Positions 1 through 55,937 of a stretch of DNA of 55,937 nucleotides are shown here, in pieces. Source of the stretch: Lachnospiraceae bacterium. GTDB lineage: Bacteria > Bacillota > Clostridia > Lachnospirales > Lachnospiraceae. The notes beneath the pieces were generated by a model that had not been told where the DNA came from, searched no databases, and worked only from the letters and a program-made list of their open reading frames with translations. The number at the start of each line of letters is the position of its first letter. Position 1 is the stretch's first letter. Position numbers and translations under genes: made by a program. Location of the stretch: NCBI GenBank assembly GCA_017619295.1, contig JAFZSQ010000020.1, forward strand, positions 1 to 55,937, written 5' to 3'.

Positions 1-9
1 GCCTCAAAA

Positions 10-1110
10 CTATTCAAGGTCGATTATAACAAACTCGGATTTCGTCCCGGTTTTGAATTTTATTTCCCAGCAGGAGATGCCGGAAGTAACGATGAAATCC
101 GTGTTATTTCTTTTTTCATATCCATAGGTTCTGTCGTTGATTCCAAACCAGTCACCTACGTGATTAACAGGGAAAAGCTGACCTCCATGGGTATGTCCCG
201 AAAGCACCAGATCCACCCCTGCTGCCGCCTCATTGGCGTAATCGGTGGGCTGATGGTCCATTACTATGGTGTATATATTCTTATCCAAATCCCTGGTAAG
301 TTCTTCTATGCTTGCTCTATCCGAATAGTAAGCATCCTCCCGTCCCACAAGATAGAATCTGTCATCTATGAGTACACTCTCATCCACAAGTATGCCCACG
401 CCATTATCCATCAAAGCCTTCACAAGTTCTCTTTCGTCAAAGGACTTATCTTCGGCTCTGTTGTAGCCTCTGTCGTGATTTCCTATTGCGTACCATACTC
501 CATAAGGAACCTTAAGTTCTCCCAGAGCTTCACTGGCCCTTATCATGTCCTCCTTCGTGGTGCCATCGTCCACATAGTCACCAACGATAAGAAGTATGTC
601 CGGATTGTACTTCATAATCTCATCCATGTTCTTTGCAAATCCGTCACCGTCAAAGGTGGTTCCTATGTGGGAATCCGCAAACATGGCTATTCTTAAGCCA
701 CCTTCAAGCTTGTCTGTCTGAAGCTTATACTCTGTCATCCAAACATTGAAGTTCAAGTAGTAGCCTACGGCAAAATAAACTACCGTCAGGAGTATGGCTC
801 CCCATCCCTGCCAGTAGAATTTAAACTCCCTGCCACGGACCCTTTTAATAATGGCTCCCAGGATTTCAAGCACAAGTCTTATAACAAATGTCCCCAGGAA
901 CACAACTATGGCATTGGTAAGGGACCAGATTCGCATCAGTATAAGGAAAGTGACTATAACAAGAAGCAGAGAAATGAGATTCCTCAGCCATTTTTTCCCA
1001 TTAGATATTCTGTTGATAAACGGGAACTTTGTTACCGTTGCAGTCAGGTATATAACTCCCACCAGACATGATAAGAGGCTGACTATTAATATAATTATCC
1101 AAACACTCAT
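10..1110 (-). CDS. Membrane-anchored metallophosphoesterase (YkuE/YaeI-like)
   Basis: Calcineurin-like metallophosphoesterase of 366 residues. About 130 N-terminal residues form several hydrophobic segments (three or four membrane passes), so the enzyme domain is tethered to the membrane. The catalytic domain shows the family blocks in order: FADSH, GDYVDDG, GNHDRG and GHTHGGQ, which supply the Asp, Asn and His ligands of a two-metal centre. Relatives such as B. subtilis YkuE are membrane- or wall-associated phosphoesterases; the true substrate here is not known. The start at 1110 follows an AAGGA stretch. The gene is divergent from the next one across about 115 bp. Family assignment is secure, substrate is not. 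Confidence 0.9.
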   Translation of the reverse strand: MSVWIIILIVSLLSCLVGVIYLTATVTKFPFINRISNGKKWLRNLISLLLVIVTFLILMRIWSLTNAIVVFLGTFVIRLVLEILGAIIKRVRGREFKFYWQGWGAILLTVVYFAVGYYLNFNVWMTEYKLQTDKLEGGLRIAMFADSHIGTTFDGDGFAKNMDEIMKYNPDILLIVGDYVDDGTTKEDMIRASEALGELKVPYGVWYAIGNHDRGYNRAEDKSFDERELVKALMDNGVGILVDESVLIDDRFYLVGREDAYYSDRASIEELTRDLDKNIYTIVMDHQPTDYANEAAAGVDLVLSGHTHGGQLFPVNHVGDWFGINDRTYGYEKRNNTDFIVTSGISCWEIKFKTGTKSEFVIIDLE

Positions 1111-1157
1111 GATTTTTCCTTTTCTTTGGATATTGATTATAAAAATGAAATATATCT

Positions 1158-1185
1158 TTTGTCAAATATTTTTGAAGGGTATAAT
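1158..1185 (+). promoter_or_regulatory. Candidate sigma-A promoter for the TIM-barrel gene
   Basis: TATAAT at 1180-1185 with TTTGTC at 1158-1163, 16 bp apart, about 40 bp upstream of a GGGAGGT ribosome-binding site and the ATG at 1226. Confidence 0.5.
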
Positions 1186-1225
1186 AGATTATAGCACTGA
1201 CTACATTTTACTTGGGAGGTAAGGA

Positions 1226-2980
1226 ATGTCTCATTTTAGCAATTTTAAAGTAACCGTATACTGTGTTGCTCAGATTCTTGAGAGAATGGAGCTTAAGGAC
1301 CTTGCGGTGCAGTACGAATTTATTGAGAAATACGTGGGACTCGACAAGGTTTACCTGGAGCCCTACAGAGATGGCCATTGGGTTGATAAAGATAAGATGA
1401 AGGGATTCATCGACTTCTTTAAATCCAAAAACGTAGAAGTTGCCGGTGGTTTTACCACCGTTGTTCCTGATATCGATAAGGAAGATAAGAAAAGGCAGCG
1501 GCTCTTTGGTACTTTCTGCTATACAAACCCCAAAATGCGGGATTATATCAAAAAAGTATCCGAGTACTGCGCAGAGCAGTTTGATGAAGTAATACTTGAT
1601 GATTTCTATTTCACAAACTGCACCTGTGAAGACTGTATAAAGGCCAAGGGCAACAGGACATGGGTAGAGTTCAGAAAAGAACTTATGCGCGATGTATCAG
1701 AAAACCTGGTGGTAAGACCAGCAAAGAAAATCAATCCTAATGTCAAAATGATTATCAAGTTCCCCAACTGGCGTGAATCCTATCATGCCACGGGTTACAG
1801 ACCCGATGTGGAAAAAGATATTTTTGACCTTGTTTATACCGGAACGGAAACCAGATCCAGTGCATATCAGGATCAGCATCTTCCCACATATTTAAGCTAC
1901 AGCCTGGTTCGTTGGATGGATGATGCAAGTAATGGCAGGAACCACGGTACCTGGTTTGACACCTATCAGTGCTGGCCTGTTGATGACTATTTGGAGCAAG
2001 GGTATTTGTCCGCCTTTTCTAAACCGGAGGAGATTACGCTTTTTCAATGGTCGGATCTGATTGATAACAAGCTGGTGGCTCCACTGGGACTTCAGTTTGG
2101 AAGAATAGATAGGATGCTTGATGAAACGGGAAAGCCTGTCGGAATTCCCGCATATATTCCGTACGCTTCGGATGGGGAGAATCATGTGGAAGATTTCCTT
2201 GGAATGCAGGGATTTGCTCTTTATCCCACACCTCTTTTCCCAAAGGAGGGGAAGGTGCTTTTAACACAAAGTTCTCTCTATGACAAAGAGATTTGGGGAA
2301 AGCTTAAGGAGTTCCTCCTTTCCGGTGGAACGGCTTTCGTAACTCCGGGATTTATGGCCAAAGCGCCTGAAGATGAATGGAGAGACTTAAGCAGCGCCTA
2401 TCCTACAGGAAGGAAGCTTTCCTGCACAAGATACTATAAGACGGATGATCCCGCAGGTTATCTCGAAGACTGTGAGCCTGTGCTTTTTGCAGATATTCAG
2501 CACTCCAACAACCTGTCATGGTCCCTTCTTAATGCGGGAGCGGGAGAGTATCACACCTCCATGTTCTTAAAAGACACCTATGGCAAAGGGCAGATGTACT
2601 TAATCAATGTGCCTGAGAATCCTTCCGATCTTTCGAGAATTCCCGAATGGGCCTTTGATGCCGTTAAGCCTGTATTCAATTATGGTGGGGTATATGTGTC
2701 CGGAAGAAACGTATCGATTTTCCACTACGACAACGATACTTTCATCCTTTATGCGCATGTAACCGGAAAGGCTCGTCCTGTCCACGCCACCATTCATGTT
2801 CAGAGAGAGAATGCCAAGCTTACAAATCTTTTTGCTGTTCCCTCGGTTTGGGCTTCGGATAGTTCCGAGGAGCTCCCTCTTGTTGACAGGGAGTTTGGCT
2901 ATGACTTAGGCTCCATTAAAGAAAAAACCGCCGAGGTTATCCTGAATCCCGGCGAGTTCTATCTGTATAAATTAAGTTAG
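1226..2980 (+). CDS. Uncharacterised TIM-barrel, glycoside-hydrolase-like protein
   Basis: A 584-residue protein without a signal peptide, so probably cytoplasmic. The first ~320 residues look like a (beta/alpha)8 barrel: strand-like segments such as KVYLEPYRDG, VEVAGGFTTV, EVILDDFYF and VKMIIKFPNW, with an acidic DD pair and a CTCEDC cysteine cluster that recall the Cys-rich loop of GH42-type barrels. Residues ~330-400 resemble the class-I glutamine-amidotransferase-like domain of GH42/beta-galactosidase relatives (VLLTQSSLYD, LLSGGTAFVTPG). A beta-rich C-terminal domain follows. I do not recognise a named family, and a carbohydrate role is only inferred from fold hints. SD is GGGAGGT. It is convergent with the next gene, 4 bp away. 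Confidence 0.6.
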   Translation: MSHFSNFKVTVYCVAQILERMELKDLAVQYEFIEKYVGLDKVYLEPYRDGHWVDKDKMKGFIDFFKSKNVEVAGGFTTVVPDIDKEDKKRQRLFGTFCYTNPKMRDYIKKVSEYCAEQFDEVILDDFYFTNCTCEDCIKAKGNRTWVEFRKELMRDVSENLVVRPAKKINPNVKMIIKFPNWRESYHATGYRPDVEKDIFDLVYTGTETRSSAYQDQHLPTYLSYSLVRWMDDASNGRNHGTWFDTYQCWPVDDYLEQGYLSAFSKPEEITLFQWSDLIDNKLVAPLGLQFGRIDRMLDETGKPVGIPAYIPYASDGENHVEDFLGMQGFALYPTPLFPKEGKVLLTQSSLYDKEIWGKLKEFLLSGGTAFVTPGFMAKAPEDEWRDLSSAYPTGRKLSCTRYYKTDDPAGYLEDCEPVLFADIQHSNNLSWSLLNAGAGEYHTSMFLKDTYGKGQMYLINVPENPSDLSRIPEWAFDAVKPVFNYGGVYVSGRNVSIFHYDNDTFILYAHVTGKARPVHATIHVQRENAKLTNLFAVPSVWASDSSEELPLVDREFGYDLGSIKEKTAEVILNPGEFYLYKLS

Positions 2981-2984
2981 TCTG

Positions 2985-3398
2985 TTACTTTAAAATACTA
3001 TCCAATACAGGGTAGATATCCTCTTCCTTCTCGTAAGGATGGATATTAAAATACGAATCACCCGTAAGCATAGCGGAAAGTTCGGCTTTATTCTTATCAT
3101 AGAAAATGTGGCAGGGCTTTCCGTTTTTCTCTGCATAAGCAAGCTCGTAGCCAACGCCTAAAGACGGGCAGGTGCACTCAGCAATAAGGACATCACATTC
3201 CCGAAGCCACGCTGTGTCCTGCTCGTATATAAGGGCATCCTTATCCCGGCCTTGCTCAAGAATGCTTAAAGACAGGTCTCCGATATGTTCCGTAAGCACC
3301 TCATCCGTTTTCTTAATGTATTCTATGATTCTCTGATATAAAGCGGCATCTACACGACCGCCGCGTATTGATCCTGCGAAATAGACTTTCTTGTTCAT
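2985..3398 (-). CDS. DNPH1/Rcl-like 2'-deoxynucleoside 5'-phosphate N-hydrolase
   Basis: 137 residues of the nucleoside 2-deoxyribosyltransferase superfamily, closest in pattern to mammalian DNPH1 (Rcl), which cleaves the glycosidic bond of deoxynucleoside monophosphates. The diagnostic blocks are all visible: YFAGSIRGGR (Tyr6), LTEH, YEQDTAWL (Asp61), PSLGVGYELAYA (Glu85, the nucleophile by analogy) and LSAM (Ser108, phosphate contact). No signal peptide; cytosolic nucleotide clean-up is the likely role. The gene stands alone with its own promoter region facing the next gene. The DNPH1-type motif set makes this more specific than a generic deoxyribosyltransferase call, but activity on modified nucleotides is inference. 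Confidence 0.85.
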   Translation of the reverse strand: MNKKVYFAGSIRGGRVDAALYQRIIEYIKKTDEVLTEHIGDLSLSILEQGRDKDALIYEQDTAWLRECDVLIAECTCPSLGVGYELAYAEKNGKPCHIFYDKNKAELSAMLTGDSYFNIHPYEKEEDIYPVLDSILK

Positions 3399-3540
3399 GG
3401 TTTCCCTCTCGGTTTTTGGATTTCTTTAATCATAACATATCCTCTGTATTTTCACCCCTTATTAAGTGAAGTTTTTCCTGTTTTAGGTGTTTGGGGTATC
3501 GGATATAATTTGATTAACGTTAGAGGGGAAGGGAGTTGTT

Positions 3541-4623
3541 ATGAAGAAGAATTTTTTTATAATCTTATCCGCACTAACTTTGTCTTCTCTTCTTTTCGGC
3601 TGTTCTTCTGTAAACAGTCCTTCTGAAACAGGTACTTCTGAAGTTGGTACTTCTGAAGCCGGTACTTCTGAGGTCGGTTCCCAGACAGTGTCAGAAGACC
3701 CTGAGGCAAAAACTCTTGAGTCACTGACAAAGCTTGCCGACGGAATCTACCTCCTTGATTCCTACACGGACCATAAGGTAGAAGAGTACCTGGCTGAAAA
3801 CATCAAAGACGTGGTTTCTTTTGATGTCTGGATGACTAACAACCTTACCCATGGAGTTCCCACCGGGGATATTCCTGATATGGGATGCTCATCTTTCAGC
3901 GTCCTTGATCCTTCCGGGAATCACCTCTTCGGAAGAAATTACGATATGCCTTACCCGGCAGATTCTTTGATTATAAGAACACATCCCACTGAGGGTTATT
4001 CTTCTATCGGAATAGTTGATATGCTTCATATCAATCTTGGGAATCACTGTGACTATTCCATTGAAGATGAAGAAAGTATGTCCCTTCTTTTCGCAGCACC
4101 CTGGTGTATCTGCGACGAAATTAATGAGAAAGGTCTTGGTATATCTGTTCTTGAACTAGATAACAAGCATGTTGTAAATGATACGTCAAAGCCTGATCTT
4201 CTGATGTACTCCGCCTCACGCGTAGTTCTTGATAAGTGTGCCTCGGTAGAAGAAGCCATATCCCTGCTTGGCGAATATGACATCTACTCACCCCGAACCA
4301 ATTCCTACCATTTCTTTGTCACCGATATAACCGGTCGTTCAGTTATCCTGGAATGGATTGATGGAGAGCTGACTGTAGTTGATAGCCCAGCCGTTACCAA
4401 CTTCCTTATGGCAACCGGAGGAAGCGACCCTGACCAGCGCCGCACCAAGATAGAGAGAAACTTAAATTCCGTGGACTCCATGACCGCGGGGGACGCCATG
4501 GCTGTTCTTAAGCTTGTTAACCGCCAAACCCGTTGGTCCGCAGTCTACAACCTTGAGGAGTTCAGTGTGGATGTCTGCTTCAATGCGGACTATTCGAATA
4601 CCTATAATGTTACATGGAAATAA
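3541..4623 (+). CDS. Lipoprotein Ntn-type linear amide C-N hydrolase
   Basis: A 360-residue exported protein. Residues 1-21 are a lipoprotein signal with lipobox LFGC, so Cys21 should carry the lipid. A Gly-Thr-Ser-Glu repeat linker (about residues 30-47) follows. The body matches the choloylglycine-hydrolase/acyltransferase-like Ntn family: MGCSSF with candidate nucleophile Cys116, then FGRNYD (Arg132, Asn133, Asp135). In this family the Cys must become the N-terminus of its chain, so cleavage between Gly115 and Cys116 would be expected. Substrate unknown (bile salts, acyl-amides, penicillin V or N-acyl homoserine lactones occur in the family). ATG follows GAGGGGAAGGGAG. Flanked by a terminator. 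Confidence 0.8.
   Translation: MKKNFFIILSALTLSSLLFGCSSVNSPSETGTSEVGTSEAGTSEVGSQTVSEDPEAKTLESLTKLADGIYLLDSYTDHKVEEYLAENIKDVVSFDVWMTNNLTHGVPTGDIPDMGCSSFSVLDPSGNHLFGRNYDMPYPADSLIIRTHPTEGYSSIGIVDMLHINLGNHCDYSIEDEESMSLLFAAPWCICDEINEKGLGISVLELDNKHVVNDTSKPDLLMYSASRVVLDKCASVEEAISLLGEYDIYSPRTNSYHFFVTDITGRSVILEWIDGELTVVDSPAVTNFLMATGGSDPDQRRTKIERNLNSVDSMTAGDAMAVLKLVNRQTRWSAVYNLEEFSVDVCFNADYSNTYNVTWK
3631..3675 (+). repeat. Three 15-bp tandem repeats coding a GTSEx linker
   Basis: Three copies of GGTACTTCTGARGYY at 3631, 3646 and 3661, with a decayed fourth before them. They encode GTSEV-GTSEA-GTSEV, a flexible spacer between the lipid-anchored Cys21 and the enzyme domain. Copy number could vary by slippage. 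Confidence 0.9.
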
Positions 4624-4628
4624 AGAAG

Positions 4629-4650
4629 CCGTGACATTCTGTCACGGTTT
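4629..4650 (+). terminator. Intrinsic terminator of the amide hydrolase
   Basis: Stem CCGTGACA/TGTCACGG (4629-4636 with 4640-4647), loop TTC, followed by a short TTT; 5 bp after the stop codon. Confidence 0.75.
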
Positions 4651-4665
4651 CAGTGTAATTTACAA

Positions 4666-4711
4666 GTTTTGTACCTAAATCAGGCTTCCGGCTCCGCGTT
4701 AGGTACAAAAC
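4666..4711. repeat. Perfect 13-bp inverted repeat, 20-nt loop
   Basis: GTTTTGTACCTAA at 4666-4678 is exactly repeated in inverse at 4699-4711, enclosing CG-rich loop sequence. It lies between the amide-hydrolase terminator and the tRNA terminator and has no U-tract, so it is not an ordinary terminator. Function unknown; a remnant of a small repeat element or an RNA hairpin are the options. Confidence 0.8.
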
Positions 4712-4747
4712 CCGCAATTTTCCGGACTAATGTGCGAGACGGAGCAC

Positions 4748-4781
4748 AAAAAAATTAGGTCATCCTCTTGGATGACCTAAT
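4748..4781 (-). terminator. Terminator of the glycine tRNA operon
   Basis: Stem ATTAGGTCATCC/GGATGACCTAAT (4754-4765 with 4770-4781), 4-nt loop, then a U-run on the minus strand (A-run 4748-4753). It starts about 10 nt after the tRNA-Gly(GCC) end. Confidence 0.9.
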
Positions 4782-4790
4782 CTTTTTGCG

Positions 4791-4863
4791 AGCGCGAGAC
4801 GGGACTCGAACCCGCGGCCTCGACCTTGGCAAGGTCGCGCTCCACCAACTGAGCCACTCGCGC
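4791..4863 (-). tRNA. tRNA-Gly (anticodon GCC)
   Basis: 73 nt on the minus strand. Acceptor stem GCGCGAG/CTCGCGC with discriminator U at 4791; anticodon stem CGACC/GGTCG around loop TTGCCAA gives anticodon GCC; the T-arm contains GGTTCGAGTCC. The CCA end is not encoded (CGC follows). It is the second gene of a two-tRNA unit. Confidence 0.95.
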
Positions 4864-4885
4864 ATAATCAATATAAGTTGTAAAG

Positions 4886-4956
4886 AGCGGGTGATGGGAA
4901 TCGAACCCACGTGTCCAGCTTGGAAGGCTGGTGTTCTACCATTGAACTACACCCGC
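4886..4956 (-). tRNA. tRNA-Gly (anticodon TCC)
   Basis: 71 nt on the minus strand. Acceptor stem GCGGGTG/CACCCGC with discriminator U at 4886; anticodon stem CCAGC/GCTGG around loop CTTCCAA gives anticodon TCC; T-loop GGTTCGATTCC. CCA is not encoded. It precedes tRNA-Gly(GCC) by 22 nt, so both glycine isoacceptors are probably one transcript. Confidence 0.95.
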
Positions 4957-5069
4957 GTATCGTTACCGACTAGGGTATATTACCACAATTATAACCCCCT
5001 CGCAAGTACTTTTTTGCAAAAAATCCTTATTTTTTTGCCCCAAGACCCCCTCAATCCCTAAAGAATGGC

Positions 5070-5098
5070 TTGAAATCGTACGATATAGGTAATATAAT
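5070..5098 (+). promoter_or_regulatory. Strong sigma-A-type promoter
   Basis: TTGAAA at 5070-5075, exact 17-bp spacer, TATAAT at 5093-5098. It points at the FliD-C-like gene and leaves a leader of about 55 nt. Confidence 0.8.
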
Positions 5099-5116
5099 AA
5101 TAGATAACCCTTAATG

Positions 5117-5151
5117 GCGGCCAAACGGATGTGACCGCTCCCAGACACGGA
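5117..5151 (+). promoter_or_regulatory. Leader with two ANGGA motifs (possible CsrA target)
   Basis: ACGGA at 5125-5129 sits in the loop of a small hairpin (GCGG 5117-5120 with CCGC 5135-5138). A second ACGGA at 5147-5151 overlaps the Shine-Dalgarno. This two-site layout is how CsrA represses flagellin mRNA in Bacillus; no csrA gene is in view, so this is a suggestion. Confidence 0.35.
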
Positions 5152-5160
5152 GGTGATAAA

Positions 5161-5844
5161 ATGAGCATTAACTTTTCAGGCAATGATTACAGTTATCTAT
5201 TTTCCGGTTTAAATAATTCATCAGGTACCAATACATCTTCTAATTTGCTCAGCGATTACGCAAGCATCAAGAACGGAAGCTATGCCAAACTCATGAAGGC
5301 ATACTACAATGAAGGTGGATCAAAGGGAAGTACCAAAGCTTCAACCGATAAGGCTTCAAAGGACGATACCGCCATCAAGAGTCTTAATAAGGTTCAGACA
5401 GCAACAGACAATCTTAAGAAGACTGCTGAAGCAATTACCAAGAAAGATTCTATCGAATACGATGACATCAAAGCATTCGTAGATGATTACAATTCTCTTA
5501 TTTCAGCAGCCAACAAGATTTCCGACAACTCAACAATCAACAGAACCACTCGTTTGGTCGGTGATACCCTTGCAAACAATAAGTTGTTAAGAAGTGTGGG
5601 AATCACAATCAACGAAGACAGCACTCTTTCTGTTGACAAGGATACTTTCGAGAAGGCTAACAAGCTTACCGTTGATTCTCTTTTCAAGGGCGCCGGTTCC
5701 TATGGAGACAAGATTTCTTCACAGGCTTCTCTCATTAAGTATTCGGCTGACAGAGCCGTTAGCAAGGCAGGCGGAACATACACAGCGAAAGGCAATTATG
5801 ACACCGCTACCGCCGCAGGAAATCTCTACAATTCATACACGTAA
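5161..5844 (+). CDS. FliD C-terminal-domain-like protein of unknown role
   Basis: 227 residues from the ATG at 5161, chosen because GGAGGTGAT lies 7-15 nt upstream; an upstream in-frame GTG at 5131 lacks such a site. Residues 1-45 are Ser/Asn-rich with LLSDYASIKNGSY. A Lys/Ala/Thr-rich coiled region follows. Residues ~95-200 resemble the C-terminal domain of the flagellar cap FliD (DDYNSLI, LRSVGITINEDSTLSVD, SLFKGAGSYG). No signal peptide and no transmembrane segment. A flagellar-type or type-III-exported small protein is possible, but it is much shorter than FliD (usually above 400 residues) and no flagellar gene is adjacent. Monocistronic, between a strong promoter and a terminator. Confidence 0.65.
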   Translation: MSINFSGNDYSYLFSGLNNSSGTNTSSNLLSDYASIKNGSYAKLMKAYYNEGGSKGSTKASTDKASKDDTAIKSLNKVQTATDNLKKTAEAITKKDSIEYDDIKAFVDDYNSLISAANKISDNSTINRTTRLVGDTLANNKLLRSVGITINEDSTLSVDKDTFEKANKLTVDSLFKGAGSYGDKISSQASLIKYSADRAVSKAGGTYTAKGNYDTATAAGNLYNSYT

Positions 5845-5855
5845 TGAAAAGTTTT

Positions 5856-5890
5856 AAAGGTCGCAGATACAATTCTGCGACCTTTATTTT
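5856..5890 (+). terminator. Intrinsic terminator
   Basis: Stem AAAGGTCGCAGA/TCTGCGACCTTT (5856-5867 with 5874-5885) followed by a T-rich tract; 12 bp after the stop of the FliD-C-like gene. Confidence 0.95.
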
Positions 5891-5939
5891 TTTACCCTGA
5901 GACTATATAATAAAGTATATTTAGATGGAGGGTTGAGTT

Positions 5940-6482
5940 ATGAAAAAGTATAAAGAATTAATATATGCAGTGACAATAGTAGTGGTAGTGATTGTTCTTC
6001 TTTTTGCTGTTTTTTATGTTCCGAAGTATATCAGATACACGCGAGCAAGGGAAGAAGCACATTCATCTATTGAAAAACTGATGGAGCAGAGAGATTCCAT
6101 TGATGATATCCTATTTTATGATTATCATTCTTCCCCTTTCGAAGAATATCAGATTTCCGACAAAGAACAAATCGAGAAAGTAATGGATGTCCTTGGATCC
6201 GTTGAACTTAAGCCGATTGAAATCTCAAAAGAGCAAAAAATGGACTCTATGTGGAATCTTTCGAGAGAGCGTAAAACCGGGTTTTCCCTTTGTTTTGATA
6301 TGAACCCTGATTTTGCAGCAGGTTATTGGCTTCTTACTTTGGATTGCGATGAAGAACTTTCTGATTTTACCATGCTACATACAGCTGAAATTGATATTGA
6401 CTCAACATTATATGATTTCTGCTGTTACACCAAATCCGAGCCACTATACGAAAAGATAAAGAGCATTTTTAAAGAGAGGTGA
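5940..6482 (+). CDS. Small membrane-anchored protein, unknown
   Basis: 180 residues. Residues ~8-30 form one strongly hydrophobic helix (AVTIVVVVIVLLFAVFYV) preceded by Lys residues, so the remaining ~150 residues probably lie outside the membrane. The soluble part is acidic, with no motif I recognise; a helix-turn segment (EQIEKVMDVLGSV) recalls Firmicute extracytoplasmic domains of unknown function. SD GGAGGG precedes the ATG. The stop codon lies 3 nt before the M42 peptidase start, so the two are translationally linked, with no evident functional connection. Confidence 0.7.
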   Translation: MKKYKELIYAVTIVVVVIVLLFAVFYVPKYIRYTRAREEAHSSIEKLMEQRDSIDDILFYDYHSSPFEEYQISDKEQIEKVMDVLGSVELKPIEISKEQKMDSMWNLSRERKTGFSLCFDMNPDFAAGYWLLTLDCDEELSDFTMLHTAEIDIDSTLYDFCCYTKSEPLYEKIKSIFKER

Positions 6483-6485
6483 ACT

Positions 6486-7523
6486 ATGAAAACTTCAAAG
6501 TACGTTTATTACGCAGTGGAAATGACAAAGAAGCTTCTTGCTATCGACAGCCCTTCAGGCTACACCAAGAAAGCTGCTGACTTTGTCGTAAAAGAATATG
6601 AAAAGATGGGTTACAAGCCCCAGGTGACAACCAAGGGAAGTGTTATCGTTGATATCGGAGGAAAGGACAAGAACAATGCCCTTCTCCTTGCAGCTCACGT
6701 AGATACCCTTGGCGCCATGGTTCATACCATTAAGGACAACGGTAACTTAAAGCTTGACCCCATCGGAGGTTTAAGCCCCAACAACACAGAGACCGAGAAC
6801 GTGAAGATTGTTACCAAAGCTAACGGAACATACGAAGGAACCTACCAGCTTACCAACGCTTCCATCCATGTTAACGGCGAGTTCGACGACACCAAGAGAA
6901 GCTGGGACAATATGGAAGTAGTTCTGGATCAGCCTGTTAAGTCCAAAGAAGATACAGAGAAGCTCGGAATCATGCCCGGCGATTATGTATGCTTCAATCC
7001 TCGCACAGTGGTTACCAAGAGTGGATATATCAAGAGCCGTTTCCTTGATGATAAGTTAAGCGTCGGAATTCTCCTTGCTTATGCCAAGTATCTTAAGGAA
7101 GAGAACAAGACTCTCGACAGAAAACAGTACCACTACATCACAGTTTACGAGGAAGAGGGTCACGGATGCGGTTCCTCAATTCCTGCAGGTGTAACCGAAG
7201 CAATCTCTGTTGACATGGGTTGTGTAGGTGAAGGCCTTAACTGTACCGAAAGACAGGTATCCATTTGTGCCAAGTCTTCAAGAGGTCCCTACAACTATGA
7301 GATTGTAAGTAACCTCATTGCAATTGCCAAGAGAGCAAAGCTTGATTTCGCTGTGGACATCTACCCTCACTATGGCTCAGATGTTGATATCGCAGTGAGA
7401 GCAGGTTTCGATGTAAAACATGGCCTCATCGGTGCAGGCGTTTATGCTTCACACGGTTATGAGAGAAGCCACATTGATGGTGTAGCCAACACCCTTGAGC
7501 TCATAGCTTTATATGCCAAATAG
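6486..7523 (+). CDS. M42 family zinc/cobalt aminopeptidase (FrvX/glutamyl aminopeptidase-like)
   Basis: 345 residues, standard length for M42 peptidases, which form TET dodecamers that trim peptides in the cytosol. Metal and catalytic residues are visible in order: AAHVDT (His, Asp), SRFLDDK (bridging Asp), YEEEGHG (catalytic Glu pair), SVDMG (Asp) and the final ERSH (His). No signal peptide. SD AGAGGTGA overlaps the upstream stop. Some family members were once labelled endoglucanases; the metal set argues for a peptidase. Followed by a clear terminator. Confidence 0.9.
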   Translation: MKTSKYVYYAVEMTKKLLAIDSPSGYTKKAADFVVKEYEKMGYKPQVTTKGSVIVDIGGKDKNNALLLAAHVDTLGAMVHTIKDNGNLKLDPIGGLSPNNTETENVKIVTKANGTYEGTYQLTNASIHVNGEFDDTKRSWDNMEVVLDQPVKSKEDTEKLGIMPGDYVCFNPRTVVTKSGYIKSRFLDDKLSVGILLAYAKYLKEENKTLDRKQYHYITVYEEEGHGCGSSIPAGVTEAISVDMGCVGEGLNCTERQVSICAKSSRGPYNYEIVSNLIAIAKRAKLDFAVDIYPHYGSDVDIAVRAGFDVKHGLIGAGVYASHGYERSHIDGVANTLELIALYAK

Positions 7524-7549
7524 GTAAAAACATAATTATCTACTTTTAG

Positions 7550-7578
7550 GAAAGCCCGTAATTTCGGGCTTTCTTTTA
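7550..7578 (+). terminator. Terminator after the M42 peptidase
   Basis: Stem GAAAGCCCG/CGGGCTTTC (7550-7558 with 7565-7573) and a following TTTT run. Confidence 0.9.
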
Positions 7579-7605
7579 TTTTTCAAAAATTTTTCAGAAA
7601 AAGTG

Positions 7606-7634
7606 TTGACAGGTTAGTTACTTGGTGTTATGGT
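7606..7634 (+). promoter_or_regulatory. Promoter of the GntR/ABC operon
   Basis: TTGACA at 7606-7611, 17-bp spacer, TATGGT at 7629-7634. Spacer and -10 overlap two operator-like repeats. Confidence 0.75.
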
Positions 7635-7666
7635 TAGTTACAGAAGTAATGAACCACATAACTAAC
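7612..7666 (+). promoter_or_regulatory. Three GTTAGTTA half-sites, probable YtrA-type operator
   Basis: GGTTAGTTA occurs at 7612-7620 and again at 7632-7640, exactly 20 bp apart (two helical turns). The inverse TAACTAAC is at 7659-7666, pairing with the second copy across 18 bp. The first sits in the promoter spacer and the second overlaps the -10. The encoded GntR protein is the obvious candidate to bind here and repress its own operon. Confidence 0.65.
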
Positions 7667-7730
7667 AGACCGAATAAGAAAGAGGATAAAGAAATGAAAT
7701 ATGAATACGGGAGGAAAGGAAGATGATGAG

Positions 7731-8090
7731 ATGAACGAAATCCTGACTCAAGAGAAATCAATCTATCTGCAGATAAGCGAAATGATTGAGAACGATATCT
7801 TAAGGGACATAATTCTTGAAGAGGAACGAGTCCCAAGTACAAACGAGCTCGCTAAGCTCTACACTATCAATCCGGCCACCGCTGCCAAGGGCGTTAACAT
7901 CCTGGTGGAGAACGGAACCTTATATAAGAAAAGGGGAATCGGAATGTTCGTATCAGGCGGAGCCAAAGAAGCGATAAAGAAAAGAAGAAAAGAAGAGTTT
8001 TACGACAACTACGTTCGAACTCTTATCGAAGAGGCCAAGGGCCTTGGAATTTCAAAAGAAGAACTTTTAACAATGATTAAGGAAGCATAA
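7731..8090 (+). CDS. GntR-family regulator, YtrA subfamily
   Basis: 119 residues from the ATG at 7731, preceded by GGGAGGAAAGGA; an upstream in-frame ATG at 7701 has no comparable site. A winged helix fills residues ~1-75 (SIYLQISEMIENDILRD, VPSTNELAKLYTINPATAAKGVNILVENG), followed by a short two-helix C-terminus instead of the large effector domain of other GntR groups. That is the mark of YtrA proteins, which repress a linked ABC transporter, often in response to cell-envelope stress. It is first gene of a tight four-gene operon behind a promoter with repeated GTTAGTTA sites. Confidence 0.9.
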   Translation: MNEILTQEKSIYLQISEMIENDILRDIILEEERVPSTNELAKLYTINPATAAKGVNILVENGTLYKKRGIGMFVSGGAKEAIKKRRKEEFYDNYVRTLIEEAKGLGISKEELLTMIKEA

Positions 8091-8108
8091 CAAAAGGAGA
8101 TTATAGAA

Positions 8109-8993
8109 ATGAACGAAAGCAAATTGGTTTGCACAAACTTAGTTAAAGCATATGGAAGCAAAGAAGTACTTCACAGCATCAACCTGGAACTTGAAAGAGG
8201 AAAGATTTACGGTTTCATCGGACGTAACGGTGCCGGCAAAACAACCCTTCTTTCAGTAGCATCAGGTCAGAACCCTGCAACAAGCGGAAACATCACAGTT
8301 GACGGAATGCCCGTTTGGGAGAACCAGGATGCAAGAGATCTTATCTGCTTCTCAAGAGAGTTAAGCCCCATGAACGGAAACGGTGCCAACACCACAAAGG
8401 TTAAGGATTACCTCAAGGCAGCTGCAACATACATGCCTAATTTCGATAAGGCTTACGCAGACGAGTTAGTTAATGCCTTTGGTCTTGATACAAAAAAGAG
8501 AATCAGCAAGCTTTCAAAAGGTATGATGTCAATGGTAACCATTATCGTTGCTCTTGCAAGTAAGGCAGAGTTTACATTCCTTGATGAGCCCGTTGCAGGT
8601 CTTGATATCGTAGCAAGAGAGAAATTCTATAAGATTCTCCTTGATGAATTCGCAGCAACAGGAAGAACCTTCGTAATCTCCACTCATATTATTGAGGAAG
8701 CTGCAGACGTATTTGAAGAAGTTATCATCATCGATCAGGGTAACATTCTTCTTACCAAGAACACCAACGATCTTATTGAAAGCGTAGTTCACATCAGCGG
8801 TAAGGAAGAAGAGATAGATTCCCTCATTGCAGACAGAACAGTATACAACACAGAGAAAATCGGAAGAAGCAAAGGTGCAACCATCGCACTTAAGGATGGT
8901 GAGGAAGAACTTGATACAAAGGGTTATGACGTATCCGTTCAGCCCATGAACCTTCAGCAGATCTTCGTAGCTATGTGCGGCAGGGAGGCATAA
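8109..8993 (+). CDS. ABC transporter ATP-binding protein (YtrB-like)
   Basis: 294 residues. One nucleotide-binding domain (about 1-220): Walker A GRNGAGKTT, weak signature LSKGM, Walker B TFLDEP and switch His in STHIIEEA. The extra ~75 C-terminal residues are typical of ABC-2 type exporter ATPases. It is paired with two downstream membrane proteins; YtrA-linked systems are usually of unknown cargo and many are induced by cell-wall antibiotics. SD AAAGGAG. It overlaps nothing and the next ATG is 3 nt after its stop. Confidence 0.92.
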   Translation: MNESKLVCTNLVKAYGSKEVLHSINLELERGKIYGFIGRNGAGKTTLLSVASGQNPATSGNITVDGMPVWENQDARDLICFSRELSPMNGNGANTTKVKDYLKAAATYMPNFDKAYADELVNAFGLDTKKRISKLSKGMMSMVTIIVALASKAEFTFLDEPVAGLDIVAREKFYKILLDEFAATGRTFVISTHIIEEAADVFEEVIIIDQGNILLTKNTNDLIESVVHISGKEEEIDSLIADRTVYNTEKIGRSKGATIALKDGEEELDTKGYDVSVQPMNLQQIFVAMCGREA

Positions 8994-8995
8994 AC

Positions 8996-9670
8996 ATGAA
9001 AGGATTAGGGAGAAATATCAAATACTGGTTTATGTATTCAGTAAAAAGCTTTTTATTGGTTTCTGTCATGATGGTAGCTATTGTTACAGTAACATCCTTC
9101 ATGGACGCAGATAAACTGGACTTGTCCGGTACCCTTGTTCGTACAGCGGGATACATTGCATTCTCAACATTCATTCTGGTAATGGTAAATGCATTTAATA
9201 ACATAAGCGTATGCTATCCCATGACAGTTTCTTTGGGAAGCACAAGAATGCCCAGCCTGCTTGGAATGACTATCGCTCAGCACCTTGTGACCTTAATTGG
9301 ATTCTTAATTGCAGGCACACTAATCGTTGCTGCTGCACCCGGAACCATTAAAGACTTTCTTGGCTGTTGGCCCATATTGCTGGCACTAATATTAATCATT
9401 CACGCACTTGGAGGCTTGATTTCAGCTTTGTCAGCTAAATTTGGTAAACTCATTGGAATGATTCTTTATTTAGCCGCACTCATAGCTGTGATTGTAACCG
9501 GAGTTTACTTTTTGACTGAATTCATTTTAACAAAATCATCAAGCATTACCATTCTGTTTGACATAAATTCCGGATTCTATGCACTTATCATTCTTGCTTC
9601 ACTGGTTTTGGACGCACTGTTTTTCCTGTTGCTTTATGCATTTGTTCGCAACAAGAATATAGAGATTTAG
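8996..9670 (+). CDS. ABC-2 type membrane subunit 1
   Basis: 224 residues with about six hydrophobic segments (starting SFLLVSVMMVAIVTV and ending ALIILASLVLDALFFLLLYAF). Start taken at 8996, 3 nt after the ATPase stop, with SD GCAGGGAGG; an in-frame ATG at 8975 lies inside the ATPase gene. No sequence motif identifies a substrate. Its position between an ATPase and a second permease of similar size suggests a heterodimeric channel. Confidence 0.8.
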   Translation: MKGLGRNIKYWFMYSVKSFLLVSVMMVAIVTVTSFMDADKLDLSGTLVRTAGYIAFSTFILVMVNAFNNISVCYPMTVSLGSTRMPSLLGMTIAQHLVTLIGFLIAGTLIVAAAPGTIKDFLGCWPILLALILIIHALGGLISALSAKFGKLIGMILYLAALIAVIVTGVYFLTEFILTKSSSITILFDINSGFYALIILASLVLDALFFLLLYAFVRNKNIEI

Positions 9671-9685
9671 TAAGGGGATGTAAAT

Positions 9686-10399
9686 ATGAACACACTCAAT
9701 ATGATAAAGAAAAATCTGATTGTTGAATCAAAAGACTTATGGAGCTTTGCAATTATCCCTGTTTGCGGCGGATTATTTGGAATAATTCTTTCCACCATCA
9801 TCTACTTTGTGTCAGGGAGAGAATTCTATATGGAACTTTCATCTTTGATGGTACTTCTTATAGGTTTCTTCTGCCTTCTCTTTGGAGTAGCTTTCTCCGA
9901 AAGAAACAGCTTTACAATGGCAGTCACCATGGGCGTTACAAGAAAAAATTACTTCGTATCAAGATATGTGGTACTGCTTGCACAGATTGCACTTACTATA
10001 GCTGGAATGGCACTAATGATTGGACTTGATAAATTAATGTTCCCCAGTGCCGAACACCAGAGCCTGGCAGAATTTATTACCATCTCCCCCATAACAATTG
10101 TTGTGGGCTGTCTGATCTTCCCCATCTTCTCAATGTTCATGGGAATGCTCTATGTAAGATTTGACAGAAAGTTCTTCTGGGCAGTATGGGGACTTTGGAT
10201 GCTTGGAAGCCTTGGTATTCCCAGAGCACTTAGTGCAATGAGCGATAGACCCGATTCAGCAATTGCCAAAGTTGGTTTCTTCATCAAAGATATTGTCACT
10301 GCTTCAGACTGGAAGCTTGGAGTTACAGGTGTGGTTGTTCTTGCAATCGTACTTTTCTTCACAGTAAAACTGTATAAGACACAGCCTATCACAGCATAG
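9686..10399 (+). CDS. ABC-2 type membrane subunit 2
   Basis: 237 residues with about six transmembrane helices. The segment FSERNSFTMAVTMGVTRKNYF resembles the amphipathic coupling region of ABC-2 permeases, where a charged turn precedes a helix. SD AGGGGATG. Last gene of the GntR operon and followed by a terminator. Role: second half of the transmembrane channel, cargo unknown. Confidence 0.8.
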   Translation: MNTLNMIKKNLIVESKDLWSFAIIPVCGGLFGIILSTIIYFVSGREFYMELSSLMVLLIGFFCLLFGVAFSERNSFTMAVTMGVTRKNYFVSRYVVLLAQIALTIAGMALMIGLDKLMFPSAEHQSLAEFITISPITIVVGCLIFPIFSMFMGMLYVRFDRKFFWAVWGLWMLGSLGIPRALSAMSDRPDSAIAKVGFFIKDIVTASDWKLGVTGVVVLAIVLFFTVKLYKTQPITA

Positions 10400-10414
10400 G
10401 TCACGGATATAACA

Positions 10415-10442
10415 AAAGGCAGGAGTGAAAACTCCTGCCTTT
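10415..10442. terminator. Bidirectional terminator
   Basis: Stem AAAGGCAGGAGT/ACTCCTGCCTTT (10415-10426 with 10431-10442), loop GAAA. It lies between the end of the plus-strand GntR operon and the end of a minus-strand operon and can serve both. Confidence 0.9.
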
Positions 10443-10456
10443 AATAATGCGTTTCT

Positions 10457-11620
10457 TTATTTTATTTCCATAGCTTCATAAATCATATCTCTAATCTTTG
10501 GATGAATCACATGATAGTTGTCGCCAAAACATGTAACGTGCTCAGCATAGAAAACAGAAATGTTATTCTTTGTATCAACCAGAGCATATGCACCTGCGGC
10601 TCCGTCCCATCCAAACTCTCCAACGGGGCTCTTTGATTTGCTTCCGTCCACAAGCACTCTTACACCAAGGCCATACTGATATCCGATTCTGTTAAGGGAA
10701 TCAAAGTCCTTCTTAAGCTGACCAAAGGTTGTATAGGGATGTGTGAAAAGCTCAATTGTCTCAGGTTTTAAGATTCTCTTTCCTGTTTTGCCTACGCCAC
10801 CGCAAGCGAGAGCGTCAACAACAAGAATATAGGAATCAACACTTCCGATTAAGCCCGCACCGCCGCTTTCATAGTTCTTTGTAAAAGTGAATTCGTCTGC
10901 CTTCTCATCACTTATTCCATAGAAAGGGGGCTTGTCATTATCAGCTGTATAAATCGCACAAAGTCTCTTCTTTGTGGCCTCATCAATCTGTCTCTGGAAA
11001 TAAAAATCCTTTGCTCCCAAGGGTTCAAATATATATTTCTTTAAGTACTCAGAGAACTTCATTCCGCTTACAACCTCGATTACCGCTGCCAAAACGTCGT
11101 GAGAGAGGCTGTAGTTCCATCCGGTTCCGGGCTCAAATAAAAGGGGAACCTTTGAAAGGGCTTCAATCATTTCTCTTGTACTTGCGTTGTCTGCACTTTC
11201 CTTGATTTTCTCCTGAAGAGCAGGGGCATACAAATCATATGAAAATCCTGCACTCATGGTCATCAAATCAATGATTCTGATATCGTTGTGAGCAACATGA
11301 CAAACATCCTCATTTTCGGGGAGGCGGCTTTTCACAAGAACGTGATCATATTCGGGCAAATAGTCACTTAATCTGTCGTGTAATTTAATTTTCCCCTGCT
11401 CAACAAGCTGGAGAACCGCCGTCATTGTAATTACCTTTGTGGCCGAATAGAGTTTGTACAGATTGTTCGGTGTAACGGGAGTTTTCTTCTCGTAATCCGA
11501 ATAGCCGAAGCTGTGTCTGTGAACCTCTTCATGGTCCTTCATTACAAGCAAATCACCCACAGGCATTCCGTAGGTATCCTGTAACGAATCAAGATAACTG
11601 TCTAGTTTGTCAAAACTCAT
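10457..11620 (-). CDS. Beta-lactamase-fold serine hydrolase
   Basis: 387 residues, class-C beta-lactamase/esterase fold. Catalytic SxxK appears as LYSATKVITM, the second motif as WNYSLSHD (Tyr-Ser-Leu, as in EstB-like esterases rather than YxN of true beta-lactamases), and a Gly-rich third region as FGWDGAAGAY. There is no signal peptide, so a cytosolic esterase or peptidase role fits better than antibiotic resistance. SD AGGAGAGG. Last gene of the MBL-AKR-YnbB-PnuC operon, 11 nt after its neighbour. Confidence 0.88.
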   Translation of the reverse strand: MSFDKLDSYLDSLQDTYGMPVGDLLVMKDHEEVHRHSFGYSDYEKKTPVTPNNLYKLYSATKVITMTAVLQLVEQGKIKLHDRLSDYLPEYDHVLVKSRLPENEDVCHVAHNDIRIIDLMTMSAGFSYDLYAPALQEKIKESADNASTREMIEALSKVPLLFEPGTGWNYSLSHDVLAAVIEVVSGMKFSEYLKKYIFEPLGAKDFYFQRQIDEATKKRLCAIYTADNDKPPFYGISDEKADEFTFTKNYESGGAGLIGSVDSYILVVDALACGGVGKTGKRILKPETIELFTHPYTTFGQLKKDFDSLNRIGYQYGLGVRVLVDGSKSKSPVGEFGWDGAAGAYALVDTKNNISVFYAEHVTCFGDNYHVIHPKIRDMIYEAMEIK

Positions 11621-11631
11621 AACCTCTCCTT

Positions 11632-12426
11632 TTATGTAGCGTCTGCTGCATCGTTTTCTTTAATATATTTAGTCCACTTGATAATTCCGTAAGTGGTATT
11701 TGTCAAATATCCAAGCTTGTAAACAAGCAAAATCCACTGTCCTGAAATGATGTTAACAGCGGTCTCAACTGCAATGTAAAGATACCATGTCCACCAGGAT
11801 TCGTTGGAACGGAAGAACATCAATATTCCGTCGATGATACTCATAATACTGAGGCAGGCATCCAGGTAAGCGATTACTTTTACAACTGTATCGCTTGAGT
11901 AAAATTCTGTCTCGGGACTGTATTTTGCTACCAGATATCCGATAACAAGAGTCCAGATAATTGTAAGTGCAAAAATAAGAACGGTCTGCCAAGCTTTAAG
12001 CTTTCTTACCACAGTCTTCTGACTGTCCTTCTTATCTTTAAATCTTCTCCACTGGAAGAATCCCAATGTATGTGCGGGAATCCAGTAGAACATCGCAACA
12101 GCCATTGAAGCAAATCTGGTGCGAAGGATGATCATTGTAACAATCTCAATAACTTCTACAATATTGTAAATGAGGAAGCCCCATTTGTTCTGCTTTGAAA
12201 AAAGCAGTTCGCAAAGTAAACCGATTAAAACATCAAAAACATAAAGAATTGTGATTACCAAACCACTTACACCGTTTGTGTCATCTTCGGGGAAGAGGAT
12301 TGCAAGGGCAACGGTAAGAATAACCATTGATAGCATCCAAATCTTCTCGTAGGTGGTGAAGTAACCTTTAAGCCATTCCCATAGATTCTTCCTTCTTTTG
12401 GGTTCAATATTTAATTCTGTATCCAT
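11632..12426 (-). CDS. pnuC: PnuC-like nicotinamide riboside transporter
   Basis: 264 residues with about seven hydrophobic helices and positively charged internal loops. The C-terminal part has aromatic features of PnuC carriers (NESWWTWYLYIAVETAVNI and a final TYGIIKWTKYI), where a WxxW-Asn cluster contacts nicotinamide riboside. PnuC acts as a facilitator, with retention by phosphorylation inside. No NiaR or NadR gene is adjacent, so the vitamin specificity (B3 versus B1 or B2 paralogues PnuT, PnuX) is not proven. It starts 5 nt after the YnbB-like gene. Confidence 0.75.
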   Translation of the reverse strand: MDTELNIEPKRRKNLWEWLKGYFTTYEKIWMLSMVILTVALAILFPEDDTNGVSGLVITILYVFDVLIGLLCELLFSKQNKWGFLIYNIVEVIEIVTMIILRTRFASMAVAMFYWIPAHTLGFFQWRRFKDKKDSQKTVVRKLKAWQTVLIFALTIIWTLVIGYLVAKYSPETEFYSSDTVVKVIAYLDACLSIMSIIDGILMFFRSNESWWTWYLYIAVETAVNIISGQWILLVYKLGYLTNTTYGIIKWTKYIKENDAADAT

Positions 12427-12431
12427 TTATT

Positions 12432-13694
12432 TTAATTCTCTCTTTCTTTTTGCATTTTGGTTAAGGCAGCCAAAACTGAAAGCTTGCCTGTTTCATAGGT
12501 TAAGCTTCCCTGCATAAACACAGTGTAAGGATCTACAACAGGTCCGTCGCAGGTTAACTCGATAGTTGCGCCCTGAGCAAATGTGCCCGCAGACATAATC
12601 TCGTCGTGAGGGTAGCCCGGCATTTCACAGGGAACAGCGGTAAAGTGTGCATCAACAGCTGAATAAGACTGAAGCGCCTGGCAGAAAGCTATCTGATCTT
12701 TCTCGTTTCCGAAGTCAAAGGTCTGGATAATGTCGCTTCTGTATTCATCATATTTGGGTACCACCTTGGGAAGCCCCAATTTTTCAACCATGTAACTGGT
12801 CAAAATGGCTGTTTTTATAGCATTGGCAACGGTTCTCGGTGCCATAAAAATACCCTTAAGGAATTTAATATTCTGATTGTAGTTTGCTCCAAGGTACTTG
12901 CCCATTCCGGGGGAAGTAAGTCTGTCAGCAACCTGTTCAATCAAATCTGCTCTTCCGGCAACATATCCGCCTGATGTGGCAACACCACCACCCATGTTGT
13001 GCATAAGAGATCCGGCCATGATATCAACACCTACCTCTGTAGGCTCCTTCTTCTCGGCCAGCTCGCCGTAACAGTTGTCGCACATGATGATTACGTCAGG
13101 GTCAATGCTCTTTATGAGAGAGCACGCTTTTTCAATCTTGGCAATTGGAAGGCCTCTTCTGTGAGAGTATCCGCAGGAACGCTGAATCTCCACAAGCCTT
13201 ACGCCACCCTTTTTGATTCTTGCTTCGATGGCATCGTAATCAAAATCATCGCCGATTAAATCTATCTGTTCGTAGCTTACGCCGTTTCTGGTAAGAGCAA
13301 GAGGGCTTTCTCCTCTGATTCCCATAATCTCCTGCAAAGGATCATAGGGAGTTCCGGCAATACACATCATGGTATCCCCGGGGTGAAGAAGTCCCGATAA
13401 AGTAAGGTAAATTGCGTTGGTTCCTGACATAATCTGAGCTCTTACAAGCGCATCCTCTGATCCGAGAACTTCCGCAAAAACTCTCTCTATTTTGTCTCTG
13501 GCTTCGTCAAAGAAAGCATAGCCGTTAATCTCAGCAAAGTCCTGGTAGGAAACTTCATTCTCAAGAAAAGCATTTAAAACCTTCTCCGAGTTAAATAAAG
13601 CAACCTCATCCACAGCATCAAAATAAGGCTTGCACTCCTTCTCGGCAACCTTTGCCAGTTCTTTTATTTCATCTGATATAAATATGCGATCCAT
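12432..13694 (-). CDS. YnbB-like methionine gamma-lyase/aluminium-resistance family protein
   Basis: 420 residues of the Met_gamma_lyase (COG4100) group, fold type I PLP proteins. Family blocks are present: AQIMSGTNAIYLTLSGLL, IQRSCGYSHRRG, IMCDNCYGEL (Asp that would face the pyridine nitrogen) and GSLMHNMGGGVATSGGYVAG. In relatives I recall, the position of His in LMHN is Lys, the PLP-binding residue; here it reads His in the DNA. Either the cofactor lysine lies elsewhere or this is a divergent member. Substrate of the family is unsettled. Operon member, 15 nt after the reductase. Confidence 0.82.
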   Translation of the reverse strand: MDRIFISDEIKELAKVAEKECKPYFDAVDEVALFNSEKVLNAFLENEVSYQDFAEINGYAFFDEARDKIERVFAEVLGSEDALVRAQIMSGTNAIYLTLSGLLHPGDTMMCIAGTPYDPLQEIMGIRGESPLALTRNGVSYEQIDLIGDDFDYDAIEARIKKGGVRLVEIQRSCGYSHRRGLPIAKIEKACSLIKSIDPDVIIMCDNCYGELAEKKEPTEVGVDIMAGSLMHNMGGGVATSGGYVAGRADLIEQVADRLTSPGMGKYLGANYNQNIKFLKGIFMAPRTVANAIKTAILTSYMVEKLGLPKVVPKYDEYRSDIIQTFDFGNEKDQIAFCQALQSYSAVDAHFTAVPCEMPGYPHDEIMSAGTFAQGATIELTCDGPVVDPYTVFMQGSLTYETGKLSVLAALTKMQKEREN

Positions 13695-13709
13695 ATTTCC
13701 CTTTTCCTC

Positions 13710-14747
13710 TTATTTAACAGATACCTTTCCTGCAAGTACATTTCTGTAATCTTCAAGATTCTTCTTCAGAAGATTCGGAATGTCCAGCTCGTAAGGGCAC
13801 TTCTTAAGGCAGGCGCCACAGTTAATGCATTCCTCAATCTTCTCCATCTCTTTCTGCCACTGCTCGCTAAGCCATCCTGCACTGGGCGCACGGCGAAGCA
13901 TCAGAGACATTCTGTTACAGTTGTTAATCTGAATTCCCACTGTGCAGGGCATGCAGTAGCCACAGCCTCTGCAGAACTCGCCCTTTAATTCCTGTCTCTC
14001 TTTTTCGATGAAGGCAGTGATTTCCTCATCCATTGTGGGAGTGTCGTCCATATATGAAAGCCACTCCTCAAGCTCGCTCATTTTCTGGATGCCCCAAATG
14101 GGTACCAGCCCATCAAACTGCGCAGCAAAAGCCATGGCTGCCCTGGAGTTTGTAATAAGTCCTCCTGCAAGGCCCTTCATACATATGAATCCTATATTAT
14201 TCCTATTGCAGGTTTTTATCAACTCTATTTCTCGGTCCTCGGCAAGGTAGCTCATGGGGTACTGAATTGTCTCGTAAAGTCCTGAGGCCGCCAGCTCCTC
14301 CGCAATGCCGATTTTGTGAGCGGTTCCGCCTATATGACGGATTTTGCCCTGCTTCTTGGCCTCAAGCATGCACTCGTACATTCCGGTTCCGTCCCCGGGC
14401 TTCCAACATTGGCCCATAAGGTGGAACTGATAAACGTCGATGTAGTCAGTTTTTAAATTATTAAGGGAAGTTTCCAAATCCTTCCAGAAGGCTTCCGGAG
14501 TCTTGGCCGCTGTCTTTGTGGTAATTACTATATCTTCACGGTTAAGCCATCCGTCACCGAAGGCTGCTCCAAGTTTCTCCTCACTGTCGGAGTAAGCTCT
14601 GGCAGTATCAAAGAATCTCATTCCGCCCTCATAGGCTCTTCTTAGAATCTTAACCGCCTCATCCAATGATACTCTCTGAATCGGAAGTGCTCCAAATCCG
14701 TTCTGAGGTACAGTGATACCCGTGCTTCCCATTGTGATATTCTTCAT
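13710..14747 (-). CDS. Aldo/keto reductase with C-terminal 2x[4Fe-4S] ferredoxin domain
   Basis: 345 residues. Start set at 14747 because GGAGGG lies 7 nt upstream; the in-frame ATG at 14762 overlaps that site. The N-terminal ~260 residues form an aldo/keto reductase barrel (FFDTARAYSDSE with Asp and Tyr, ITTKTAAK with Lys, YQFHLMG with His). The C-terminus has one cluster motif CRGCGYCMPC and one CINCGACLKKCP, so electrons could come from ferredoxin as well as NAD(P)H. This fusion is common in anaerobic Firmicutes; substrate unknown. It lies 30 nt downstream of the MBL gene. Confidence 0.92.
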   Translation of the reverse strand: MKNITMGSTGITVPQNGFGALPIQRVSLDEAVKILRRAYEGGMRFFDTARAYSDSEEKLGAAFGDGWLNREDIVITTKTAAKTPEAFWKDLETSLNNLKTDYIDVYQFHLMGQCWKPGDGTGMYECMLEAKKQGKIRHIGGTAHKIGIAEELAASGLYETIQYPMSYLAEDREIELIKTCNRNNIGFICMKGLAGGLITNSRAAMAFAAQFDGLVPIWGIQKMSELEEWLSYMDDTPTMDEEITAFIEKERQELKGEFCRGCGYCMPCTVGIQINNCNRMSLMLRRAPSAGWLSEQWQKEMEKIEECINCGACLKKCPYELDIPNLLKKNLEDYRNVLAGKVSVK

Positions 14748-14777
14748 TTGATATCCCTCCAAATTGTTTGCCTGCTG

Positions 14778-15380
14778 TTACCAGAGTTTGATGTACGGAT
14801 TTCCTGCCTCCCTTTTGGAGTAGCATTCTTCCAGTTCCTTTATGATTTCTTCCTTGGTGTAAATCTTCTCCTCATGACTGCATATCACTTTGGTAAAAAC
14901 CAAATCTCTCAGAAACTCTATCTCGTCATGAAGAAGAGAAACGTTATATCCCTTTGCGGAACAGTAATAGGAATCCCCAATAAACAAATACTCGTCATTC
15001 ACTGTGACACACAGTGAACCCTTGGCATGACTATTCGCAATCGCGAACACTTTTATAGTCACCCCATCGTTTATCAAAGCGGGTTCTTTAATCAGGGTTC
15101 CCTTGTTATAAACCTTTTTTGTATAATCCCCCACCAGTAAGTCCGAATCATCTATTTCAATTCTTTTCAAATTGGAAGCATGATCCTCATGGAAGTGGGT
15201 TATAATCACAGTTTTGTTTTCTGTGGCTTCAACAAGGTTAAGTGCCTCGTCGTTGCTGCCCACATCTATTATATATGTCCGCTCCTTACCCTTTATAAAA
15301 TACACATCCGCAGATAAAGGGCCCTCAGAGGCAGGTAAAAATGTGATGTTGTCAGTGATGGTTTTAATATTTTGTCCCAT
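14778..15380 (-). CDS. Metallo-beta-lactamase-fold hydrolase (glyoxalase II-like)
   Basis: 200 residues, compact MBL fold. Zinc motif appears as THFHEDHASNL (HxHxDH, with Glu before Asp), followed by His in NSHAKGS, GDSYY with the bridging Asp and a final CSHEE. No signal peptide. First gene of the five-gene minus-strand operon. There is no visible Shine-Dalgarno, and the best promoter would start transcription at or beside the ATG, so the message may be leaderless. Thioester or lactone hydrolysis is typical for the fold; the substrate cannot be told. Confidence 0.85.
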   Translation of the reverse strand: MGQNIKTITDNITFLPASEGPLSADVYFIKGKERTYIIDVGSNDEALNLVEATENKTVIITHFHEDHASNLKRIEIDDSDLLVGDYTKKVYNKGTLIKEPALINDGVTIKVFAIANSHAKGSLCVTVNDEYLFIGDSYYCSAKGYNVSLLHDEIEFLRDLVFTKVICSHEEKIYTKEEIIKELEECYSKREAGNPYIKLW

Positions 15381-15386
15381 ATTGAG

Positions 15387-15415
15387 AGATTAACATTTTA
15401 ACAAATCTTTATCAA
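15387..15415 (-). promoter_or_regulatory. Promoter placed directly before the MBL gene
   Basis: On the minus strand TTGATA (15415-15410), 17-bp spacer and TAATCT (15392-15387). The expected start, 7 nt further, falls on the ATG at 15380. Confidence 0.55.
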
Positions 15416-15429
15416 TAAGTGAATTAACT

Positions 15430-15457
15430 AAAAAAGAGCCTGCAAAGCAGGCCCTTT
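15430..15457 (-). terminator. Terminator of pgi
   Basis: On the minus strand a GC-rich hairpin AAAGGGCCTGC/GCAGGCTCTTT, with 3-nt loop, runs into a T-tract; 9 bp after the pgi stop. Confidence 0.9.
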
Positions 15458-15465
15458 CGGTCGTT

Positions 15466-17046
15466 TTAGATATTGAGAAGATCGCTGTATGCTTTAAGTG
15501 CTCCGTCAGTCTCATGTGCAAGAACTTTCTTTGCAAGAACCTTACCAAGCTGCACGCCTTCCTGGTCGAAGCTGTTGAGGTTCCATGTGAAGCCCTGGAA
15601 CATGATCTTGTTCTCGAAGTGTGAGAGAAGTGCTCCCAAAGCTTCGGGAGTAAGCTGCTCACCGATGATGATGGATGAAGGTCTGTTACCCTCGAACTTC
15701 TTGTTGTTGTTCTCATCATCCTTACCACATGCAAAAGCAACAATCTGTGCTGCTACGTTAGCACATAACTTCTGCTGGCTGGTGCTTCCCTGGATAACAA
15801 CATCAGTTCCGATCTGGCTGTTCTTAAATCCGATGAACTGAAGAGGGATGATGTCTGTTCCCTGGTGAAGGAGCTGGTAGAATGAGTGCTGTCCGTTGGT
15901 TCCGGGCTCACCGTAGATAACGGGACCGGTTACATAGTTAACGGGCTCGCCGAAACGGTTAACACTCTTACCGTTTGATTCCATGTCAGCCTGCTGAAGG
16001 TGTGCAGGGAAACGGCTGAGTGCCTGAGAGTAAGGAAGGACTGCTGTTGTAGCCATTCCAAGAATGTTTCTCTCGTATACACCGATAAGTGCATCAAGCA
16101 TAGCAGGGTTCTCAAGGAGATTAGCGTTTGTTGCAAGCTTGTCTTCCTCAGCTGCACCCTTTAAGAATCTTGCGAATACTTCAGGTCCGAATGCAAGTGA
16201 TAAAACAGCTCCACCTACGCCCGATGTGGATGAGAAACGTCCGCCAATATAGTCATCCATAAAGAATGCTGCAAGATAATCACTGCTCTTTGCAAGAGGT
16301 GATGTCTCACTTGTTACGGCTACCATGTGCTTAGAAGCATCAAGGCCTGCCTTCTTAAGAGCATCCTTTACGAAGGATTCGTTTGTAAGAGTCTCAAGTG
16401 TTGTACCTGATTTGGAAACAAGTACGAAGATTGAATGAGCAACATCAACTGAATTAAGAACGGCTGCTGCATCATCAGGGTCAACGTTACTGATGAACTT
16501 TGCTTCCATTTTGAAGTTGCCGGTTTTTCTGGCCCAGTTTTCAAGGCCGATGTACATAGCTCTGGGGCCAAGGTCACTTCCGCCGATACCGATCTGAACA
16601 ACGGTTGTGAACTTCTCGCCTGCGCCGTTTACGATCTCACCGTTATGTACTTTATTTGCAAAATCAGCAATTTTCTTCTGCTCGTTAAGGTAGAATTCTC
16701 TCTTGTTTACGCCGTCGCATACAACGTCGTCACCAAGCTGTCCTCTGGTTAACTGGTGAAGAACAAGTCTCTTCTCACCTGTGTTGATTACAGCACCGTT
16801 GTAGAGTTCTTTGAACTTGTCAGCAAGCTCAGCCTCTTTAGCAAGTGCTTCAAGTGCTTTCAAAACATCGTCGTCAACAGCCTTTGCTGCGTAGTTGTAG
16901 TTAAGGCCTGCTGCCATTTTTACTGAATATTTAGCTACTCTCTTTGCACCTTCCTCACCGCTCATTACGGATTTAAGGTTTACCTTCTTTACATTCTTAA
17001 GGTCAGAGAAGCTTTTTAATGTATCAAGATTTTTCCAATTAGCCAT
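15466..17046 (-). CDS. pgi: Glucose-6-phosphate isomerase
   Basis: 526 residues. It interconverts glucose 6-phosphate and fructose 6-phosphate in the cytosol. Hallmarks: IGIGGSDLGPRA, FVLVSKSGTTLET (phosphate-binding SGT), GGRFSSTSGVG, the catalytic Glu in GEPGTNGQHSF, and QGTDIIPLQFIGF with His before it. Length and motifs resemble the longer E. coli-type group rather than the ~450-residue Bacillus type. SD AGGAGGA. Monocistronic with its own promoter and terminator. A palindrome overlapping the -35 hints at carbon-source control, sensible next to glucan-degradation genes. Confidence 0.97.
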   Translation of the reverse strand: MANWKNLDTLKSFSDLKNVKKVNLKSVMSGEEGAKRVAKYSVKMAAGLNYNYAAKAVDDDVLKALEALAKEAELADKFKELYNGAVINTGEKRLVLHQLTRGQLGDDVVCDGVNKREFYLNEQKKIADFANKVHNGEIVNGAGEKFTTVVQIGIGGSDLGPRAMYIGLENWARKTGNFKMEAKFISNVDPDDAAAVLNSVDVAHSIFVLVSKSGTTLETLTNESFVKDALKKAGLDASKHMVAVTSETSPLAKSSDYLAAFFMDDYIGGRFSSTSGVGGAVLSLAFGPEVFARFLKGAAEEDKLATNANLLENPAMLDALIGVYERNILGMATTAVLPYSQALSRFPAHLQQADMESNGKSVNRFGEPVNYVTGPVIYGEPGTNGQHSFYQLLHQGTDIIPLQFIGFKNSQIGTDVVIQGSTSQQKLCANVAAQIVAFACGKDDENNNKKFEGNRPSSIIIGEQLTPEALGALLSHFENKIMFQGFTWNLNSFDQEGVQLGKVLAKKVLAHETDGALKAYSDLLNI

Positions 17047-17082
17047 AATTTATCCTCCTATTTGGAACCCATTTCTCCAAAA

Positions 17083-17111
17083 AGTATAACAACACTTTGA
17101 AACGTTTTCAA
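17083..17111 (-). promoter_or_regulatory. pgi promoter with palindromic operator over the -35
   Basis: On the minus strand TTGAAA (17111-17106), 17-bp spacer and TATACT (17088-17083). The -35 is the edge of TTGAAACGTTTTCAA (17097-17111), a CG-centred palindrome of the LacI/CcpA type; it misses a strict cre match by one base of spacing. Confidence 0.65.
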
Positions 17112-17286
17112 GGTCATATGTTTTTAGTTTTACCACCCCCCTCAACAAAGCCTTTATTTCTCTCGGAAAGCTTTGCTGGTATGGATTTGATCACGGGGAT
17201 AAGGGATTGCACTGGAGCTTTTGGAAAAAGGATGACTGAGACACAATCCCGGTAAGGGCAAGAAATTGTACTGAATTATAGCAAAA
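17112..17286. other. Gene-free stretch upstream of pgi
   Basis: 175 bp with no open reading frame that has a ribosome-binding site and no strong hairpin. Only a weak CAAAGC/GCTTTG pairing around 17142-17174 is seen. It separates the pgi promoter from the palindromic array. Confidence 0.6.
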
Positions 17287-17600
17287 TACTAATGGAATTT
17301 CACGTTTTGAATTCCATTAGTATTTTTTTTGCTTGTATGACTAACAAATTTGTCTTTTTGTCCTCTTGTTAGTACCTCGTTAGCGACTTAACTCGCCAAG
17401 TCACTAATGAAACAGCAAGCATAATCATCTGTTAGTACATGCATACGGGCATTCCACTAACAAATATTAACACCTATAAATTTGTTAGTACTCTCCGCGA
17501 TGGCTACACTAACAAATGCTAGCTTCCATTGATTTGTTAGTATTATCCGTGATAACGGCACTAACAGATGTACGGCAGCAAGTTTTTCGACCCCCATACA
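17287..17600. repeat. Array of about six 52-bp palindromic units
   Basis: Left arm ACTAACAAAT (or a variant), ~14-nt loop, right arm ATTTGTTAGTA(C), ~15-nt spacer. Units begin at 17287, 17339, 17402, 17455, 17507 and 17559: spacings 52, 63, 53, 52, 52. In the first unit both arms change together (ACTAATGGAAT with ATTCCATTAGT) so pairing is kept; it ends in eight T and could also be a terminator. Loops and spacers differ between units. The last unit runs into the MerR gene stop region and is incomplete. No known repeat family is recognised. Confidence 0.8.
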
Positions 17601-17605
17601 ACTGT

Positions 17606-18415
17606 TTAACCCACCGGAATGTAGATTTTAAAGAACATGGTGGGACTGAAGCGGTTGCCGCAGTAGAGATCAAGAATATTTCGTTCTATGGCAGGACCCT
17701 TGATTTTAAGGCCCTGTTTATTTATGTAATCAAGCATGACTTTGTAGGTTTCGTCTGCTTCAAAGTGCTCAACGGTTTTAATCTTCATATTCCCGACTAC
17801 ATATTTCCCGCTCTTAATCACCTCAGTGTAACTATTGGAGGATGCAAAGGGAATCTCGCTTATGTAGCCATACTTTTCGTAGTCGTGAAATCTTCCTGCA
17901 AGAAGGTTCTCGGGGGTTATGGTAGAAATGAGGCCTGCGGTGTTAGCCCATCCTGTGGCGCCGGAGGTGACGTTGATTATCTCATCTATATCAAGCTCGT
18001 CTTCCTCACCGAAGGGCTTACTCATCATATACATTTCTGGCAAAGTTACCAGCGAAATGTCCGATTCATAACAGGTATCCCTGATGTTATCATCGAAGAC
18101 CCTGACCTTGGTTTTCAGAAGCTCAAGCTCGGCAATCCTGTTGTTTATTTCCTCTCTGCAGCGCTTCAGCTCGCCTTGAACACCTCCGGCATTATCGTCA
18201 TTTAGTATTTCCGTAAGGCGTTTTATGGGAGTTCCGATGGATCGCATGAAAATAATCATGGAGATAATCTCAAACTGAGCCTTTGAGTAATATCTGTAGC
18301 TGTTCTCACCTTTCTTCCAGGGACTTAAAAGTTTGATACTGTCGTAATAGCGCAATGTGGGTGCAGGAATATTAAAGATTCTGCTGACTTCTCCTATAGT
18401 GTAGAACTCTTTCAT
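17606..18415 (-). CDS. MerR-family regulator with GyrI-like effector domain
   Basis: 269 residues. The MerR winged helix fills residues 1-70 (YTIGEVSRIFNIPAPTLRYYDSIKLLSP, NSYRYYS), followed by a coiled dimer helix (~85-115) and a C-terminal ~150-residue domain resembling the AraC/GyrI effector-binding domain of BmrR relatives. It is divergent from the sugar symporter/GH5 pair, whose promoter has the 19-bp spacer and central dyad used by MerR activators, so it very likely controls those genes. The effector may be a sugar or glycoside; that is inference. Confidence 0.9.
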   Translation of the reverse strand: MKEFYTIGEVSRIFNIPAPTLRYYDSIKLLSPWKKGENSYRYYSKAQFEIISMIIFMRSIGTPIKRLTEILNDDNAGGVQGELKRCREEINNRIAELELLKTKVRVFDDNIRDTCYESDISLVTLPEMYMMSKPFGEEDELDIDEIINVTSGATGWANTAGLISTITPENLLAGRFHDYEKYGYISEIPFASSNSYTEVIKSGKYVVGNMKIKTVEHFEADETYKVMLDYINKQGLKIKGPAIERNILDLYCGNRFSPTMFFKIYIPVG

Positions 18416-18467
18416 AATGTAGACCCCCGTGTTTTTTCCTTATATAAAAAATATATCATTATTTTTG

Positions 18468-18498
18468 TTGACATTAAAGTTACTTTAAGGTGTACATT
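18468..18498 (+). promoter_or_regulatory. MerR-type promoter with 19-bp spacer and dyad operator
   Basis: TTGACA at 18468-18473 and TACATT at 18493-18498 are 19 bp apart, too long for normal activity. The spacer carries the perfect dyad TTAAAGT-T-ACTTTAA (18474-18488). This is the classic arrangement where a MerR protein twists DNA to align -35 and -10. Confidence 0.8.
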
Positions 18499-18532
18499 CA
18501 AAGTAGGGTTACAACAATTAAGGAGGTTACAA

Positions 18533-19960
18533 ATGGGGAAAATAGCATCCTTTTTTCACGAGAAATTCGGTTCTGAAGGCGGAAAACTCACCTTCCGTGA
18601 GAAGATTACACTGGCTCTTCCCGGGCCTGCATCCGTTATCGGACCTATCATTATTCATAATACGCTGATGAAATTCTATACGGATATCATCGGCCTCGAT
18701 GCCAAATTCTATGGCTGGATTTATCTCATTTACAGTATTTGGAACGCCATAAACGATCCGCTTCTTGGAGCCTATATTGACAAGCTTCCTTTTCATAAGA
18801 AACGAGGCAAGTACGTTTACCTCATGAAGGTAACGGCACCCACCATGCTTATTTCCATATTCTTTATGCTTCTGTCCTCCCCATCCTGGAGCGACTGGGT
18901 AGTATTCTGGGTACTTTTGGCGGAACTGTTCATATTTGATACCGCCTATACGGTTTACTCCGTGGCTTACAACTCCTATTTCCTTCTGGCTGCGCCGGAT
19001 AAAGAAGAGAGAGTTGATGTGGACATCATAAGAACCTATATAGGAAACGTGCTTGGTGCCATTACTACCATAATCCCCACACTGCTTCTTGTGGGCGGCG
19101 GAAACAGAGCTCTGGTTATCCCTGTATTTTCGGTGGTAATCCTTGTTAATGCGGGCATGTATTTCGTGGCTTTAAGAACTCTCAAGGATAAGGCTTCTTT
19201 ATATGAGACGGCCACACCTCCGGAGCATCATAACATTAAAGAAGTACTTGCGGATGTTAAGAGGATTGTTATTTCGAAACCCTTCCTCACATACCTTCTT
19301 TTCTACATTATTGCAAGGGGCGCCATAGGCTTCTACTTTACGCCTTTCCTTTACTTTATGGATTCCGTTGTAAAGACCAGCGGTACTGTGGCTACTTTGG
19401 CTGACGTAATTCCCGGAGTCATAATGCTGATTCTTCTTCCCTGGGCAGGAAAGAAAATTAAAGTATACGGAAGTAAGTTGATTACGCTTCTTGCTTTTAT
19501 CCCTGCAGTGGCAGGTTTTTCAAGTCTTTTGTTTATAACAAAGGGGTGGCAGGCTGTTATCAGCTATACCCTCATTGTGTTTGCTTTAAATGTTATTCAG
19601 ACTGCCGGCGTAGTCTTGAACGGTGAACTCATAGACTACGATGAAATGCAGACCGGCACCAGAAAAACCGGACTTTATGGTGGCCTTTTCGCCCTACTTA
19701 CTACATCGCTTACAAGTTTACAGGCCACCATTTTCTCCGGTATTCTAAGCCGCTACGGTTATGACGGCACTCTTGCCGTTCAGTCGGAGAGAGCCGTATG
19801 GGGAATCCGTGTAGGTGCCGGACTCATACCTATAATCATGTGCGTTGTGGGATTCATTCCCATGCTTTTCTTCCCCATCGGAAGGAAGCTTGAAAAAGAA
19901 ATATCTGATTTCAACGTAGCAGCGAGAGAGGGAGACAAAAATGAACTCAAAGAAAGTTAA
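18533..19960 (+). CDS. GPH-family sugar:cation symporter (MelB-like MFS)
   Basis: 475 residues with twelve predicted helices. The pattern of glycoside-pentoside-hexuronide carriers is visible: an early DIIGLDAKFYGWIYLIYSIWNAINDPLLG region with Asp residues for the cation site, followed by the short loop DKLPFHKKRGKY. SD AAGGAGG. Its stop overlaps the GH5 start by 20 bp, so the two are coexpressed: import of a glycoside, then cytosolic cleavage. The substrate cannot be read from sequence. It is under the MerR-type promoter upstream. Confidence 0.9.
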   Translation: MGKIASFFHEKFGSEGGKLTFREKITLALPGPASVIGPIIIHNTLMKFYTDIIGLDAKFYGWIYLIYSIWNAINDPLLGAYIDKLPFHKKRGKYVYLMKVTAPTMLISIFFMLLSSPSWSDWVVFWVLLAELFIFDTAYTVYSVAYNSYFLLAAPDKEERVDVDIIRTYIGNVLGAITTIIPTLLLVGGGNRALVIPVFSVVILVNAGMYFVALRTLKDKASLYETATPPEHHNIKEVLADVKRIVISKPFLTYLLFYIIARGAIGFYFTPFLYFMDSVVKTSGTVATLADVIPGVIMLILLPWAGKKIKVYGSKLITLLAFIPAVAGFSSLLFITKGWQAVISYTLIVFALNVIQTAGVVLNGELIDYDEMQTGTRKTGLYGGLFALLTTSLTSLQATIFSGILSRYGYDGTLAVQSERAVWGIRVGAGLIPIIMCVVGFIPMLFFPIGRKLEKEISDFNVAAREGDKNELKES

Positions 19961-21095
19961 AGTAAACGGAAACCAATTTATAACCGATTCAGGTAATCCC
20001 TTCATTCCCAAGGGCATAAATATGGTTTGCAAAGATAAATCCAGAAATTATCTCGGAGATTACAAGCCTGAGGATTTTAAGTTCCTTAGAGAAAAAGGTT
20101 TTAACCTGATAAGACTCGGCCTTATCTGGGATGGATGCGAGCCTGAGCCCGGAGTTTACGACGAGGAATACTTTAAGGGCATCGACCAAATTATAGATAT
20201 GGCTTCAAATGAGGAGATTTCGGTTTTTCTTGATATGCATCAGGATCTTTACGGTGTGGTATTCGAGGACGGAGCTCCCAAGTGGGCCACGGTCACAGAC
20301 GGGAAAGAGCACTACAGAACCGAGCTTTGGAGCGAATCATATCTAATAAGCCCTGCGGTTCAGCATGCTTTTGATAATTTCTGGAAGAATACCATTCTTG
20401 TGGACGGTACAGGAATAAGAACTCGCTATATTAATCTCTGGAAATTCATTGCGGCCCGTTATGGAAATAATCCCTATGTTATCGGGTATGATGTGATGAA
20501 CGAGCCCTTCCCCGGCACTCCCGGAATGAAGGTCGCAGAGATTATGGGTAAGTATATGCCTGACGGAGATATGTCGGCATTGGAGGATTTCGGAAAGATT
20601 GCCGAGATGATAGGAGAGATTGCTCCTATAACCATGGAGTTTGAAACCACTGTCCTTAATCCCTTCTACGATGAATTGGCAAGGGCAATTCGAAGTGTCG
20701 ACAAGAACGGAATCATCATGTTTGAGAGCAATTACTTCGCCAATGCAGGCGTGCCTTCCATGGTAAAACCTGCGGAGGATGAAGATGGAAATGTAATCGA
20801 AGGACAGGCTTATGTTCCTCACGGATATGACATTCTGGTTGACACCGAAGCATATGAAACCGGTGGATGTGAGAGAGTAGCCTTCATTTTCGGAAGCCTT
20901 CTTGAATGCGCGAAGAAAATGAATATCCCCACTATGATTGGCGAATGGGGATGCTATCCTAATGCCAGCGAGGCACAAAAAGAACAGGCAAGATTCCTTC
21001 TTAACCTGTTCAAAAATAACTGTGTCGGTAATGTATATTATGATTTCTCCCATATTAGAGATGGGGGAATATTGGAAGTTCTTACCACTGAGTAA
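19941..21095 (+). CDS. GH5-family glycoside hydrolase, endoglycosylceramidase-like
   Basis: 384 residues with no signal peptide, so intracellular. TIM-barrel GH5 with acid/base Glu188 in DVMNEPFPG and nucleophile Glu335 in IGEWGCYP. The region NLIRLGLIWDGCEPEPG and LDMHQDLYGVVFEDGAPKWA closely resembles endoglycoceramidases and bacterial steryl-glucosidase/EGC-like enzymes, rather than typical cellulases. It overlaps the symporter by 20 bp, which suggests a small imported beta-glycoside as substrate. It is convergent with the fRMsr gene, overlapping at the 3' ends by 14 bp. Confidence 0.88.
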   Translation: MNSKKVKVNGNQFITDSGNPFIPKGINMVCKDKSRNYLGDYKPEDFKFLREKGFNLIRLGLIWDGCEPEPGVYDEEYFKGIDQIIDMASNEEISVFLDMHQDLYGVVFEDGAPKWATVTDGKEHYRTELWSESYLISPAVQHAFDNFWKNTILVDGTGIRTRYINLWKFIAARYGNNPYVIGYDVMNEPFPGTPGMKVAEIMGKYMPDGDMSALEDFGKIAEMIGEIAPITMEFETTVLNPFYDELARAIRSVDKNGIIMFESNYFANAGVPSMVKPAEDEDGNVIEGQAYVPHGYDILVDTEAYETGGCERVAFIFGSLLECAKKMNIPTMIGEWGCYPNASEAQKEQARFLLNLFKNNCVGNVYYDFSHIRDGGILEVLTTE

Positions 21096-21534
21096 CGCTT
21101 TCCAACGTTTTTACAAATTTTTCAAGTCCCTCTTTATCTGCATCGCTGAAACGGTCAAACTCGGTGCTGTCCAAATCAAGAACACCTATAACCTCTCCGG
21201 CGTTATGTATGGGGACTACTATTTCGGAATTTGATGCGCTGTCGCAGGCAATGTGCCCGGGAAATTGATGAACATCTTTTACCACAAGTGTCTCATCGTT
21301 TCCTGCGGCAGTTCCGCATACTCCCTTTCCCAGGGGAATGCGAATGCAGGCGGTTTTGCCCTGAAAGGGTCCCAAAAGAAGAGAGCCCTTGTTCATGAGA
21401 TAGAAGCCTGCCCAGTTAAGTTTTTCCATATTTTCAAATATCAGAGCAGATGCATTGGAAAGAACAGGGATGAAATATGGTTCATCCTCTGCAAGGCTCT
21501 TAAGCTGCTCTGTCATTAATTCATAATCTGTCAT
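21082..21534 (-). CDS. msrC: Free methionine-(R)-sulfoxide reductase (GAF domain)
   Basis: 150 residues, one GAF domain, reduces free Met-R-sulfoxide in the cytosol. The family signature is intact: NWAGFYL, GPFQGKTACIRIPLGKGVCGTAA with two of the redox Cys, PGHIACDSASNSEIVVPI with the third, and GVLDLDS. Three cysteines correspond to Cys84, Cys94 and Cys118 of E. coli YebR. Its ATG overlaps the stop of the upstream unknown gene (ATGA), so it is translationally coupled. Confidence 0.93.
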   Translation of the reverse strand: MTDYELMTEQLKSLAEDEPYFIPVLSNASALIFENMEKLNWAGFYLMNKGSLLLGPFQGKTACIRIPLGKGVCGTAAGNDETLVVKDVHQFPGHIACDSASNSEIVVPIHNAGEVIGVLDLDSTEFDRFSDADKEGLEKFVKTLESVTQW

Positions 21535-21848
21535 AAATCCCAGTCCTCTTCATCTTCATAGTCACCAAGACTCCCGTTTAGAATCTCGTTGTATCTTGCA
21601 TTGGCTGCCTCAGAAGCCTTCTTGTTTCTCCATGCATCGATATCACTGCAGATGGCTAACATCTCATCCACCACCAGCTCAGCGCTTCGAGGCTTAACAT
21701 TGTACAAATACGCCATCATGCGCTCCATTGCCTTGGGGCTTCCAAGCTGCTTTGCAATCTGCTCTCCAAGTTCAGCCGGGAAACCCAATTGCTTTATGGC
21801 TGTAACCAGCTTTTCTTTTGTGTATATCCAGTCTCTTTTGTAATCCAT
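21531..21848 (-). CDS. Small conserved-looking protein of unknown function
   Basis: 105 residues from the ATG at 21848; a TTG two codons earlier is also possible and no clear ribosome-binding site decides. Mostly helical and charged (AIKQLGFPAELGEQIAKQLGSPKAMERMMAYLYNVKP) with an acidic tail (GDYEDEEDWDL). The SP-A-MERM-Y segment looks like a DUF found in other Lachnospiraceae small operons, but I cannot name it. It lies between a GNAT gene (9 nt) and fRMsr (ATGA overlap). Confidence 0.7.
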   Translation of the reverse strand: MDYKRDWIYTKEKLVTAIKQLGFPAELGEQIAKQLGSPKAMERMMAYLYNVKPRSAELVVDEMLAICSDIDAWRNKKASEAANARYNEILNGSLGDYEDEEDWDL

Positions 21849-21857
21849 AATCAACTT

Positions 21858-22814
21858 TTAGTTTAGGGTCTTTCTCATTGTGGCAAATTCTTCCTCAACT
21901 GTAAAGCCCACTTTTTTGTATATCTCCAGGGCCTTGTTATCCTTGCCTGTAAAAAGCGTCACATACTCCACCCCGGCTTCTTTGAACCCTGAGCAAAGTT
22001 TGTGGAAGAGAAGCGTACCGATTCCCATTCCTCTATAGGCTTCATCCACTGCAACTCCAAGGAAATACCCTCGTCCCGAAGGTTCCCTTATGGTGGGCCC
22101 GGTAAAACCTGCTGCCTTCCCATTGTCCGAAACAAAGATAAGGGGCTCCTTCTTTCTAAGGCTGTCGGGAATCTGAATGCTCCAAAGAGCGTTGTTTAGT
22201 CTCTCTAAAAACTCATGTATTCCCGTAATGTCATCTTCCGAGTAATAATCTATGGTTATGCCTTTGGCTCTTAAATTTTCCTCAAGCTTCTTCATTTCCT
22301 TGGGCATCTCAAAAGACCTGATGTCCATATGCATGGAGCACTCAAGGGTCTTGGTTTCATACCCTTTTCTTTTCAGAATTTCATAAAGTTTTGACCCAAT
22401 AAGAACTCCCGGACGATTGTTATGCTCATGGCCATTCTGCTTCGCCATGCACCAGGATAAGCGCATGGGGTTATAGAAGCTGAATTCAGAGCGTTCTCTG
22501 CCACCGTTTCTAAATTTTCTCTCAAGATAATCCAGAGCTTCACCAACATGCTTATCATCTTCATATTCATCATCAAAAATACAGCATGAAATGTAACCGG
22601 CTTTATTTGCAAAGGGTATGGTTTCATCATCACCCATTACACCCAGGGCAAAACCTTTAATTTCTCCGTTTACTTCAAAGCGGTAATCAAGATCTGGGTT
22701 GTAATACCTGTTCTCGGTGATTACGGTCTTTAATTCAGATTCGGATAAAGGCTTGTAACCCTTTGTGGTGGCTACTGTATTCCAAAAGTCTAAGAGTGAT
22801 TTTATATTGGTCAT
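21858..22814 (-). CDS. Double GNAT acetyltransferase
   Basis: 318 residues. The C-terminal half is a clear GNAT domain with acetyl-CoA loop VDEAYRGMGIGTLLFHKL and NKALEIYKKVGF. The N-terminal ~150 residues look like a diverged second GNAT fold (YISCCIFDDEYEDDKHVGEALDYLERKF) without a good pyrophosphate loop. Such tandem proteins usually have one active half; substrate unknown. First gene of a three-gene operon with an unknown protein and fRMsr, divergent from the GH9 gene across a palindrome. Confidence 0.85.
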   Translation of the reverse strand: MTNIKSLLDFWNTVATTKGYKPLSESELKTVITENRYYNPDLDYRFEVNGEIKGFALGVMGDDETIPFANKAGYISCCIFDDEYEDDKHVGEALDYLERKFRNGGRERSEFSFYNPMRLSWCMAKQNGHEHNNRPGVLIGSKLYEILKRKGYETKTLECSMHMDIRSFEMPKEMKKLEENLRAKGITIDYYSEDDITGIHEFLERLNNALWSIQIPDSLRKKEPLIFVSDNGKAAGFTGPTIREPSGRGYFLGVAVDEAYRGMGIGTLLFHKLCSGFKEAGVEYVTLFTGKDNKALEIYKKVGFTVEEEFATMRKTLN

Positions 22815-22820
22815 GGTTTT

Positions 22821-22843
22821 ATTCTACCATAGTATGGTAGAAT
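22821..22843. repeat. Perfect 11-bp palindrome in a divergent promoter region
   Basis: ATTCTACCATA at 22821-22831 and its exact inverse at 22833-22843, one base between. It starts 6 bp before the GNAT start and lies 46 bp before the GH9 gene. It has no U-tract and fits a repressor operator better than a terminator. Confidence 0.75.
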
Positions 22844-22858
22844 TATCCTGTAAGGAAG

Positions 22859-22870
22859 TTAATCGATTAA
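22859..22870 (+). promoter_or_regulatory. LacI-type operator before the GH9 gene
   Basis: TTAATCGATTAA, a perfect 12-bp palindrome extended to CTTAATCGATTAAC on the reverse strand, 20 bp before the GH9 ATG. It matches the operators around the ABC importer, lacI and GH94 genes. Confidence 0.65.
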
Positions 22871-22889
22871 GTAAGATCGGAGAAATGGT

Positions 22890-24704
22890 ATGAAAAAGAA
22901 ATATCTTGCTCTGCTGTTGGCTTCTACAATGACTGTATCGGTTATGGGATGTGCCTCAAATGGCGCAAGTACAGCAAGTGAACCTACAAGCGAGTCAGAG
23001 ATTAATTCGGAGGAAGCTGAGGTAGAGGCTGCTGAATCTGAAACAGGAGAAAATATTGAAACAAAGGAAGAGGAGACGGTGATGAGAAATGCATCCGGAA
23101 ATGTAAATTTAAATCAGATTGGCTTTATGCCTAAAGCAAGAAAGACAGTAGTTGTGAGAGGAGATAATCTCTCTCCTGAATTCAGGATTTTGGATGCTAA
23201 GACTGACGAGGAAGTTTTCAAGGGAACTCTCACAGGTCCTGTTGAAGCCAAGGAAGCTGCGGAGATGGTCTATCAGGGAGATTTCTCTGATTTTACCACC
23301 CCCGGAAACTATGTTGTAAAGGTTTCTAACGATGAGGAGTCTTATCCCTTTGAAATAAAAGACGGCGTGTATGACGATGTATTAAAGGAGATATTCCTTT
23401 TCTTCTATAAGCAGCGTTGCGGTTGTGAAGTAGAGGAATCTATTGTTGGCAAAATTGCTCATGGACCCTGCCATACATCTGATGCTCAGCTTTACGGAAC
23501 CAAAGAATATAAAGAAGTTAACGGCGGATGGCATGATGCAGGTGACTACGGAAGATACGTGGTTGCCGGTGCCACCAGTATTGCCGACATGTTTATGGCT
23601 TATGAGGATTTCCCCGAGATTTGGAAAACTGATTCAGTGGGAATTCCCGAAAGCGGAAATGGTATCCCCGATATTCTTGATGAAGCAAGATATGAACTTG
23701 ACTGGATGCTTAAGATGCAGGATGAGGCAACCGGCGGAGTTTACCACAAGGTTACCTGCATAGACTTCCCGGGATATGTAATGCCCGAGGCGGAAACAAA
23801 GAAGCTGGTAATCGCTCCCATTTCTCCTACCGCAACAGGAGACTTTGCTGCTGTTATGGCTATGGCATCAAGAATCTACAGACCCTTCGATAAAGAATTT
23901 GCTAACAAGGCTCTTGAAGTTGCAAAGAAAGCCTGGGACTATCTTGAGGCAAATCCCAACATGGAAGGTTTTAAGAATCCTCCCGAAATTCACACCGGTG
24001 AATATGGTGATGGGGACAGTTCCGATGAGAGATACTGGGCTGCAGTTGAACTTTTGAAGGTTACAGGCGAACAGAAATACAAAGACTATGTAGCAAAAGC
24101 TCTTTCAGGAAACGTTCCCTTCGGCCTTGGCTGGGATACAATGGGAACCTATGGAAATGCTGCTTATCTTTCACTTGATGAGAGCTTACAGGATGCAGCG
24201 CTTAAGGACAAAGTTTTAGAAGCATGTAAGAATCAGGCAAATGTGTACCTTAACAATGTGAAGACAGATGGTTATATGTGTGACCTTGGTGATAATTATA
24301 TCTGGGGTTCCAACTTAAGTGTTTGCTCTTTTGCGAGACTGATGCTTCTTGTTAACAAATACTGTCCCGAAATGAAAGACATGTACACAGCTGCATATGA
24401 TCAGATTTCATACCTGATGGGTCAGAATGCAGTCTCCTATTCATTCATTTCAGGATTCGGTACAAACTATACTCAGAATTCTCACCACAGACCCAGTCTT
24501 GCATCAAGCTCCCTTGTAAAGGGAATGGTAGCAGGCGGACCTAACGGCGGAAAGCAGGATCCCTGCGCAGGCAAAGCCCTTAAGGATGCGCCTCCTGCAA
24601 AGTCCTACATTGACCATAGTGAGAGTTACTCAACCAATGAAGTTGCTATTTACTGGAACTCACCGGTGCTTTATCTTTTATCTGCAATCATCAGCGGAGA
24701 ATAA
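22890..24704 (+). CDS. GH9 family cellulase, lipoprotein, with N-terminal Ig-like domain
   Basis: 604 residues. Signal peptide with lipobox VMGC (Cys21), then an acidic Ser/Glu-rich linker (~22-62). Residues ~68-155 form the CelD_N Ig-like domain (NLNQIGFMPKARKTVVV). The (alpha/alpha)6 GH9 domain follows: WHDAGDYGRY with catalytic Asp216/Asp219, SHHRP in the His-Arg substrate motif, and TNEVAIYWNSP with Glu584 as acid. Anchored outside the cell, it would cut cellulose, lichenan or cellodextrins. It has no carbohydrate-binding module or dockerin. SD CGGAGA. Likely under the same LacI-type operator as the cellodextrin genes 18 kb downstream. Confidence 0.95.
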   Translation: MKKKYLALLLASTMTVSVMGCASNGASTASEPTSESEINSEEAEVEAAESETGENIETKEEETVMRNASGNVNLNQIGFMPKARKTVVVRGDNLSPEFRILDAKTDEEVFKGTLTGPVEAKEAAEMVYQGDFSDFTTPGNYVVKVSNDEESYPFEIKDGVYDDVLKEIFLFFYKQRCGCEVEESIVGKIAHGPCHTSDAQLYGTKEYKEVNGGWHDAGDYGRYVVAGATSIADMFMAYEDFPEIWKTDSVGIPESGNGIPDILDEARYELDWMLKMQDEATGGVYHKVTCIDFPGYVMPEAETKKLVIAPISPTATGDFAAVMAMASRIYRPFDKEFANKALEVAKKAWDYLEANPNMEGFKNPPEIHTGEYGDGDSSDERYWAAVELLKVTGEQKYKDYVAKALSGNVPFGLGWDTMGTYGNAAYLSLDESLQDAALKDKVLEACKNQANVYLNNVKTDGYMCDLGDNYIWGSNLSVCSFARLMLLVNKYCPEMKDMYTAAYDQISYLMGQNAVSYSFISGFGTNYTQNSHHRPSLASSSLVKGMVAGGPNGGKQDPCAGKALKDAPPAKSYIDHSESYSTNEVAIYWNSPVLYLLSAIISGE

Positions 24705-24707
24705 TAA

Positions 24708-25610
24708 ATGGAACTAGGAACAGAAGCCTTTGTACTTAAATATGACGAAAATGAAAAGTCCATTGTCGGATATGAAGACATGGGCTCTGTTCTTGATATC
24801 TCTGATAAAACTGACATCGAGATAATTGGGAAGAAGGCTTTCCTTGGATGCAAGTCCTTAAAGAAAGTGTTTCTCCCCGGAAGTATCAAATCCTTATCCG
24901 ATTGGAGTTTTTCAAAGTGTAACAATCTTAAGTCCGTCAAAATTGACCTTCCGGTAGAGAGCGGGCTTTTTGGTCGTGGAGTCTTTGAGGGTTGCGAGCA
25001 TCTAAAAGAAATATCCTTTAAAGATGCCCACAAAGATTTATCTGTTCTTCTGGCTGCAAATGTAAACAGACTGCCGAATGAGCATTTGTTAAGAAGTGAC
25101 GATTTGGGACAGCAGGGCTGGTATGAAAAGTGGGATATCGCTCTTATGGCTCTTCTCAATACCGATGATGCAGAAGGAAGCATCAATACTCTGGTTTGCG
25201 GTGAAGAAGATATATCCACTGACGGAATCGGATCCGTGGACGGGGAGATGCCCGGAGAAACAGACGATTTTGTCAAAAGAGCTGCAAAGAATAAGTGCTT
25301 CCTTTGCTTCTTAAGACTTATGCATGACAGTTTTCTTAAGGATGATAAGAGAACTTTGTTTGAAAACTATATCAAGGCAAGGGCTTTCGGAAATCCCAAG
25401 GACTTTGCCTGGGTTACTTTAAAGGAAGACTGCGAAGGAGAAGTAGATTACTATAAACTCTACCTTTCAATAGTCAAGCCTTCCAAAGATGACATCAAAG
25501 GAATGGTGGCTGACTTAAGCGCCACTCAGGTTCAGGCCAAGGCTTTTCTCATTAACGAGGCTGCAGGAAATACAGGAGAATCTTCTGCTCTTGATGATTT
25601 GATGTTATAG
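24708..25610 (+). CDS. Leucine-rich-repeat (BspA/LRR_5-type) protein, unknown
   Basis: 300 residues without a signal peptide. Residues ~40-105 carry two or three LRR_5 repeats of the Treponema BspA type (IGKKAFLGCKSLKKVFLPGS, LSDWSFSKCNNLKSVKI, GRGVFEGCEHLKEISF). The rest is alpha-helical and acidic, resembling ankyrin-like solenoids around KRAAKNKCFLCFLRL. It starts 3 nt after the GH9 stop with SD GGAG, so they are cotranscribed. A cytosolic location next to a surface cellulase is odd; role unknown. Confidence 0.75.
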   Translation: MELGTEAFVLKYDENEKSIVGYEDMGSVLDISDKTDIEIIGKKAFLGCKSLKKVFLPGSIKSLSDWSFSKCNNLKSVKIDLPVESGLFGRGVFEGCEHLKEISFKDAHKDLSVLLAANVNRLPNEHLLRSDDLGQQGWYEKWDIALMALLNTDDAEGSINTLVCGEEDISTDGIGSVDGEMPGETDDFVKRAAKNKCFLCFLRLMHDSFLKDDKRTLFENYIKARAFGNPKDFAWVTLKEDCEGEVDYYKLYLSIVKPSKDDIKGMVADLSATQVQAKAFLINEAAGNTGESSALDDLML

Positions 25611-25617
25611 AGGTTAT

Positions 25618-26244
25618 ATGGAAACACGCGAAGAAGCTTTAGAATACGGACTTAGTTTTCCAAATACATACAAAGACACGCCCTTTCACGATCAGAACTG
25701 GCAGTTAATCAGAGTGAAGGGTAATAAGAAAGCTTTTCTTTGGACCTATGAACTAAACGGTTTTGTCAATCTGAATGTGAAGGTCCATCCCGATAATGCC
25801 TATTTCTGGCGACAGATGTACAAGTCTGTAATTCCCGGTTACCATCAGAATAAAGAGCATTGGAATACTATCATTCTTGACGGAAGTATTCCCGATGAAG
25901 ATATAAAAAGAATGATTGGGGAGAGCTATGATCTGGTGACAGACTCACCCACCAAGAGGATATACGAAGCAGTTAAGAAAATCCCCAAAGGATGTGTTGC
26001 TACATATGGCCAGATAGCTGAACTTGCCGGAGATAAGAAGATGGCCAGAGCTGTGGGCAATGCTCTTCATAAGAATCCGGATCATGATTCAATACCCTGC
26101 CACCGCGTGGTAAATTCCCAGGGACAACTGGCTGAAGCCTTTGTCTTCGGCGGTGTTAATCACCAGGCCAAATACCTTGAGGAAGAAGGTGTTGAGGTTG
26201 TGGATAATCGGGTTGATTTAAAGAAGTATCGGTGGAAATATTAA
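25618..26244 (+). CDS. YjbR/MmcQ domain fused to MGMT (O6-alkylguanine-DNA alkyltransferase) domain
   Basis: 208 residues. Residues 1-105 match the MmcQ/YjbR DNA-binding-like fold (FPNTYKDTPFHD, VKVHPDNAYFWRQMY, HWNTIILDGSIPDEDIKRMIGESYDLV). Residues ~112-195 are the catalytic MGMT half: KGCVATYGQIA, ARAVGNAL (Arg finger), and IPCHRVV with Cys161 as alkyl acceptor. Thus an active alkyltransferase is likely, unlike alkyltransferase-like proteins that have Trp at this position. The usual MGMT N-terminal domain is replaced by YjbR. It starts 7 nt after the LRR gene and overlaps the Dabb gene by 4 bp tail to tail. Confidence 0.92.
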   Translation: METREEALEYGLSFPNTYKDTPFHDQNWQLIRVKGNKKAFLWTYELNGFVNLNVKVHPDNAYFWRQMYKSVIPGYHQNKEHWNTIILDGSIPDEDIKRMIGESYDLVTDSPTKRIYEAVKKIPKGCVATYGQIAELAGDKKMARAVGNALHKNPDHDSIPCHRVVNSQGQLAEAFVFGGVNHQAKYLEEEGVEVVDNRVDLKKYRWKY

Positions 26245-26522
26245 TCGCAATCAAATATTGCCTTACTTTCAAGTAAATCTCCGTACTTGCTTTTCCAGTC
26301 CTTGTGAATATCCGAGGCATCGAATCTTTCCAATCCCTCAGGTGATAGCGTCATCTCAATCATGAGACTGTACCTGTTATCCCTTTCACTGTTTGTTTTA
26401 CGAATCTCGATATTTTCAACCCCCTCAATCCTAAGAGCTTTATCATATAGCTCTCTGATTTCGGGAAGCAATTTCTCTGTATTATTCTTTTCTTTAAATT
26501 TCACAATTATATAATGTTTCAT
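26241..26522 (-). CDS. Dabb (stress-responsive A/B barrel) domain protein
   Basis: 93 residues, one alpha-beta barrel domain of the dimeric Dabb family. MKHYIIVKFKEKNNTEKL, GVENIEIRKTN, RYSLMIEMTL and DIHKDWKSKYG match the usual strand order and the final HxxW helix. Enzymatic role in this family is rarely known. Last gene of the ECF/MBL/GNAT minus-strand operon, 3 nt after the GNAT gene with SD AAGGAA. Confidence 0.85.
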   Translation of the reverse strand: MKHYIIVKFKEKNNTEKLLPEIRELYDKALRIEGVENIEIRKTNSERDNRYSLMIEMTLSPEGLERFDASDIHKDWKSKYGDLLESKAIFDCD

Positions 26523-26525
26523 TAT

Positions 26526-27017
26526 CTACAATTCCTTTTCACAACATAAATACTCGTGTTCGTACATGAAAGTCTCGCCGACTGTTCTGAATCCAAAGTG
26601 AGAGTAGGCTTTCAGGGCCTTAACATTATGCTTGTCCACAAGAAAGTGAATGCTCTTAAAACCTCTTCGCTTTAGCTCCGCCAGACCGTATTCCACCAGA
26701 AGCTTTGCAATTCCTTTGTTTTGCATTTCCGGCAAAACCGCAAGCCTCGCCAATTCTCCTCCGGGGAATAAACTTCTGTCCCAGCACTCAAGGGCGTCCA
26801 CATCTTCGTCGTCTTCCACAGAGAAGCAGCCGACGATTTTACCATCAGATCTTAGGATAAATAATGAGTCTCTCTCAAGGTCAAAATCGATGGTCCCGTT
26901 GCTGGGGTATTCATCGTCCCAGGGGCAGAAGGGTCTGCCTAACTGAGACTTATATAGTGCAAGTACCTCTTCTCGGTCTTCTTCCGTGGCAAGTACTATT
27001 TCGTAATCCAAATTCAT
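26526..27017 (-). CDS. GNAT-family N-acetyltransferase
   Basis: 163 residues, one full GNAT domain. FDLERDSLFILRSDGKIVGCFSV forms the central sheet, ELARLAVLPEMQNKGIAKLLVEYG the acetyl-CoA pyrophosphate loop (Q/R-x-x-G-x-G/A), and VKALKAYSHFGF the C-terminal helix. Substrate unknown. Sits between MBL (17 nt) and Dabb (3 nt) genes in one operon. Confidence 0.92.
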   Translation of the reverse strand: MNLDYEIVLATEEDREEVLALYKSQLGRPFCPWDDEYPSNGTIDFDLERDSLFILRSDGKIVGCFSVEDDEDVDALECWDRSLFPGGELARLAVLPEMQNKGIAKLLVEYGLAELKRRGFKSIHFLVDKHNVKALKAYSHFGFRTVGETFMYEHEYLCCEKEL

Positions 27018-27034
27018 TTTCGTTTTCTCGTTTC

Positions 27035-27853
27035 TTAAAATTCCATAACCAGGCCGGCTCTCAGCTGTTCAAGCTTGTCCCCAAGTTCTTCTTTCATAAT
27101 GCCGTAGGCACGATCCTTGGTGCAATGACCCGTGCAGACATAGTCAATGCCCGTTTCCTTTATGGCTTTGGCAGTGGCTCTGATTTCATCCTCAGGCTTA
27201 TTGAACAGGTGGAACCCGCCTATCAAAGCGTGCACATGCTTGTCAGGGAAAGTGGACTTGACCTCATTTATTATATTGATGGTACCGCCATGGGAGCAGC
27301 TGTTAAGGATAACAAGGCCCTTGTCGGTATCAAGCACAAGGCTCTGCTCGTGGGAAAAGTCGTCAGGAATCATACCCTTTTTGGTCTTACGGTACATAGA
27401 TTCACGCTTACCAATCTTCTCAAGACCCGGAGTCTTATGGGGAATCAGATAGACTCCGTCACACAGCTTATAATCGCCTGAGACCATCTCTATCCTGTCG
27501 GGATAGTCCCTTATTATGTGTTTAGGGATTCCAATGTAACAATTAAAGATAAACTTCTTGTGATAGCATCTCTCGTCAGCCGTTTCTCTGAAGTAGAACT
27601 TGGCTTTCTTATTATCCGTGAAAAATCTTTTCAGGCCGTTTGCATGATCATAATGGGCGTGACTGAGCACCCCGTAATCCACATCCGCAATATCAAAGCC
27701 AAGTTTCTTCATATTCTCTGCAAACAAATCCGAGGATCCCACATCCAGAAGAATCTTCTTGTCATTATGTTCGGCCAGAATGGAAAGTCCCCATTCACCG
27801 CCCAGCTCTTCATGAGATTTGTTATCCACAATTACTGTCAGTTTTGTGCTCAT
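27035..27853 (-). CDS. MBL-fold hydrolase of the COG1237 (dihydropterin synthase-like) group
   Basis: 272 residues. Zinc motif SHAHYDHANGL (HxHxDH), with later ligands in NSCSHGGTINI, IGGFHLF and CTGHCT. These blocks match the COG1237 family that includes the archaeal 7,8-dihydropterin-6-methyl-4-(beta-D-ribofuranosyl)-aminobenzene-phosphate synthase; bacterial members have unknown activity. It starts 8 nt after the ECF ATPase gene stop, so it shares the transporter transcript. Confidence 0.88.
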   Translation of the reverse strand: MSTKLTVIVDNKSHEELGGEWGLSILAEHNDKKILLDVGSSDLFAENMKKLGFDIADVDYGVLSHAHYDHANGLKRFFTDNKKAKFYFRETADERCYHKKFIFNCYIGIPKHIIRDYPDRIEMVSGDYKLCDGVYLIPHKTPGLEKIGKRESMYRKTKKGMIPDDFSHEQSLVLDTDKGLVILNSCSHGGTINIINEVKSTFPDKHVHALIGGFHLFNKPEDEIRATAKAIKETGIDYVCTGHCTKDRAYGIMKEELGDKLEQLRAGLVMEF

Positions 27854-27861
27854 TATCCTCT

Positions 27862-28581
27862 TTACTCCTTTGACAAGCTTAAGGGAAGCTCCATACGGTT
27901 TGCTTCCAGAATTTCTTTGTTGCTTAATACTTCACGGGCCGGGCCGTCCGCCACAATCTCACCCTTTGACAGAAGAATTACCCTGTCACAGGTATCAAGA
28001 ATCATATCAAGGTCGTGGGAAGCAATAAGCTTGGTTTGCTTTAACTCCTTTATGGTATTGATAATGATTCGTCTGTTGTAGGGATCAAGGGTAGATGTGG
28101 GTTCATCCATAAGAATAATTTCAGGCTCCATGGCAAGAATGGTGGCAATTGCTGCCATTCTCTTTTCGCCTCCGGAAATCTTGTGGTTGTACTTGTCCTT
28201 GTACTCGGAAATGTTCAAGCGTGCCAGGACCTCATCAACCTTTGACTCGGCATCTTCTCTTGATAGTCCATAGTTTAAGGGTGCAAACATCATATCCTCA
28301 AGGACAGTAGGCATAAACATCTGGTCGTCGGAGTTTTGGAGAACGAATCCGATTTTGCCTCGTATCTCGTATAATTTCTTTCGGCTGATTTCTGTCCCGT
28401 CTATGGTAATCCTTCCCTCGCCCGAAAGAAGGCCAACCATCAGCTTCATAAGGGTAGACTTGCCTGCTCCGTTGGCACCGATTAGGCCCACGGATTCACC
28501 CTTTTCTATTTTAAAGTTCAAATCTTTAAGAACCTTTTTGTCTTTTTCAAAAGCAAAATTCACATTTTGAAATTCAATCAT
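27862..28581 (-). CDS. cbiO: ECF transporter ATPase (CbiO/NikO-like)
   Basis: 239 residues. Walker A GANGAGKST, Q-loop VLQNSDDQMF (typical ECF Q-loop), signature ISGGEKR, Walker B IILMDEPTSTLD, switch IASHDLD. Only one ATPase gene is present, so it would act as a homodimer, as in Ni/Co systems rather than EcfA1/A2 vitamin modules. Starts 4 nt after cbiQ. SD GAGGT. Confidence 0.93.
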   Translation of the reverse strand: MIEFQNVNFAFEKDKKVLKDLNFKIEKGESVGLIGANGAGKSTLMKLMVGLLSGEGRITIDGTEISRKKLYEIRGKIGFVLQNSDDQMFMPTVLEDMMFAPLNYGLSREDAESKVDEVLARLNISEYKDKYNHKISGGEKRMAAIATILAMEPEIILMDEPTSTLDPYNRRIIINTIKELKQTKLIASHDLDMILDTCDRVILLSKGEIVADGPAREVLSNKEILEANRMELPLSLSKE

Positions 28582-28585
28582 TGAT

Positions 28586-29389
28586 TTACCTCACAACCAA
28601 GCCTCCAAGGGCTTCAGTCAGATTATAAATGCGAAGGATTACGAAGATTGTAATCGCAATAACCAAAAATATGGCATCATGGACGTTGAATCTTCTGTTT
28701 TCCGAATAGTGGAAATGCTCGTGATAGCCTCTAAGGAGCATGGCTGAGTAGATTTCCTGTGCTTTGTCCATGCTTCGAAGTAAAAGCTGCCCTAAAAATG
28801 ACCCCCAGGCCGATACGTGTATTCCCTTCTGATTCGGGGCCCTTAAGTGATATGCGTCCGTCATCACCGAAAGCTCCTCAGTCATTACACCCACATAACG
28901 GTAGGTCAGAAGGAGAAGGGACACTATCATTGAAGGAACGTGAAGCTTCCTTAATGCCGCGCAAAGATTGTCTATCTTGGTGGTGGCCATAAGAAGGAAG
29001 GATGCCATCAGACAAAATACTCCTTTAAGCATCAGCGTAATCATGGAGATTACACCGCCGGATATGCCCACACCCCCGATGCGGACCATTATCTCTTTGT
29101 CGAAGAACGGATTAAAAAGCCCGACTGCCATTACCAGGGGAAGGACGATTCTCAGCTTGTAAAAACAGCTTCTCACATTTGTTCCGCTGACCTGGAATAG
29201 AATGATGGGCCAGAGAATCATGGGAAACAGGCCGTTTAAATCATACTTGTCAAACGACAGAACAACCATGATATATGCAATTGTTGAAAGGAATTTCGCC
29301 GCGGGATGTATGGAATGTATGGGCGAAGTTCGTGCCGCAAGCTCATCCATTTCGGAGAGCTCTCTAAGGGCCTTTTGCATTTTGTTCAT
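28586..29389 (-). CDS. cbiQ: ECF transporter transmembrane T-component (CbiQ/NikQ-like)
   Basis: 267 residues, five to six helices. It shows the T-component coupling signature AMLLRGYHE (Ala-x-x-x-Arg-Gly) and an upstream LRSMDKAQEIYSAM helix, which grip the ATPase dimer. The N-terminal PIHSIHPAAKF is also typical. No good ribosome-binding site is seen at 29389. It lies between cbiM (81 bp with an attenuator-like hairpin) and cbiO. Confidence 0.92.
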   Translation of the reverse strand: MNKMQKALRELSEMDELAARTSPIHSIHPAAKFLSTIAYIMVVLSFDKYDLNGLFPMILWPIILFQVSGTNVRSCFYKLRIVLPLVMAVGLFNPFFDKEIMVRIGGVGISGGVISMITLMLKGVFCLMASFLLMATTKIDNLCAALRKLHVPSMIVSLLLLTYRYVGVMTEELSVMTDAYHLRAPNQKGIHVSAWGSFLGQLLLRSMDKAQEIYSAMLLRGYHEHFHYSENRRFNVHDAIFLVIAITIFVILRIYNLTEALGGLVVR

Positions 29390-29413
29390 GTGCTAATACC
29401 TTTGGGAAATAAT

Positions 29414-29437
29414 AAGGGGCATCAAATGACGCCCCTT
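29414..29437 (-). terminator. Hairpin between cbiM and cbiQ, possible attenuator
   Basis: 11-bp stem AAGGGGC(A/G)TCA with one G-U pair and 2-nt loop, followed on the minus strand only by ATTATTT. Too weak a tail for full termination; may reduce expression of cbiQ and downstream genes or stabilise the cbiM message. Confidence 0.6.
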
Positions 29438-29470
29438 AATTATAACTTATCTCTGCTTAATTATATATAA

Positions 29471-30526
29471 CTATTGTGCTTCTGCGGTTTTCTTCTTTCT
29501 GAAGAAGCCACCGATGAAGCAGATTAAAACTGCAACGCCCGCTACAATTGCCGAGCCTACAATACCTGAAACCGTGGTTCCCATAGCAGCCTCACTGTCA
29601 GGGAATGCATAGTCAGGCAGGAAGGAAGTTGTTTCCTGAATAGCCCCGGCCTTCTCGGCCACAGTACTTTCTATACCGAAGTTATCCTCATCAAGTCCCA
29701 TGTTCTCGGCATATCCTTCTTCAGCGTTTCCGAAGAGTGCCCACTCAAGACCATCGGGATTGGAGCTTGCAAAAAGGCTTAAGCCACCGCCCACAACAAG
29801 TACGGCGATTCCAAGTGTTACAATAACGCTCTTTAAAGAGCCCTTCTTATCGCTCTCGGAACGCTCCACATCCTGTAAAAGTTCCGTACGGGTTTCGTAT
29901 ATGAAAATGAGAACCGCTGATGTAATAAGACCTTCCACAAGTCCGATTGCAAGGTGGATAGGCTGCATCAAAGCAACAAATGCACCAAAGGGAAGTTCTG
30001 TAATTCCTGAAATGCTTGTCTCAAGTACAACTGAGAAAGCACCAAGCTGAAGAGTTACGATACATCCAACTATGGAAGCAACAATGATTCTCCATCTTTG
30101 TCCGTTTCTGTTATCTCCGAATATTTTGCTTCTCATGAAAGGACGCCATATCAGGTAATACCCTATAAAGCACCCGTAGAACGCCATGTTCCAGACATTG
30201 GCCCCAAGAGCCATCAGTCCTCCGTCAGCAAAGAATAAACATTGGATTGCAAGAATTACTATCATGGATAAGAATCCTGCCTGAGGTCCAAGGAGTGCGG
30301 ATAATAACATACCGCCACACATGTGACCTGATGAACCTGTTCCGGGAATGGTGTAGTTAATCATCTGTCCTGCAAAAACAAGAGCTGATGTAACTGCCAT
30401 AACAGGCAATTTCTGAGGTTCGTCGTCTTTTCTTAATTTGTTGATTGAGAATCCGGCACCTGTTCCTGAAGCCACATACATTGTAGCTGCGACAGCGGGA
30501 GCCAGTAAAGCATCTGCCATATGCAT
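29471..30526 (-). CDS. cbiM: Ni/Co ECF transporter substrate component, CbiM fused to an N-type (PDGxE) domain
   Basis: 351 residues. It starts MHMADALL: in CbiM/NikM the free N-terminus and His2 bind the metal, so this ATG is dictated. GSSGHMCGGMLLSALLGPQAG holds the third ligand His. About seven helices form residues 1-225; residues ~235-351 add two helices flanking SSNPDGLEWALFG, the PDGxE mark of NikN/CbiN proteins. So M and N are fused, as in NikMN. The transported ion should be Ni2+ or Co2+. SD GGGAGG lies inside a long inverted repeat. Confidence 0.92.
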   Translation of the reverse strand: MHMADALLAPAVAATMYVASGTGAGFSINKLRKDDEPQKLPVMAVTSALVFAGQMINYTIPGTGSSGHMCGGMLLSALLGPQAGFLSMIVILAIQCLFFADGGLMALGANVWNMAFYGCFIGYYLIWRPFMRSKIFGDNRNGQRWRIIVASIVGCIVTLQLGAFSVVLETSISGITELPFGAFVALMQPIHLAIGLVEGLITSAVLIFIYETRTELLQDVERSESDKKGSLKSVIVTLGIAVLVVGGGLSLFASSNPDGLEWALFGNAEEGYAENMGLDEDNFGIESTVAEKAGAIQETTSFLPDYAFPDSEAAMGTTVSGIVGSAIVAGVAVLICFIGGFFRKKKTAEAQ

Positions 30527-30532
30527 AAAGAA

Positions 30533-30576
30533 ATACCTCCCATATAATGATATCGAGTTAATTATACGGGAGGTAT
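30533..30576 (-). promoter_or_regulatory. 16-bp inverted repeat over the cbiM promoter and Shine-Dalgarno
   Basis: Arm ATACCTCCCATATAAT at 30533-30548 and its inverse (one mismatch) at 30561-30576, 12 bp apart. One arm contains the cbiM ribosome-binding site, the other an equal anti-SD. If the TATAAT at 30566-30561 is the -10, one arm lies in promoter DNA, which points to a metal-responsive repressor; if transcription begins upstream, an SD-hiding hairpin is possible. Confidence 0.7.
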
Positions 30577-30590
30577 ATTATGTCACACAA
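30561..30590 (-). promoter_or_regulatory. Candidate cbiM promoter
   Basis: On the minus strand TTGTGT (30590-30585), 18-bp spacer, TATAAT (30566-30561). The upstream inverted-repeat arm overlaps the spacer and -10. Confidence 0.55.
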
Positions 30591-30609
30591 ACCCCCAGGG
30601 GGGATGTAT

Positions 30610-30640
30610 GTGCAATTTGGGGCCTGTCCCCATTTTGCAC
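30610..30640. repeat. REP-like hairpin directly after the AAA ATPase gene
   Basis: GTGCAA-TT-TGGGG, loop CCTGT, CCCCA-TT-TTGCAC, two stems around a symmetric internal bulge, touching the stop codon of the next gene. The GGGG-CCTGT-CCCC core is typical of REP palindromes mobilised by RAYT transposases. Only one copy is seen in the window. It may also act as a 3' mRNA stabiliser. Confidence 0.7.
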
Positions 30641-32116
30641 CTACAGTATGTTGAGGATTTCCTTACGGAGGGTTTCCTTGCGGTCCCCCACCATAAGAAG
30701 AGAATTGTACTTCTCGTAGGAGTCGGAGCCGAAGCTTGCAAAGAAATCTGCGGTGTCCTTTCCAAGGGTAAGCTCTGTTACAAGCACTAACATCTCATTG
30801 GACTCTTCTCCGAATATCTTGCTCATGGCAGCAAAGAGATTATCAAGTCTCTTTTGCTCCGCCGCTACTCTTTCTTTTAAGGTTCCGATTTCACCATTAA
30901 AGAATGCCTTAACTTCATCGGGTGAGCCTGCCTGCTTTGAAAGGTCTTTATAGAGTGCAATGATTCTCTTTCCTTCTGTCTTTTCTGCAGCTGTTAAAGA
31001 TCCGGCTCTTTGCTTGTCTGCGATTACCTTTTCTCTTGCTTTGATGAGAGTCTTAATGTATCCCGCAATATCCTTTTCTTCTCCGAAAGTCATTCTGGAA
31101 AGAGAAGGTCTCACATCTTTTAAAACCTGCTGCCTTCTCATAATATCTTTAATCTCGGATTTGATTACATCTGAAAGAAGTCCGGTAAGAGCAAGCTTCT
31201 CATCTACTGCTGCCTTAGAGACTGCCTTCACCATCTTCTCATCCACCTTGCCTTCAAAAACTCCCTCCACGTCATACTGCTTCTTATACTTGTTGTAGAG
31301 GTCATAGTAGGCCGTGTATTCTTTTACCACAGTTTCATTCTTGATGTACTGACCAACAAGGCTTTCCGTTACCTTCTTTCCGGACTCCTCATAGAGCTTA
31401 ATGATATCGGAAAGGTCTTCCCAGCCTCTGGCCGTAACATAATTTTTGCCAAAAGCAGTGGTTTCTACTCCATAGAAATAATCTCTGTTGGATTCAAGGA
31501 AATTAAGAATGGAGCCGTGAAGACCTGCATCGAAGGCGTACTTTTTCCAAGCGGGATAGTCAGCCTCAACCTCTATAACCTTAAGTCTGTCTAAAGTAAC
31601 AACATCAAACTCTCTTACGGCCTTATTGAATTCCGGAGGGTTTCCCGCGGTAACAATAACCCAGCCTTCGGGTACGGTGTGCTTACCGAAGACCTTATAC
31701 TGCAGGAACTGAAGCATGGAAGGGTAGAGGGTTTCCGAAACGCAGTTAATCTCATCAAGGAATAAGATTCCCTCCTTTACTCCGCTTTCCTCCATGGTGT
31801 CATAAACCGAGGCAATGATTTCACTCATGGTGTATTCGGAGACACTGTAGCTTTTGCCTGCATATTCTTTCTTCTCTATGAAAGGAAGGCCAAGGGCCGA
31901 CTGTCTTGTGTGATGAGTCATGGAATAGCTCACAAGAGCAATATCAAGTTCCGAGGCAATCTGGCTCATAACCGCCGTCTTTCCGATTCCCGGAGCACCC
32001 AGTAAGAAAATGGGACGCTGCCTTACCACAGGAATCCTGTAATCTCCGAACTCATCTTTTGTGAGATACAACTGAACCGTATCCTTTATATAATCTTTAG
32101 CTTCTCTTATGTTCAT
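30641..32116 (-). CDS. MoxR-type AAA+ ATPase
   Basis: 491 residues. Walker A GAPGIGKTA, Walker B GILFLDEIN, and sensor region VIVTAGNPPEF place it with MoxR/dynein-related AAA+ ATPases. After the ATPase core (~1-260) comes a ~230-residue, Lys/Glu-rich helical tail with no known domain. Such ATPases work with a VWA-domain partner as chaperones for metal insertion or complex assembly; the partner is the gene directly upstream, overlapping by 4 bp (ATGA). Client unknown. Confidence 0.9.
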   Translation of the reverse strand: MNIREAKDYIKDTVQLYLTKDEFGDYRIPVVRQRPIFLLGAPGIGKTAVMSQIASELDIALVSYSMTHHTRQSALGLPFIEKKEYAGKSYSVSEYTMSEIIASVYDTMEESGVKEGILFLDEINCVSETLYPSMLQFLQYKVFGKHTVPEGWVIVTAGNPPEFNKAVREFDVVTLDRLKVIEVEADYPAWKKYAFDAGLHGSILNFLESNRDYFYGVETTAFGKNYVTARGWEDLSDIIKLYEESGKKVTESLVGQYIKNETVVKEYTAYYDLYNKYKKQYDVEGVFEGKVDEKMVKAVSKAAVDEKLALTGLLSDVIKSEIKDIMRRQQVLKDVRPSLSRMTFGEEKDIAGYIKTLIKAREKVIADKQRAGSLTAAEKTEGKRIIALYKDLSKQAGSPDEVKAFFNGEIGTLKERVAAEQKRLDNLFAAMSKIFGEESNEMLVLVTELTLGKDTADFFASFGSDSYEKYNSLLMVGDRKETLRKEILNIL

Positions 32117-33393
32117 TCCTCATCCTCCAATATCACTTTGATTGCCCAACCCGGCACCGGCATTCTGTACTCATCCTCCCTGTCAAAAACAAAGAGCGTG
32201 TCGTAGCGGGGCGGCGACTCGGGATAAATTCCGTATCCGTCGGTAAAATATATAAGGCCCTTCAGATTCTTTATCTTTTCATCTCTGATTAACTGATCCA
32301 CATATGCAAACACCGGCCTGAAATCCGTGGCGCCGAAGCCTTTTATCTTAAAGTTATCGGCTGCCTTCTTCAAATCGTTCTTTGATTCTATCACCGTATC
32401 CTGGGTGATTTTTGAATCGCACTGGACTATGTGAACATTCAACTTCTCCGAAAAGCTTACGGATTTCGACAGGATGTCGTAGGTCTTATTAAGGAACCCT
32501 TCAACCATCTTGCCTCTTACAGAAGCGGAAGTGTCAATGGCTATGACGAATTCCTTGATTCGCTTCTCCTCAGCATACTCCAAAGGTTCAATCAGGGGCA
32601 TGTTTCCGTAGGTGTCAAGACCGTAGGTGTAGTAGATATAGTCGAACTCGTCGGGGTTAACCTTAATCTCTTCGCTCATCACCGCAAAGCGATTAAGAAT
32701 CTCGTCGTAATCGTAGCGCTTCTTGGTGCTTTCCTTAAGGTTTTGAAGTATAGACTCTCCGCCCGTAATATCTTTGGAAAAAGACTTAAGTTCCGCCTTT
32801 ACTCTCTCGGCTATCTTTTCCCAATCTTCCTTGGTGAAAATCTCCTTAGGCTCTTCCTTATAAGTTGCTCTTGGCCTGTGAGTATCAAACTTAAAGAGCT
32901 TCGCATACTTCTCCTCGGAATCGTGGGAGATACCGCCAACCACAAACTCTCTGTACAAAGCATCGGCGGTAAGATTTGGTACCCACTTTGAAAGGCGGCT
33001 TAGAATTATTCTTTCCTCACCGTCTCTAAGTAAGGTGGCCTCGGGAATCTCCATTGAAAGAATGATATTCTCAACAGCAATGTCACTGGCTATATTCCAG
33101 TACTTTTCCTCTGTCTTATCAAACCTGTAGGGGTGCATTAAAATTGCGTGAAAAAGCACATGAAGGAGGAGCCTCAAAGCGAATGAGGACTCCTCCTTAT
33201 AATCATTTAAAAGTATATACGGATCGTAAATCAGTTTTGTGCCGTCAAAAACATAACCTTTGATTCCAACGCGGCTTTCGAAGCTTACCTTGGCCAATGC
33301 TGAATCAAAGAATCTGAAGCGAACTGTTATGGTGTCTCTTGCGAGATTTATTACCTTCTCGGCATAACTTAAAATGGTTGCTTCATCAGTCAT
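32113..33393 (-). CDS. VWA-domain protein with N-terminal metallopeptidase-like (DUF2201) domain
   Basis: 426 residues. The N-terminal ~150 residues resemble the putative metallopeptidase domain DUF2201_N, but the zinc motif reads LLHVLFHAILMHP: both His remain while the usual catalytic Glu of HExxH is Val. The C-terminal domain is a VWA/MIDAS fold (FVIAIDTSASVRG, DxSxS, and FTDGYG). It forms a translationally coupled pair with the MoxR-type ATPase. A binding rather than proteolytic role is suggested by the motif change; this is inference. No clear SD before 33393. Confidence 0.88.
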   Translation of the reverse strand: MTDEATILSYAEKVINLARDTITVRFRFFDSALAKVSFESRVGIKGYVFDGTKLIYDPYILLNDYKEESSFALRLLLHVLFHAILMHPYRFDKTEEKYWNIASDIAVENIILSMEIPEATLLRDGEERIILSRLSKWVPNLTADALYREFVVGGISHDSEEKYAKLFKFDTHRPRATYKEEPKEIFTKEDWEKIAERVKAELKSFSKDITGGESILQNLKESTKKRYDYDEILNRFAVMSEEIKVNPDEFDYIYYTYGLDTYGNMPLIEPLEYAEEKRIKEFVIAIDTSASVRGKMVEGFLNKTYDILSKSVSFSEKLNVHIVQCDSKITQDTVIESKNDLKKAADNFKIKGFGATDFRPVFAYVDQLIRDEKIKNLKGLIYFTDGYGIYPESPPRYDTLFVFDREDEYRMPVPGWAIKVILEDEE

Positions 33394-33418
33394 ATGTATA
33401 TATTAACACATTTGCTTT

Positions 33419-34810
33419 CTAATATGGATACTCAGGATCTGTGGGATCCCAGCCTCTGGTGAACTCATTTGAGGTATCAATCATGGGAGGCGTAGGTTTG
33501 CCAAGAGGTCCTGCGGATTCGTAATCATCATAGATTACGGTTCTAAAGCCTGTGGGGCAGTAAGCGTAAAGCCAGTAAATATCTGAAAGGCAGAGTCTTA
33601 CGCATCCAAGACTTGCGGGAGTTCCAAGCTTATTAAACTCATCGTACTCCAGAGTATCTTCCTTTCTCTCGTAGTATCCGATGGAGTGGAACATGTATCC
33701 GCCGCTTATTCTTATGGCGTATCTTCCCCAGGTTCCGTCAACCATGTAACACCAGGGGAATCTGTCTGTGGTCTTATAAGTTCCTGTTATGGTTTCATGA
33801 CCTTCACGTCCTACACTGCAGGCGAAGGCCTTCACGGGAATGGTGTAGTTTCCGTTCTCATCCTTACCGTAAACCGTAACTGTATTCATGGCTCTGTTTA
33901 CAGCTACAAGATAAGGCTGCTTTCTGATTCCGGTTGCATCCCAGCCAACGCTTCCACCCTGAGGAATGTAGTTTGTAACATCTCCGGTAAAGGGCTCGAT
34001 TCCCGCAGGTCTCTCTACAGGAACGATTATCTCGGGCTCAACTCTTATGAGTCTTTCTGCGCTGGACTCGTTGTCTGAAGCGTCCTTTGCTATATATTTA
34101 ATCCTGTATTCGCCGGGCTTTTCCTTATCGTACTCACCTTCTATTTCAAGGGAAGGGTTCTCATCGATATCATCGAAAACCTGGATGCCGTTCATTAAAT
34201 CAAGGGAATCTCCCTCAACAATTACGACATCAATAACTCCCCAGATTTCAGGTGGAGTGGTATCCTTCTTGCTTATTTTAATGTTGGCAAATCTGACTGT
34301 TTCGTTTCCTGCAGCATCAGAGGCCACCACCTTAAGCTTGTAATCTCCCGGCTCGGTAAAATCCTGACCCTCGTAATCAAGGCTTACATCAACATCTGTT
34401 TCATCACTTAATGTATAAATCAAATCCTCGGGTGCAATCTTCTCGTCCGTAAAGTACTCGTGGGTACCGGGTTTAACAGTGAAAGTTGGAGCTTTTGTAT
34501 CCTCCACAGTAACCTTCAAAGCTTTAATTTCCTGGCCTGCTCCGTAATATACCTGGTACTCACCAAGAATTCCTGTCTGAACCGGGTTGTCGATGTCGAT
34601 GGTTTTCTCATCCACATTCTTGACAAAAGATACGTAATCCAAGGGATCAAAGCCATCCCCTGCCTCGATGGAAAGGCTGTCTGTGTTCAGATTAAACACG
34701 GGCTTTGTTGCATCAATATATAAAACATAGCCAAAAAGCCCCGCTGTTATTACACCGAGGGAAGCAATTACGGCTATTATTGCTTTGTTTATCTTCTTCT
34801 TTTCTTCCAT
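33419..34810 (-). CDS. L,D-transpeptidase with Ig-like (DUF5011) domains
   Basis: 463 residues. An N-terminal membrane helix (~10-31) anchors it outside. Three HYR/DUF5011-type Ig-like repeats follow (~33-105, ~107-180, ~182-258), each with the DxxxP and GxYxxxYxAxD pattern. A YkuD domain closes the protein: HSIGYY and PASLGCVRL with Cys403 as nucleophile (Leu in place of the frequent His of SHGC). It would form 3-3 peptidoglycan cross-links or attach proteins. The next gene downstream starts 25 bp after its stop. Confidence 0.92.
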   Translation of the reverse strand: MEEKKKINKAIIAVIASLGVITAGLFGYVLYIDATKPVFNLNTDSLSIEAGDGFDPLDYVSFVKNVDEKTIDIDNPVQTGILGEYQVYYGAGQEIKALKVTVEDTKAPTFTVKPGTHEYFTDEKIAPEDLIYTLSDETDVDVSLDYEGQDFTEPGDYKLKVVASDAAGNETVRFANIKISKKDTTPPEIWGVIDVVIVEGDSLDLMNGIQVFDDIDENPSLEIEGEYDKEKPGEYRIKYIAKDASDNESSAERLIRVEPEIIVPVERPAGIEPFTGDVTNYIPQGGSVGWDATGIRKQPYLVAVNRAMNTVTVYGKDENGNYTIPVKAFACSVGREGHETITGTYKTTDRFPWCYMVDGTWGRYAIRISGGYMFHSIGYYERKEDTLEYDEFNKLGTPASLGCVRLCLSDIYWLYAYCPTGFRTVIYDDYESAGPLGKPTPPMIDTSNEFTRGWDPTDPEYPY

Positions 34811-34890
34811 AGCATCATCATTCTAACATATCTTTTATAAAATGAAAGATGCACATTGTTTTTTTAAAGAAACATTAATAAATTGGACAC

Positions 34891-34919
34891 AAAAAAGCGG
34901 AGTAGAAATTCTACTCCGC
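34891..34919 (-). terminator. Terminator of the oxygen-defence operon
   Basis: Stem GCGGAGTAG/CTACTCCGC (34897-34905 with 34911-34919) followed by T6 on the minus strand (A-run 34891-34896). The regulator's stop codon lies in the stem. Confidence 0.92.
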
Positions 34920-35570
34920 GTAATACTCCAGACCTTCACGGTCTTTGATTTTGAAGGATGATCGTTCAACCTCAATAAGGCCCTCATCCTGCATGGCCAT
35001 TAACTCCCTTGAAAGGGACGGCCTGGTTGTTCCCAGATAATCGGATAATTCCTCTCTTTTCATGTCAGACTTAAAGGAATCCTTTTCTCCGGCAAGATCA
35101 AGAACCCACATGGATATTCTTTCTCTGAGAGTTTTCCCCGACAGAAGATAAAGCTTCTTGGTCATCATAAAACTCTTCTTTGAGAAAATCCCAAGCATGT
35201 TCTTGACTATTGTCTGGTGTTTTCTGCATGCGTTTTCACAAAAGCCAAAGAAGAACCCAAAAGGTATCTCTAGAACCGTTACCGGTTCATTGGCAATGGC
35301 GTCGTACCAAAACTGGCTCTCATTGGAAAAAGCGAACATTTCTCCGAAAACGTCCTTCTCGTAAACTATAAAGAGAACGCTTCTTTTGCCGGTGACAAAA
35401 TCCTTAGCCACCATTACGCTTCCCTTAAGCACCAGATACATGCTCTTTGGTGAATCGCCCTGTCTGAAAATATATTCGCCGGCAGCGAAGGATCTCTCCT
35501 TTGCTGCCGCGCAGGTAAGCATCTTTTTCTGTTCTTCTTCGGTAATGGAATCAAACAGTTCGCAAACCAT
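34911..35570 (-). CDS. Crp/Fnr-family transcriptional regulator
   Basis: 219 residues. A cyclic-nucleotide-binding-like beta-barrel (GEYIFRQGDSPKSMYLVLKG, FGEMFAF) is followed by the dimer helix and a winged helix (REELSDYLGTTRPSLSRELMAM). There is no N-terminal Cys cluster as in Fnr, so oxygen sensing by [4Fe-4S] is not evident. Last gene of dfx-trxA-rbr-crp, 2 nt after rubrerythrin. TGTAAC-N4-GTTACA palindromes in the operon promoter are the probable sites. Similar regulators in clostridia respond to redox or heme/NO; the signal here is unknown. Confidence 0.92.
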   Translation of the reverse strand: MVCELFDSITEEEQKKMLTCAAAKERSFAAGEYIFRQGDSPKSMYLVLKGSVMVAKDFVTGKRSVLFIVYEKDVFGEMFAFSNESQFWYDAIANEPVTVLEIPFGFFFGFCENACRKHQTIVKNMLGIFSKKSFMMTKKLYLLSGKTLRERISMWVLDLAGEKDSFKSDMKREELSDYLGTTRPSLSRELMAMQDEGLIEVERSSFKIKDREGLEYYAE

Positions 35571-35572
35571 AA

Positions 35573-36109
35573 TTAGTAATTCTCTGCGTGTACTTCAAAG
35601 TAGCTCTGAGGATGTGCGCATGTAGGACATACATCAGGAGCCTTTGTGCCAACAACAATGTGTCCGCAGTTACGGCACTCCCAAACCTTTACTTCGCTCT
35701 TTGCAAATACTTCCTGAGCTTCCACATTCTTAAGAAGTGCACGATATCTCTCCTCGTGTCTCTTCTCAATAGCAGCTACGAGTCTGAACTTAACTGCCAG
35801 ATCCTTGAAGCCTTCTTCCTCAGCAGTCTTCGCAAAACCTTCATACATGTCTGTCCACTCATAGTTCTCTCCATCAGCTGCAGCAGCAAGGTTAGCAGCG
35901 GTATCACCGATACCCTCCAACTCCTTGAACCACATCTTTGCGTGCTCTTTCTCGTTGTCGGCTGTCTTTAAGAAAAGCTCTGCAATCTGCTCGAAGCCTT
36001 CCTTTTTAGCCTTTGATGCAAAGTAAGTATATTTATTTCTTGCCTGAGACTCACCGGCAAAAGCTGCCTGTAAGTTTTTCTCAGTCTGTGTACCTGCGTA
36101 TCTGCTCAT
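35573..36109 (-). CDS. rbr: Rubrerythrin
   Basis: 178 residues; reduces hydrogen peroxide in the cytosol of anaerobes. The ferritin-like di-iron part has Glu20 (AGESQARN), the ENE-type ligands around Glu53-His56 (DNEKEH) and Glu115-His118 ([10 protein letters not shown]). A C-terminal rubredoxin domain binds iron through Cys145/Cys148 and Cys161/Cys164. Standard order and length. SD AAGGAG. Middle of the operon after thioredoxin. Confidence 0.96.
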
Positions 36110-36145
36110 TATTCATATCTCCTTTTCAATTACAATCCCCGTTTG

Positions 36146-36460
36146 CTAGATTCCTACAAATTCGTTTAAAGCTTCAAGACTTAAGCCGCCGACCTTCTTG
36201 TTAACCACTTCACCGTTTTTGAATACAAGAAGAGTAGGGATACTTGCAACACCATATTTCATGGCAAGATCCTGCTCATCGTCAACATTTACCTTGCCTA
36301 CAAGGACTTTGCCCTCTGTTGCTTCCGCAAACTTTGCAAGGGTAGGCGCAAACATTTTACAGGGTCCGCACCAGGGTGCCCAGAAATCTACCACTACGGG
36401 AATATCTGATTTTAAAACTGTTTCATCAAAATTACTTGCATTTAAAGCTATTTCGCTCAT
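36146..36460 (-). CDS. trxA: Thioredoxin
   Basis: 104 residues with the canonical WAPWCGPCK active site (Cys31, Cys34), cis-Pro loop ASIPTLLVF, and final helix. It may deliver electrons for peroxide and superoxide defence, given its place between superoxide reductase (8 nt) and rubrerythrin. SD GAGGT. Confidence 0.96.
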   Translation of the reverse strand: MSEIALNASNFDETVLKSDIPVVVDFWAPWCGPCKMFAPTLAKFAEATEGKVLVGKVNVDDEQDLAMKYGVASIPTLLVFKNGEVVNKKVGGLSLEALNEFVGI

Positions 36461-36468
36461 ATTTTACC

Positions 36469-36837
36469 TCATGCTTTCCAGAGTCCGTGCAAGTTACAGT
36501 AAGCCAAAACTTCTTTAACTGTTTCTCCTTCTTCAAGAGTAAATACACACTTGGGTGCTGTCTCGGGTTTAAGCTTTGTCATTCTGCATCCTAAGTTGGT
36601 CTCAATAGCAACCCACTCGATGTAATGCTCTGCAATCATAGGATGATCTACACTTCCTACGTTAACAGTAACCTTGCCGTCCTTTACCTCGTAAACAGGA
36701 ACGTGTTTCTCAACGGCACCGTCGCTTGTTCCGGGGATAAGTTCAGTCATCTGATCGCCACAGCAAGCCATGGGAACTCCCGAACTCTTAACACTCATGA
36801 CCATGTTTCCACATTGCATGCACTTATAAATTGTCAT
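36469..36837 (-). CDS. dfx: Desulfoferrodoxin (superoxide reductase, 2Fe type)
   Basis: 122 residues. N-terminal desulforedoxin centre with Cys6, Cys9, Cys25, Cys26. The catalytic iron site comprises His45 (EKHVP), His65 (DHPM), His71 (EHYIEW), Cys114 and His117 (YCNLHGLW); Glu43 is the distal ligand. It reduces superoxide to peroxide without making oxygen, with rubrerythrin then clearing the peroxide. First gene of its operon. SD AAGGAGGG. Confidence 0.95.
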   Translation of the reverse strand: MTIYKCMQCGNMVMSVKSSGVPMACCGDQMTELIPGTSDGAVEKHVPVYEVKDGKVTVNVGSVDHPMIAEHYIEWVAIETNLGCRMTKLKPETAPKCVFTLEEGETVKEVLAYCNLHGLWKA

Positions 36838-36904
36838 CTTTAGCCCTCCTTACAATATAATGTGTTTTCCATTGCCTATAGTAACAGTTAAAAGCAAGTG
36901 CTTC

Positions 36905-36920
36905 TGTAACATATGTTACA
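36905..36920. promoter_or_regulatory. Crp/Fnr-type operator 1
   Basis: TGTAACATATGTTACA, a perfect 16-bp palindrome overlapping the presumed -10 of the dfx operon, hence a likely repression site. Confidence 0.7.
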
Positions 36921-36942
36921 TTAGTAAAGATATGCAAGTCAA
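36913..36942 (-). promoter_or_regulatory. Candidate promoter of the dfx-trxA-rbr-crp operon
   Basis: On the minus strand TTGACT (36942-36937), 18-bp spacer, TAACAT (36918-36913) inside operator 1. A 10-bp palindrome AACAATTGTT (36941-36950) touches the -35. Confidence 0.5.
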
Positions 36943-36960
36943 CAATTGTTAATTTATTCT

Positions 36961-36976
36961 CGTAACGAATGTTACG
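36961..36976. promoter_or_regulatory. Crp/Fnr-type operator 2
   Basis: CGTAACGAATGTTACG, same GTAAC-N4-GTTAC core as operator 1, centre 56 bp away, about 90 bp upstream of the glycyl-radical gene, so it could act on the divergent transcript. Confidence 0.65.
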
Positions 36977-37059
36977 GAATCTTGTTTTATTTTTCCTTAT
37001 TATATAGGTAGAAAACAAACCAATCTCACATATAATCTTTTGAAAAGGAGGATATGAAC

Positions 37060-37305
37060 ATGGCAGCAGCAAATACAGCACAGGTTAACAATCTTGTTTC
37101 TTTACTTGATGGTTACGCAGAAAAAGGCGGACATCACCTTAACGTAAATGTTCTTAACAGAGATACTCTCTATGATGCACAGAAGCACCCCGAGAAATAT
37201 CCTCAGCTTACAATCAGGGTTTCAGGTTACGCAGTTAACTTCATTAAACTTACTCCCGAACAGCAGGCTGACGTTATCTCAAGAACATTCCACGAGTCAG
37301 TTTAA
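37060..37305 (+). CDS. Stand-alone glycyl-radical domain (GrcA/YfiD-like, PFL C-terminus)
   Basis: 81 residues from the ATG at 37060, 8 nt after AAGGAGG; the ATG at 37054 is too close to that site. Almost the whole protein equals the C-terminus of pyruvate formate-lyase: [37 protein letters not shown] with radical Gly56, and [14 protein letters not shown]. coli GrcA (127 residues) replaces the broken end of PFL after oxygen cleaves it at the glycyl radical; this version is shorter. Divergent from the superoxide reductase operon. A degraded pfl gene is unlikely because it has its own SD and terminator and an intact frame. Confidence 0.92.
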
Positions 37306-37336
37306 ACCGCCCCGAAAAACTAAATATAGAAAGTAC

Positions 37337-37368
37337 AAATGGCGGAATTTCGGTTCCGCCATTTTTGC
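37337..37368 (+). terminator. Terminator of the glycyl-radical gene
   Basis: Stem AAATGGCGGAA/TTCCGCCATTT (37337-37347 with 37354-37364), T-run after. Confidence 0.93.
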
Positions 37369-37391
37369 ATATATATTTTGCAAAATATACC

Positions 37392-37419
37392 TTGTATATT
37401 CCATAAAAGAGAATATAAT
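37392..37419 (+). promoter_or_regulatory. Promoter of the ABC exporter pair
   Basis: TTGTAT at 37392-37397, 16-bp spacer, TATAAT at 37414-37419. Confidence 0.65.
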
Positions 37420-37462
37420 CGTTTTTAACAAGTTAAAATTCTTTAACTAAACGGGGTAAATT

Positions 37463-39247
37463 ATGAGAAACAAAAAAGGAAAGTGGAACTATCCAAGAAC
37501 CAGGCTTCAGTGGCTTTGGGACAACATGGAAGGTTATCGCTTGCTCTATGGAATCGCCATACTTGGCACGGTCGTCTACAATATCATGCAGTTGACTGTG
37601 CCTTATTTTTCAGGACAAATCATAGACAAGTTCTTAACCGGAGAAGGGGCACATGAATATCTTCAGGGGCATATGGACGAATTCGTCAAGCTTCTTATAT
37701 TCATGGTCTCTTTGACAGTGCTCAGATGTATTATTGTTTACTTCGACTGTATGGGTTACGAGGTTGTGTCACAGCATGTGCTTTTCAAAGTGCGAAACTT
37801 CCTCTATGACAAGATCCAAAGACAGGACATGAAGTTCTACAGCACCTATCGTACCGGTGATTTGATGACAAGACTTACCGGAGACCTTGACGCAGTAAGG
37901 CATATGCTTGCCTGGGTTGTAAGAATGGTTGTGGAAGCCTTTGCCCTTATCGGTGCAACGGGCATCTACTTCCTTTCAATGAACTGGCAGCTGGCTCTTT
38001 ACTTACTCATCATAGCTCCTCTTATCTTCTTTATTATATATGTGTTCAAACTTCTGGTTGCTCCTTTGCACGCTCTTCTTCGTGAAAAGCTTGCTTACAT
38101 GAACACGGTGGCACAGGAGAACATAGCCGGCAACAGAGTGGTTAAAGCTTTTGCCAGAGAAGACTATGAAATTGAGAAGTTTGATGATTGTAACTCAGAC
38201 TTCAGGGATACCAACAAGAAAACTGCCTTTGTATGGCTTAAGTTCTACCCTTACGTGGAGACTCTCGCCAATGCTCTGTCTGTTATCTTAATTCTTGTGG
38301 GCGGTCTTTTCCTTATAGAAGGGAAACTCTCCATGGGAGAATATGTGGCTTTTTCCGGACTCATCTGGGCAATTGCCAACCCCATGAGACAGCTTGGTAA
38401 CGTCATGAATGAGTTCCAGAGATTCTCCGCCGCTTCCGCAAAGGTTATGGAGATTTATTACTCCGAGCCTGACATTGTCGATGCACCGGATGCCATCGAC
38501 ATGCCCGAAAGATTTAAAGGCGAAATCGAGTTTAGAAATGTTTCGTTCATGTATTCCGACGGAAAGCTTCCTGTACTTGAACACATTTCCTTTACCGCCA
38601 AACCCGGCGAAACCATAGCAATTATGGGTGAAACGGGCTGTGGTAAAACCTCACTTATCCACTTGATTCCAAGGTTTTACGAACCCATCGAAGGCGAAGT
38701 ACTTGTGGACGGAATCAATGTTAACAAACTTAAACTTTCGCAGCTTCGTAAGAATATCGGCCTTGCTACCCAGGATGTGCTTCTTTATTCCGACACCATA
38801 GACGGAAACATCGCTTACGGTGACAGTGAGATAACAAAGGAGCAGGTGGTGCGTTTTGCCAAATACTCTGCAGCATCTGATTTCATTGCAAAGATGCCTG
38901 AGGGCTACGACACCATAGTGGGAGAGAGAGGCGTAGGTCTTTCCGGCGGTCAAAAACAAAGAATCTCCCTTGCGAGAGCCCTTGCAGTAAGACCCTCCAT
39001 TCTCATTCTCGATGACACAACCTCGGCGGTTGACCTTGAGACCGAGAAAGAAATTCAGGAAAGTCTCCGTCATTTAGACTTCCCTTGTACCAAGATTATT
39101 ATTGCTCAGCGTATCTCCACCACCAAGGATGCGGATCAGATCCTTATTATGGAGCATGGTGAGATTACCGAGCGCGGAACTCACGAAGAGCTTATAAAGA
39201 AGGGCGGATATTACGCCGAACTTGTTAAGCTTCAGACCGGTGCCTAG
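37463..39247 (+). CDS. ABC exporter half-transporter with degenerate ATP site
   Basis: 594 residues: six-helix membrane domain (~20-320) then a nucleotide-binding domain. Walker A GETGCGKTS, signature VGLSGGQKQR (intact), Walker B LILDDTTS with Asp in place of the catalytic Glu, and switch IIAQRIS with Gln in place of His. These two changes mark the degenerate-site subunit of heterodimeric exporters such as TM287 or BmrC. Partner is the next gene, 17 nt on. Cargo (drug, lipid or peptide) cannot be told. Confidence 0.94.
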   Translation: MRNKKGKWNYPRTRLQWLWDNMEGYRLLYGIAILGTVVYNIMQLTVPYFSGQIIDKFLTGEGAHEYLQGHMDEFVKLLIFMVSLTVLRCIIVYFDCMGYEVVSQHVLFKVRNFLYDKIQRQDMKFYSTYRTGDLMTRLTGDLDAVRHMLAWVVRMVVEAFALIGATGIYFLSMNWQLALYLLIIAPLIFFIIYVFKLLVAPLHALLREKLAYMNTVAQENIAGNRVVKAFAREDYEIEKFDDCNSDFRDTNKKTAFVWLKFYPYVETLANALSVILILVGGLFLIEGKLSMGEYVAFSGLIWAIANPMRQLGNVMNEFQRFSAASAKVMEIYYSEPDIVDAPDAIDMPERFKGEIEFRNVSFMYSDGKLPVLEHISFTAKPGETIAIMGETGCGKTSLIHLIPRFYEPIEGEVLVDGINVNKLKLSQLRKNIGLATQDVLLYSDTIDGNIAYGDSEITKEQVVRFAKYSAASDFIAKMPEGYDTIVGERGVGLSGGQKQRISLARALAVRPSILILDDTTSAVDLETEKEIQESLRHLDFPCTKIIIAQRISTTKDADQILIMEHGEITERGTHEELIKKGGYYAELVKLQTGA

Positions 39248-39264
39248 GAAAGGAGGGAGATAAA

Positions 39265-41052
39265 ATGGCAAGAAGAAATACTTATAAAGAAGACGAAATC
39301 TTAGAAACACCATTTGACATACGACATCTCCTTAGGGCTTCCGGATATATCAAAAAGCACGCAGGCAAGATGATTCTGGCCTTCTTCCTTTCGGGAATAG
39401 CAGGAATAGCTGCTCTCTTTGGTCCGAAACTTGTTCAACTGGCTTTGGATGAGGCAATTCCCGCCAAGGATGTTCATATGCTATACAAACTGGTTATATA
39501 CGCCGTGGCTTTTTATGTTATCAGTGTTATTTTCTCAACCATAAGAAGCCGAATCATGGTTAATGTCAGCCAGGACATTATTTACCAGATACGTACAGAT
39601 CTTTTTAAACATCTGCAGAAGCTTCCTTTTCAGTATTACGATGACAGGCCCCACGGTAAAATTCTTGTCCGCGTGGTTAACTACGTAAACTCTGTTTCGG
39701 ACATGTTAAGTAACGGTCTTATAAATGTAATCCTGGAAATCTTCAACCTTATATTTATCGTTGTTTTCATGTTCTTAATCGACGTTAAGTTAAGTTTAGT
39801 TGTTCTTGCAGGCGTACCTATCCTTGCTGTGTTTATGTTCTGGATTAAGAATAAGCAAAGAGTGGCCTGGCAGGCGGTTTCCAACAAGAACTCCAACTTA
39901 AACGCTTACCTTCAGGAGAACATTGTAGGCGCAAGAATTACTCAGATTTTTGCCAGAGAGGACGAAAACGCCGAAATCTTTAAGGAACTTTCCGCAAGAT
40001 GCCGCAAAACCTGGATGAAAGCCGTAAGCTACTCAACCCTTGTATGGCCCGGCATTGACACCATTTCGGTTCTGGTAAGGGCAGCAATTTTCGTTTTCGG
40101 TCTCGTAATCTTTTCGGGAGGTAACGAAACTTTAGGAACCATTGTGGCTGTATCAAGCTATGCTTCAAGATTCTGGCAGCCCATAATGAACCTGGGTAAC
40201 ATCTTTAACAACTTCATCAACAACATGGCTTACCTTGAGAGAATCTTCGAAACAATGGACGAGCCCATTGGAGTTGACGATGCACCCGATGCTGCACTTA
40301 TGAACGATATAAACGGAGAGGTTACTTTCGAAAACGTTTCTTTCTCCTACGAACCGGGTAAGGAAATCCTTCACAATGTTTCCTTTACAGTTAAGCCCGG
40401 CGAAAGTGTTGCGTTAGTTGGTCCCACAGGCGCCGGAAAGAGTACCATAGTAAGCCTGATTTCACGATTCTACAATGTAGACAGCGGAAGAATCCTTATC
40501 GACGGACAGGATATTTCGAAGGTTACGTTGAAATCTCTCCGTTCTCAGATGGGAATAATGCTTCAGGACAGCTTTATTTTCTCGGGAACCATCGAGGACA
40601 ACATCAGATACGGTAAGCTTGACGCCACAGAGACTGAGATAAGGCGCGCAGCCAAAACCGTTTGTGCCCACGACTTCATACGAAACATGTCAAACGGTTA
40701 CCACACTGAAGTTAAGGAGAGAGGTGCTCTTTTATCACAGGGTCAAAAACAGCTTATCTCCTTTGCAAGAACCCTGCTTTCGGATCCTTCAATTCTTGTT
40801 CTTGATGAAGCCACTTCAAGTATCGACGTTCAGACAGAGAAGGCTCTCCAAAAGGGTCTCGATGCAATGCTGGCGGGAAGAACCAGTTTTATCATTGCCC
40901 ACAGGCTCTCAACAATTACGAAATGTGACAAGATTATGTACATAAATGATGGCGGAATCACTGAATGTGGAAGCCATGAGGAACTAATGGCCAAGAAGGG
41001 TGATTACTATCATCTCTACACGGCTCAAATAGAGGGTTTGGAAGTAAGTTAA
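39265..41052 (+). CDS. ABC exporter half-transporter with consensus ATP site
   Basis: 595 residues, same layout as its partner. Walker A GPTGAGKST, Walker B LVLDEATSS with catalytic Glu, switch IIAHRLS with His. Its own signature is altered (LLSQGQKQL). In the heterodimer this gives one good site (this Walker A/B with the partner LSGGQ) and one poor site. SD AAAGGAGGG. Last gene before a LacI-like palindrome and a terminator. Confidence 0.94.
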   Translation: MARRNTYKEDEILETPFDIRHLLRASGYIKKHAGKMILAFFLSGIAGIAALFGPKLVQLALDEAIPAKDVHMLYKLVIYAVAFYVISVIFSTIRSRIMVNVSQDIIYQIRTDLFKHLQKLPFQYYDDRPHGKILVRVVNYVNSVSDMLSNGLINVILEIFNLIFIVVFMFLIDVKLSLVVLAGVPILAVFMFWIKNKQRVAWQAVSNKNSNLNAYLQENIVGARITQIFAREDENAEIFKELSARCRKTWMKAVSYSTLVWPGIDTISVLVRAAIFVFGLVIFSGGNETLGTIVAVSSYASRFWQPIMNLGNIFNNFINNMAYLERIFETMDEPIGVDDAPDAALMNDINGEVTFENVSFSYEPGKEILHNVSFTVKPGESVALVGPTGAGKSTIVSLISRFYNVDSGRILIDGQDISKVTLKSLRSQMGIMLQDSFIFSGTIEDNIRYGKLDATETEIRRAAKTVCAHDFIRNMSNGYHTEVKERGALLSQGQKQLISFARTLLSDPSILVLDEATSSIDVQTEKALQKGLDAMLAGRTSFIIAHRLSTITKCDKIMYINDGGITECGSHEELMAKKGDYYHLYTAQIEGLEVS

Positions 41053-41061
41053 GTAAACAAA

Positions 41062-41079
41062 CTCTTAAACGATTAAGAG
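41062..41079. promoter_or_regulatory. LacI-type operator-like palindrome after the exporter
   Basis: CTCTTAAACGATTAAGAG, 8 of 9 positions paired, same core as the operators of lacI and GH94. It directly abuts the terminator and lies 185 bp upstream of the importer operator, so it could serve as an auxiliary looping site. Confidence 0.55.
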
Positions 41080-41115
41080 AAAAAGGCGGATATCATAGGA
41101 TATTCGCCTTTTTTT
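41080..41115 (+). terminator. Terminator of the ABC exporter operon
   Basis: Stem AAAAGGCGGATATC/GATATTCGCCTTTT with loop ATAG and a long T-run. Confidence 0.93.
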
Positions 41116-41210
41116 ATGTTTTTCACGGTAATTTTCCATAAAAATTTAATTTCGTATTTGTTCAAATCGGCTAAAAATTTTAAATATGCACAAAACTTCT
41201 CTTTTCTAAG

Positions 41211-41239
41211 TTGATTTTAATGTGAAAGTGTTGTATATT
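41211..41239 (+). promoter_or_regulatory. Promoter of the oligosaccharide ABC importer
   Basis: TTGATT at 41211-41216, exact 17-bp spacer, TATATT at 41234-41239. Confidence 0.75.
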
Positions 41240-41246
41240 ATGAGTA

Positions 41247-41260
41247 CGAAATCGATTAAG
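41247..41260 (+). promoter_or_regulatory. LacI-type operator at the importer start site
   Basis: CGAAATCGATTAAG (reverse CTTAATCGATTTCG), 7 bp after the -10, covering the transcription start: the usual place for repression. Confidence 0.75.
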
Positions 41261-41300
41261 AAACATGATAGTTCATTTAGAAGCAACTTAGGAGACAAAT

Positions 41301-42206
41301 ATGAAAGGTTTTTTACATAATACCTGGAAAAACAGGAACCATGTATTAATGGCACTTCCTGCTTTTCTGATTTTGTTCTTTATAATGTATGTTCCCATGA
41401 CAGGTCTTATTCTTGCCTTTAAGAAGTTTGACTACCAGGCAGGAATCTTCGGAAGCCCCTGGGCAGGAATTGAAAACTTCAAGATGCTGGTTGCATCCAA
41501 GAGTAAATTCTTCAGCATTACAAAGAACACAGTTCTTTACTATTTTCTTTTCACAGCAGTTGGAACATTCTTAAATGTTACTCTTGCAATTGCTCTCGAC
41601 AGACTCTTCTTTAAGAAACTTGCCAAGACAATGCAGACAATCATGATTGTTCCTGTATTCATTTCCTACGCAGCAGTTAACTTTATCGCATACGCTTTCA
41701 TCAGTACCGATACCGGTATCATCAATAACACCTTCGGTACAAGCACAAGATTCTATTCAACAGCTGCACTTTGGCCTTGGATCCTGCTTATCATCAAGAT
41801 TTGGAAAGATACCGGTTACGGTTCAGTATTATATATGTCAGTTCTTGCCGGTGTAGACTCTGAGCTTTACGAAGCAGCAGAGATTGACGGTGCCAATAAG
41901 TGGCAGAGCATTTGGCATATCTCAATCCCCAGTTTGATTCCCATGATTACAGTTATGTTACTTCTTTCAGTAGGTAACATCATGAGATCGGACACAGGTC
42001 TTTTCTACCAGGTTACAAGAAACAGCGGAATGCTTTATGATACAACCCAGGTTTTGGATTCTTACATCCTTAACGCAATCATGAAGAGTGCAAACTTCGG
42101 ATTCACTGCAGCTTCATCTTTGTTCCAGTCAGTTATCGGTCTTCTCTTAATGCTCCTTGCAAACTTCACAGTTCGCAAAGTAGCTCCTGAGAACGCATTA
42201 TTCTAA
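41301..42206 (+). CDS. Sugar ABC transporter permease 1 (LplB-like)
   Basis: 301 residues, six helices, with the EAA loop EAAEIDGANKWQSIWHISIPSL that docks the ATPase. It belongs to the LplB/YtcP-type permeases for complex oligosaccharides in Firmicutes. No ATPase gene lies here; such importers often borrow a shared MsmK-type ATPase. First gene of the importer operon behind the LacI-controlled promoter. Cellodextrins are the likely cargo given the GH94 and GH31 neighbours. Confidence 0.93.
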   Translation: MKGFLHNTWKNRNHVLMALPAFLILFFIMYVPMTGLILAFKKFDYQAGIFGSPWAGIENFKMLVASKSKFFSITKNTVLYYFLFTAVGTFLNVTLAIALDRLFFKKLAKTMQTIMIVPVFISYAAVNFIAYAFISTDTGIINNTFGTSTRFYSTAALWPWILLIIKIWKDTGYGSVLYMSVLAGVDSELYEAAEIDGANKWQSIWHISIPSLIPMITVMLLLSVGNIMRSDTGLFYQVTRNSGMLYDTTQVLDSYILNAIMKSANFGFTAASSLFQSVIGLLLMLLANFTVRKVAPENALF

Positions 42207-42219
42207 GGGAGGGACGAAG

Positions 42220-43149
42220 ATGAGTAAGAAAAACAAGAATTTGGATTTAGCCCCTTCAAGACGTGAGAGAAAAGGTTTCGGTCAGTATGTATTGGCCTTT
42301 ATCCTTTTAATATATACACTGTTTTGTTTTTTACCTATTGAACTTGTTTTGGTTTCTGCTTTCGCAGATGAAATGTCCATTACAAATGACGGATTTAGAT
42401 TTATTCCCACTCAGTGGTCAATGAATGGTTTCAATGCCGTTATGAAATATGGTAAACAGCTCTTTGTTTCCTACGGTGTAACCATTTTCATTACAGTAGC
42501 GGGAACTGCATTGGGACTTTTGGTAATGAGCATGTACGCTTACGCAATAAGCCGTCCCGATTTCAGATTATCAAAGTTTTTATCAGTATTCCTGTTGATT
42601 CCTATGCTTTTCAACGGCGGTACACTTTCCGGATACATCGTGTTCACTTCCATGTATGGATTGAAGGACACACTTGCAGTATTGATCCTTCCCTTAATGG
42701 TAACCACCATGAACGTTATCATTTTGAGAACCTATATTGCCAACAGTATCCCTAAGGAGCTGATGGAAGCAGCCAAGATTGACGGTGCAGGAGACTGGAG
42801 AACATTCTTCCAGATTACATTCCCTCTCCTTAAGCCCTCACTTGCGGCAGTAGGTTTCATGATGGCTACAGCATATTGGAACGATTGGCAGAATGCTCTG
42901 ATCTTCATTACATCAGACAGCAAGAAACCCTTACAGCTCCTTCTCATCAGTATCCAGAAGAGTATCGAGTTCCTTTTGAACAACACCAACGTTCCTTCAA
43001 TCGTTAAGGCTGCAATGGGAGGAACAATTCCTCAGTATTCAGCTACAATGGCAACCGTTCTCGTAGTAGTAGGACCTATCGTTATCGTATATCCCTTCTT
43101 CCAGAAGTACTTTATCAAGGGTCTTACAGTAGGTTCGGTAAAAGGTTAA
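42220..43149 (+). CDS. Sugar ABC transporter permease 2 (LplC/YtcP-like)
   Basis: 309 residues, six helices, EAA loop EAAKIDGAGDWRTFFQITFPLL, and C-terminal VVVVGPIVIVYPFFQKYFIKGLTVGSVKG, the standard end of this permease group. SD AAGGGAGGG, 13 nt after permease 1. It forms the heterodimeric channel with it. Confidence 0.94.
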   Translation: MSKKNKNLDLAPSRRERKGFGQYVLAFILLIYTLFCFLPIELVLVSAFADEMSITNDGFRFIPTQWSMNGFNAVMKYGKQLFVSYGVTIFITVAGTALGLLVMSMYAYAISRPDFRLSKFLSVFLLIPMLFNGGTLSGYIVFTSMYGLKDTLAVLILPLMVTTMNVIILRTYIANSIPKELMEAAKIDGAGDWRTFFQITFPLLKPSLAAVGFMMATAYWNDWQNALIFITSDSKKPLQLLLISIQKSIEFLLNNTNVPSIVKAAMGGTIPQYSATMATVLVVVGPIVIVYPFFQKYFIKGLTVGSVKG

Positions 43150-43216
43150 TTCAACGAATGAACCCTTCGTTAACGAAGGTTCAGATAAACTTTTCTTATT
43201 CCAAAAGGAGGATAAC

Positions 43217-44764
43217 ATGAAAAAGAAAGTCGTTTCACTGTTAATGGCAGCTGCCATGACAATGACAATGCTTGCAGGCTGTGGCAGCACAGATGCAGGT
43301 GCAACAACAAGCACAACAGAAACAAAGACTGAGACAGCAGCTACAGAAGATACTGCAGCAGCTACTGAGTCAACAGCATCAGGTGATGTTGTTACCGTAA
43401 GAATGATGAGAAACTGCTTCAACGTAGTTCCTGATTCAGCTAGAACCGCAGAGGTTCAGGACGCTATCAACGCTTACATCGCTGATAAGATCAACGTACA
43501 GATCGAGCTTCAGGACATCAGCTCAAACGAGTACGCTGAAAAAGGTAACCTTGCAATCGCTAACAACGAAGTTGATCTTTTCTGGACAGCTTCATGGCTT
43601 GACACAATCGGCACAAAGCAGCTCTTCGCTGCAAACGCTTGTAAGGACATCACAGATCTCCTTCCCGGCACAGCTCTTTATGATTCAATGGATTCCAAGC
43701 AGTGGGAAGCTTCCAAGTACGCTGGAAAGAACTACTACATCCCTGTTTACAAGGATAACGTAGAAGGCTACAACGTAATGCTTCGTAAGGATCTTGTTGA
43801 CAAGTACGGCGTAGACGTTGCTTCCATCAAGACTCTTAAGGATTTAACACCCGCTCTTGAGGCATTCAGTGCAGAAGGTCTTCCTTACACATACCTTACA
43901 CAGAGAACAGCTATGTTCTATCGTTACTACATCGACAGCTTTGATTTCTTCACAGGTGACTCTGCTTCTTCATGGGTTGCTGTTGACAGAAGCAAAGACG
44001 AAGTAGTTAACACAGTTCTTTCCGACGAGTACAAAGAGTTCGCAACTCTTATGGCTGAGTGGGCAGAGGCTGGATACCTTTCAGAGGATGACGCTACAAA
44101 GACAACAAACGACAACACCATCCAGGGTGACAAGTGGGGCGTTTCATGGTGGACAGATGTTCCCAACAACGCAGAAGCAAACGGACGTTACAACAGAGAA
44201 GTTGTAATGGCTAAGGTTACAAAGAACTACATGCACACAGATTCTTGTCTTGGTTCTTGCTACGCTATCGCTGGTACAGCATCTGACGAAGCAGCTAAGG
44301 CAGCTATCGAGTTCATGGGTCTCCTTTACACAGATAAGAAGCTTGCTGATATGTACGCTTACGGTATCGAAGGAACAGACTTCAACTACGACGCTGATGG
44401 TTACGTAGAGAAGGTTGCTGATGCTTCTTACAACCACTCAATGTGGGAGTCAGCAAACGCTACAGTTGTAACAGCTGAGTCTTCAGCTCCTTACACAGCT
44501 CAGATGTACCTTGACTTCAACAACGGTGCTGAGATTTCATGTGCTAACGGATTCCAGTTCGACAAGACACCTGTTGAGGGTGCTTACACAGCTTGCTGTG
44601 ATGTTATGAACGAGATCGGTTTCGCTCTTGAGAACGGTGCATTCCCTGTTGCTGATGTAGAAGCTAAGATCGCTGAGTACGAAGCAGCTCTTGAGGAAGC
44701 AGGCGTTAACGATGTTATCGCTGAGTTCCAGAGCCAGTACGATGCATGGAAGGCTACTAAGTAA
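43217..44764 (+). CDS. Oligosaccharide-binding lipoprotein (family 1 solute-binding protein, LplA-like)
   Basis: 515 residues. Signal peptide with lipobox LAGC (Cys22), a Thr/Glu/Ala-rich linker to ~60, then a two-lobed binding fold (VRMMRNCFNV, INVQIELQDISSNEYAEKGNLAIANNEVDLFW). Aromatic residues (SSWVAVD, WWTDVP) could stack on sugars. Codon use is strongly biased (ACA, GCT, TTC, AAG), as expected for a very abundant protein. A terminator-like hairpin after it would let it be made in excess over GH31. SD AAAGGAGG. Confidence 0.93.
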   Translation: MKKKVVSLLMAAAMTMTMLAGCGSTDAGATTSTTETKTETAATEDTAAATESTASGDVVTVRMMRNCFNVVPDSARTAEVQDAINAYIADKINVQIELQDISSNEYAEKGNLAIANNEVDLFWTASWLDTIGTKQLFAANACKDITDLLPGTALYDSMDSKQWEASKYAGKNYYIPVYKDNVEGYNVMLRKDLVDKYGVDVASIKTLKDLTPALEAFSAEGLPYTYLTQRTAMFYRYYIDSFDFFTGDSASSWVAVDRSKDEVVNTVLSDEYKEFATLMAEWAEAGYLSEDDATKTTNDNTIQGDKWGVSWWTDVPNNAEANGRYNREVVMAKVTKNYMHTDSCLGSCYAIAGTASDEAAKAAIEFMGLLYTDKKLADMYAYGIEGTDFNYDADGYVEKVADASYNHSMWESANATVVTAESSAPYTAQMYLDFNNGAEISCANGFQFDKTPVEGAYTACCDVMNEIGFALENGAFPVADVEAKIAEYEAALEEAGVNDVIAEFQSQYDAWKATK

Positions 44765-44797
44765 TTTAGTTACCGGACATCAAATTTAAAACTAAAG

Positions 44798-44828
44798 GCC
44801 ATGGCAGGGAAACTTGCCATGGCTTTTT
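44798..44828 (+). terminator. Terminator after the binding-protein gene
   Basis: Stem GCCATGGCA/TGCCATGGC (44798-44806 with 44815-44823) and T5. Probably partial, because no new promoter is evident before GH31, 27 bp further. Confidence 0.8.
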
Positions 44829-44854
44829 AACACCTTAAGGTTTTGGAGGATTTT

Positions 44855-46879
44855 ATGGATTTTATTACCGAAAACAATGCTCTTGTTTTTAAAAGACAAG
44901 GTGAAACCGTTCGTATCGAAAGCTGGGGGAAGGATTCGCTAAGATTCAGAGCCACTATGCTTAAAGATTTTACAGGCAGATGTAACGCCCTTACTGAAAA
45001 GGTTGAAGCCTGCAAAGCAAATATCAGCGTTTTTGATGTGGAATACACAAACGGTGACGGAACAAAAGAAAAAAGAACTCACGCCAAAATTGTCAGCGGA
45101 CGTATCAGTGCCGAAGTCAATTTTGCCGGTGTTATTTCGATTTACAGGGATGATTCTCTGATTCTTCGCGAGTATTTCCGTTCATACGACGGAACGATTT
45201 CCAGAGAGAGCAGATGCCTTAAGATTGTGGGCAGAGAATGGAAAGGAGTTCAGGGCTCCGATAATTTCAAATTTAAACTCCGCTTTGACCCCAATCCAGG
45301 CGAGAGCATTTTCGGAATGGGCCAGTATCAGCAGCAGGACATGAACCTGAAAGGCTGTACTCTTGAATTGGCCCAGAGAAACTCACAGATTTCCGTTCCC
45401 TTCGCTGTTTCAAGTCTTGGATACGGAATGCTTTGGAACAATCCCGGTGTGGGACAGGTTACCTTCGGAAACAACATGACCATATGGGACATGTTCTCAA
45501 TAAAGGAGATGGATTACTGGGTAACCGTTGCAGATACTCCAAAAGAAATCCTCGCTAATTACACAAACGCCACAGGTCATGCAGGAGCCTTCCCTGAGGA
45601 TTTAATGGGTCTTTGGCAGTGTAAACTTCGCTACAGAACCCAGGATGAGGTTTTAAGCATTGCCAGAAAGTATAAAGAGCTTGGAATCCATATAGACCAG
45701 ATAGTAATCGACTTCTTCCACTGGACTTATCAGGGTGATTGGAAGTTTGACACCAAGTACTGGCCCGATCCCAAGGCAATGGTTGATGAGCTTCACGAAA
45801 TGGGTATTAAGGTTATTGTTTCGGTTTGGCCTTCCGTGGATAGAAAAAGCGAAAACTTCTACCCTATGTATGAAAAGGGCCTTTTAATCAGAACTGACAG
45901 AGGCTCCATTGAAACCTATGATTATCAGGGGGACTGCGTTGAAATTGACACATTCAACCCCGAAACCAGACAGTACCTTTGGGATGTCTGCAAAAAGAAT
46001 TACTACGATTACGGAATCGACGGTTTCTGGCTTGATAATTCCGAGCCCGATTACGCCGTTTATGATTTCGATAACTACAGATACTGTGATGGTTCCGCCC
46101 TTGAAATCAGTAACCTTTATCCTCAGTATTACAGCCGTGCTTTCTATGACAACATGGTAAAACAGGGTGTAGAATCTCCTGTAAACCTCCTTCGTTGCGC
46201 CTGGGCAGGAAGCCAGAAATACGGAAACGTTGTATGGTCAGGAGATGTTCCCAGTACTTTCGAAGCCTTTGAAGATCAGCTTCAGTGCGGAATCAACATG
46301 GGCCTCGCCGGAATTCCCTGGTGGACCACTGATATCGGCGGTTTCATGACTGATGACGTATCAGACCCGGATTTCAAACAGCTCCTTGTAAGGTGGTATC
46401 AGTTTGCAGTTTACACCGCAGTCTTCAGACTTCACGGAGACAGAGGTCCCTACAATATTCCTCCCCTTGATACCAGAGACTGGGGTGGCGGATATCTTCA
46501 TACAGGACAGGATAACGAGATGTGGAGTTATGGCGAGGATGTTTTTGCCATAATGAAGAAATACTATGATATCAGAATGGAATTAAAACCTTATATCAAG
46601 AGTCTCTATGATGAAGCCTCAAAGAACGGCTCGCCTTTACTGAGAGTCATGTTCTATGAATTCCCTGACGATAAAGAATGCTACGAGCTTAAGGATCAGT
46701 ACATGTTCGGAGACAGATATCTTGTTGCTCCCATTCTTCACCTTAACGAGTTTGAAAGAGAAGTTTATCTTCCCAAGGGAAGCTGGAAGCTTACAAGCAC
46801 AGGAGAAACCTTTGAAGGCGGCAAGCGCGTAAAGGTTAAAGCTCCGATTGAGTACATGCCGGTTTTTGAAAAACAATAA
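44855..46879 (+). CDS. GH31 alpha-glycosidase (alpha-xylosidase/alpha-glucosidase)
   Basis: 674 residues from the ATG at 44855, 6 nt after TTGGAGGA; an in-frame TTG at 44843 overlaps that site. N-terminal beta-sandwich (~1-230), GH31 barrel with nucleophile Asp394 in GFWLDNSEPD and acid/base Asp464 in VVWSGDVPSTFEAF; C-terminal beta domains. Without signal peptide, it is intracellular. The DNSEP form resembles alpha-xylosidases acting on xyloglucan oligosaccharides, which fits with a glucan importer and cellobiose phosphorylase, but alpha-glucosidase is possible. Confidence 0.93.
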   Translation: MDFITENNALVFKRQGETVRIESWGKDSLRFRATMLKDFTGRCNALTEKVEACKANISVFDVEYTNGDGTKEKRTHAKIVSGRISAEVNFAGVISIYRDDSLILREYFRSYDGTISRESRCLKIVGREWKGVQGSDNFKFKLRFDPNPGESIFGMGQYQQQDMNLKGCTLELAQRNSQISVPFAVSSLGYGMLWNNPGVGQVTFGNNMTIWDMFSIKEMDYWVTVADTPKEILANYTNATGHAGAFPEDLMGLWQCKLRYRTQDEVLSIARKYKELGIHIDQIVIDFFHWTYQGDWKFDTKYWPDPKAMVDELHEMGIKVIVSVWPSVDRKSENFYPMYEKGLLIRTDRGSIETYDYQGDCVEIDTFNPETRQYLWDVCKKNYYDYGIDGFWLDNSEPDYAVYDFDNYRYCDGSALEISNLYPQYYSRAFYDNMVKQGVESPVNLLRCAWAGSQKYGNVVWSGDVPSTFEAFEDQLQCGINMGLAGIPWWTTDIGGFMTDDVSDPDFKQLLVRWYQFAVYTAVFRLHGDRGPYNIPPLDTRDWGGGYLHTGQDNEMWSYGEDVFAIMKKYYDIRMELKPYIKSLYDEASKNGSPLLRVMFYEFPDDKECYELKDQYMFGDRYLVAPILHLNEFEREVYLPKGSWKLTSTGETFEGGKRVKVKAPIEYMPVFEKQ

Positions 46880-46886
46880 TACAAAA

Positions 46887-46915
46887 AAGAGCCCTTTCTC
46901 AGGGCTCTTAATTTT
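46887..46915. terminator. Bidirectional terminator between GH31 and lacI
   Basis: Stem AAGAGCCCT/AGGGCTCTT (46887-46895 with 46901-46909); T-tract on the plus side and A-run (T on the minus strand) on the other. Confidence 0.9.
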
Positions 46916-47922
46916 TATAATTGTTTAACTGTGCTTCCCTCTATTAACTTGCCGGGAACGGTAATTTGTCTCGGAAGCCAAAGAGTAGGATGCTCAATGT
47001 TCTCTATCAGCTGTCTGGCTGCCTCTTCACCCATGAATGTGGCATCCTGCTGGTAGGTTGTGAGCTTGGGTCTTAACATCTGTGAAAGATGAATTCCATC
47101 GTATCCCACAACGCTCATATCATCGGGAATTGACAGACCTGCCTGCTCCAAAATGTTCATTCCGCCGATATAAGAGAAATCATCGGGATAGAAGATACAT
47201 GTGGGTCTATCATTAAGCTCCAAAAGCTTTCTTGTGGCAATTGCAGCGGCTTTGGGATCGTGGTAGTCACCCCTTATTACATACTCGGGTTTAATACCTA
47301 TTCCAAGATCTGCACAGGTCTTATAAAAGCTTGCCATACGCCTTTGTGTAACGGAAGTCTCCTCACCATGAATGTAGGCTATCTTTCTATGACCTTTGCT
47401 GTATACGTATTTAACCAGTTCCTCCATTCCCTTAACGTTATCGGAAACAATGGATGTTCTGTTATTGAAAACATAGTCCAAAGTAACTGTGGGAATTTCG
47501 CTGTTAACAAGCTTAATAACCGCGGGATCTTCAAAGTCAACAGAGGCAATTATTACTCCGTCGCACTGTCTGTATTTGGCATGTTCATAGAAATCCATGC
47601 CTGTGGTTCCTATATCCCTGGAAATAAATGTAATATCATAACCCAGCTTCTCGGCCATGGACTTGGCACTTTCAAGAATTTTGGAGAAATATTCGTGGGC
47701 CAATCCACTCTGAGTCTTATCTACGAACAGCACTCCCACATTCTGGCTTCTGCCGGATTTAAGAGTTCTGGCGGTAGCATTGGGATAATACCCCATTTCT
47801 CTGGCTGTTTTCCTGATAAATTCAGCTGTTTCCTTACCGATGTCGCTGTGTCCGTTAATAGCTTTACTTACCGATGCTCTGGAAACATTGCACCGCTTAG
47901 CTATATCTGCAAGTGTAACCAT
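46915..47922 (-). CDS. LacI-family transcriptional regulator
   Basis: 335 residues. LacI helix-turn-helix and hinge helix occupy ~1-58 (TLADIAKRCNVSRASVSKAINGH, YYPNATARTLKSGRS); a periplasmic-binding-like effector domain follows, with the dimer region QCDGVIIASVDFEDPAV. It sits between the importer/GH31 operon and the GH94 gene, and CG-centred palindromes lie at all three promoters including its own, so it is probably the cellodextrin-responsive repressor. Inducer not known. Confidence 0.94.
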   Translation of the reverse strand: MVTLADIAKRCNVSRASVSKAINGHSDIGKETAEFIRKTAREMGYYPNATARTLKSGRSQNVGVLFVDKTQSGLAHEYFSKILESAKSMAEKLGYDITFISRDIGTTGMDFYEHAKYRQCDGVIIASVDFEDPAVIKLVNSEIPTVTLDYVFNNRTSIVSDNVKGMEELVKYVYSKGHRKIAYIHGEETSVTQRRMASFYKTCADLGIGIKPEYVIRGDYHDPKAAAIATRKLLELNDRPTCIFYPDDFSYIGGMNILEQAGLSIPDDMSVVGYDGIHLSQMLRPKLTTYQQDATFMGEEAARQLIENIEHPTLWLPRQITVPGKLIEGSTVKQL

Positions 47923-47945
47923 CTCTAACCCTTCTGAATTCTTTG

Positions 47946-47959
47946 CTTAATCGTTTTCG
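47946..47959 (-). promoter_or_regulatory. LacI-type operator at its own promoter
   Basis: CTTAATCGTTTTCG, 10 bp downstream of the lacI -10, consistent with autorepression. Confidence 0.7.
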
Positions 47960-47968
47960 CTCTAATTC

Positions 47969-47997
47969 ATTATAAACATGAATTTTAACCCAGTCAA
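47969..47997 (-). promoter_or_regulatory. lacI promoter
   Basis: On the minus strand TTGACT (47997-47992), 17-bp spacer, TATAAT (47974-47969): near-consensus. Confidence 0.85.
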
Positions 47998-48080
47998 TTA
48001 GCTGATTTGCCTAATTCTATCCCTGATTTTAGTAACTTATCACAAATTTACATTTTTTTCGTGGATTTCCAAAAAACATC

Positions 48081-48110
48081 TTTACATTTGCGCATTCTTG
48101 CATCTATAAT
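48081..48110 (+). promoter_or_regulatory. GH94 promoter
   Basis: TTTACA at 48081-48086, 18-bp spacer, TATAAT at 48105-48110. Confidence 0.7.
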
Positions 48111-48121
48111 AAAATCATGAA

Positions 48122-48135
48122 CTTAAACGATTTCG
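48122..48135 (+). promoter_or_regulatory. LacI-type operator at the GH94 promoter
   Basis: CTTAAACGATTTCG beginning 12 bp after the -10, over the expected transcription start. Confidence 0.75.
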
Positions 48136-48167
48136 TAACCGATTATATCACTAAATAGGAGAAGTAT

Positions 48168-50591
48168 ATGAAGTACGGATTTTTTGATGATGTCAATAAA
48201 GAATACGTAATCACAAGGCCCGATACTCCCTTGCCTTGGATTAACTACCTTGGAAATGAAGGATTCTTTTCTCTTATTTCCAACACTTGCGGCGGTTATT
48301 CTTTTTACAAGGATGCTAAATTAAGAAGAATCACCAGATTCCGTTACAACAACGTTCCTGCGGATGCAGGCGGAAGATGTTTCTACATCAAAGACGGCGA
48401 TACCGTTTTCTCTCCCGCTTTCCTTCCCGCAAAGACTCCTCTCGATTCCTACACATGCCGTCATGGTATGGGTTACTCAGTATTCGAGGGTAAGAAGAAC
48501 GGCGTTACCGCTACTTTAACCTGCTTCGTTCCCCAGGGTAAGAACTGCGAGCTTCAGAAGCTTACAGTTAAGAATGAATCTTCAGAGACCAAGAACCTTA
48601 AGATTTATTCCGCAGTTGAATGGTGCCTTTGGAATGCAGTAGATGACTCCACCAATTTCCAGCGTAACTGGAACATCGGTGAGGTTGAGATTGAAGGAAG
48701 CACCGTTTATCACAAGACAGAATACAGAGAGCGTCGTGATCACTACGCTTTCTATACAGTAAATGCTCCCATTGCAGGTTTTGACACTGACAGAGATTCT
48801 TTCCTTGGTCAGTTCAATTCATGGGATACACCCGACACCGTTAAAGAAGGAACCAACAAAGGAAGCGTTGCTTCCGGATGGGCTCCCATTGCAGCATTAA
48901 GAATCGATGAGACCCTTAAGGCCGGCGAGGAGAAGACCTTCATCTACCAGCTTGGTTACATTGAGAACCCTGTAGAAGAGAAGTTTGAGAAGAAGGGTGT
49001 AATCAACAAGAAACGTGCTCATGCTCTTATGGATGAGTTTAAAACAACTGAGCAGTTTGACAAAGCATTAAAAGACTTAAATGCTTACTGGGATACACTT
49101 CTTGGAAGATTCAATGTTAAGTCTTCCGAAGAGAAGTTAGACAGAATGATCAACATCTGGAACCAGTATCAGTGTATGGTTACTTTCAACCTCTCACGTT
49201 CCGCTTCCTACTACGAGTCAGGTACAGGTCGTGGAATGGGATTCAGAGATTCATGTCAGGATTTACTTGGTTTCATGCATCTTATTCCCGAGAGAGCAAG
49301 AGAGAGAATCATCGATATCGCTTCCATCCAGTTTGAGGATGGTTCCACATATCACCAGTATCAGCCCCTCACAAAGAGAGGTAACGGAGATATCGGTGGC
49401 GGATTCAACGACGATCCCTTGTGGCTTGTGGCTTGTACTGCTGCCTACATCAAAGAGACCGGTGACGCTACAATCCTTGACGAGCCCACTCCTTTCAACA
49501 ATGTTGAAGGTTCAGAGAAGCCTCTCATGGAGCACTTAAGAAGAAGCGTACGTTACATCATGGAGCACAAAGGTCCTCATAATCTTCCTCTTATCGGCCG
49601 TGCCGACTGGAACGATTGCCTTAACCTTAACTGCTTCTCAAATACACCCGGCGAAAGCTTCCAGACCGCATCCAACTTCGAAAGCGGCAAGGCTGAGTCA
49701 GTATTTATTGCCGGTATGTTTGTAAATTACGGTAAGGATTACGCTGATCTTTGCGAGAGATACGGAAGCAAGGAAGAGGCTGCTGAAGTTCGTAAAGCAG
49801 TTGAAGAGTGTGAGAAGGCCGTTATGGAATACGGCTGGGACGGAGAATGGTACAAGAGAGCATTTGATGCTTTCGAGCGTCCCATCGGAAGTAAAGAGAA
49901 CGAAGAAGGTCAGATTTACATCGAGCCCCAAGGTATGTGTACAATGGCTGGTATCGGTGGCGCAGAGGCCGGAAGAAAAGCTCTTAATTCCGTAGAGAAA
50001 TACTTAACAAACGAGTTCGGTGTAGAATTACTTCACCCTTGTTATACAGAATATCATGATTACCTTGGTGAAATCTCCAGCTATCCTCCCGGATACAAAG
50101 AGAACGGTTCAGTATTCTGCCACAACAATTCATGGATCGTTATGGCATATGCTAAGCTCCACGATGGTAACGGAGCATTCAAGTCCTACACAAGACACGC
50201 TCCCGCATACATCGAGGACAAATCCGAGATTCACCGCACAGAGCCCTACGTTTACAGCCAGACTATTGCAGGCCGCGATGCTGCAAACTTTGGTGAAGCT
50301 AAGAACAGCTGGCTCACAGGTACAGCTGCTTGGACATTCGTAGCAGCAAGCCAGGGTATCATCGGTATCCTCCCCGACTACGACGGACTTAAGGTTGAGC
50401 CCAACATTCCCGACTCCATGGACGGATATCATGCAAAGAGACTCTACAGAGGAGTTCTTCATGACATCACCGTTAAGAGAGCTGATGCAAATAACAAAGC
50501 AGGAATGACCGTAGACGGAAAAGCAGTTGAAGGAAACATTGTTCCCTTCGATGGTTCAAAGAAAACTTGCGAAGTCTTTCTTTACATATAA
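48168..50591 (+). CDS. Cellobiose phosphorylase (GH94)
   Basis: 807 residues, normal length for GH94 cellobiose phosphorylase, which splits cellobiose with phosphate into glucose 1-phosphate and glucose in the cytosol. Start region MKYGFFDDVNKEYVITRPDTP with N-terminal beta-sandwich, then (alpha/alpha)6 barrel; catalytic acid Asp483 in GRADWNDCLNLNCF, phosphate-site residues in RGMGFRDSCQDL and TYHQYQPL. No signal peptide. Under a LacI-type operator and monocistronic, followed by a terminator. A cellodextrin or laminaribiose phosphorylase is less likely from the motif pattern. Confidence 0.95.
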   Translation: MKYGFFDDVNKEYVITRPDTPLPWINYLGNEGFFSLISNTCGGYSFYKDAKLRRITRFRYNNVPADAGGRCFYIKDGDTVFSPAFLPAKTPLDSYTCRHGMGYSVFEGKKNGVTATLTCFVPQGKNCELQKLTVKNESSETKNLKIYSAVEWCLWNAVDDSTNFQRNWNIGEVEIEGSTVYHKTEYRERRDHYAFYTVNAPIAGFDTDRDSFLGQFNSWDTPDTVKEGTNKGSVASGWAPIAALRIDETLKAGEEKTFIYQLGYIENPVEEKFEKKGVINKKRAHALMDEFKTTEQFDKALKDLNAYWDTLLGRFNVKSSEEKLDRMINIWNQYQCMVTFNLSRSASYYESGTGRGMGFRDSCQDLLGFMHLIPERARERIIDIASIQFEDGSTYHQYQPLTKRGNGDIGGGFNDDPLWLVACTAAYIKETGDATILDEPTPFNNVEGSEKPLMEHLRRSVRYIMEHKGPHNLPLIGRADWNDCLNLNCFSNTPGESFQTASNFESGKAESVFIAGMFVNYGKDYADLCERYGSKEEAAEVRKAVEECEKAVMEYGWDGEWYKRAFDAFERPIGSKENEEGQIYIEPQGMCTMAGIGGAEAGRKALNSVEKYLTNEFGVELLHPCYTEYHDYLGEISSYPPGYKENGSVFCHNNSWIVMAYAKLHDGNGAFKSYTRHAPAYIEDKSEIHRTEPYVYSQTIAGRDAANFGEAKNSWLTGTAAWTFVAASQGIIGILPDYDGLKVEPNIPDSMDGYHAKRLYRGVLHDITVKRADANNKAGMTVDGKAVEGNIVPFDGSKKTCEVFLYI

Positions 50592-50620
50592 TTCCCTTTA
50601 TATGAAGTTCAAGAGAGAAA

Positions 50621-50648
50621 AAGCATTCCCCCGGGGAGTGCTTTTTTT
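50621..50648 (+). terminator. Terminator of GH94
   Basis: Stem AGCATTCCCC/GGGGAGTGCT with one G-U pair, then T7. Confidence 0.9.
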
Positions 50649-50705
50649 CATTGTTATGTTGATGTATAATCTAATGGAGAACTAAGAATTAAAGAAGGAA
50701 TATCA

Positions 50706-51527
50706 ATGAGCAACAAAAGAATACTTACTTTTCAGGATATATCATGCGTTGGACAGTGCTCCATAACTATTGCGTTACCTGTACTGTCAGCCATGGGAGT
50801 AGAGACCTGCATTTTACCATCCATGATTCTTTCCACCCATACAGGTGGATTTAAGAATGTGGTGAAGAAGGATTTCTCCGATACTCTTCCGGAATTCTGC
50901 AAATCCTGGCAAGATAACAACATCACCTTTGATGCATTGTATACAGGATACCTTGGAAACAGAAAGCACATAGAGACCGTTGAATATATTAAAGCAAACC
51001 TTTTAAATGAAGGAGCCCCCGTTATAGTTGATCCGGTAATGGGTGATAACGGAAAGCTCTACTCGGGATTTGATGATGATTATGTAGCTGCCACAAGAGA
51101 GCTTTGCAGTCATGCGGATATCATACTTCCAAACCTTACAGAGGCATGTTTGCTTTCAAAATTCCCTTACAGAGAGGATTTAACGGAGCAGGATATTTTC
51201 TTTATCCTTATGAAATGTGCACATCTTGGTCCCAAAACCGTAATACTTACAGGTGTAAGCGATGATCCGGAATGCACGGGAGCCTGTGTATACAAGGATG
51301 GATCCATTTTCTATTCCAGAGCAAAGAAATATCCCGGAAGCTTCGCAGGAACCGGCGACCTTTTTGCTTCGGTGTTTACGGGAACCTATCTTAAGACGGA
51401 TGAGATTTTTAAATCTGCCCAGGCTGCAGCGGATTATGTATCAAATACAATAAATGAAACTATTAAGGATCCTACAAATGATTATGGGGTCAGATTCGAA
51501 AAGTTATTAAAGACTTTGGTGGACTAA
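50706..51527 (+). CDS. Pyridoxal/pyridoxamine kinase (PdxY/ThiD-like ribokinase fold)
   Basis: 273 residues. Starts with FQDISCVGQCSITIALPVLSAMG, as in PdxK/PdxY kinases; DPVMGDNGKLYSGF is the anion-hole/substrate region, and SFAGTGDLFASVF holds the catalytic GTGD Asp. It phosphorylates a B6 vitamer (or hydroxymethylpyrimidine) with ATP in the cytosol. The SD AAGGAA is spaced 8 nt. It is followed after 1 nt by an RpiB-like gene, so they are coexpressed. Confidence 0.9.
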   Translation: MSNKRILTFQDISCVGQCSITIALPVLSAMGVETCILPSMILSTHTGGFKNVVKKDFSDTLPEFCKSWQDNNITFDALYTGYLGNRKHIETVEYIKANLLNEGAPVIVDPVMGDNGKLYSGFDDDYVAATRELCSHADIILPNLTEACLLSKFPYREDLTEQDIFFILMKCAHLGPKTVILTGVSDDPECTGACVYKDGSIFYSRAKKYPGSFAGTGDLFASVFTGTYLKTDEIFKSAQAAADYVSNTINETIKDPTNDYGVRFEKLLKTLVD

Positions 51528-51528
51528 T

Positions 51529-52119
51529 ATGAAGATTGGGGTTATTCAGGCAAGTTCCCAGGCGGGAAAGAACGAGTTACTTTATTCCTTAACAAAGAAA
51601 TATTCAAAGGACGCTGAGGTAATCAACTTTGGCTGCTTTCCGAATGATGAAATCAAATACAGCTACATAGATATCGCGGTTTTGATAGGTATGCTTCTTT
51701 CAACCAAGGCTGTTGATTTCGTGGTAACCGGCTGTTCTTCGGGACAGGGAATGATGCTTGCCTGCAACAGCATGCCGGGAGTACTTTGCGGATATGCCCC
51801 GACACCCATGGATGCCTACCTTTTTGCCCAGATTAACGACGGAAATGCAATTTCCTTACCTCTTGGAGAAGAATATACCTGGGCAGGGGAAGAGAATTGT
51901 GAGGAAACAATCGCCAAATTATTTTCAGAGCCTTTTGGAGGCGGTTATCCCAAGAGCGAAGCGGAAAGAAAGCTTAGAGACACAGCCCTTCTTAAAGAAA
52001 TAAGAAGAAACTCACAGGTAGAATACAGAGAGCTATTCGCCACCCTGGATCCTGAAACAAAACGTAAGGTCCTCAGTAAACTGGACGTTATGCAGTATGT
52101 AAATAAAGCACTTAAGTGA
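51529..52119 (+). CDS. RpiB/LacA/LacB-family sugar-phosphate isomerase-like protein
   Basis: 196 residues. N-terminal ~145 residues fit the RpiB fold: MKIGVIQASSQAGKN, EVINFGCFPND and FVVTGCSSGQGMMLACN with a catalytic-type Cys followed by the phosphate-binding GxGxxxACN. The motif GIGxxIAANK of true RpiB reads CSSGQGMMLACN here, so the substrate may differ. A ~50-residue helical C-terminal extension is extra. Pairs with the PdxY-like kinase, a combination I cannot explain. A terminator overlaps its stop. Confidence 0.85.
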   Translation: MKIGVIQASSQAGKNELLYSLTKKYSKDAEVINFGCFPNDEIKYSYIDIAVLIGMLLSTKAVDFVVTGCSSGQGMMLACNSMPGVLCGYAPTPMDAYLFAQINDGNAISLPLGEEYTWAGEENCEETIAKLFSEPFGGGYPKSEAERKLRDTALLKEIRRNSQVEYRELFATLDPETKRKVLSKLDVMQYVNKALK

Positions 52120-52138
52120 TAACCACTTAAGTGCTTTT
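52107..52138. terminator. Bidirectional terminator overlapping a stop codon
   Basis: Stem AGCACTTAAGTG/CACTTAAGTGCT (52107-52118 with 52124-52135) and TTTCT on the plus side. The stem includes the last codons and stop of the RpiB-like gene and it ends 7 bp before the NamZ-like gene end on the other strand. Confidence 0.88.
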
Positions 52139-52144
52139 CTTTAT

Positions 52145-53284
52145 CTATGAATATATTCTGCATTTCTCGGCAATAGCTTCAAATTCTTTTGATTCCTTGG
52201 CCCAGATTTCTTTAAGCTTATCAAGACTAATCTTTCCATTTATATACTCTGTAACGGTTTCATCTCCGGAAAGTGAAGACAGCCTTGCAACATCGGCGTA
52301 CTTAACAAATTCCACATCCTTCGGATATAAATCAAAGAATGTTTTCAAGGTAATAATTGCAGGATAGAGGAAATCAAGCCTGTCGTTTAGAGGAATGAAC
52401 TCCACACCGTAGCAGGTCTTTCCTGCATGCTTGGACCAGAAGGGGGTAAATGCTCTGGGACGAATTGCCACATCCTCACAGTCTATTCTCTTTCGAAGCT
52501 CGGGAATAAACTCATCCATATTTACAAAGGGTGCACCGTAAATCTGGAAGGGAGCTGCCGTTCCTCGACCCTCACTTATATTGGTGGCTTCGAAGAAACA
52601 GCCACCAACATAGCAAAGGTTGGAATTGAAAGTATGAATGGAAGGGGAAGGAAGGTTCCAAAGCTGACCTGTTGCGGTCCACTTCATGTCTTTCTTATAT
52701 CCTTCCATGGGGATGACATTATAATCCAAATCAAGCTTTAAGTAGCTTAAGAAATACTTTCCGAGTTCTCCGGGTGTGAGACCGTATCTTATGGGAAGTT
52801 CATAATCGCCTACAAAACTTGAAAGCTCTTTCTTCATTCTGTTTCCGGCGATTTTCTTACCCAAAGGATTGGGACGATCAAGTACAACAAACTTTATTCC
52901 CTTGGCTGCTGCCGCCTTCATGCAATAAGCCAGAGTATAAATATATGTATAATATCTGAGTCCCACGTCCTGGATATCATAAACAAGAACATCAAGTCCA
53001 TCCAAATCTTCAGATGTGGGCTCTTTTCTGTCTCCATATAATGAAATAATCGGTGTCTTATACTTGGGATGAATGCTGTTGTCTACGGAAGCTCCATCCA
53101 TTGCTCCGTAAAGTCCATGCTCGGGAGTGAAAAGCTTAGCCACCTCATAACCTGCTGCCTTAAAGACGTCCATATCTTCCACAAGCTTACTGCTTACACC
53201 CGAATAGTTGGTAATAAGTCCGATTTTCTTTCCGGCAAGAAGCTTCTTGTACTCACCGATTCTGTCTATTCCAAGTTTAATCAT
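52145..53284 (-). CDS. DUF1343 protein, NamZ-like (exo-beta-N-acetylmuramidase, GH171)
   Basis: 379 residues from the ATG at 53284 with GGAGGAG upstream; the frame is open further but overlaps the YitT gene. Two-domain DUF1343 architecture: Rossmann-like half (KIGLITNYSG, LFTPEHGLYGAMDGASVD, LDVLVYDIQDVGLRYYTYIYTL, VVLDRPNPLG) and C-terminal half (SPSIHTFNSNLCYVGGCFFEATNISEGRGT). Characterised NamZ proteins release terminal MurNAc from muropeptides outside the cell; this one has no signal peptide, so muropeptide recycling inside is suggested. It starts 2 nt after the YitT stop. Confidence 0.9.
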   Translation of the reverse strand: MIKLGIDRIGEYKKLLAGKKIGLITNYSGVSSKLVEDMDVFKAAGYEVAKLFTPEHGLYGAMDGASVDNSIHPKYKTPIISLYGDRKEPTSEDLDGLDVLVYDIQDVGLRYYTYIYTLAYCMKAAAAKGIKFVVLDRPNPLGKKIAGNRMKKELSSFVGDYELPIRYGLTPGELGKYFLSYLKLDLDYNVIPMEGYKKDMKWTATGQLWNLPSPSIHTFNSNLCYVGGCFFEATNISEGRGTAAPFQIYGAPFVNMDEFIPELRKRIDCEDVAIRPRAFTPFWSKHAGKTCYGVEFIPLNDRLDFLYPAIITLKTFFDLYPKDVEFVKYADVARLSSLSGDETVTEYINGKISLDKLKEIWAKESKEFEAIAEKCRIYS

Positions 53285-53286
53285 AA

Positions 53287-54159
53287 TTACTCCTCCGGTC
53301 GTTTGTAGAACTGACCTGAAATTTCTTCCGTTCTTAATGTATTGACAAAAGCTTCGGGATCTACTTTCTTGATAGCCCTTACAACTTTCTTGTATTCTTC
53401 TCTTGATACAACTGAATAAACCACGTTTCTCTCGCAATGTTCATATGAACCTTCACCCTCTATAAGTGTTGCGCCATGGCTTGTGAGATCACTTATGATT
53501 ACGCAGATTTCTTCAGGTTTATTGGTTACGATAAATAAAGTCTCTTTCTGATATCTGGTATATAAGGTATGTAGAATCTGTGTGGATGCATATTGGAAAA
53601 TAATGGAGTAAAGGGCCTTATCCCAACCAAAAAGAAATCCGGCTGTTCCAAGTATTACCACATTTATTCCAAGAATTATATTCCAGGAATCCATACCCTT
53701 CTTATCAGAAAGGAAAATGGCAATAAAATCTGTTCCTCCGGATGTTGCACCCTTTATCAGGCAAATGCTTATGGCGAGACCATTTATCATACCGCCAAAA
53801 ATGCTGACCAACAAAGTATCATATGTAATAGCGTAGGTAGGAAGCATATCAGAAAATACACCGGTCATGATTATCATATAAACCGAGTATGCAGTAAACT
53901 TCTTACCTATATATCTGTATCCGATATAAATGGGGATAGCATTGAGAATAATGATAACAAGAGTATAGGGAAGTTCAACGTTAAACCAAAGCTCCGCTAC
54001 ACGTCTGATAAGTACAGTGATACCGGTTGCTCCGCCGGGGTACAATCCCCCTGCTTCAACAAAGGTATTGATATTTGCAGCCATCAGAAGGGCTGCAAAT
54101 GTTATTACAATAATCTTTCTTAATTTCTGGATTGCGGGATTTACAATTGTCTTTGCCAT
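53287..54159 (-). CDS. YitT-family membrane protein (DUF161 + DUF2179)
   Basis: 290 residues; start set at 54159 although an ATG three codons earlier (54168) is also possible with SD AGAGGG close by. Five hydrophobic helices (~15-190), with GGLYPGGATGITVLI and KGATSGGTDFIAIF as the doubled DUF161 motif, then a soluble DUF2179 domain (LFIVTNKPEEICVIISDLTSHGATLIEGEGSY). Function of YitT proteins is not established. Cotranscribed with the NamZ-like gene. Confidence 0.9.
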   Translation of the reverse strand: MAKTIVNPAIQKLRKIIVITFAALLMAANINTFVEAGGLYPGGATGITVLIRRVAELWFNVELPYTLVIIILNAIPIYIGYRYIGKKFTAYSVYMIIMTGVFSDMLPTYAITYDTLLVSIFGGMINGLAISICLIKGATSGGTDFIAIFLSDKKGMDSWNIILGINVVILGTAGFLFGWDKALYSIIFQYASTQILHTLYTRYQKETLFIVTNKPEEICVIISDLTSHGATLIEGEGSYEHCERNVVYSVVSREEYKKVVRAIKKVDPEAFVNTLRTEEISGQFYKRPEE

Positions 54160-54190
54160 AATAACCATAACCCTCTTACATGCTCTATAA

Positions 54191-54263
54191 TATCATTGTA
54201 TCGAAAAAAAATCCAGCAATTTTTAGTTTCCTTGAAACTTTATGTCAGATTGTATCATTGTAT
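54191..54263. repeat. Two exact TATCATTGTAT direct repeats in a divergent promoter region
   Basis: Copies at 54191-54201 and 54253-54263; the second runs into the palindrome TTGTATACAA (54258-54267). Spacing of 62 bp is close to six helical turns. It lies between yitT and the acyl-CoA synthetase and may bind one regulator of both. Confidence 0.65.
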
Positions 54264-54277
54264 ACAAAGCGAAGTCC

Positions 54278-54306
54278 TTGACTTTTGCGCGTCAACGTGT
54301 TAACTT
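54278..54306 (+). promoter_or_regulatory. Promoter of the acyl-CoA synthetase gene
   Basis: TTGACT at 54278-54283, 17-bp spacer, TAACTT at 54301-54306; the TTGTATACAA palindrome lies 11 bp upstream of the -35. Confidence 0.6.
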
Positions 54307-54366
54307 ATACAAAGACAGTTTATCGCTTTAACGCAAAAAATTGATTATTAAAAGGACGGATTTGAC

Positions 54367-55937
54367 ATGCCTGTTACAGAGTTTCTTGAAAGAAATGCTA
54401 AACTGTATCCCGATGAAATTGCTCTCGTTGAGCTGAATCCGGAGCAGCCTGACACCAGACGTACAACCTGGAAGGAATATGACCTCATTAGACCTACAGG
54501 TTTTGAAGCTTACAGAAGAGAAATCACCTGGAAAGTTTTTGATGAGAAAGCTAACCGTTTTGCCAACCTTCTCCTTGCAAGAGGAATTAAGAAGGGCGAT
54601 AAGGTTGCAATCATCATGTACAACTGCCTTGAGTGGCTTCCTATTTATTTCGGTATTTTAAAGAGCGGCGCCATTGCCGTACCTTTCAACTTCCGATATG
54701 ACGCAGAAGAGATTCTTTACTGTGCAGAGCTGGCCGAAGTAGATATGATCGTTTTTGGCCCCGAGTTCATCGGACGTATGGAAGTTAACGCCGAGAAGTT
54801 AAGCAAAGGTCGTCTTCTTTTATTCGTTGGTGACGGATGTCCCAGCTTTGCAGAAAGCTACAGAGATCAGGTTGCTGACTGCTCAAGTAAATCTCCCAAG
54901 ATTGATATTTCCGAAGATGATTTCGGTGCTATTTATTTCTCATCAGGAACAACAGGCTTCCCCAAAGCCATTTTACATAAACATCAGTCTCTCACACAGG
55001 CTGCAGAAATGGAGCAGAAGCATCACGAGACCGGAAGAGAGGATAACTTCCTTTGTATTCCTCCTCTTTATCACACAGGTGCCAAGTTCCACTGGATGGG
55101 CAGCCTTGTTGCAGGTAGTAAGGCAGTGCTCCTTAAGGGCGCTAAACCTGAAACCATCTTACAGGCTGTATCCAAAGAGCATTGTACGATTGTATGGCTC
55201 CTTGTTCCCTGGGCACAGGATATTCTCGATGCTCTCGACAGAGGAGATTTGAAATTAGAGGATTACGAACTTGATCAGTGGAGATTAATGCACATTGGTG
55301 CACAGCCCGTTCCCCCTTCACTCATTAAGCGTTGGAAGGAGTATTTCCCTCACCATCAGTACGATACAAACTATGGTCTTTCCGAATCCACAGGTCCCGG
55401 TTGTGTACACCTTGGAATGGAAAACACCAACAAGGTTGGTGCCATCGGCGTTCCCGGCTACAGATGGGAATGCAAGATTGTGGATGAAGATGGCAAGGAA
55501 GTGTCCGGTGATAACGTAGGTGAGCTTTGTGTTAAGGGCCCCGGCGTCATGACCTGCTATTATAACGATGAGAAATCCACCAAGGAAGTACTTAAGGACG
55601 GATGGCTCTACACCGGTGATATGGCTATGAGAGATTCCGACGGATTCATCTTCCTGGTAGACCGAAAGAAAGACGTTATCGTATCCGGCGGTGAGAACAT
55701 TTATCCCGTTCAGATTGAAGACTTCATCAGAAAGAATAACAAGGTTAAGGATGTTGCCGTTATCGGTCTTCCCGACAGAAGACTTGGTGAGAAGACAGCA
55801 GCCATCATTGAAATCAAAGAGGGAATGACCTGCACAACCGAAGAAATCGAAGAGTTCTGCATGGATATGGCAAGATATAAGAGACCCAAGGAAATTATCT
55901 TTGCCGAGATTCCCAGAAATGCAACTGGTAAAATAGA
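54367..55937 (+). CDS. AMP-binding acyl-CoA synthetase (partial, runs off window)
   Basis: 523 codons visible; the frame stays open to the window end. Class-I adenylate-forming enzyme that makes an acyl-adenylate then acyl-CoA. Motifs in order: YFSSGTTGFPK (P-loop), NYGLSESTGP (A5), YTGDMAMRDSDGFIFLVDRKKDVI (A7-A8 hinge), SGGENIYPVQIED, and RNATGKI with the catalytic Lys region near the end, so only a few residues are missing. An insert-like N-terminal stretch (LIRPTGFEAYRREITW) replaces the usual direct run into the adenylation core. Medium- or long-chain fatty or aromatic acid substrate cannot be decided. SD AAAGGACGG. Confidence 0.93.
   Translation, partial: MPVTEFLERNAKLYPDEIALVELNPEQPDTRRTTWKEYDLIRPTGFEAYRREITWKVFDEKANRFANLLLARGIKKGDKVAIIMYNCLEWLPIYFGILKSGAIAVPFNFRYDAEEILYCAELAEVDMIVFGPEFIGRMEVNAEKLSKGRLLLFVGDGCPSFAESYRDQVADCSSKSPKIDISEDDFGAIYFSSGTTGFPKAILHKHQSLTQAAEMEQKHHETGREDNFLCIPPLYHTGAKFHWMGSLVAGSKAVLLKGAKPETILQAVSKEHCTIVWLLVPWAQDILDALDRGDLKLEDYELDQWRLMHIGAQPVPPSLIKRWKEYFPHHQYDTNYGLSESTGPGCVHLGMENTNKVGAIGVPGYRWECKIVDEDGKEVSGDNVGELCVKGPGVMTCYYNDEKSTKEVLKDGWLYTGDMAMRDSDGFIFLVDRKKDVIVSGGENIYPVQIEDFIRKNNKVKDVAVIGLPDRRLGEKTAAIIEIKEGMTCTTEEIEEFCMDMARYKRPKEIIFAEIPRNATGKI

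What the first reader, a model, noticed from the sequence alone, without database searches (positions are those of the whole stretch)
17287..17600. Unexplained array of about six 52-bp palindromic units beside pgi
Seen directly: arms ACTAACAAAT and ATTTGTTAGTA(C) alternate in orientation roughly every 26 bp; unit starts are 52, 63, 53, 52 and 52 bp apart. Loops and spacers are not conserved, so selection seems to act on arms and geometry. In the first unit both arms changed together (ACTAATGGAAT with ATTCCATTAGT) and still pair, and the right arm of unit 3 (ATCTGTTAGT) is an exact complement of the left arm of unit 6 (ACTAACAGAT). That favours structure formation in RNA or single-stranded DNA over a plain binding site. 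The longer second unit has an extra hairpin at its boundary (TTAGCGACTT with AAGTCACTAA). It does not match CRISPR, attC or a REP pattern I know. It could be a structured noncoding RNA, a recombination or replication-related array, or a multi-site operator.
Basis: seen in the sequence. Interest (0 to 1): 0.75.

Follow-up and report, generated by a model that had tools for sequence, protein, structure and literature searches.

The report
Genus-specific phased inverted-repeat DNA array
A Lachnospiraceae bacterium and a close relative carry three intergenic arrays in which a six-letter DNA word alternates direction at fixed spacing; the words look more like docking sites for an unknown DNA-binding protein than like folding RNA, but no protein or function has been shown.

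Summary
The array is real: eleven ACTAAY/RTTAGT cores at 17288-17565, between a MerR-type gene and pgi, alternate strictly, 28 and 24-25 bp apart (one gap of 35). The same genome has two more arrays (at PSD/radical SAM and at UvrD). The one same-genus genome returned, Lachnospiraceae bacterium G11, has arrays at all three orthologous places with differing unit numbers. I found no array in 395 other family genomes, a GTDB contig pattern scan, or viral, phage and plasmid collections. Cores differ between the species at 0 of 114 sites, other array sites at 25 of 398, in four blocks I chose. Same-direction cores recur mostly at 52, 53, 63 or 64 bp, near whole helical turns, though a 13-bp period fits almost as well. 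I read it as a BIME-like array of double-stranded DNA sites for an unidentified protein that gains and loses units. It fails REP/BIME, CRISPR and attC membership. A neutral satellite or a 3' UTR hairpin array is not excluded.

The parts
17288..17565 (.). array of 11 alternating ACTAAY / RTTAGT cores (5 full pairs and one left core)
17283..17326 (+). first unit: 17-bp perfect hairpin with T-run, intrinsic-terminator-like (the scan reports the + strand only)
   Evidence: nearly the same hairpin at C54 and at the G11 PSD locus
17379..17384 (-). extra degenerate core GTTAGC inside the 35-bp gap, 11 bp after the previous core
   Evidence: sequence; at C54 the same place shows two 11-bp steps
17542..17559 (.). 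24-bp-type spacer with an inner dyad CCGT/ACGG
17260..17282 (+). left flank resembling the 3' end of the radical SAM gene at C54: trace of a segmental copy
17606..18415 (-). MerR-type regulator; its stop codon lies about 40 bp from the last core
15466..17046 (-). pgi, phosphoglucose isomerase; starts about 240 bp beyond the array

Best explanation
An intergenic array of double-stranded DNA docking sites. Each ACTAAY core (weakly extended to ACTAAYAAAT) is a half-site for an unidentified sequence-specific protein; cores alternate in direction, and cores of one direction lie close to whole helical turns apart, so that bound molecules would line up and could form one wrapped or bridged complex near the 3' end of the upstream gene. 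The arrays gain and lose units by slippage or unequal recombination, and the pgi array shares descent with the PSD/radical SAM array through a copy that took a few bases of the radical SAM gene's end with it. Shown: the arrays, their three conserved places, changing unit number, low core change, lack of arm covariation, the copied flank. Inferred: the protein, phasing as a cause, any effect on transcription or chromosome structure.
For: 66 of 75 successive gaps in the six arrays are 24, 25, 28 or 29 bp and 5 of the other 9 are 35 (counted by hand, two out-of-register ACTAAT words at C54 dropped). Same-direction distances are mostly 52, 53, 63, 64, with steps of 11 and 22 at one place. Cores: 0 of 114 sites changed between the species against 25 of 398 others in four blocks that I chose, p 0.0015; over all aligned pieces 10 of 236 against 101 of 882, sites not independent. 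The UvrD array keeps cores and spacing although most of its loops look unrelated. No arm covariation. All three places are occupied in both species.
Against: No protein is identified. Phase: a 10.5-bp period gives a mean concentration of 0.875 over six arrays, but 13.0 bp gives 0.814 and is the better of the two in 3 of 6; spacing can be inherited through tandem duplication, and I see only two independent length changes. Lone sites: of 35 places with TTAGT-N10..34-ACTAA, 19 lie outside the arrays; 4 of these 19 have the array spacing of 18-19 (1.5 expected if even, p 0.07), but three of the four lie in long open frames and only two have full cores; the reversed control pattern is commoner (238). 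So no lone operators support a regulator. The 24-bp spacers show inner dyads.
Confidence: 0.42

Rival explanations
1. Neutral or selfish satellite: a palindromic repeat amplified in tandem, copied once or twice between loci, and kept alike by recent duplication and conversion, without a binding protein.
For: The G11 PSD array has near-identical 53-bp units; unit numbers differ between species; the pgi array carries a captured gene end; no lone sites in clear excess; seen in one genus only.
Against: Cores change less than loops in one-to-one blocks; the UvrD array has the same cores and spacing with mostly unrelated loops; three places kept in both species.
Confidence: 0.32
2. A 3' UTR array of RNA (or single-stranded DNA) hairpins that protects or ends transcripts of the upstream gene; the 24-bp spacer with its flanking cores would be the hairpin.
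For: Arrays lie within about 100 bp after the stop codon of MerR, PSD and UvrD genes, in one polarity; the PSD stop codon lies inside a core in both species. The whole region folds better than plain shuffles (z -5.8 and -6.1). 24-bp spacers (11 after clustering) have excess inner dyads: DNA z -3.9 and -2.9, RNA z -2.6 on the + strand. Unit 1 is terminator-like.
Against: On the strand of the upstream genes the RNA excess of the spacers is only z -1.1. Arms do not covary; arms of 19 distinct 24-bp spacers are only slightly better than shuffled (41 of 114 against 37.5; 268 of 2000 shuffles as good). With cores kept and loops shuffled (60 shuffles) and the terminator left out, the three own arrays give z -0.5 to -2.3, G11 UvrD 0.2 and -2.0, G11 pgi -1.8 and -4.1; the G11 PSD array was not run; with the terminator the own pgi array gives -4.1 and -5.2. 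Rfam: one chance-level match, PhrS, E 0.75.
Confidence: 0.22
3. Operator array for the neighbouring MerR-type regulator, controlling pgi.
For: MerR-type gene and pgi flank the array.
Against: The genes next to the other two arrays are not MerR-type, and the PSD/radical SAM array lies between convergent genes.
Confidence: 0.04

Closest known systems
BIME-2 / REP arrays (bacterial interspersed mosaic elements)
   Same: extragenic, regularly spaced motifs in alternating orientation, tandem modules of variable number, inter-motif sequences without mutual homology, capture of a gene's 3' end (PMC2817692, passages seen)
   Different: core of 6-10 bp that is not itself a palindrome, no GT(A/G)G head, three loci instead of tens to hundreds of copies, and the genome's one Y1 transposase gene has a different palindrome around it
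Iteron or centromere-type site arrays (recalled)
   Same: several sites near helical spacing
   Different: chromosomal gaps beside unrelated genes, alternating rather than direct; no replication or partition gene recognised among the six array neighbours scanned
VNTR-type intergenic tandem repeats (recalled)
   Same: unit number differs between relatives
   Different: the UvrD array keeps cores and geometry while most of its loops have diverged

Membership tests
REP/BIME | regularly spaced motifs in alternating orientation, extragenic | tested here: met
   feature
REP/BIME | each motif an imperfect palindrome with a GT(A/G)G head | tested here: not met
   core ACTAAY(AAAT) is not palindromic and lacks that head (feature)
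REP/BIME | high copy number in the genome | tested here: not met
   three arrays found in the own genome
REP/BIME | cognate Y1 (RAYT) transposase flanked by the same motif | tested here: not met
   the one Y1_Tnp gene found lies among five GGGGAC..CCC palindromes; its 3.3-kb locus has three scattered cores and no array
CRISPR array | identical direct repeats with unique spacers | tested here: not met
   6-bp cores alternate in direction
CRISPR array | cas genes | not tested
   no cas search was made; six array neighbours scanned with Pfam are not cas
attC site | R'' RYYYAAC and R' GTTRRRY boxes (recalled) | tested here: not met
   CACTAAC and GTTAGTA/G break both patterns (list)
structured RNA of Rfam | match above gathering score | tested here: not met
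covarying hairpin array, 28-bp register | own arms pair better than shuffled arms | tested here: not met
covarying hairpin array, 24-bp register | own arms pair better than shuffled arms; inner dyads | tested here: inconclusive
protein-bound site array | a protein that binds the core | not testable with these tools
   needs a binding assay

The most novel reading that the evidence does not exclude
A lineage-specific kind of nucleoprotein array: half-sites in alternating direction, locked to helical phase, placed at the ends of unrelated genes, which organise or insulate the 3' ends of transcription units through a dedicated but unknown protein, without belonging to any REP/RAYT system.
Probability: 0.2. 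Interest if true: 0.65.

Novelty: new variant of a known kind. Interest (0 to 1): 0.4.

Why it matters
If the cores are protein sites, three small, well-defined arrays give a clean handle to fish out a new DNA-organising or 3'-end protein of Lachnospiraceae, and show that BIME-like architecture can arise without REP palindromes or a matching RAYT transposase. If they are neutral, they are a palindromic satellite caught between two species.

Tried and rejected
Compensatory arm changes: rejected by shuffling tests. RNA family: none above threshold. Phage, plasmid or viral origin: no match. RAYT partner: the one Y1 transposase gene found has other palindromes. Lone operators: no clear excess. Similar arrays behind the PSD gene of other genera: 11 loci from 10 other-genus genomes came back (L140-L149, L151). 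My walk to the stop codon printed 9 of the 11 and went wrong for several, such as those read on the opposite strand; the general scan for alternating 6-mers covered all loci then held, and its 60 printed rows, chains of 6 or more, were all from the genus. L055, the only other genome-contig hit with four cores within 350 bp, is irregular. The genome-contig scan used a pgi-type pair of 9-bp arms and could not have found an array of the UvrD type.

Literature, seen as search listings only (10 of 12, 12 of 124, 1 of 1, 10 of 61 and 10 of 59 papers listed): none listed describes this repeat. PMC2817692: passages. PMC3733652: none of my words found in its text. PMC3519859: passages; its ATTTGTTAGT belongs to a CRISPR spacer.

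The first one-to-one conservation count gave 10 of 121 against 33 of 393 (p 0.57), because one of four blocks was misaligned by one base and held an out-of-register ACTAAT; without that block it is 0 of 90 against 16 of 324 (p 0.018), and with it realigned, that word counted as non-core, 0 of 114 against 25 of 398 (p 0.0015).

Full report
Observation. The window stretch 17283-17570, between a MerR-type regulator gene (17606-18415, minus) and pgi (15466-17046, minus), holds eleven ACTAAY/RTTAGT cores that alternate without exception, 28 bp apart inside a unit and 24-25 bp between units, with one gap of 35.

It is one of three. A DNA search of the own genome found a second array at C54 (85% identical over 310 query bases, 10498-10819; cores run to 10843), between convergent radical SAM and PSD genes. 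A pattern of three alternating cores found 23 places in the genome, all in the pgi array, the C54 array and a third array at C36 beside a UvrD-type helicase gene; the reversed control gave 0 and 1. The genus-mate G001 is Lachnospiraceae bacterium G11: its contig lengths and sequence agree with loci L032 and L070. It has 29 such places in three arrays, at all three orthologous positions. In a sample of 397 family genomes, these two included, 9 matched; the other seven had one or two isolated places each, 8 in all, while the reversed control gave scattered single hits in many genomes. A DNA search of 145 genomes with the window array matched only the two genus members. A scan of the GTDB contig set for a pair of 9-bp arms of the pgi type gave 53 stretches, of which the two in G11 are arrays. 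Plasmids, phages and viral contigs gave none.

Geometry. In the six arrays 66 of 75 gaps between successive cores are 24, 25, 28 or 29 bp, and five more are 35; 72 of 75 steps change direction (counted by hand, two out-of-register ACTAAT words at C54 dropped). Same-direction distances are mostly 52 or 53, with several of 63 or 64, one of 74, and steps of 11 and 22 at one place; some others (25, 39, 69, 78, 117) come from missing, extra or degenerate cores, mainly in the UvrD arrays. The phase concentration at 10.5 bp is 0.63-0.98 (mean 0.875); at 13.0 bp it is 0.55-0.96 (mean 0.814) and higher than at 10.5 in 3 of the 6 arrays. Whole turns of B-DNA fit, but tandem copying carries spacing along and I see only two independent length changes, so I take phasing as suggestive.

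Arms do not covary. Cut from all six arrays, 37 units of the 28-29-bp type reduce to 31 distinct ones. Positions 1-5 are invariant because the search demanded it. At positions 6-12 own arms pair in 95 of 217 cells, shuffled arms in 99.7 on average, and 1581 of 2000 shuffles do at least as well. A second count on 23 of the distinct units (28-bp type only), wobble pairs allowed, gives 75.0% against 77.7%. The folding scores of the whole region (z -5.8 and -6.1) fall to between -0.5 and -2.3 for the three own arrays when the terminator is left out, cores are kept and loops are shuffled; the G11 pgi array on the gene strand stays at -4.1, and with its terminator the own pgi array stays at -4.1 and -5.2. 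Against my reading: the 24-bp spacers (11 after clustering) hold more inner dyad symmetry than shuffles (DNA z -3.9 and -2.9; RNA z -2.6 on the + strand, -1.1 on the strand of the upstream genes), while the 28-bp loops (13 after clustering) do so less clearly (z -0.95 to -1.6).

Conservation. In four one-to-one blocks between the two species, which I chose, 0 of 114 core sites and 25 of 398 other sites differ (p 0.0015; with three blocks 0 of 90 and 16 of 324, p 0.018). A looser count over all aligned pieces gives 10 of 236 against 101 of 882, sites not independent. In the left half of the UvrD array the loops are well kept too (6 of 152 sites changed), so constraint on the whole of that array is possible.

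Placement. At all three loci, in both species, the array begins within about 100 bp of a stop codon, and in one polarity. The PSD stop codon TAA lies inside a core in both species. In the window's species the UvrD stop codon does too, whereas the G11 UvrD frame ends earlier. The left flank of the pgi array resembles the end of the radical SAM gene of the C54 locus, so one array was copied with part of a neighbouring gene's end.

Lone sites. Of 35 places in the genome with TTAGT and ACTAA 10-34 bp apart, 19 lie outside the arrays. Four of these have the array spacing of 18-19 (1.5 expected if spacings were even, p 0.07); three of the four sit in long open frames and only two have full cores. 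The reversed control pattern is commoner (238). I see no set of lone operators.

What it works like. The nearest known architecture is the BIME: regularly spaced motifs in alternating orientation, variable module number, reported to bind gyrase, IHF or polymerase I (PMC2817692, passages seen). Membership fails: the motif is not a palindrome with a GT(A/G)G head, there are three loci, and the one Y1 transposase gene found lies among different palindromes. I commit to an array of double-stranded DNA sites for an unidentified protein (0.42), with a neutral satellite (0.32) and a 3' UTR hairpin array (0.22) as serious rivals.

Noticed in passing
L152 (own genome C45): palindromes starting at 1000, 1032, 1951, 1983 and 3060: One Y1 transposase ORF (1072-2031, minus) lies among copies of a palindrome of the type GTGCAATTTGGGGACTGTCCCCAAATTGCAC: probably a REP/RAYT system of its own.
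   Followed up: partly
window 30617-30633: One near copy (2 mismatches) of the TTGGGGACTGTCCCCAA palindrome of that family.
   Followed up: no
window 3605-3678: 15-bp tandem repeat, about 4.5 copies.
   Followed up: no
L137 6280-7377 (G11 PSD gene): The G11 phosphatidylserine decarboxylase frame is 365 aa against 306 in the window's species, through two stretches of repeated Ser/Gly/Ala-rich sequence.
   Followed up: partly
own genome C89:56845-56872 (L156): A lone 9-bp perfect dyad TTAGTAAAA / TTTTACTAA at the array's 18-bp spacing, not inside a long open frame; its outer bases do not fit the full core.
   Followed up: partly
L133 6509-6700: About 190 bp between the UvrD-side array and the next ORF is in part well conserved between the species; that ORF (5718-6509) has no Pfam match.
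   Followed up: no
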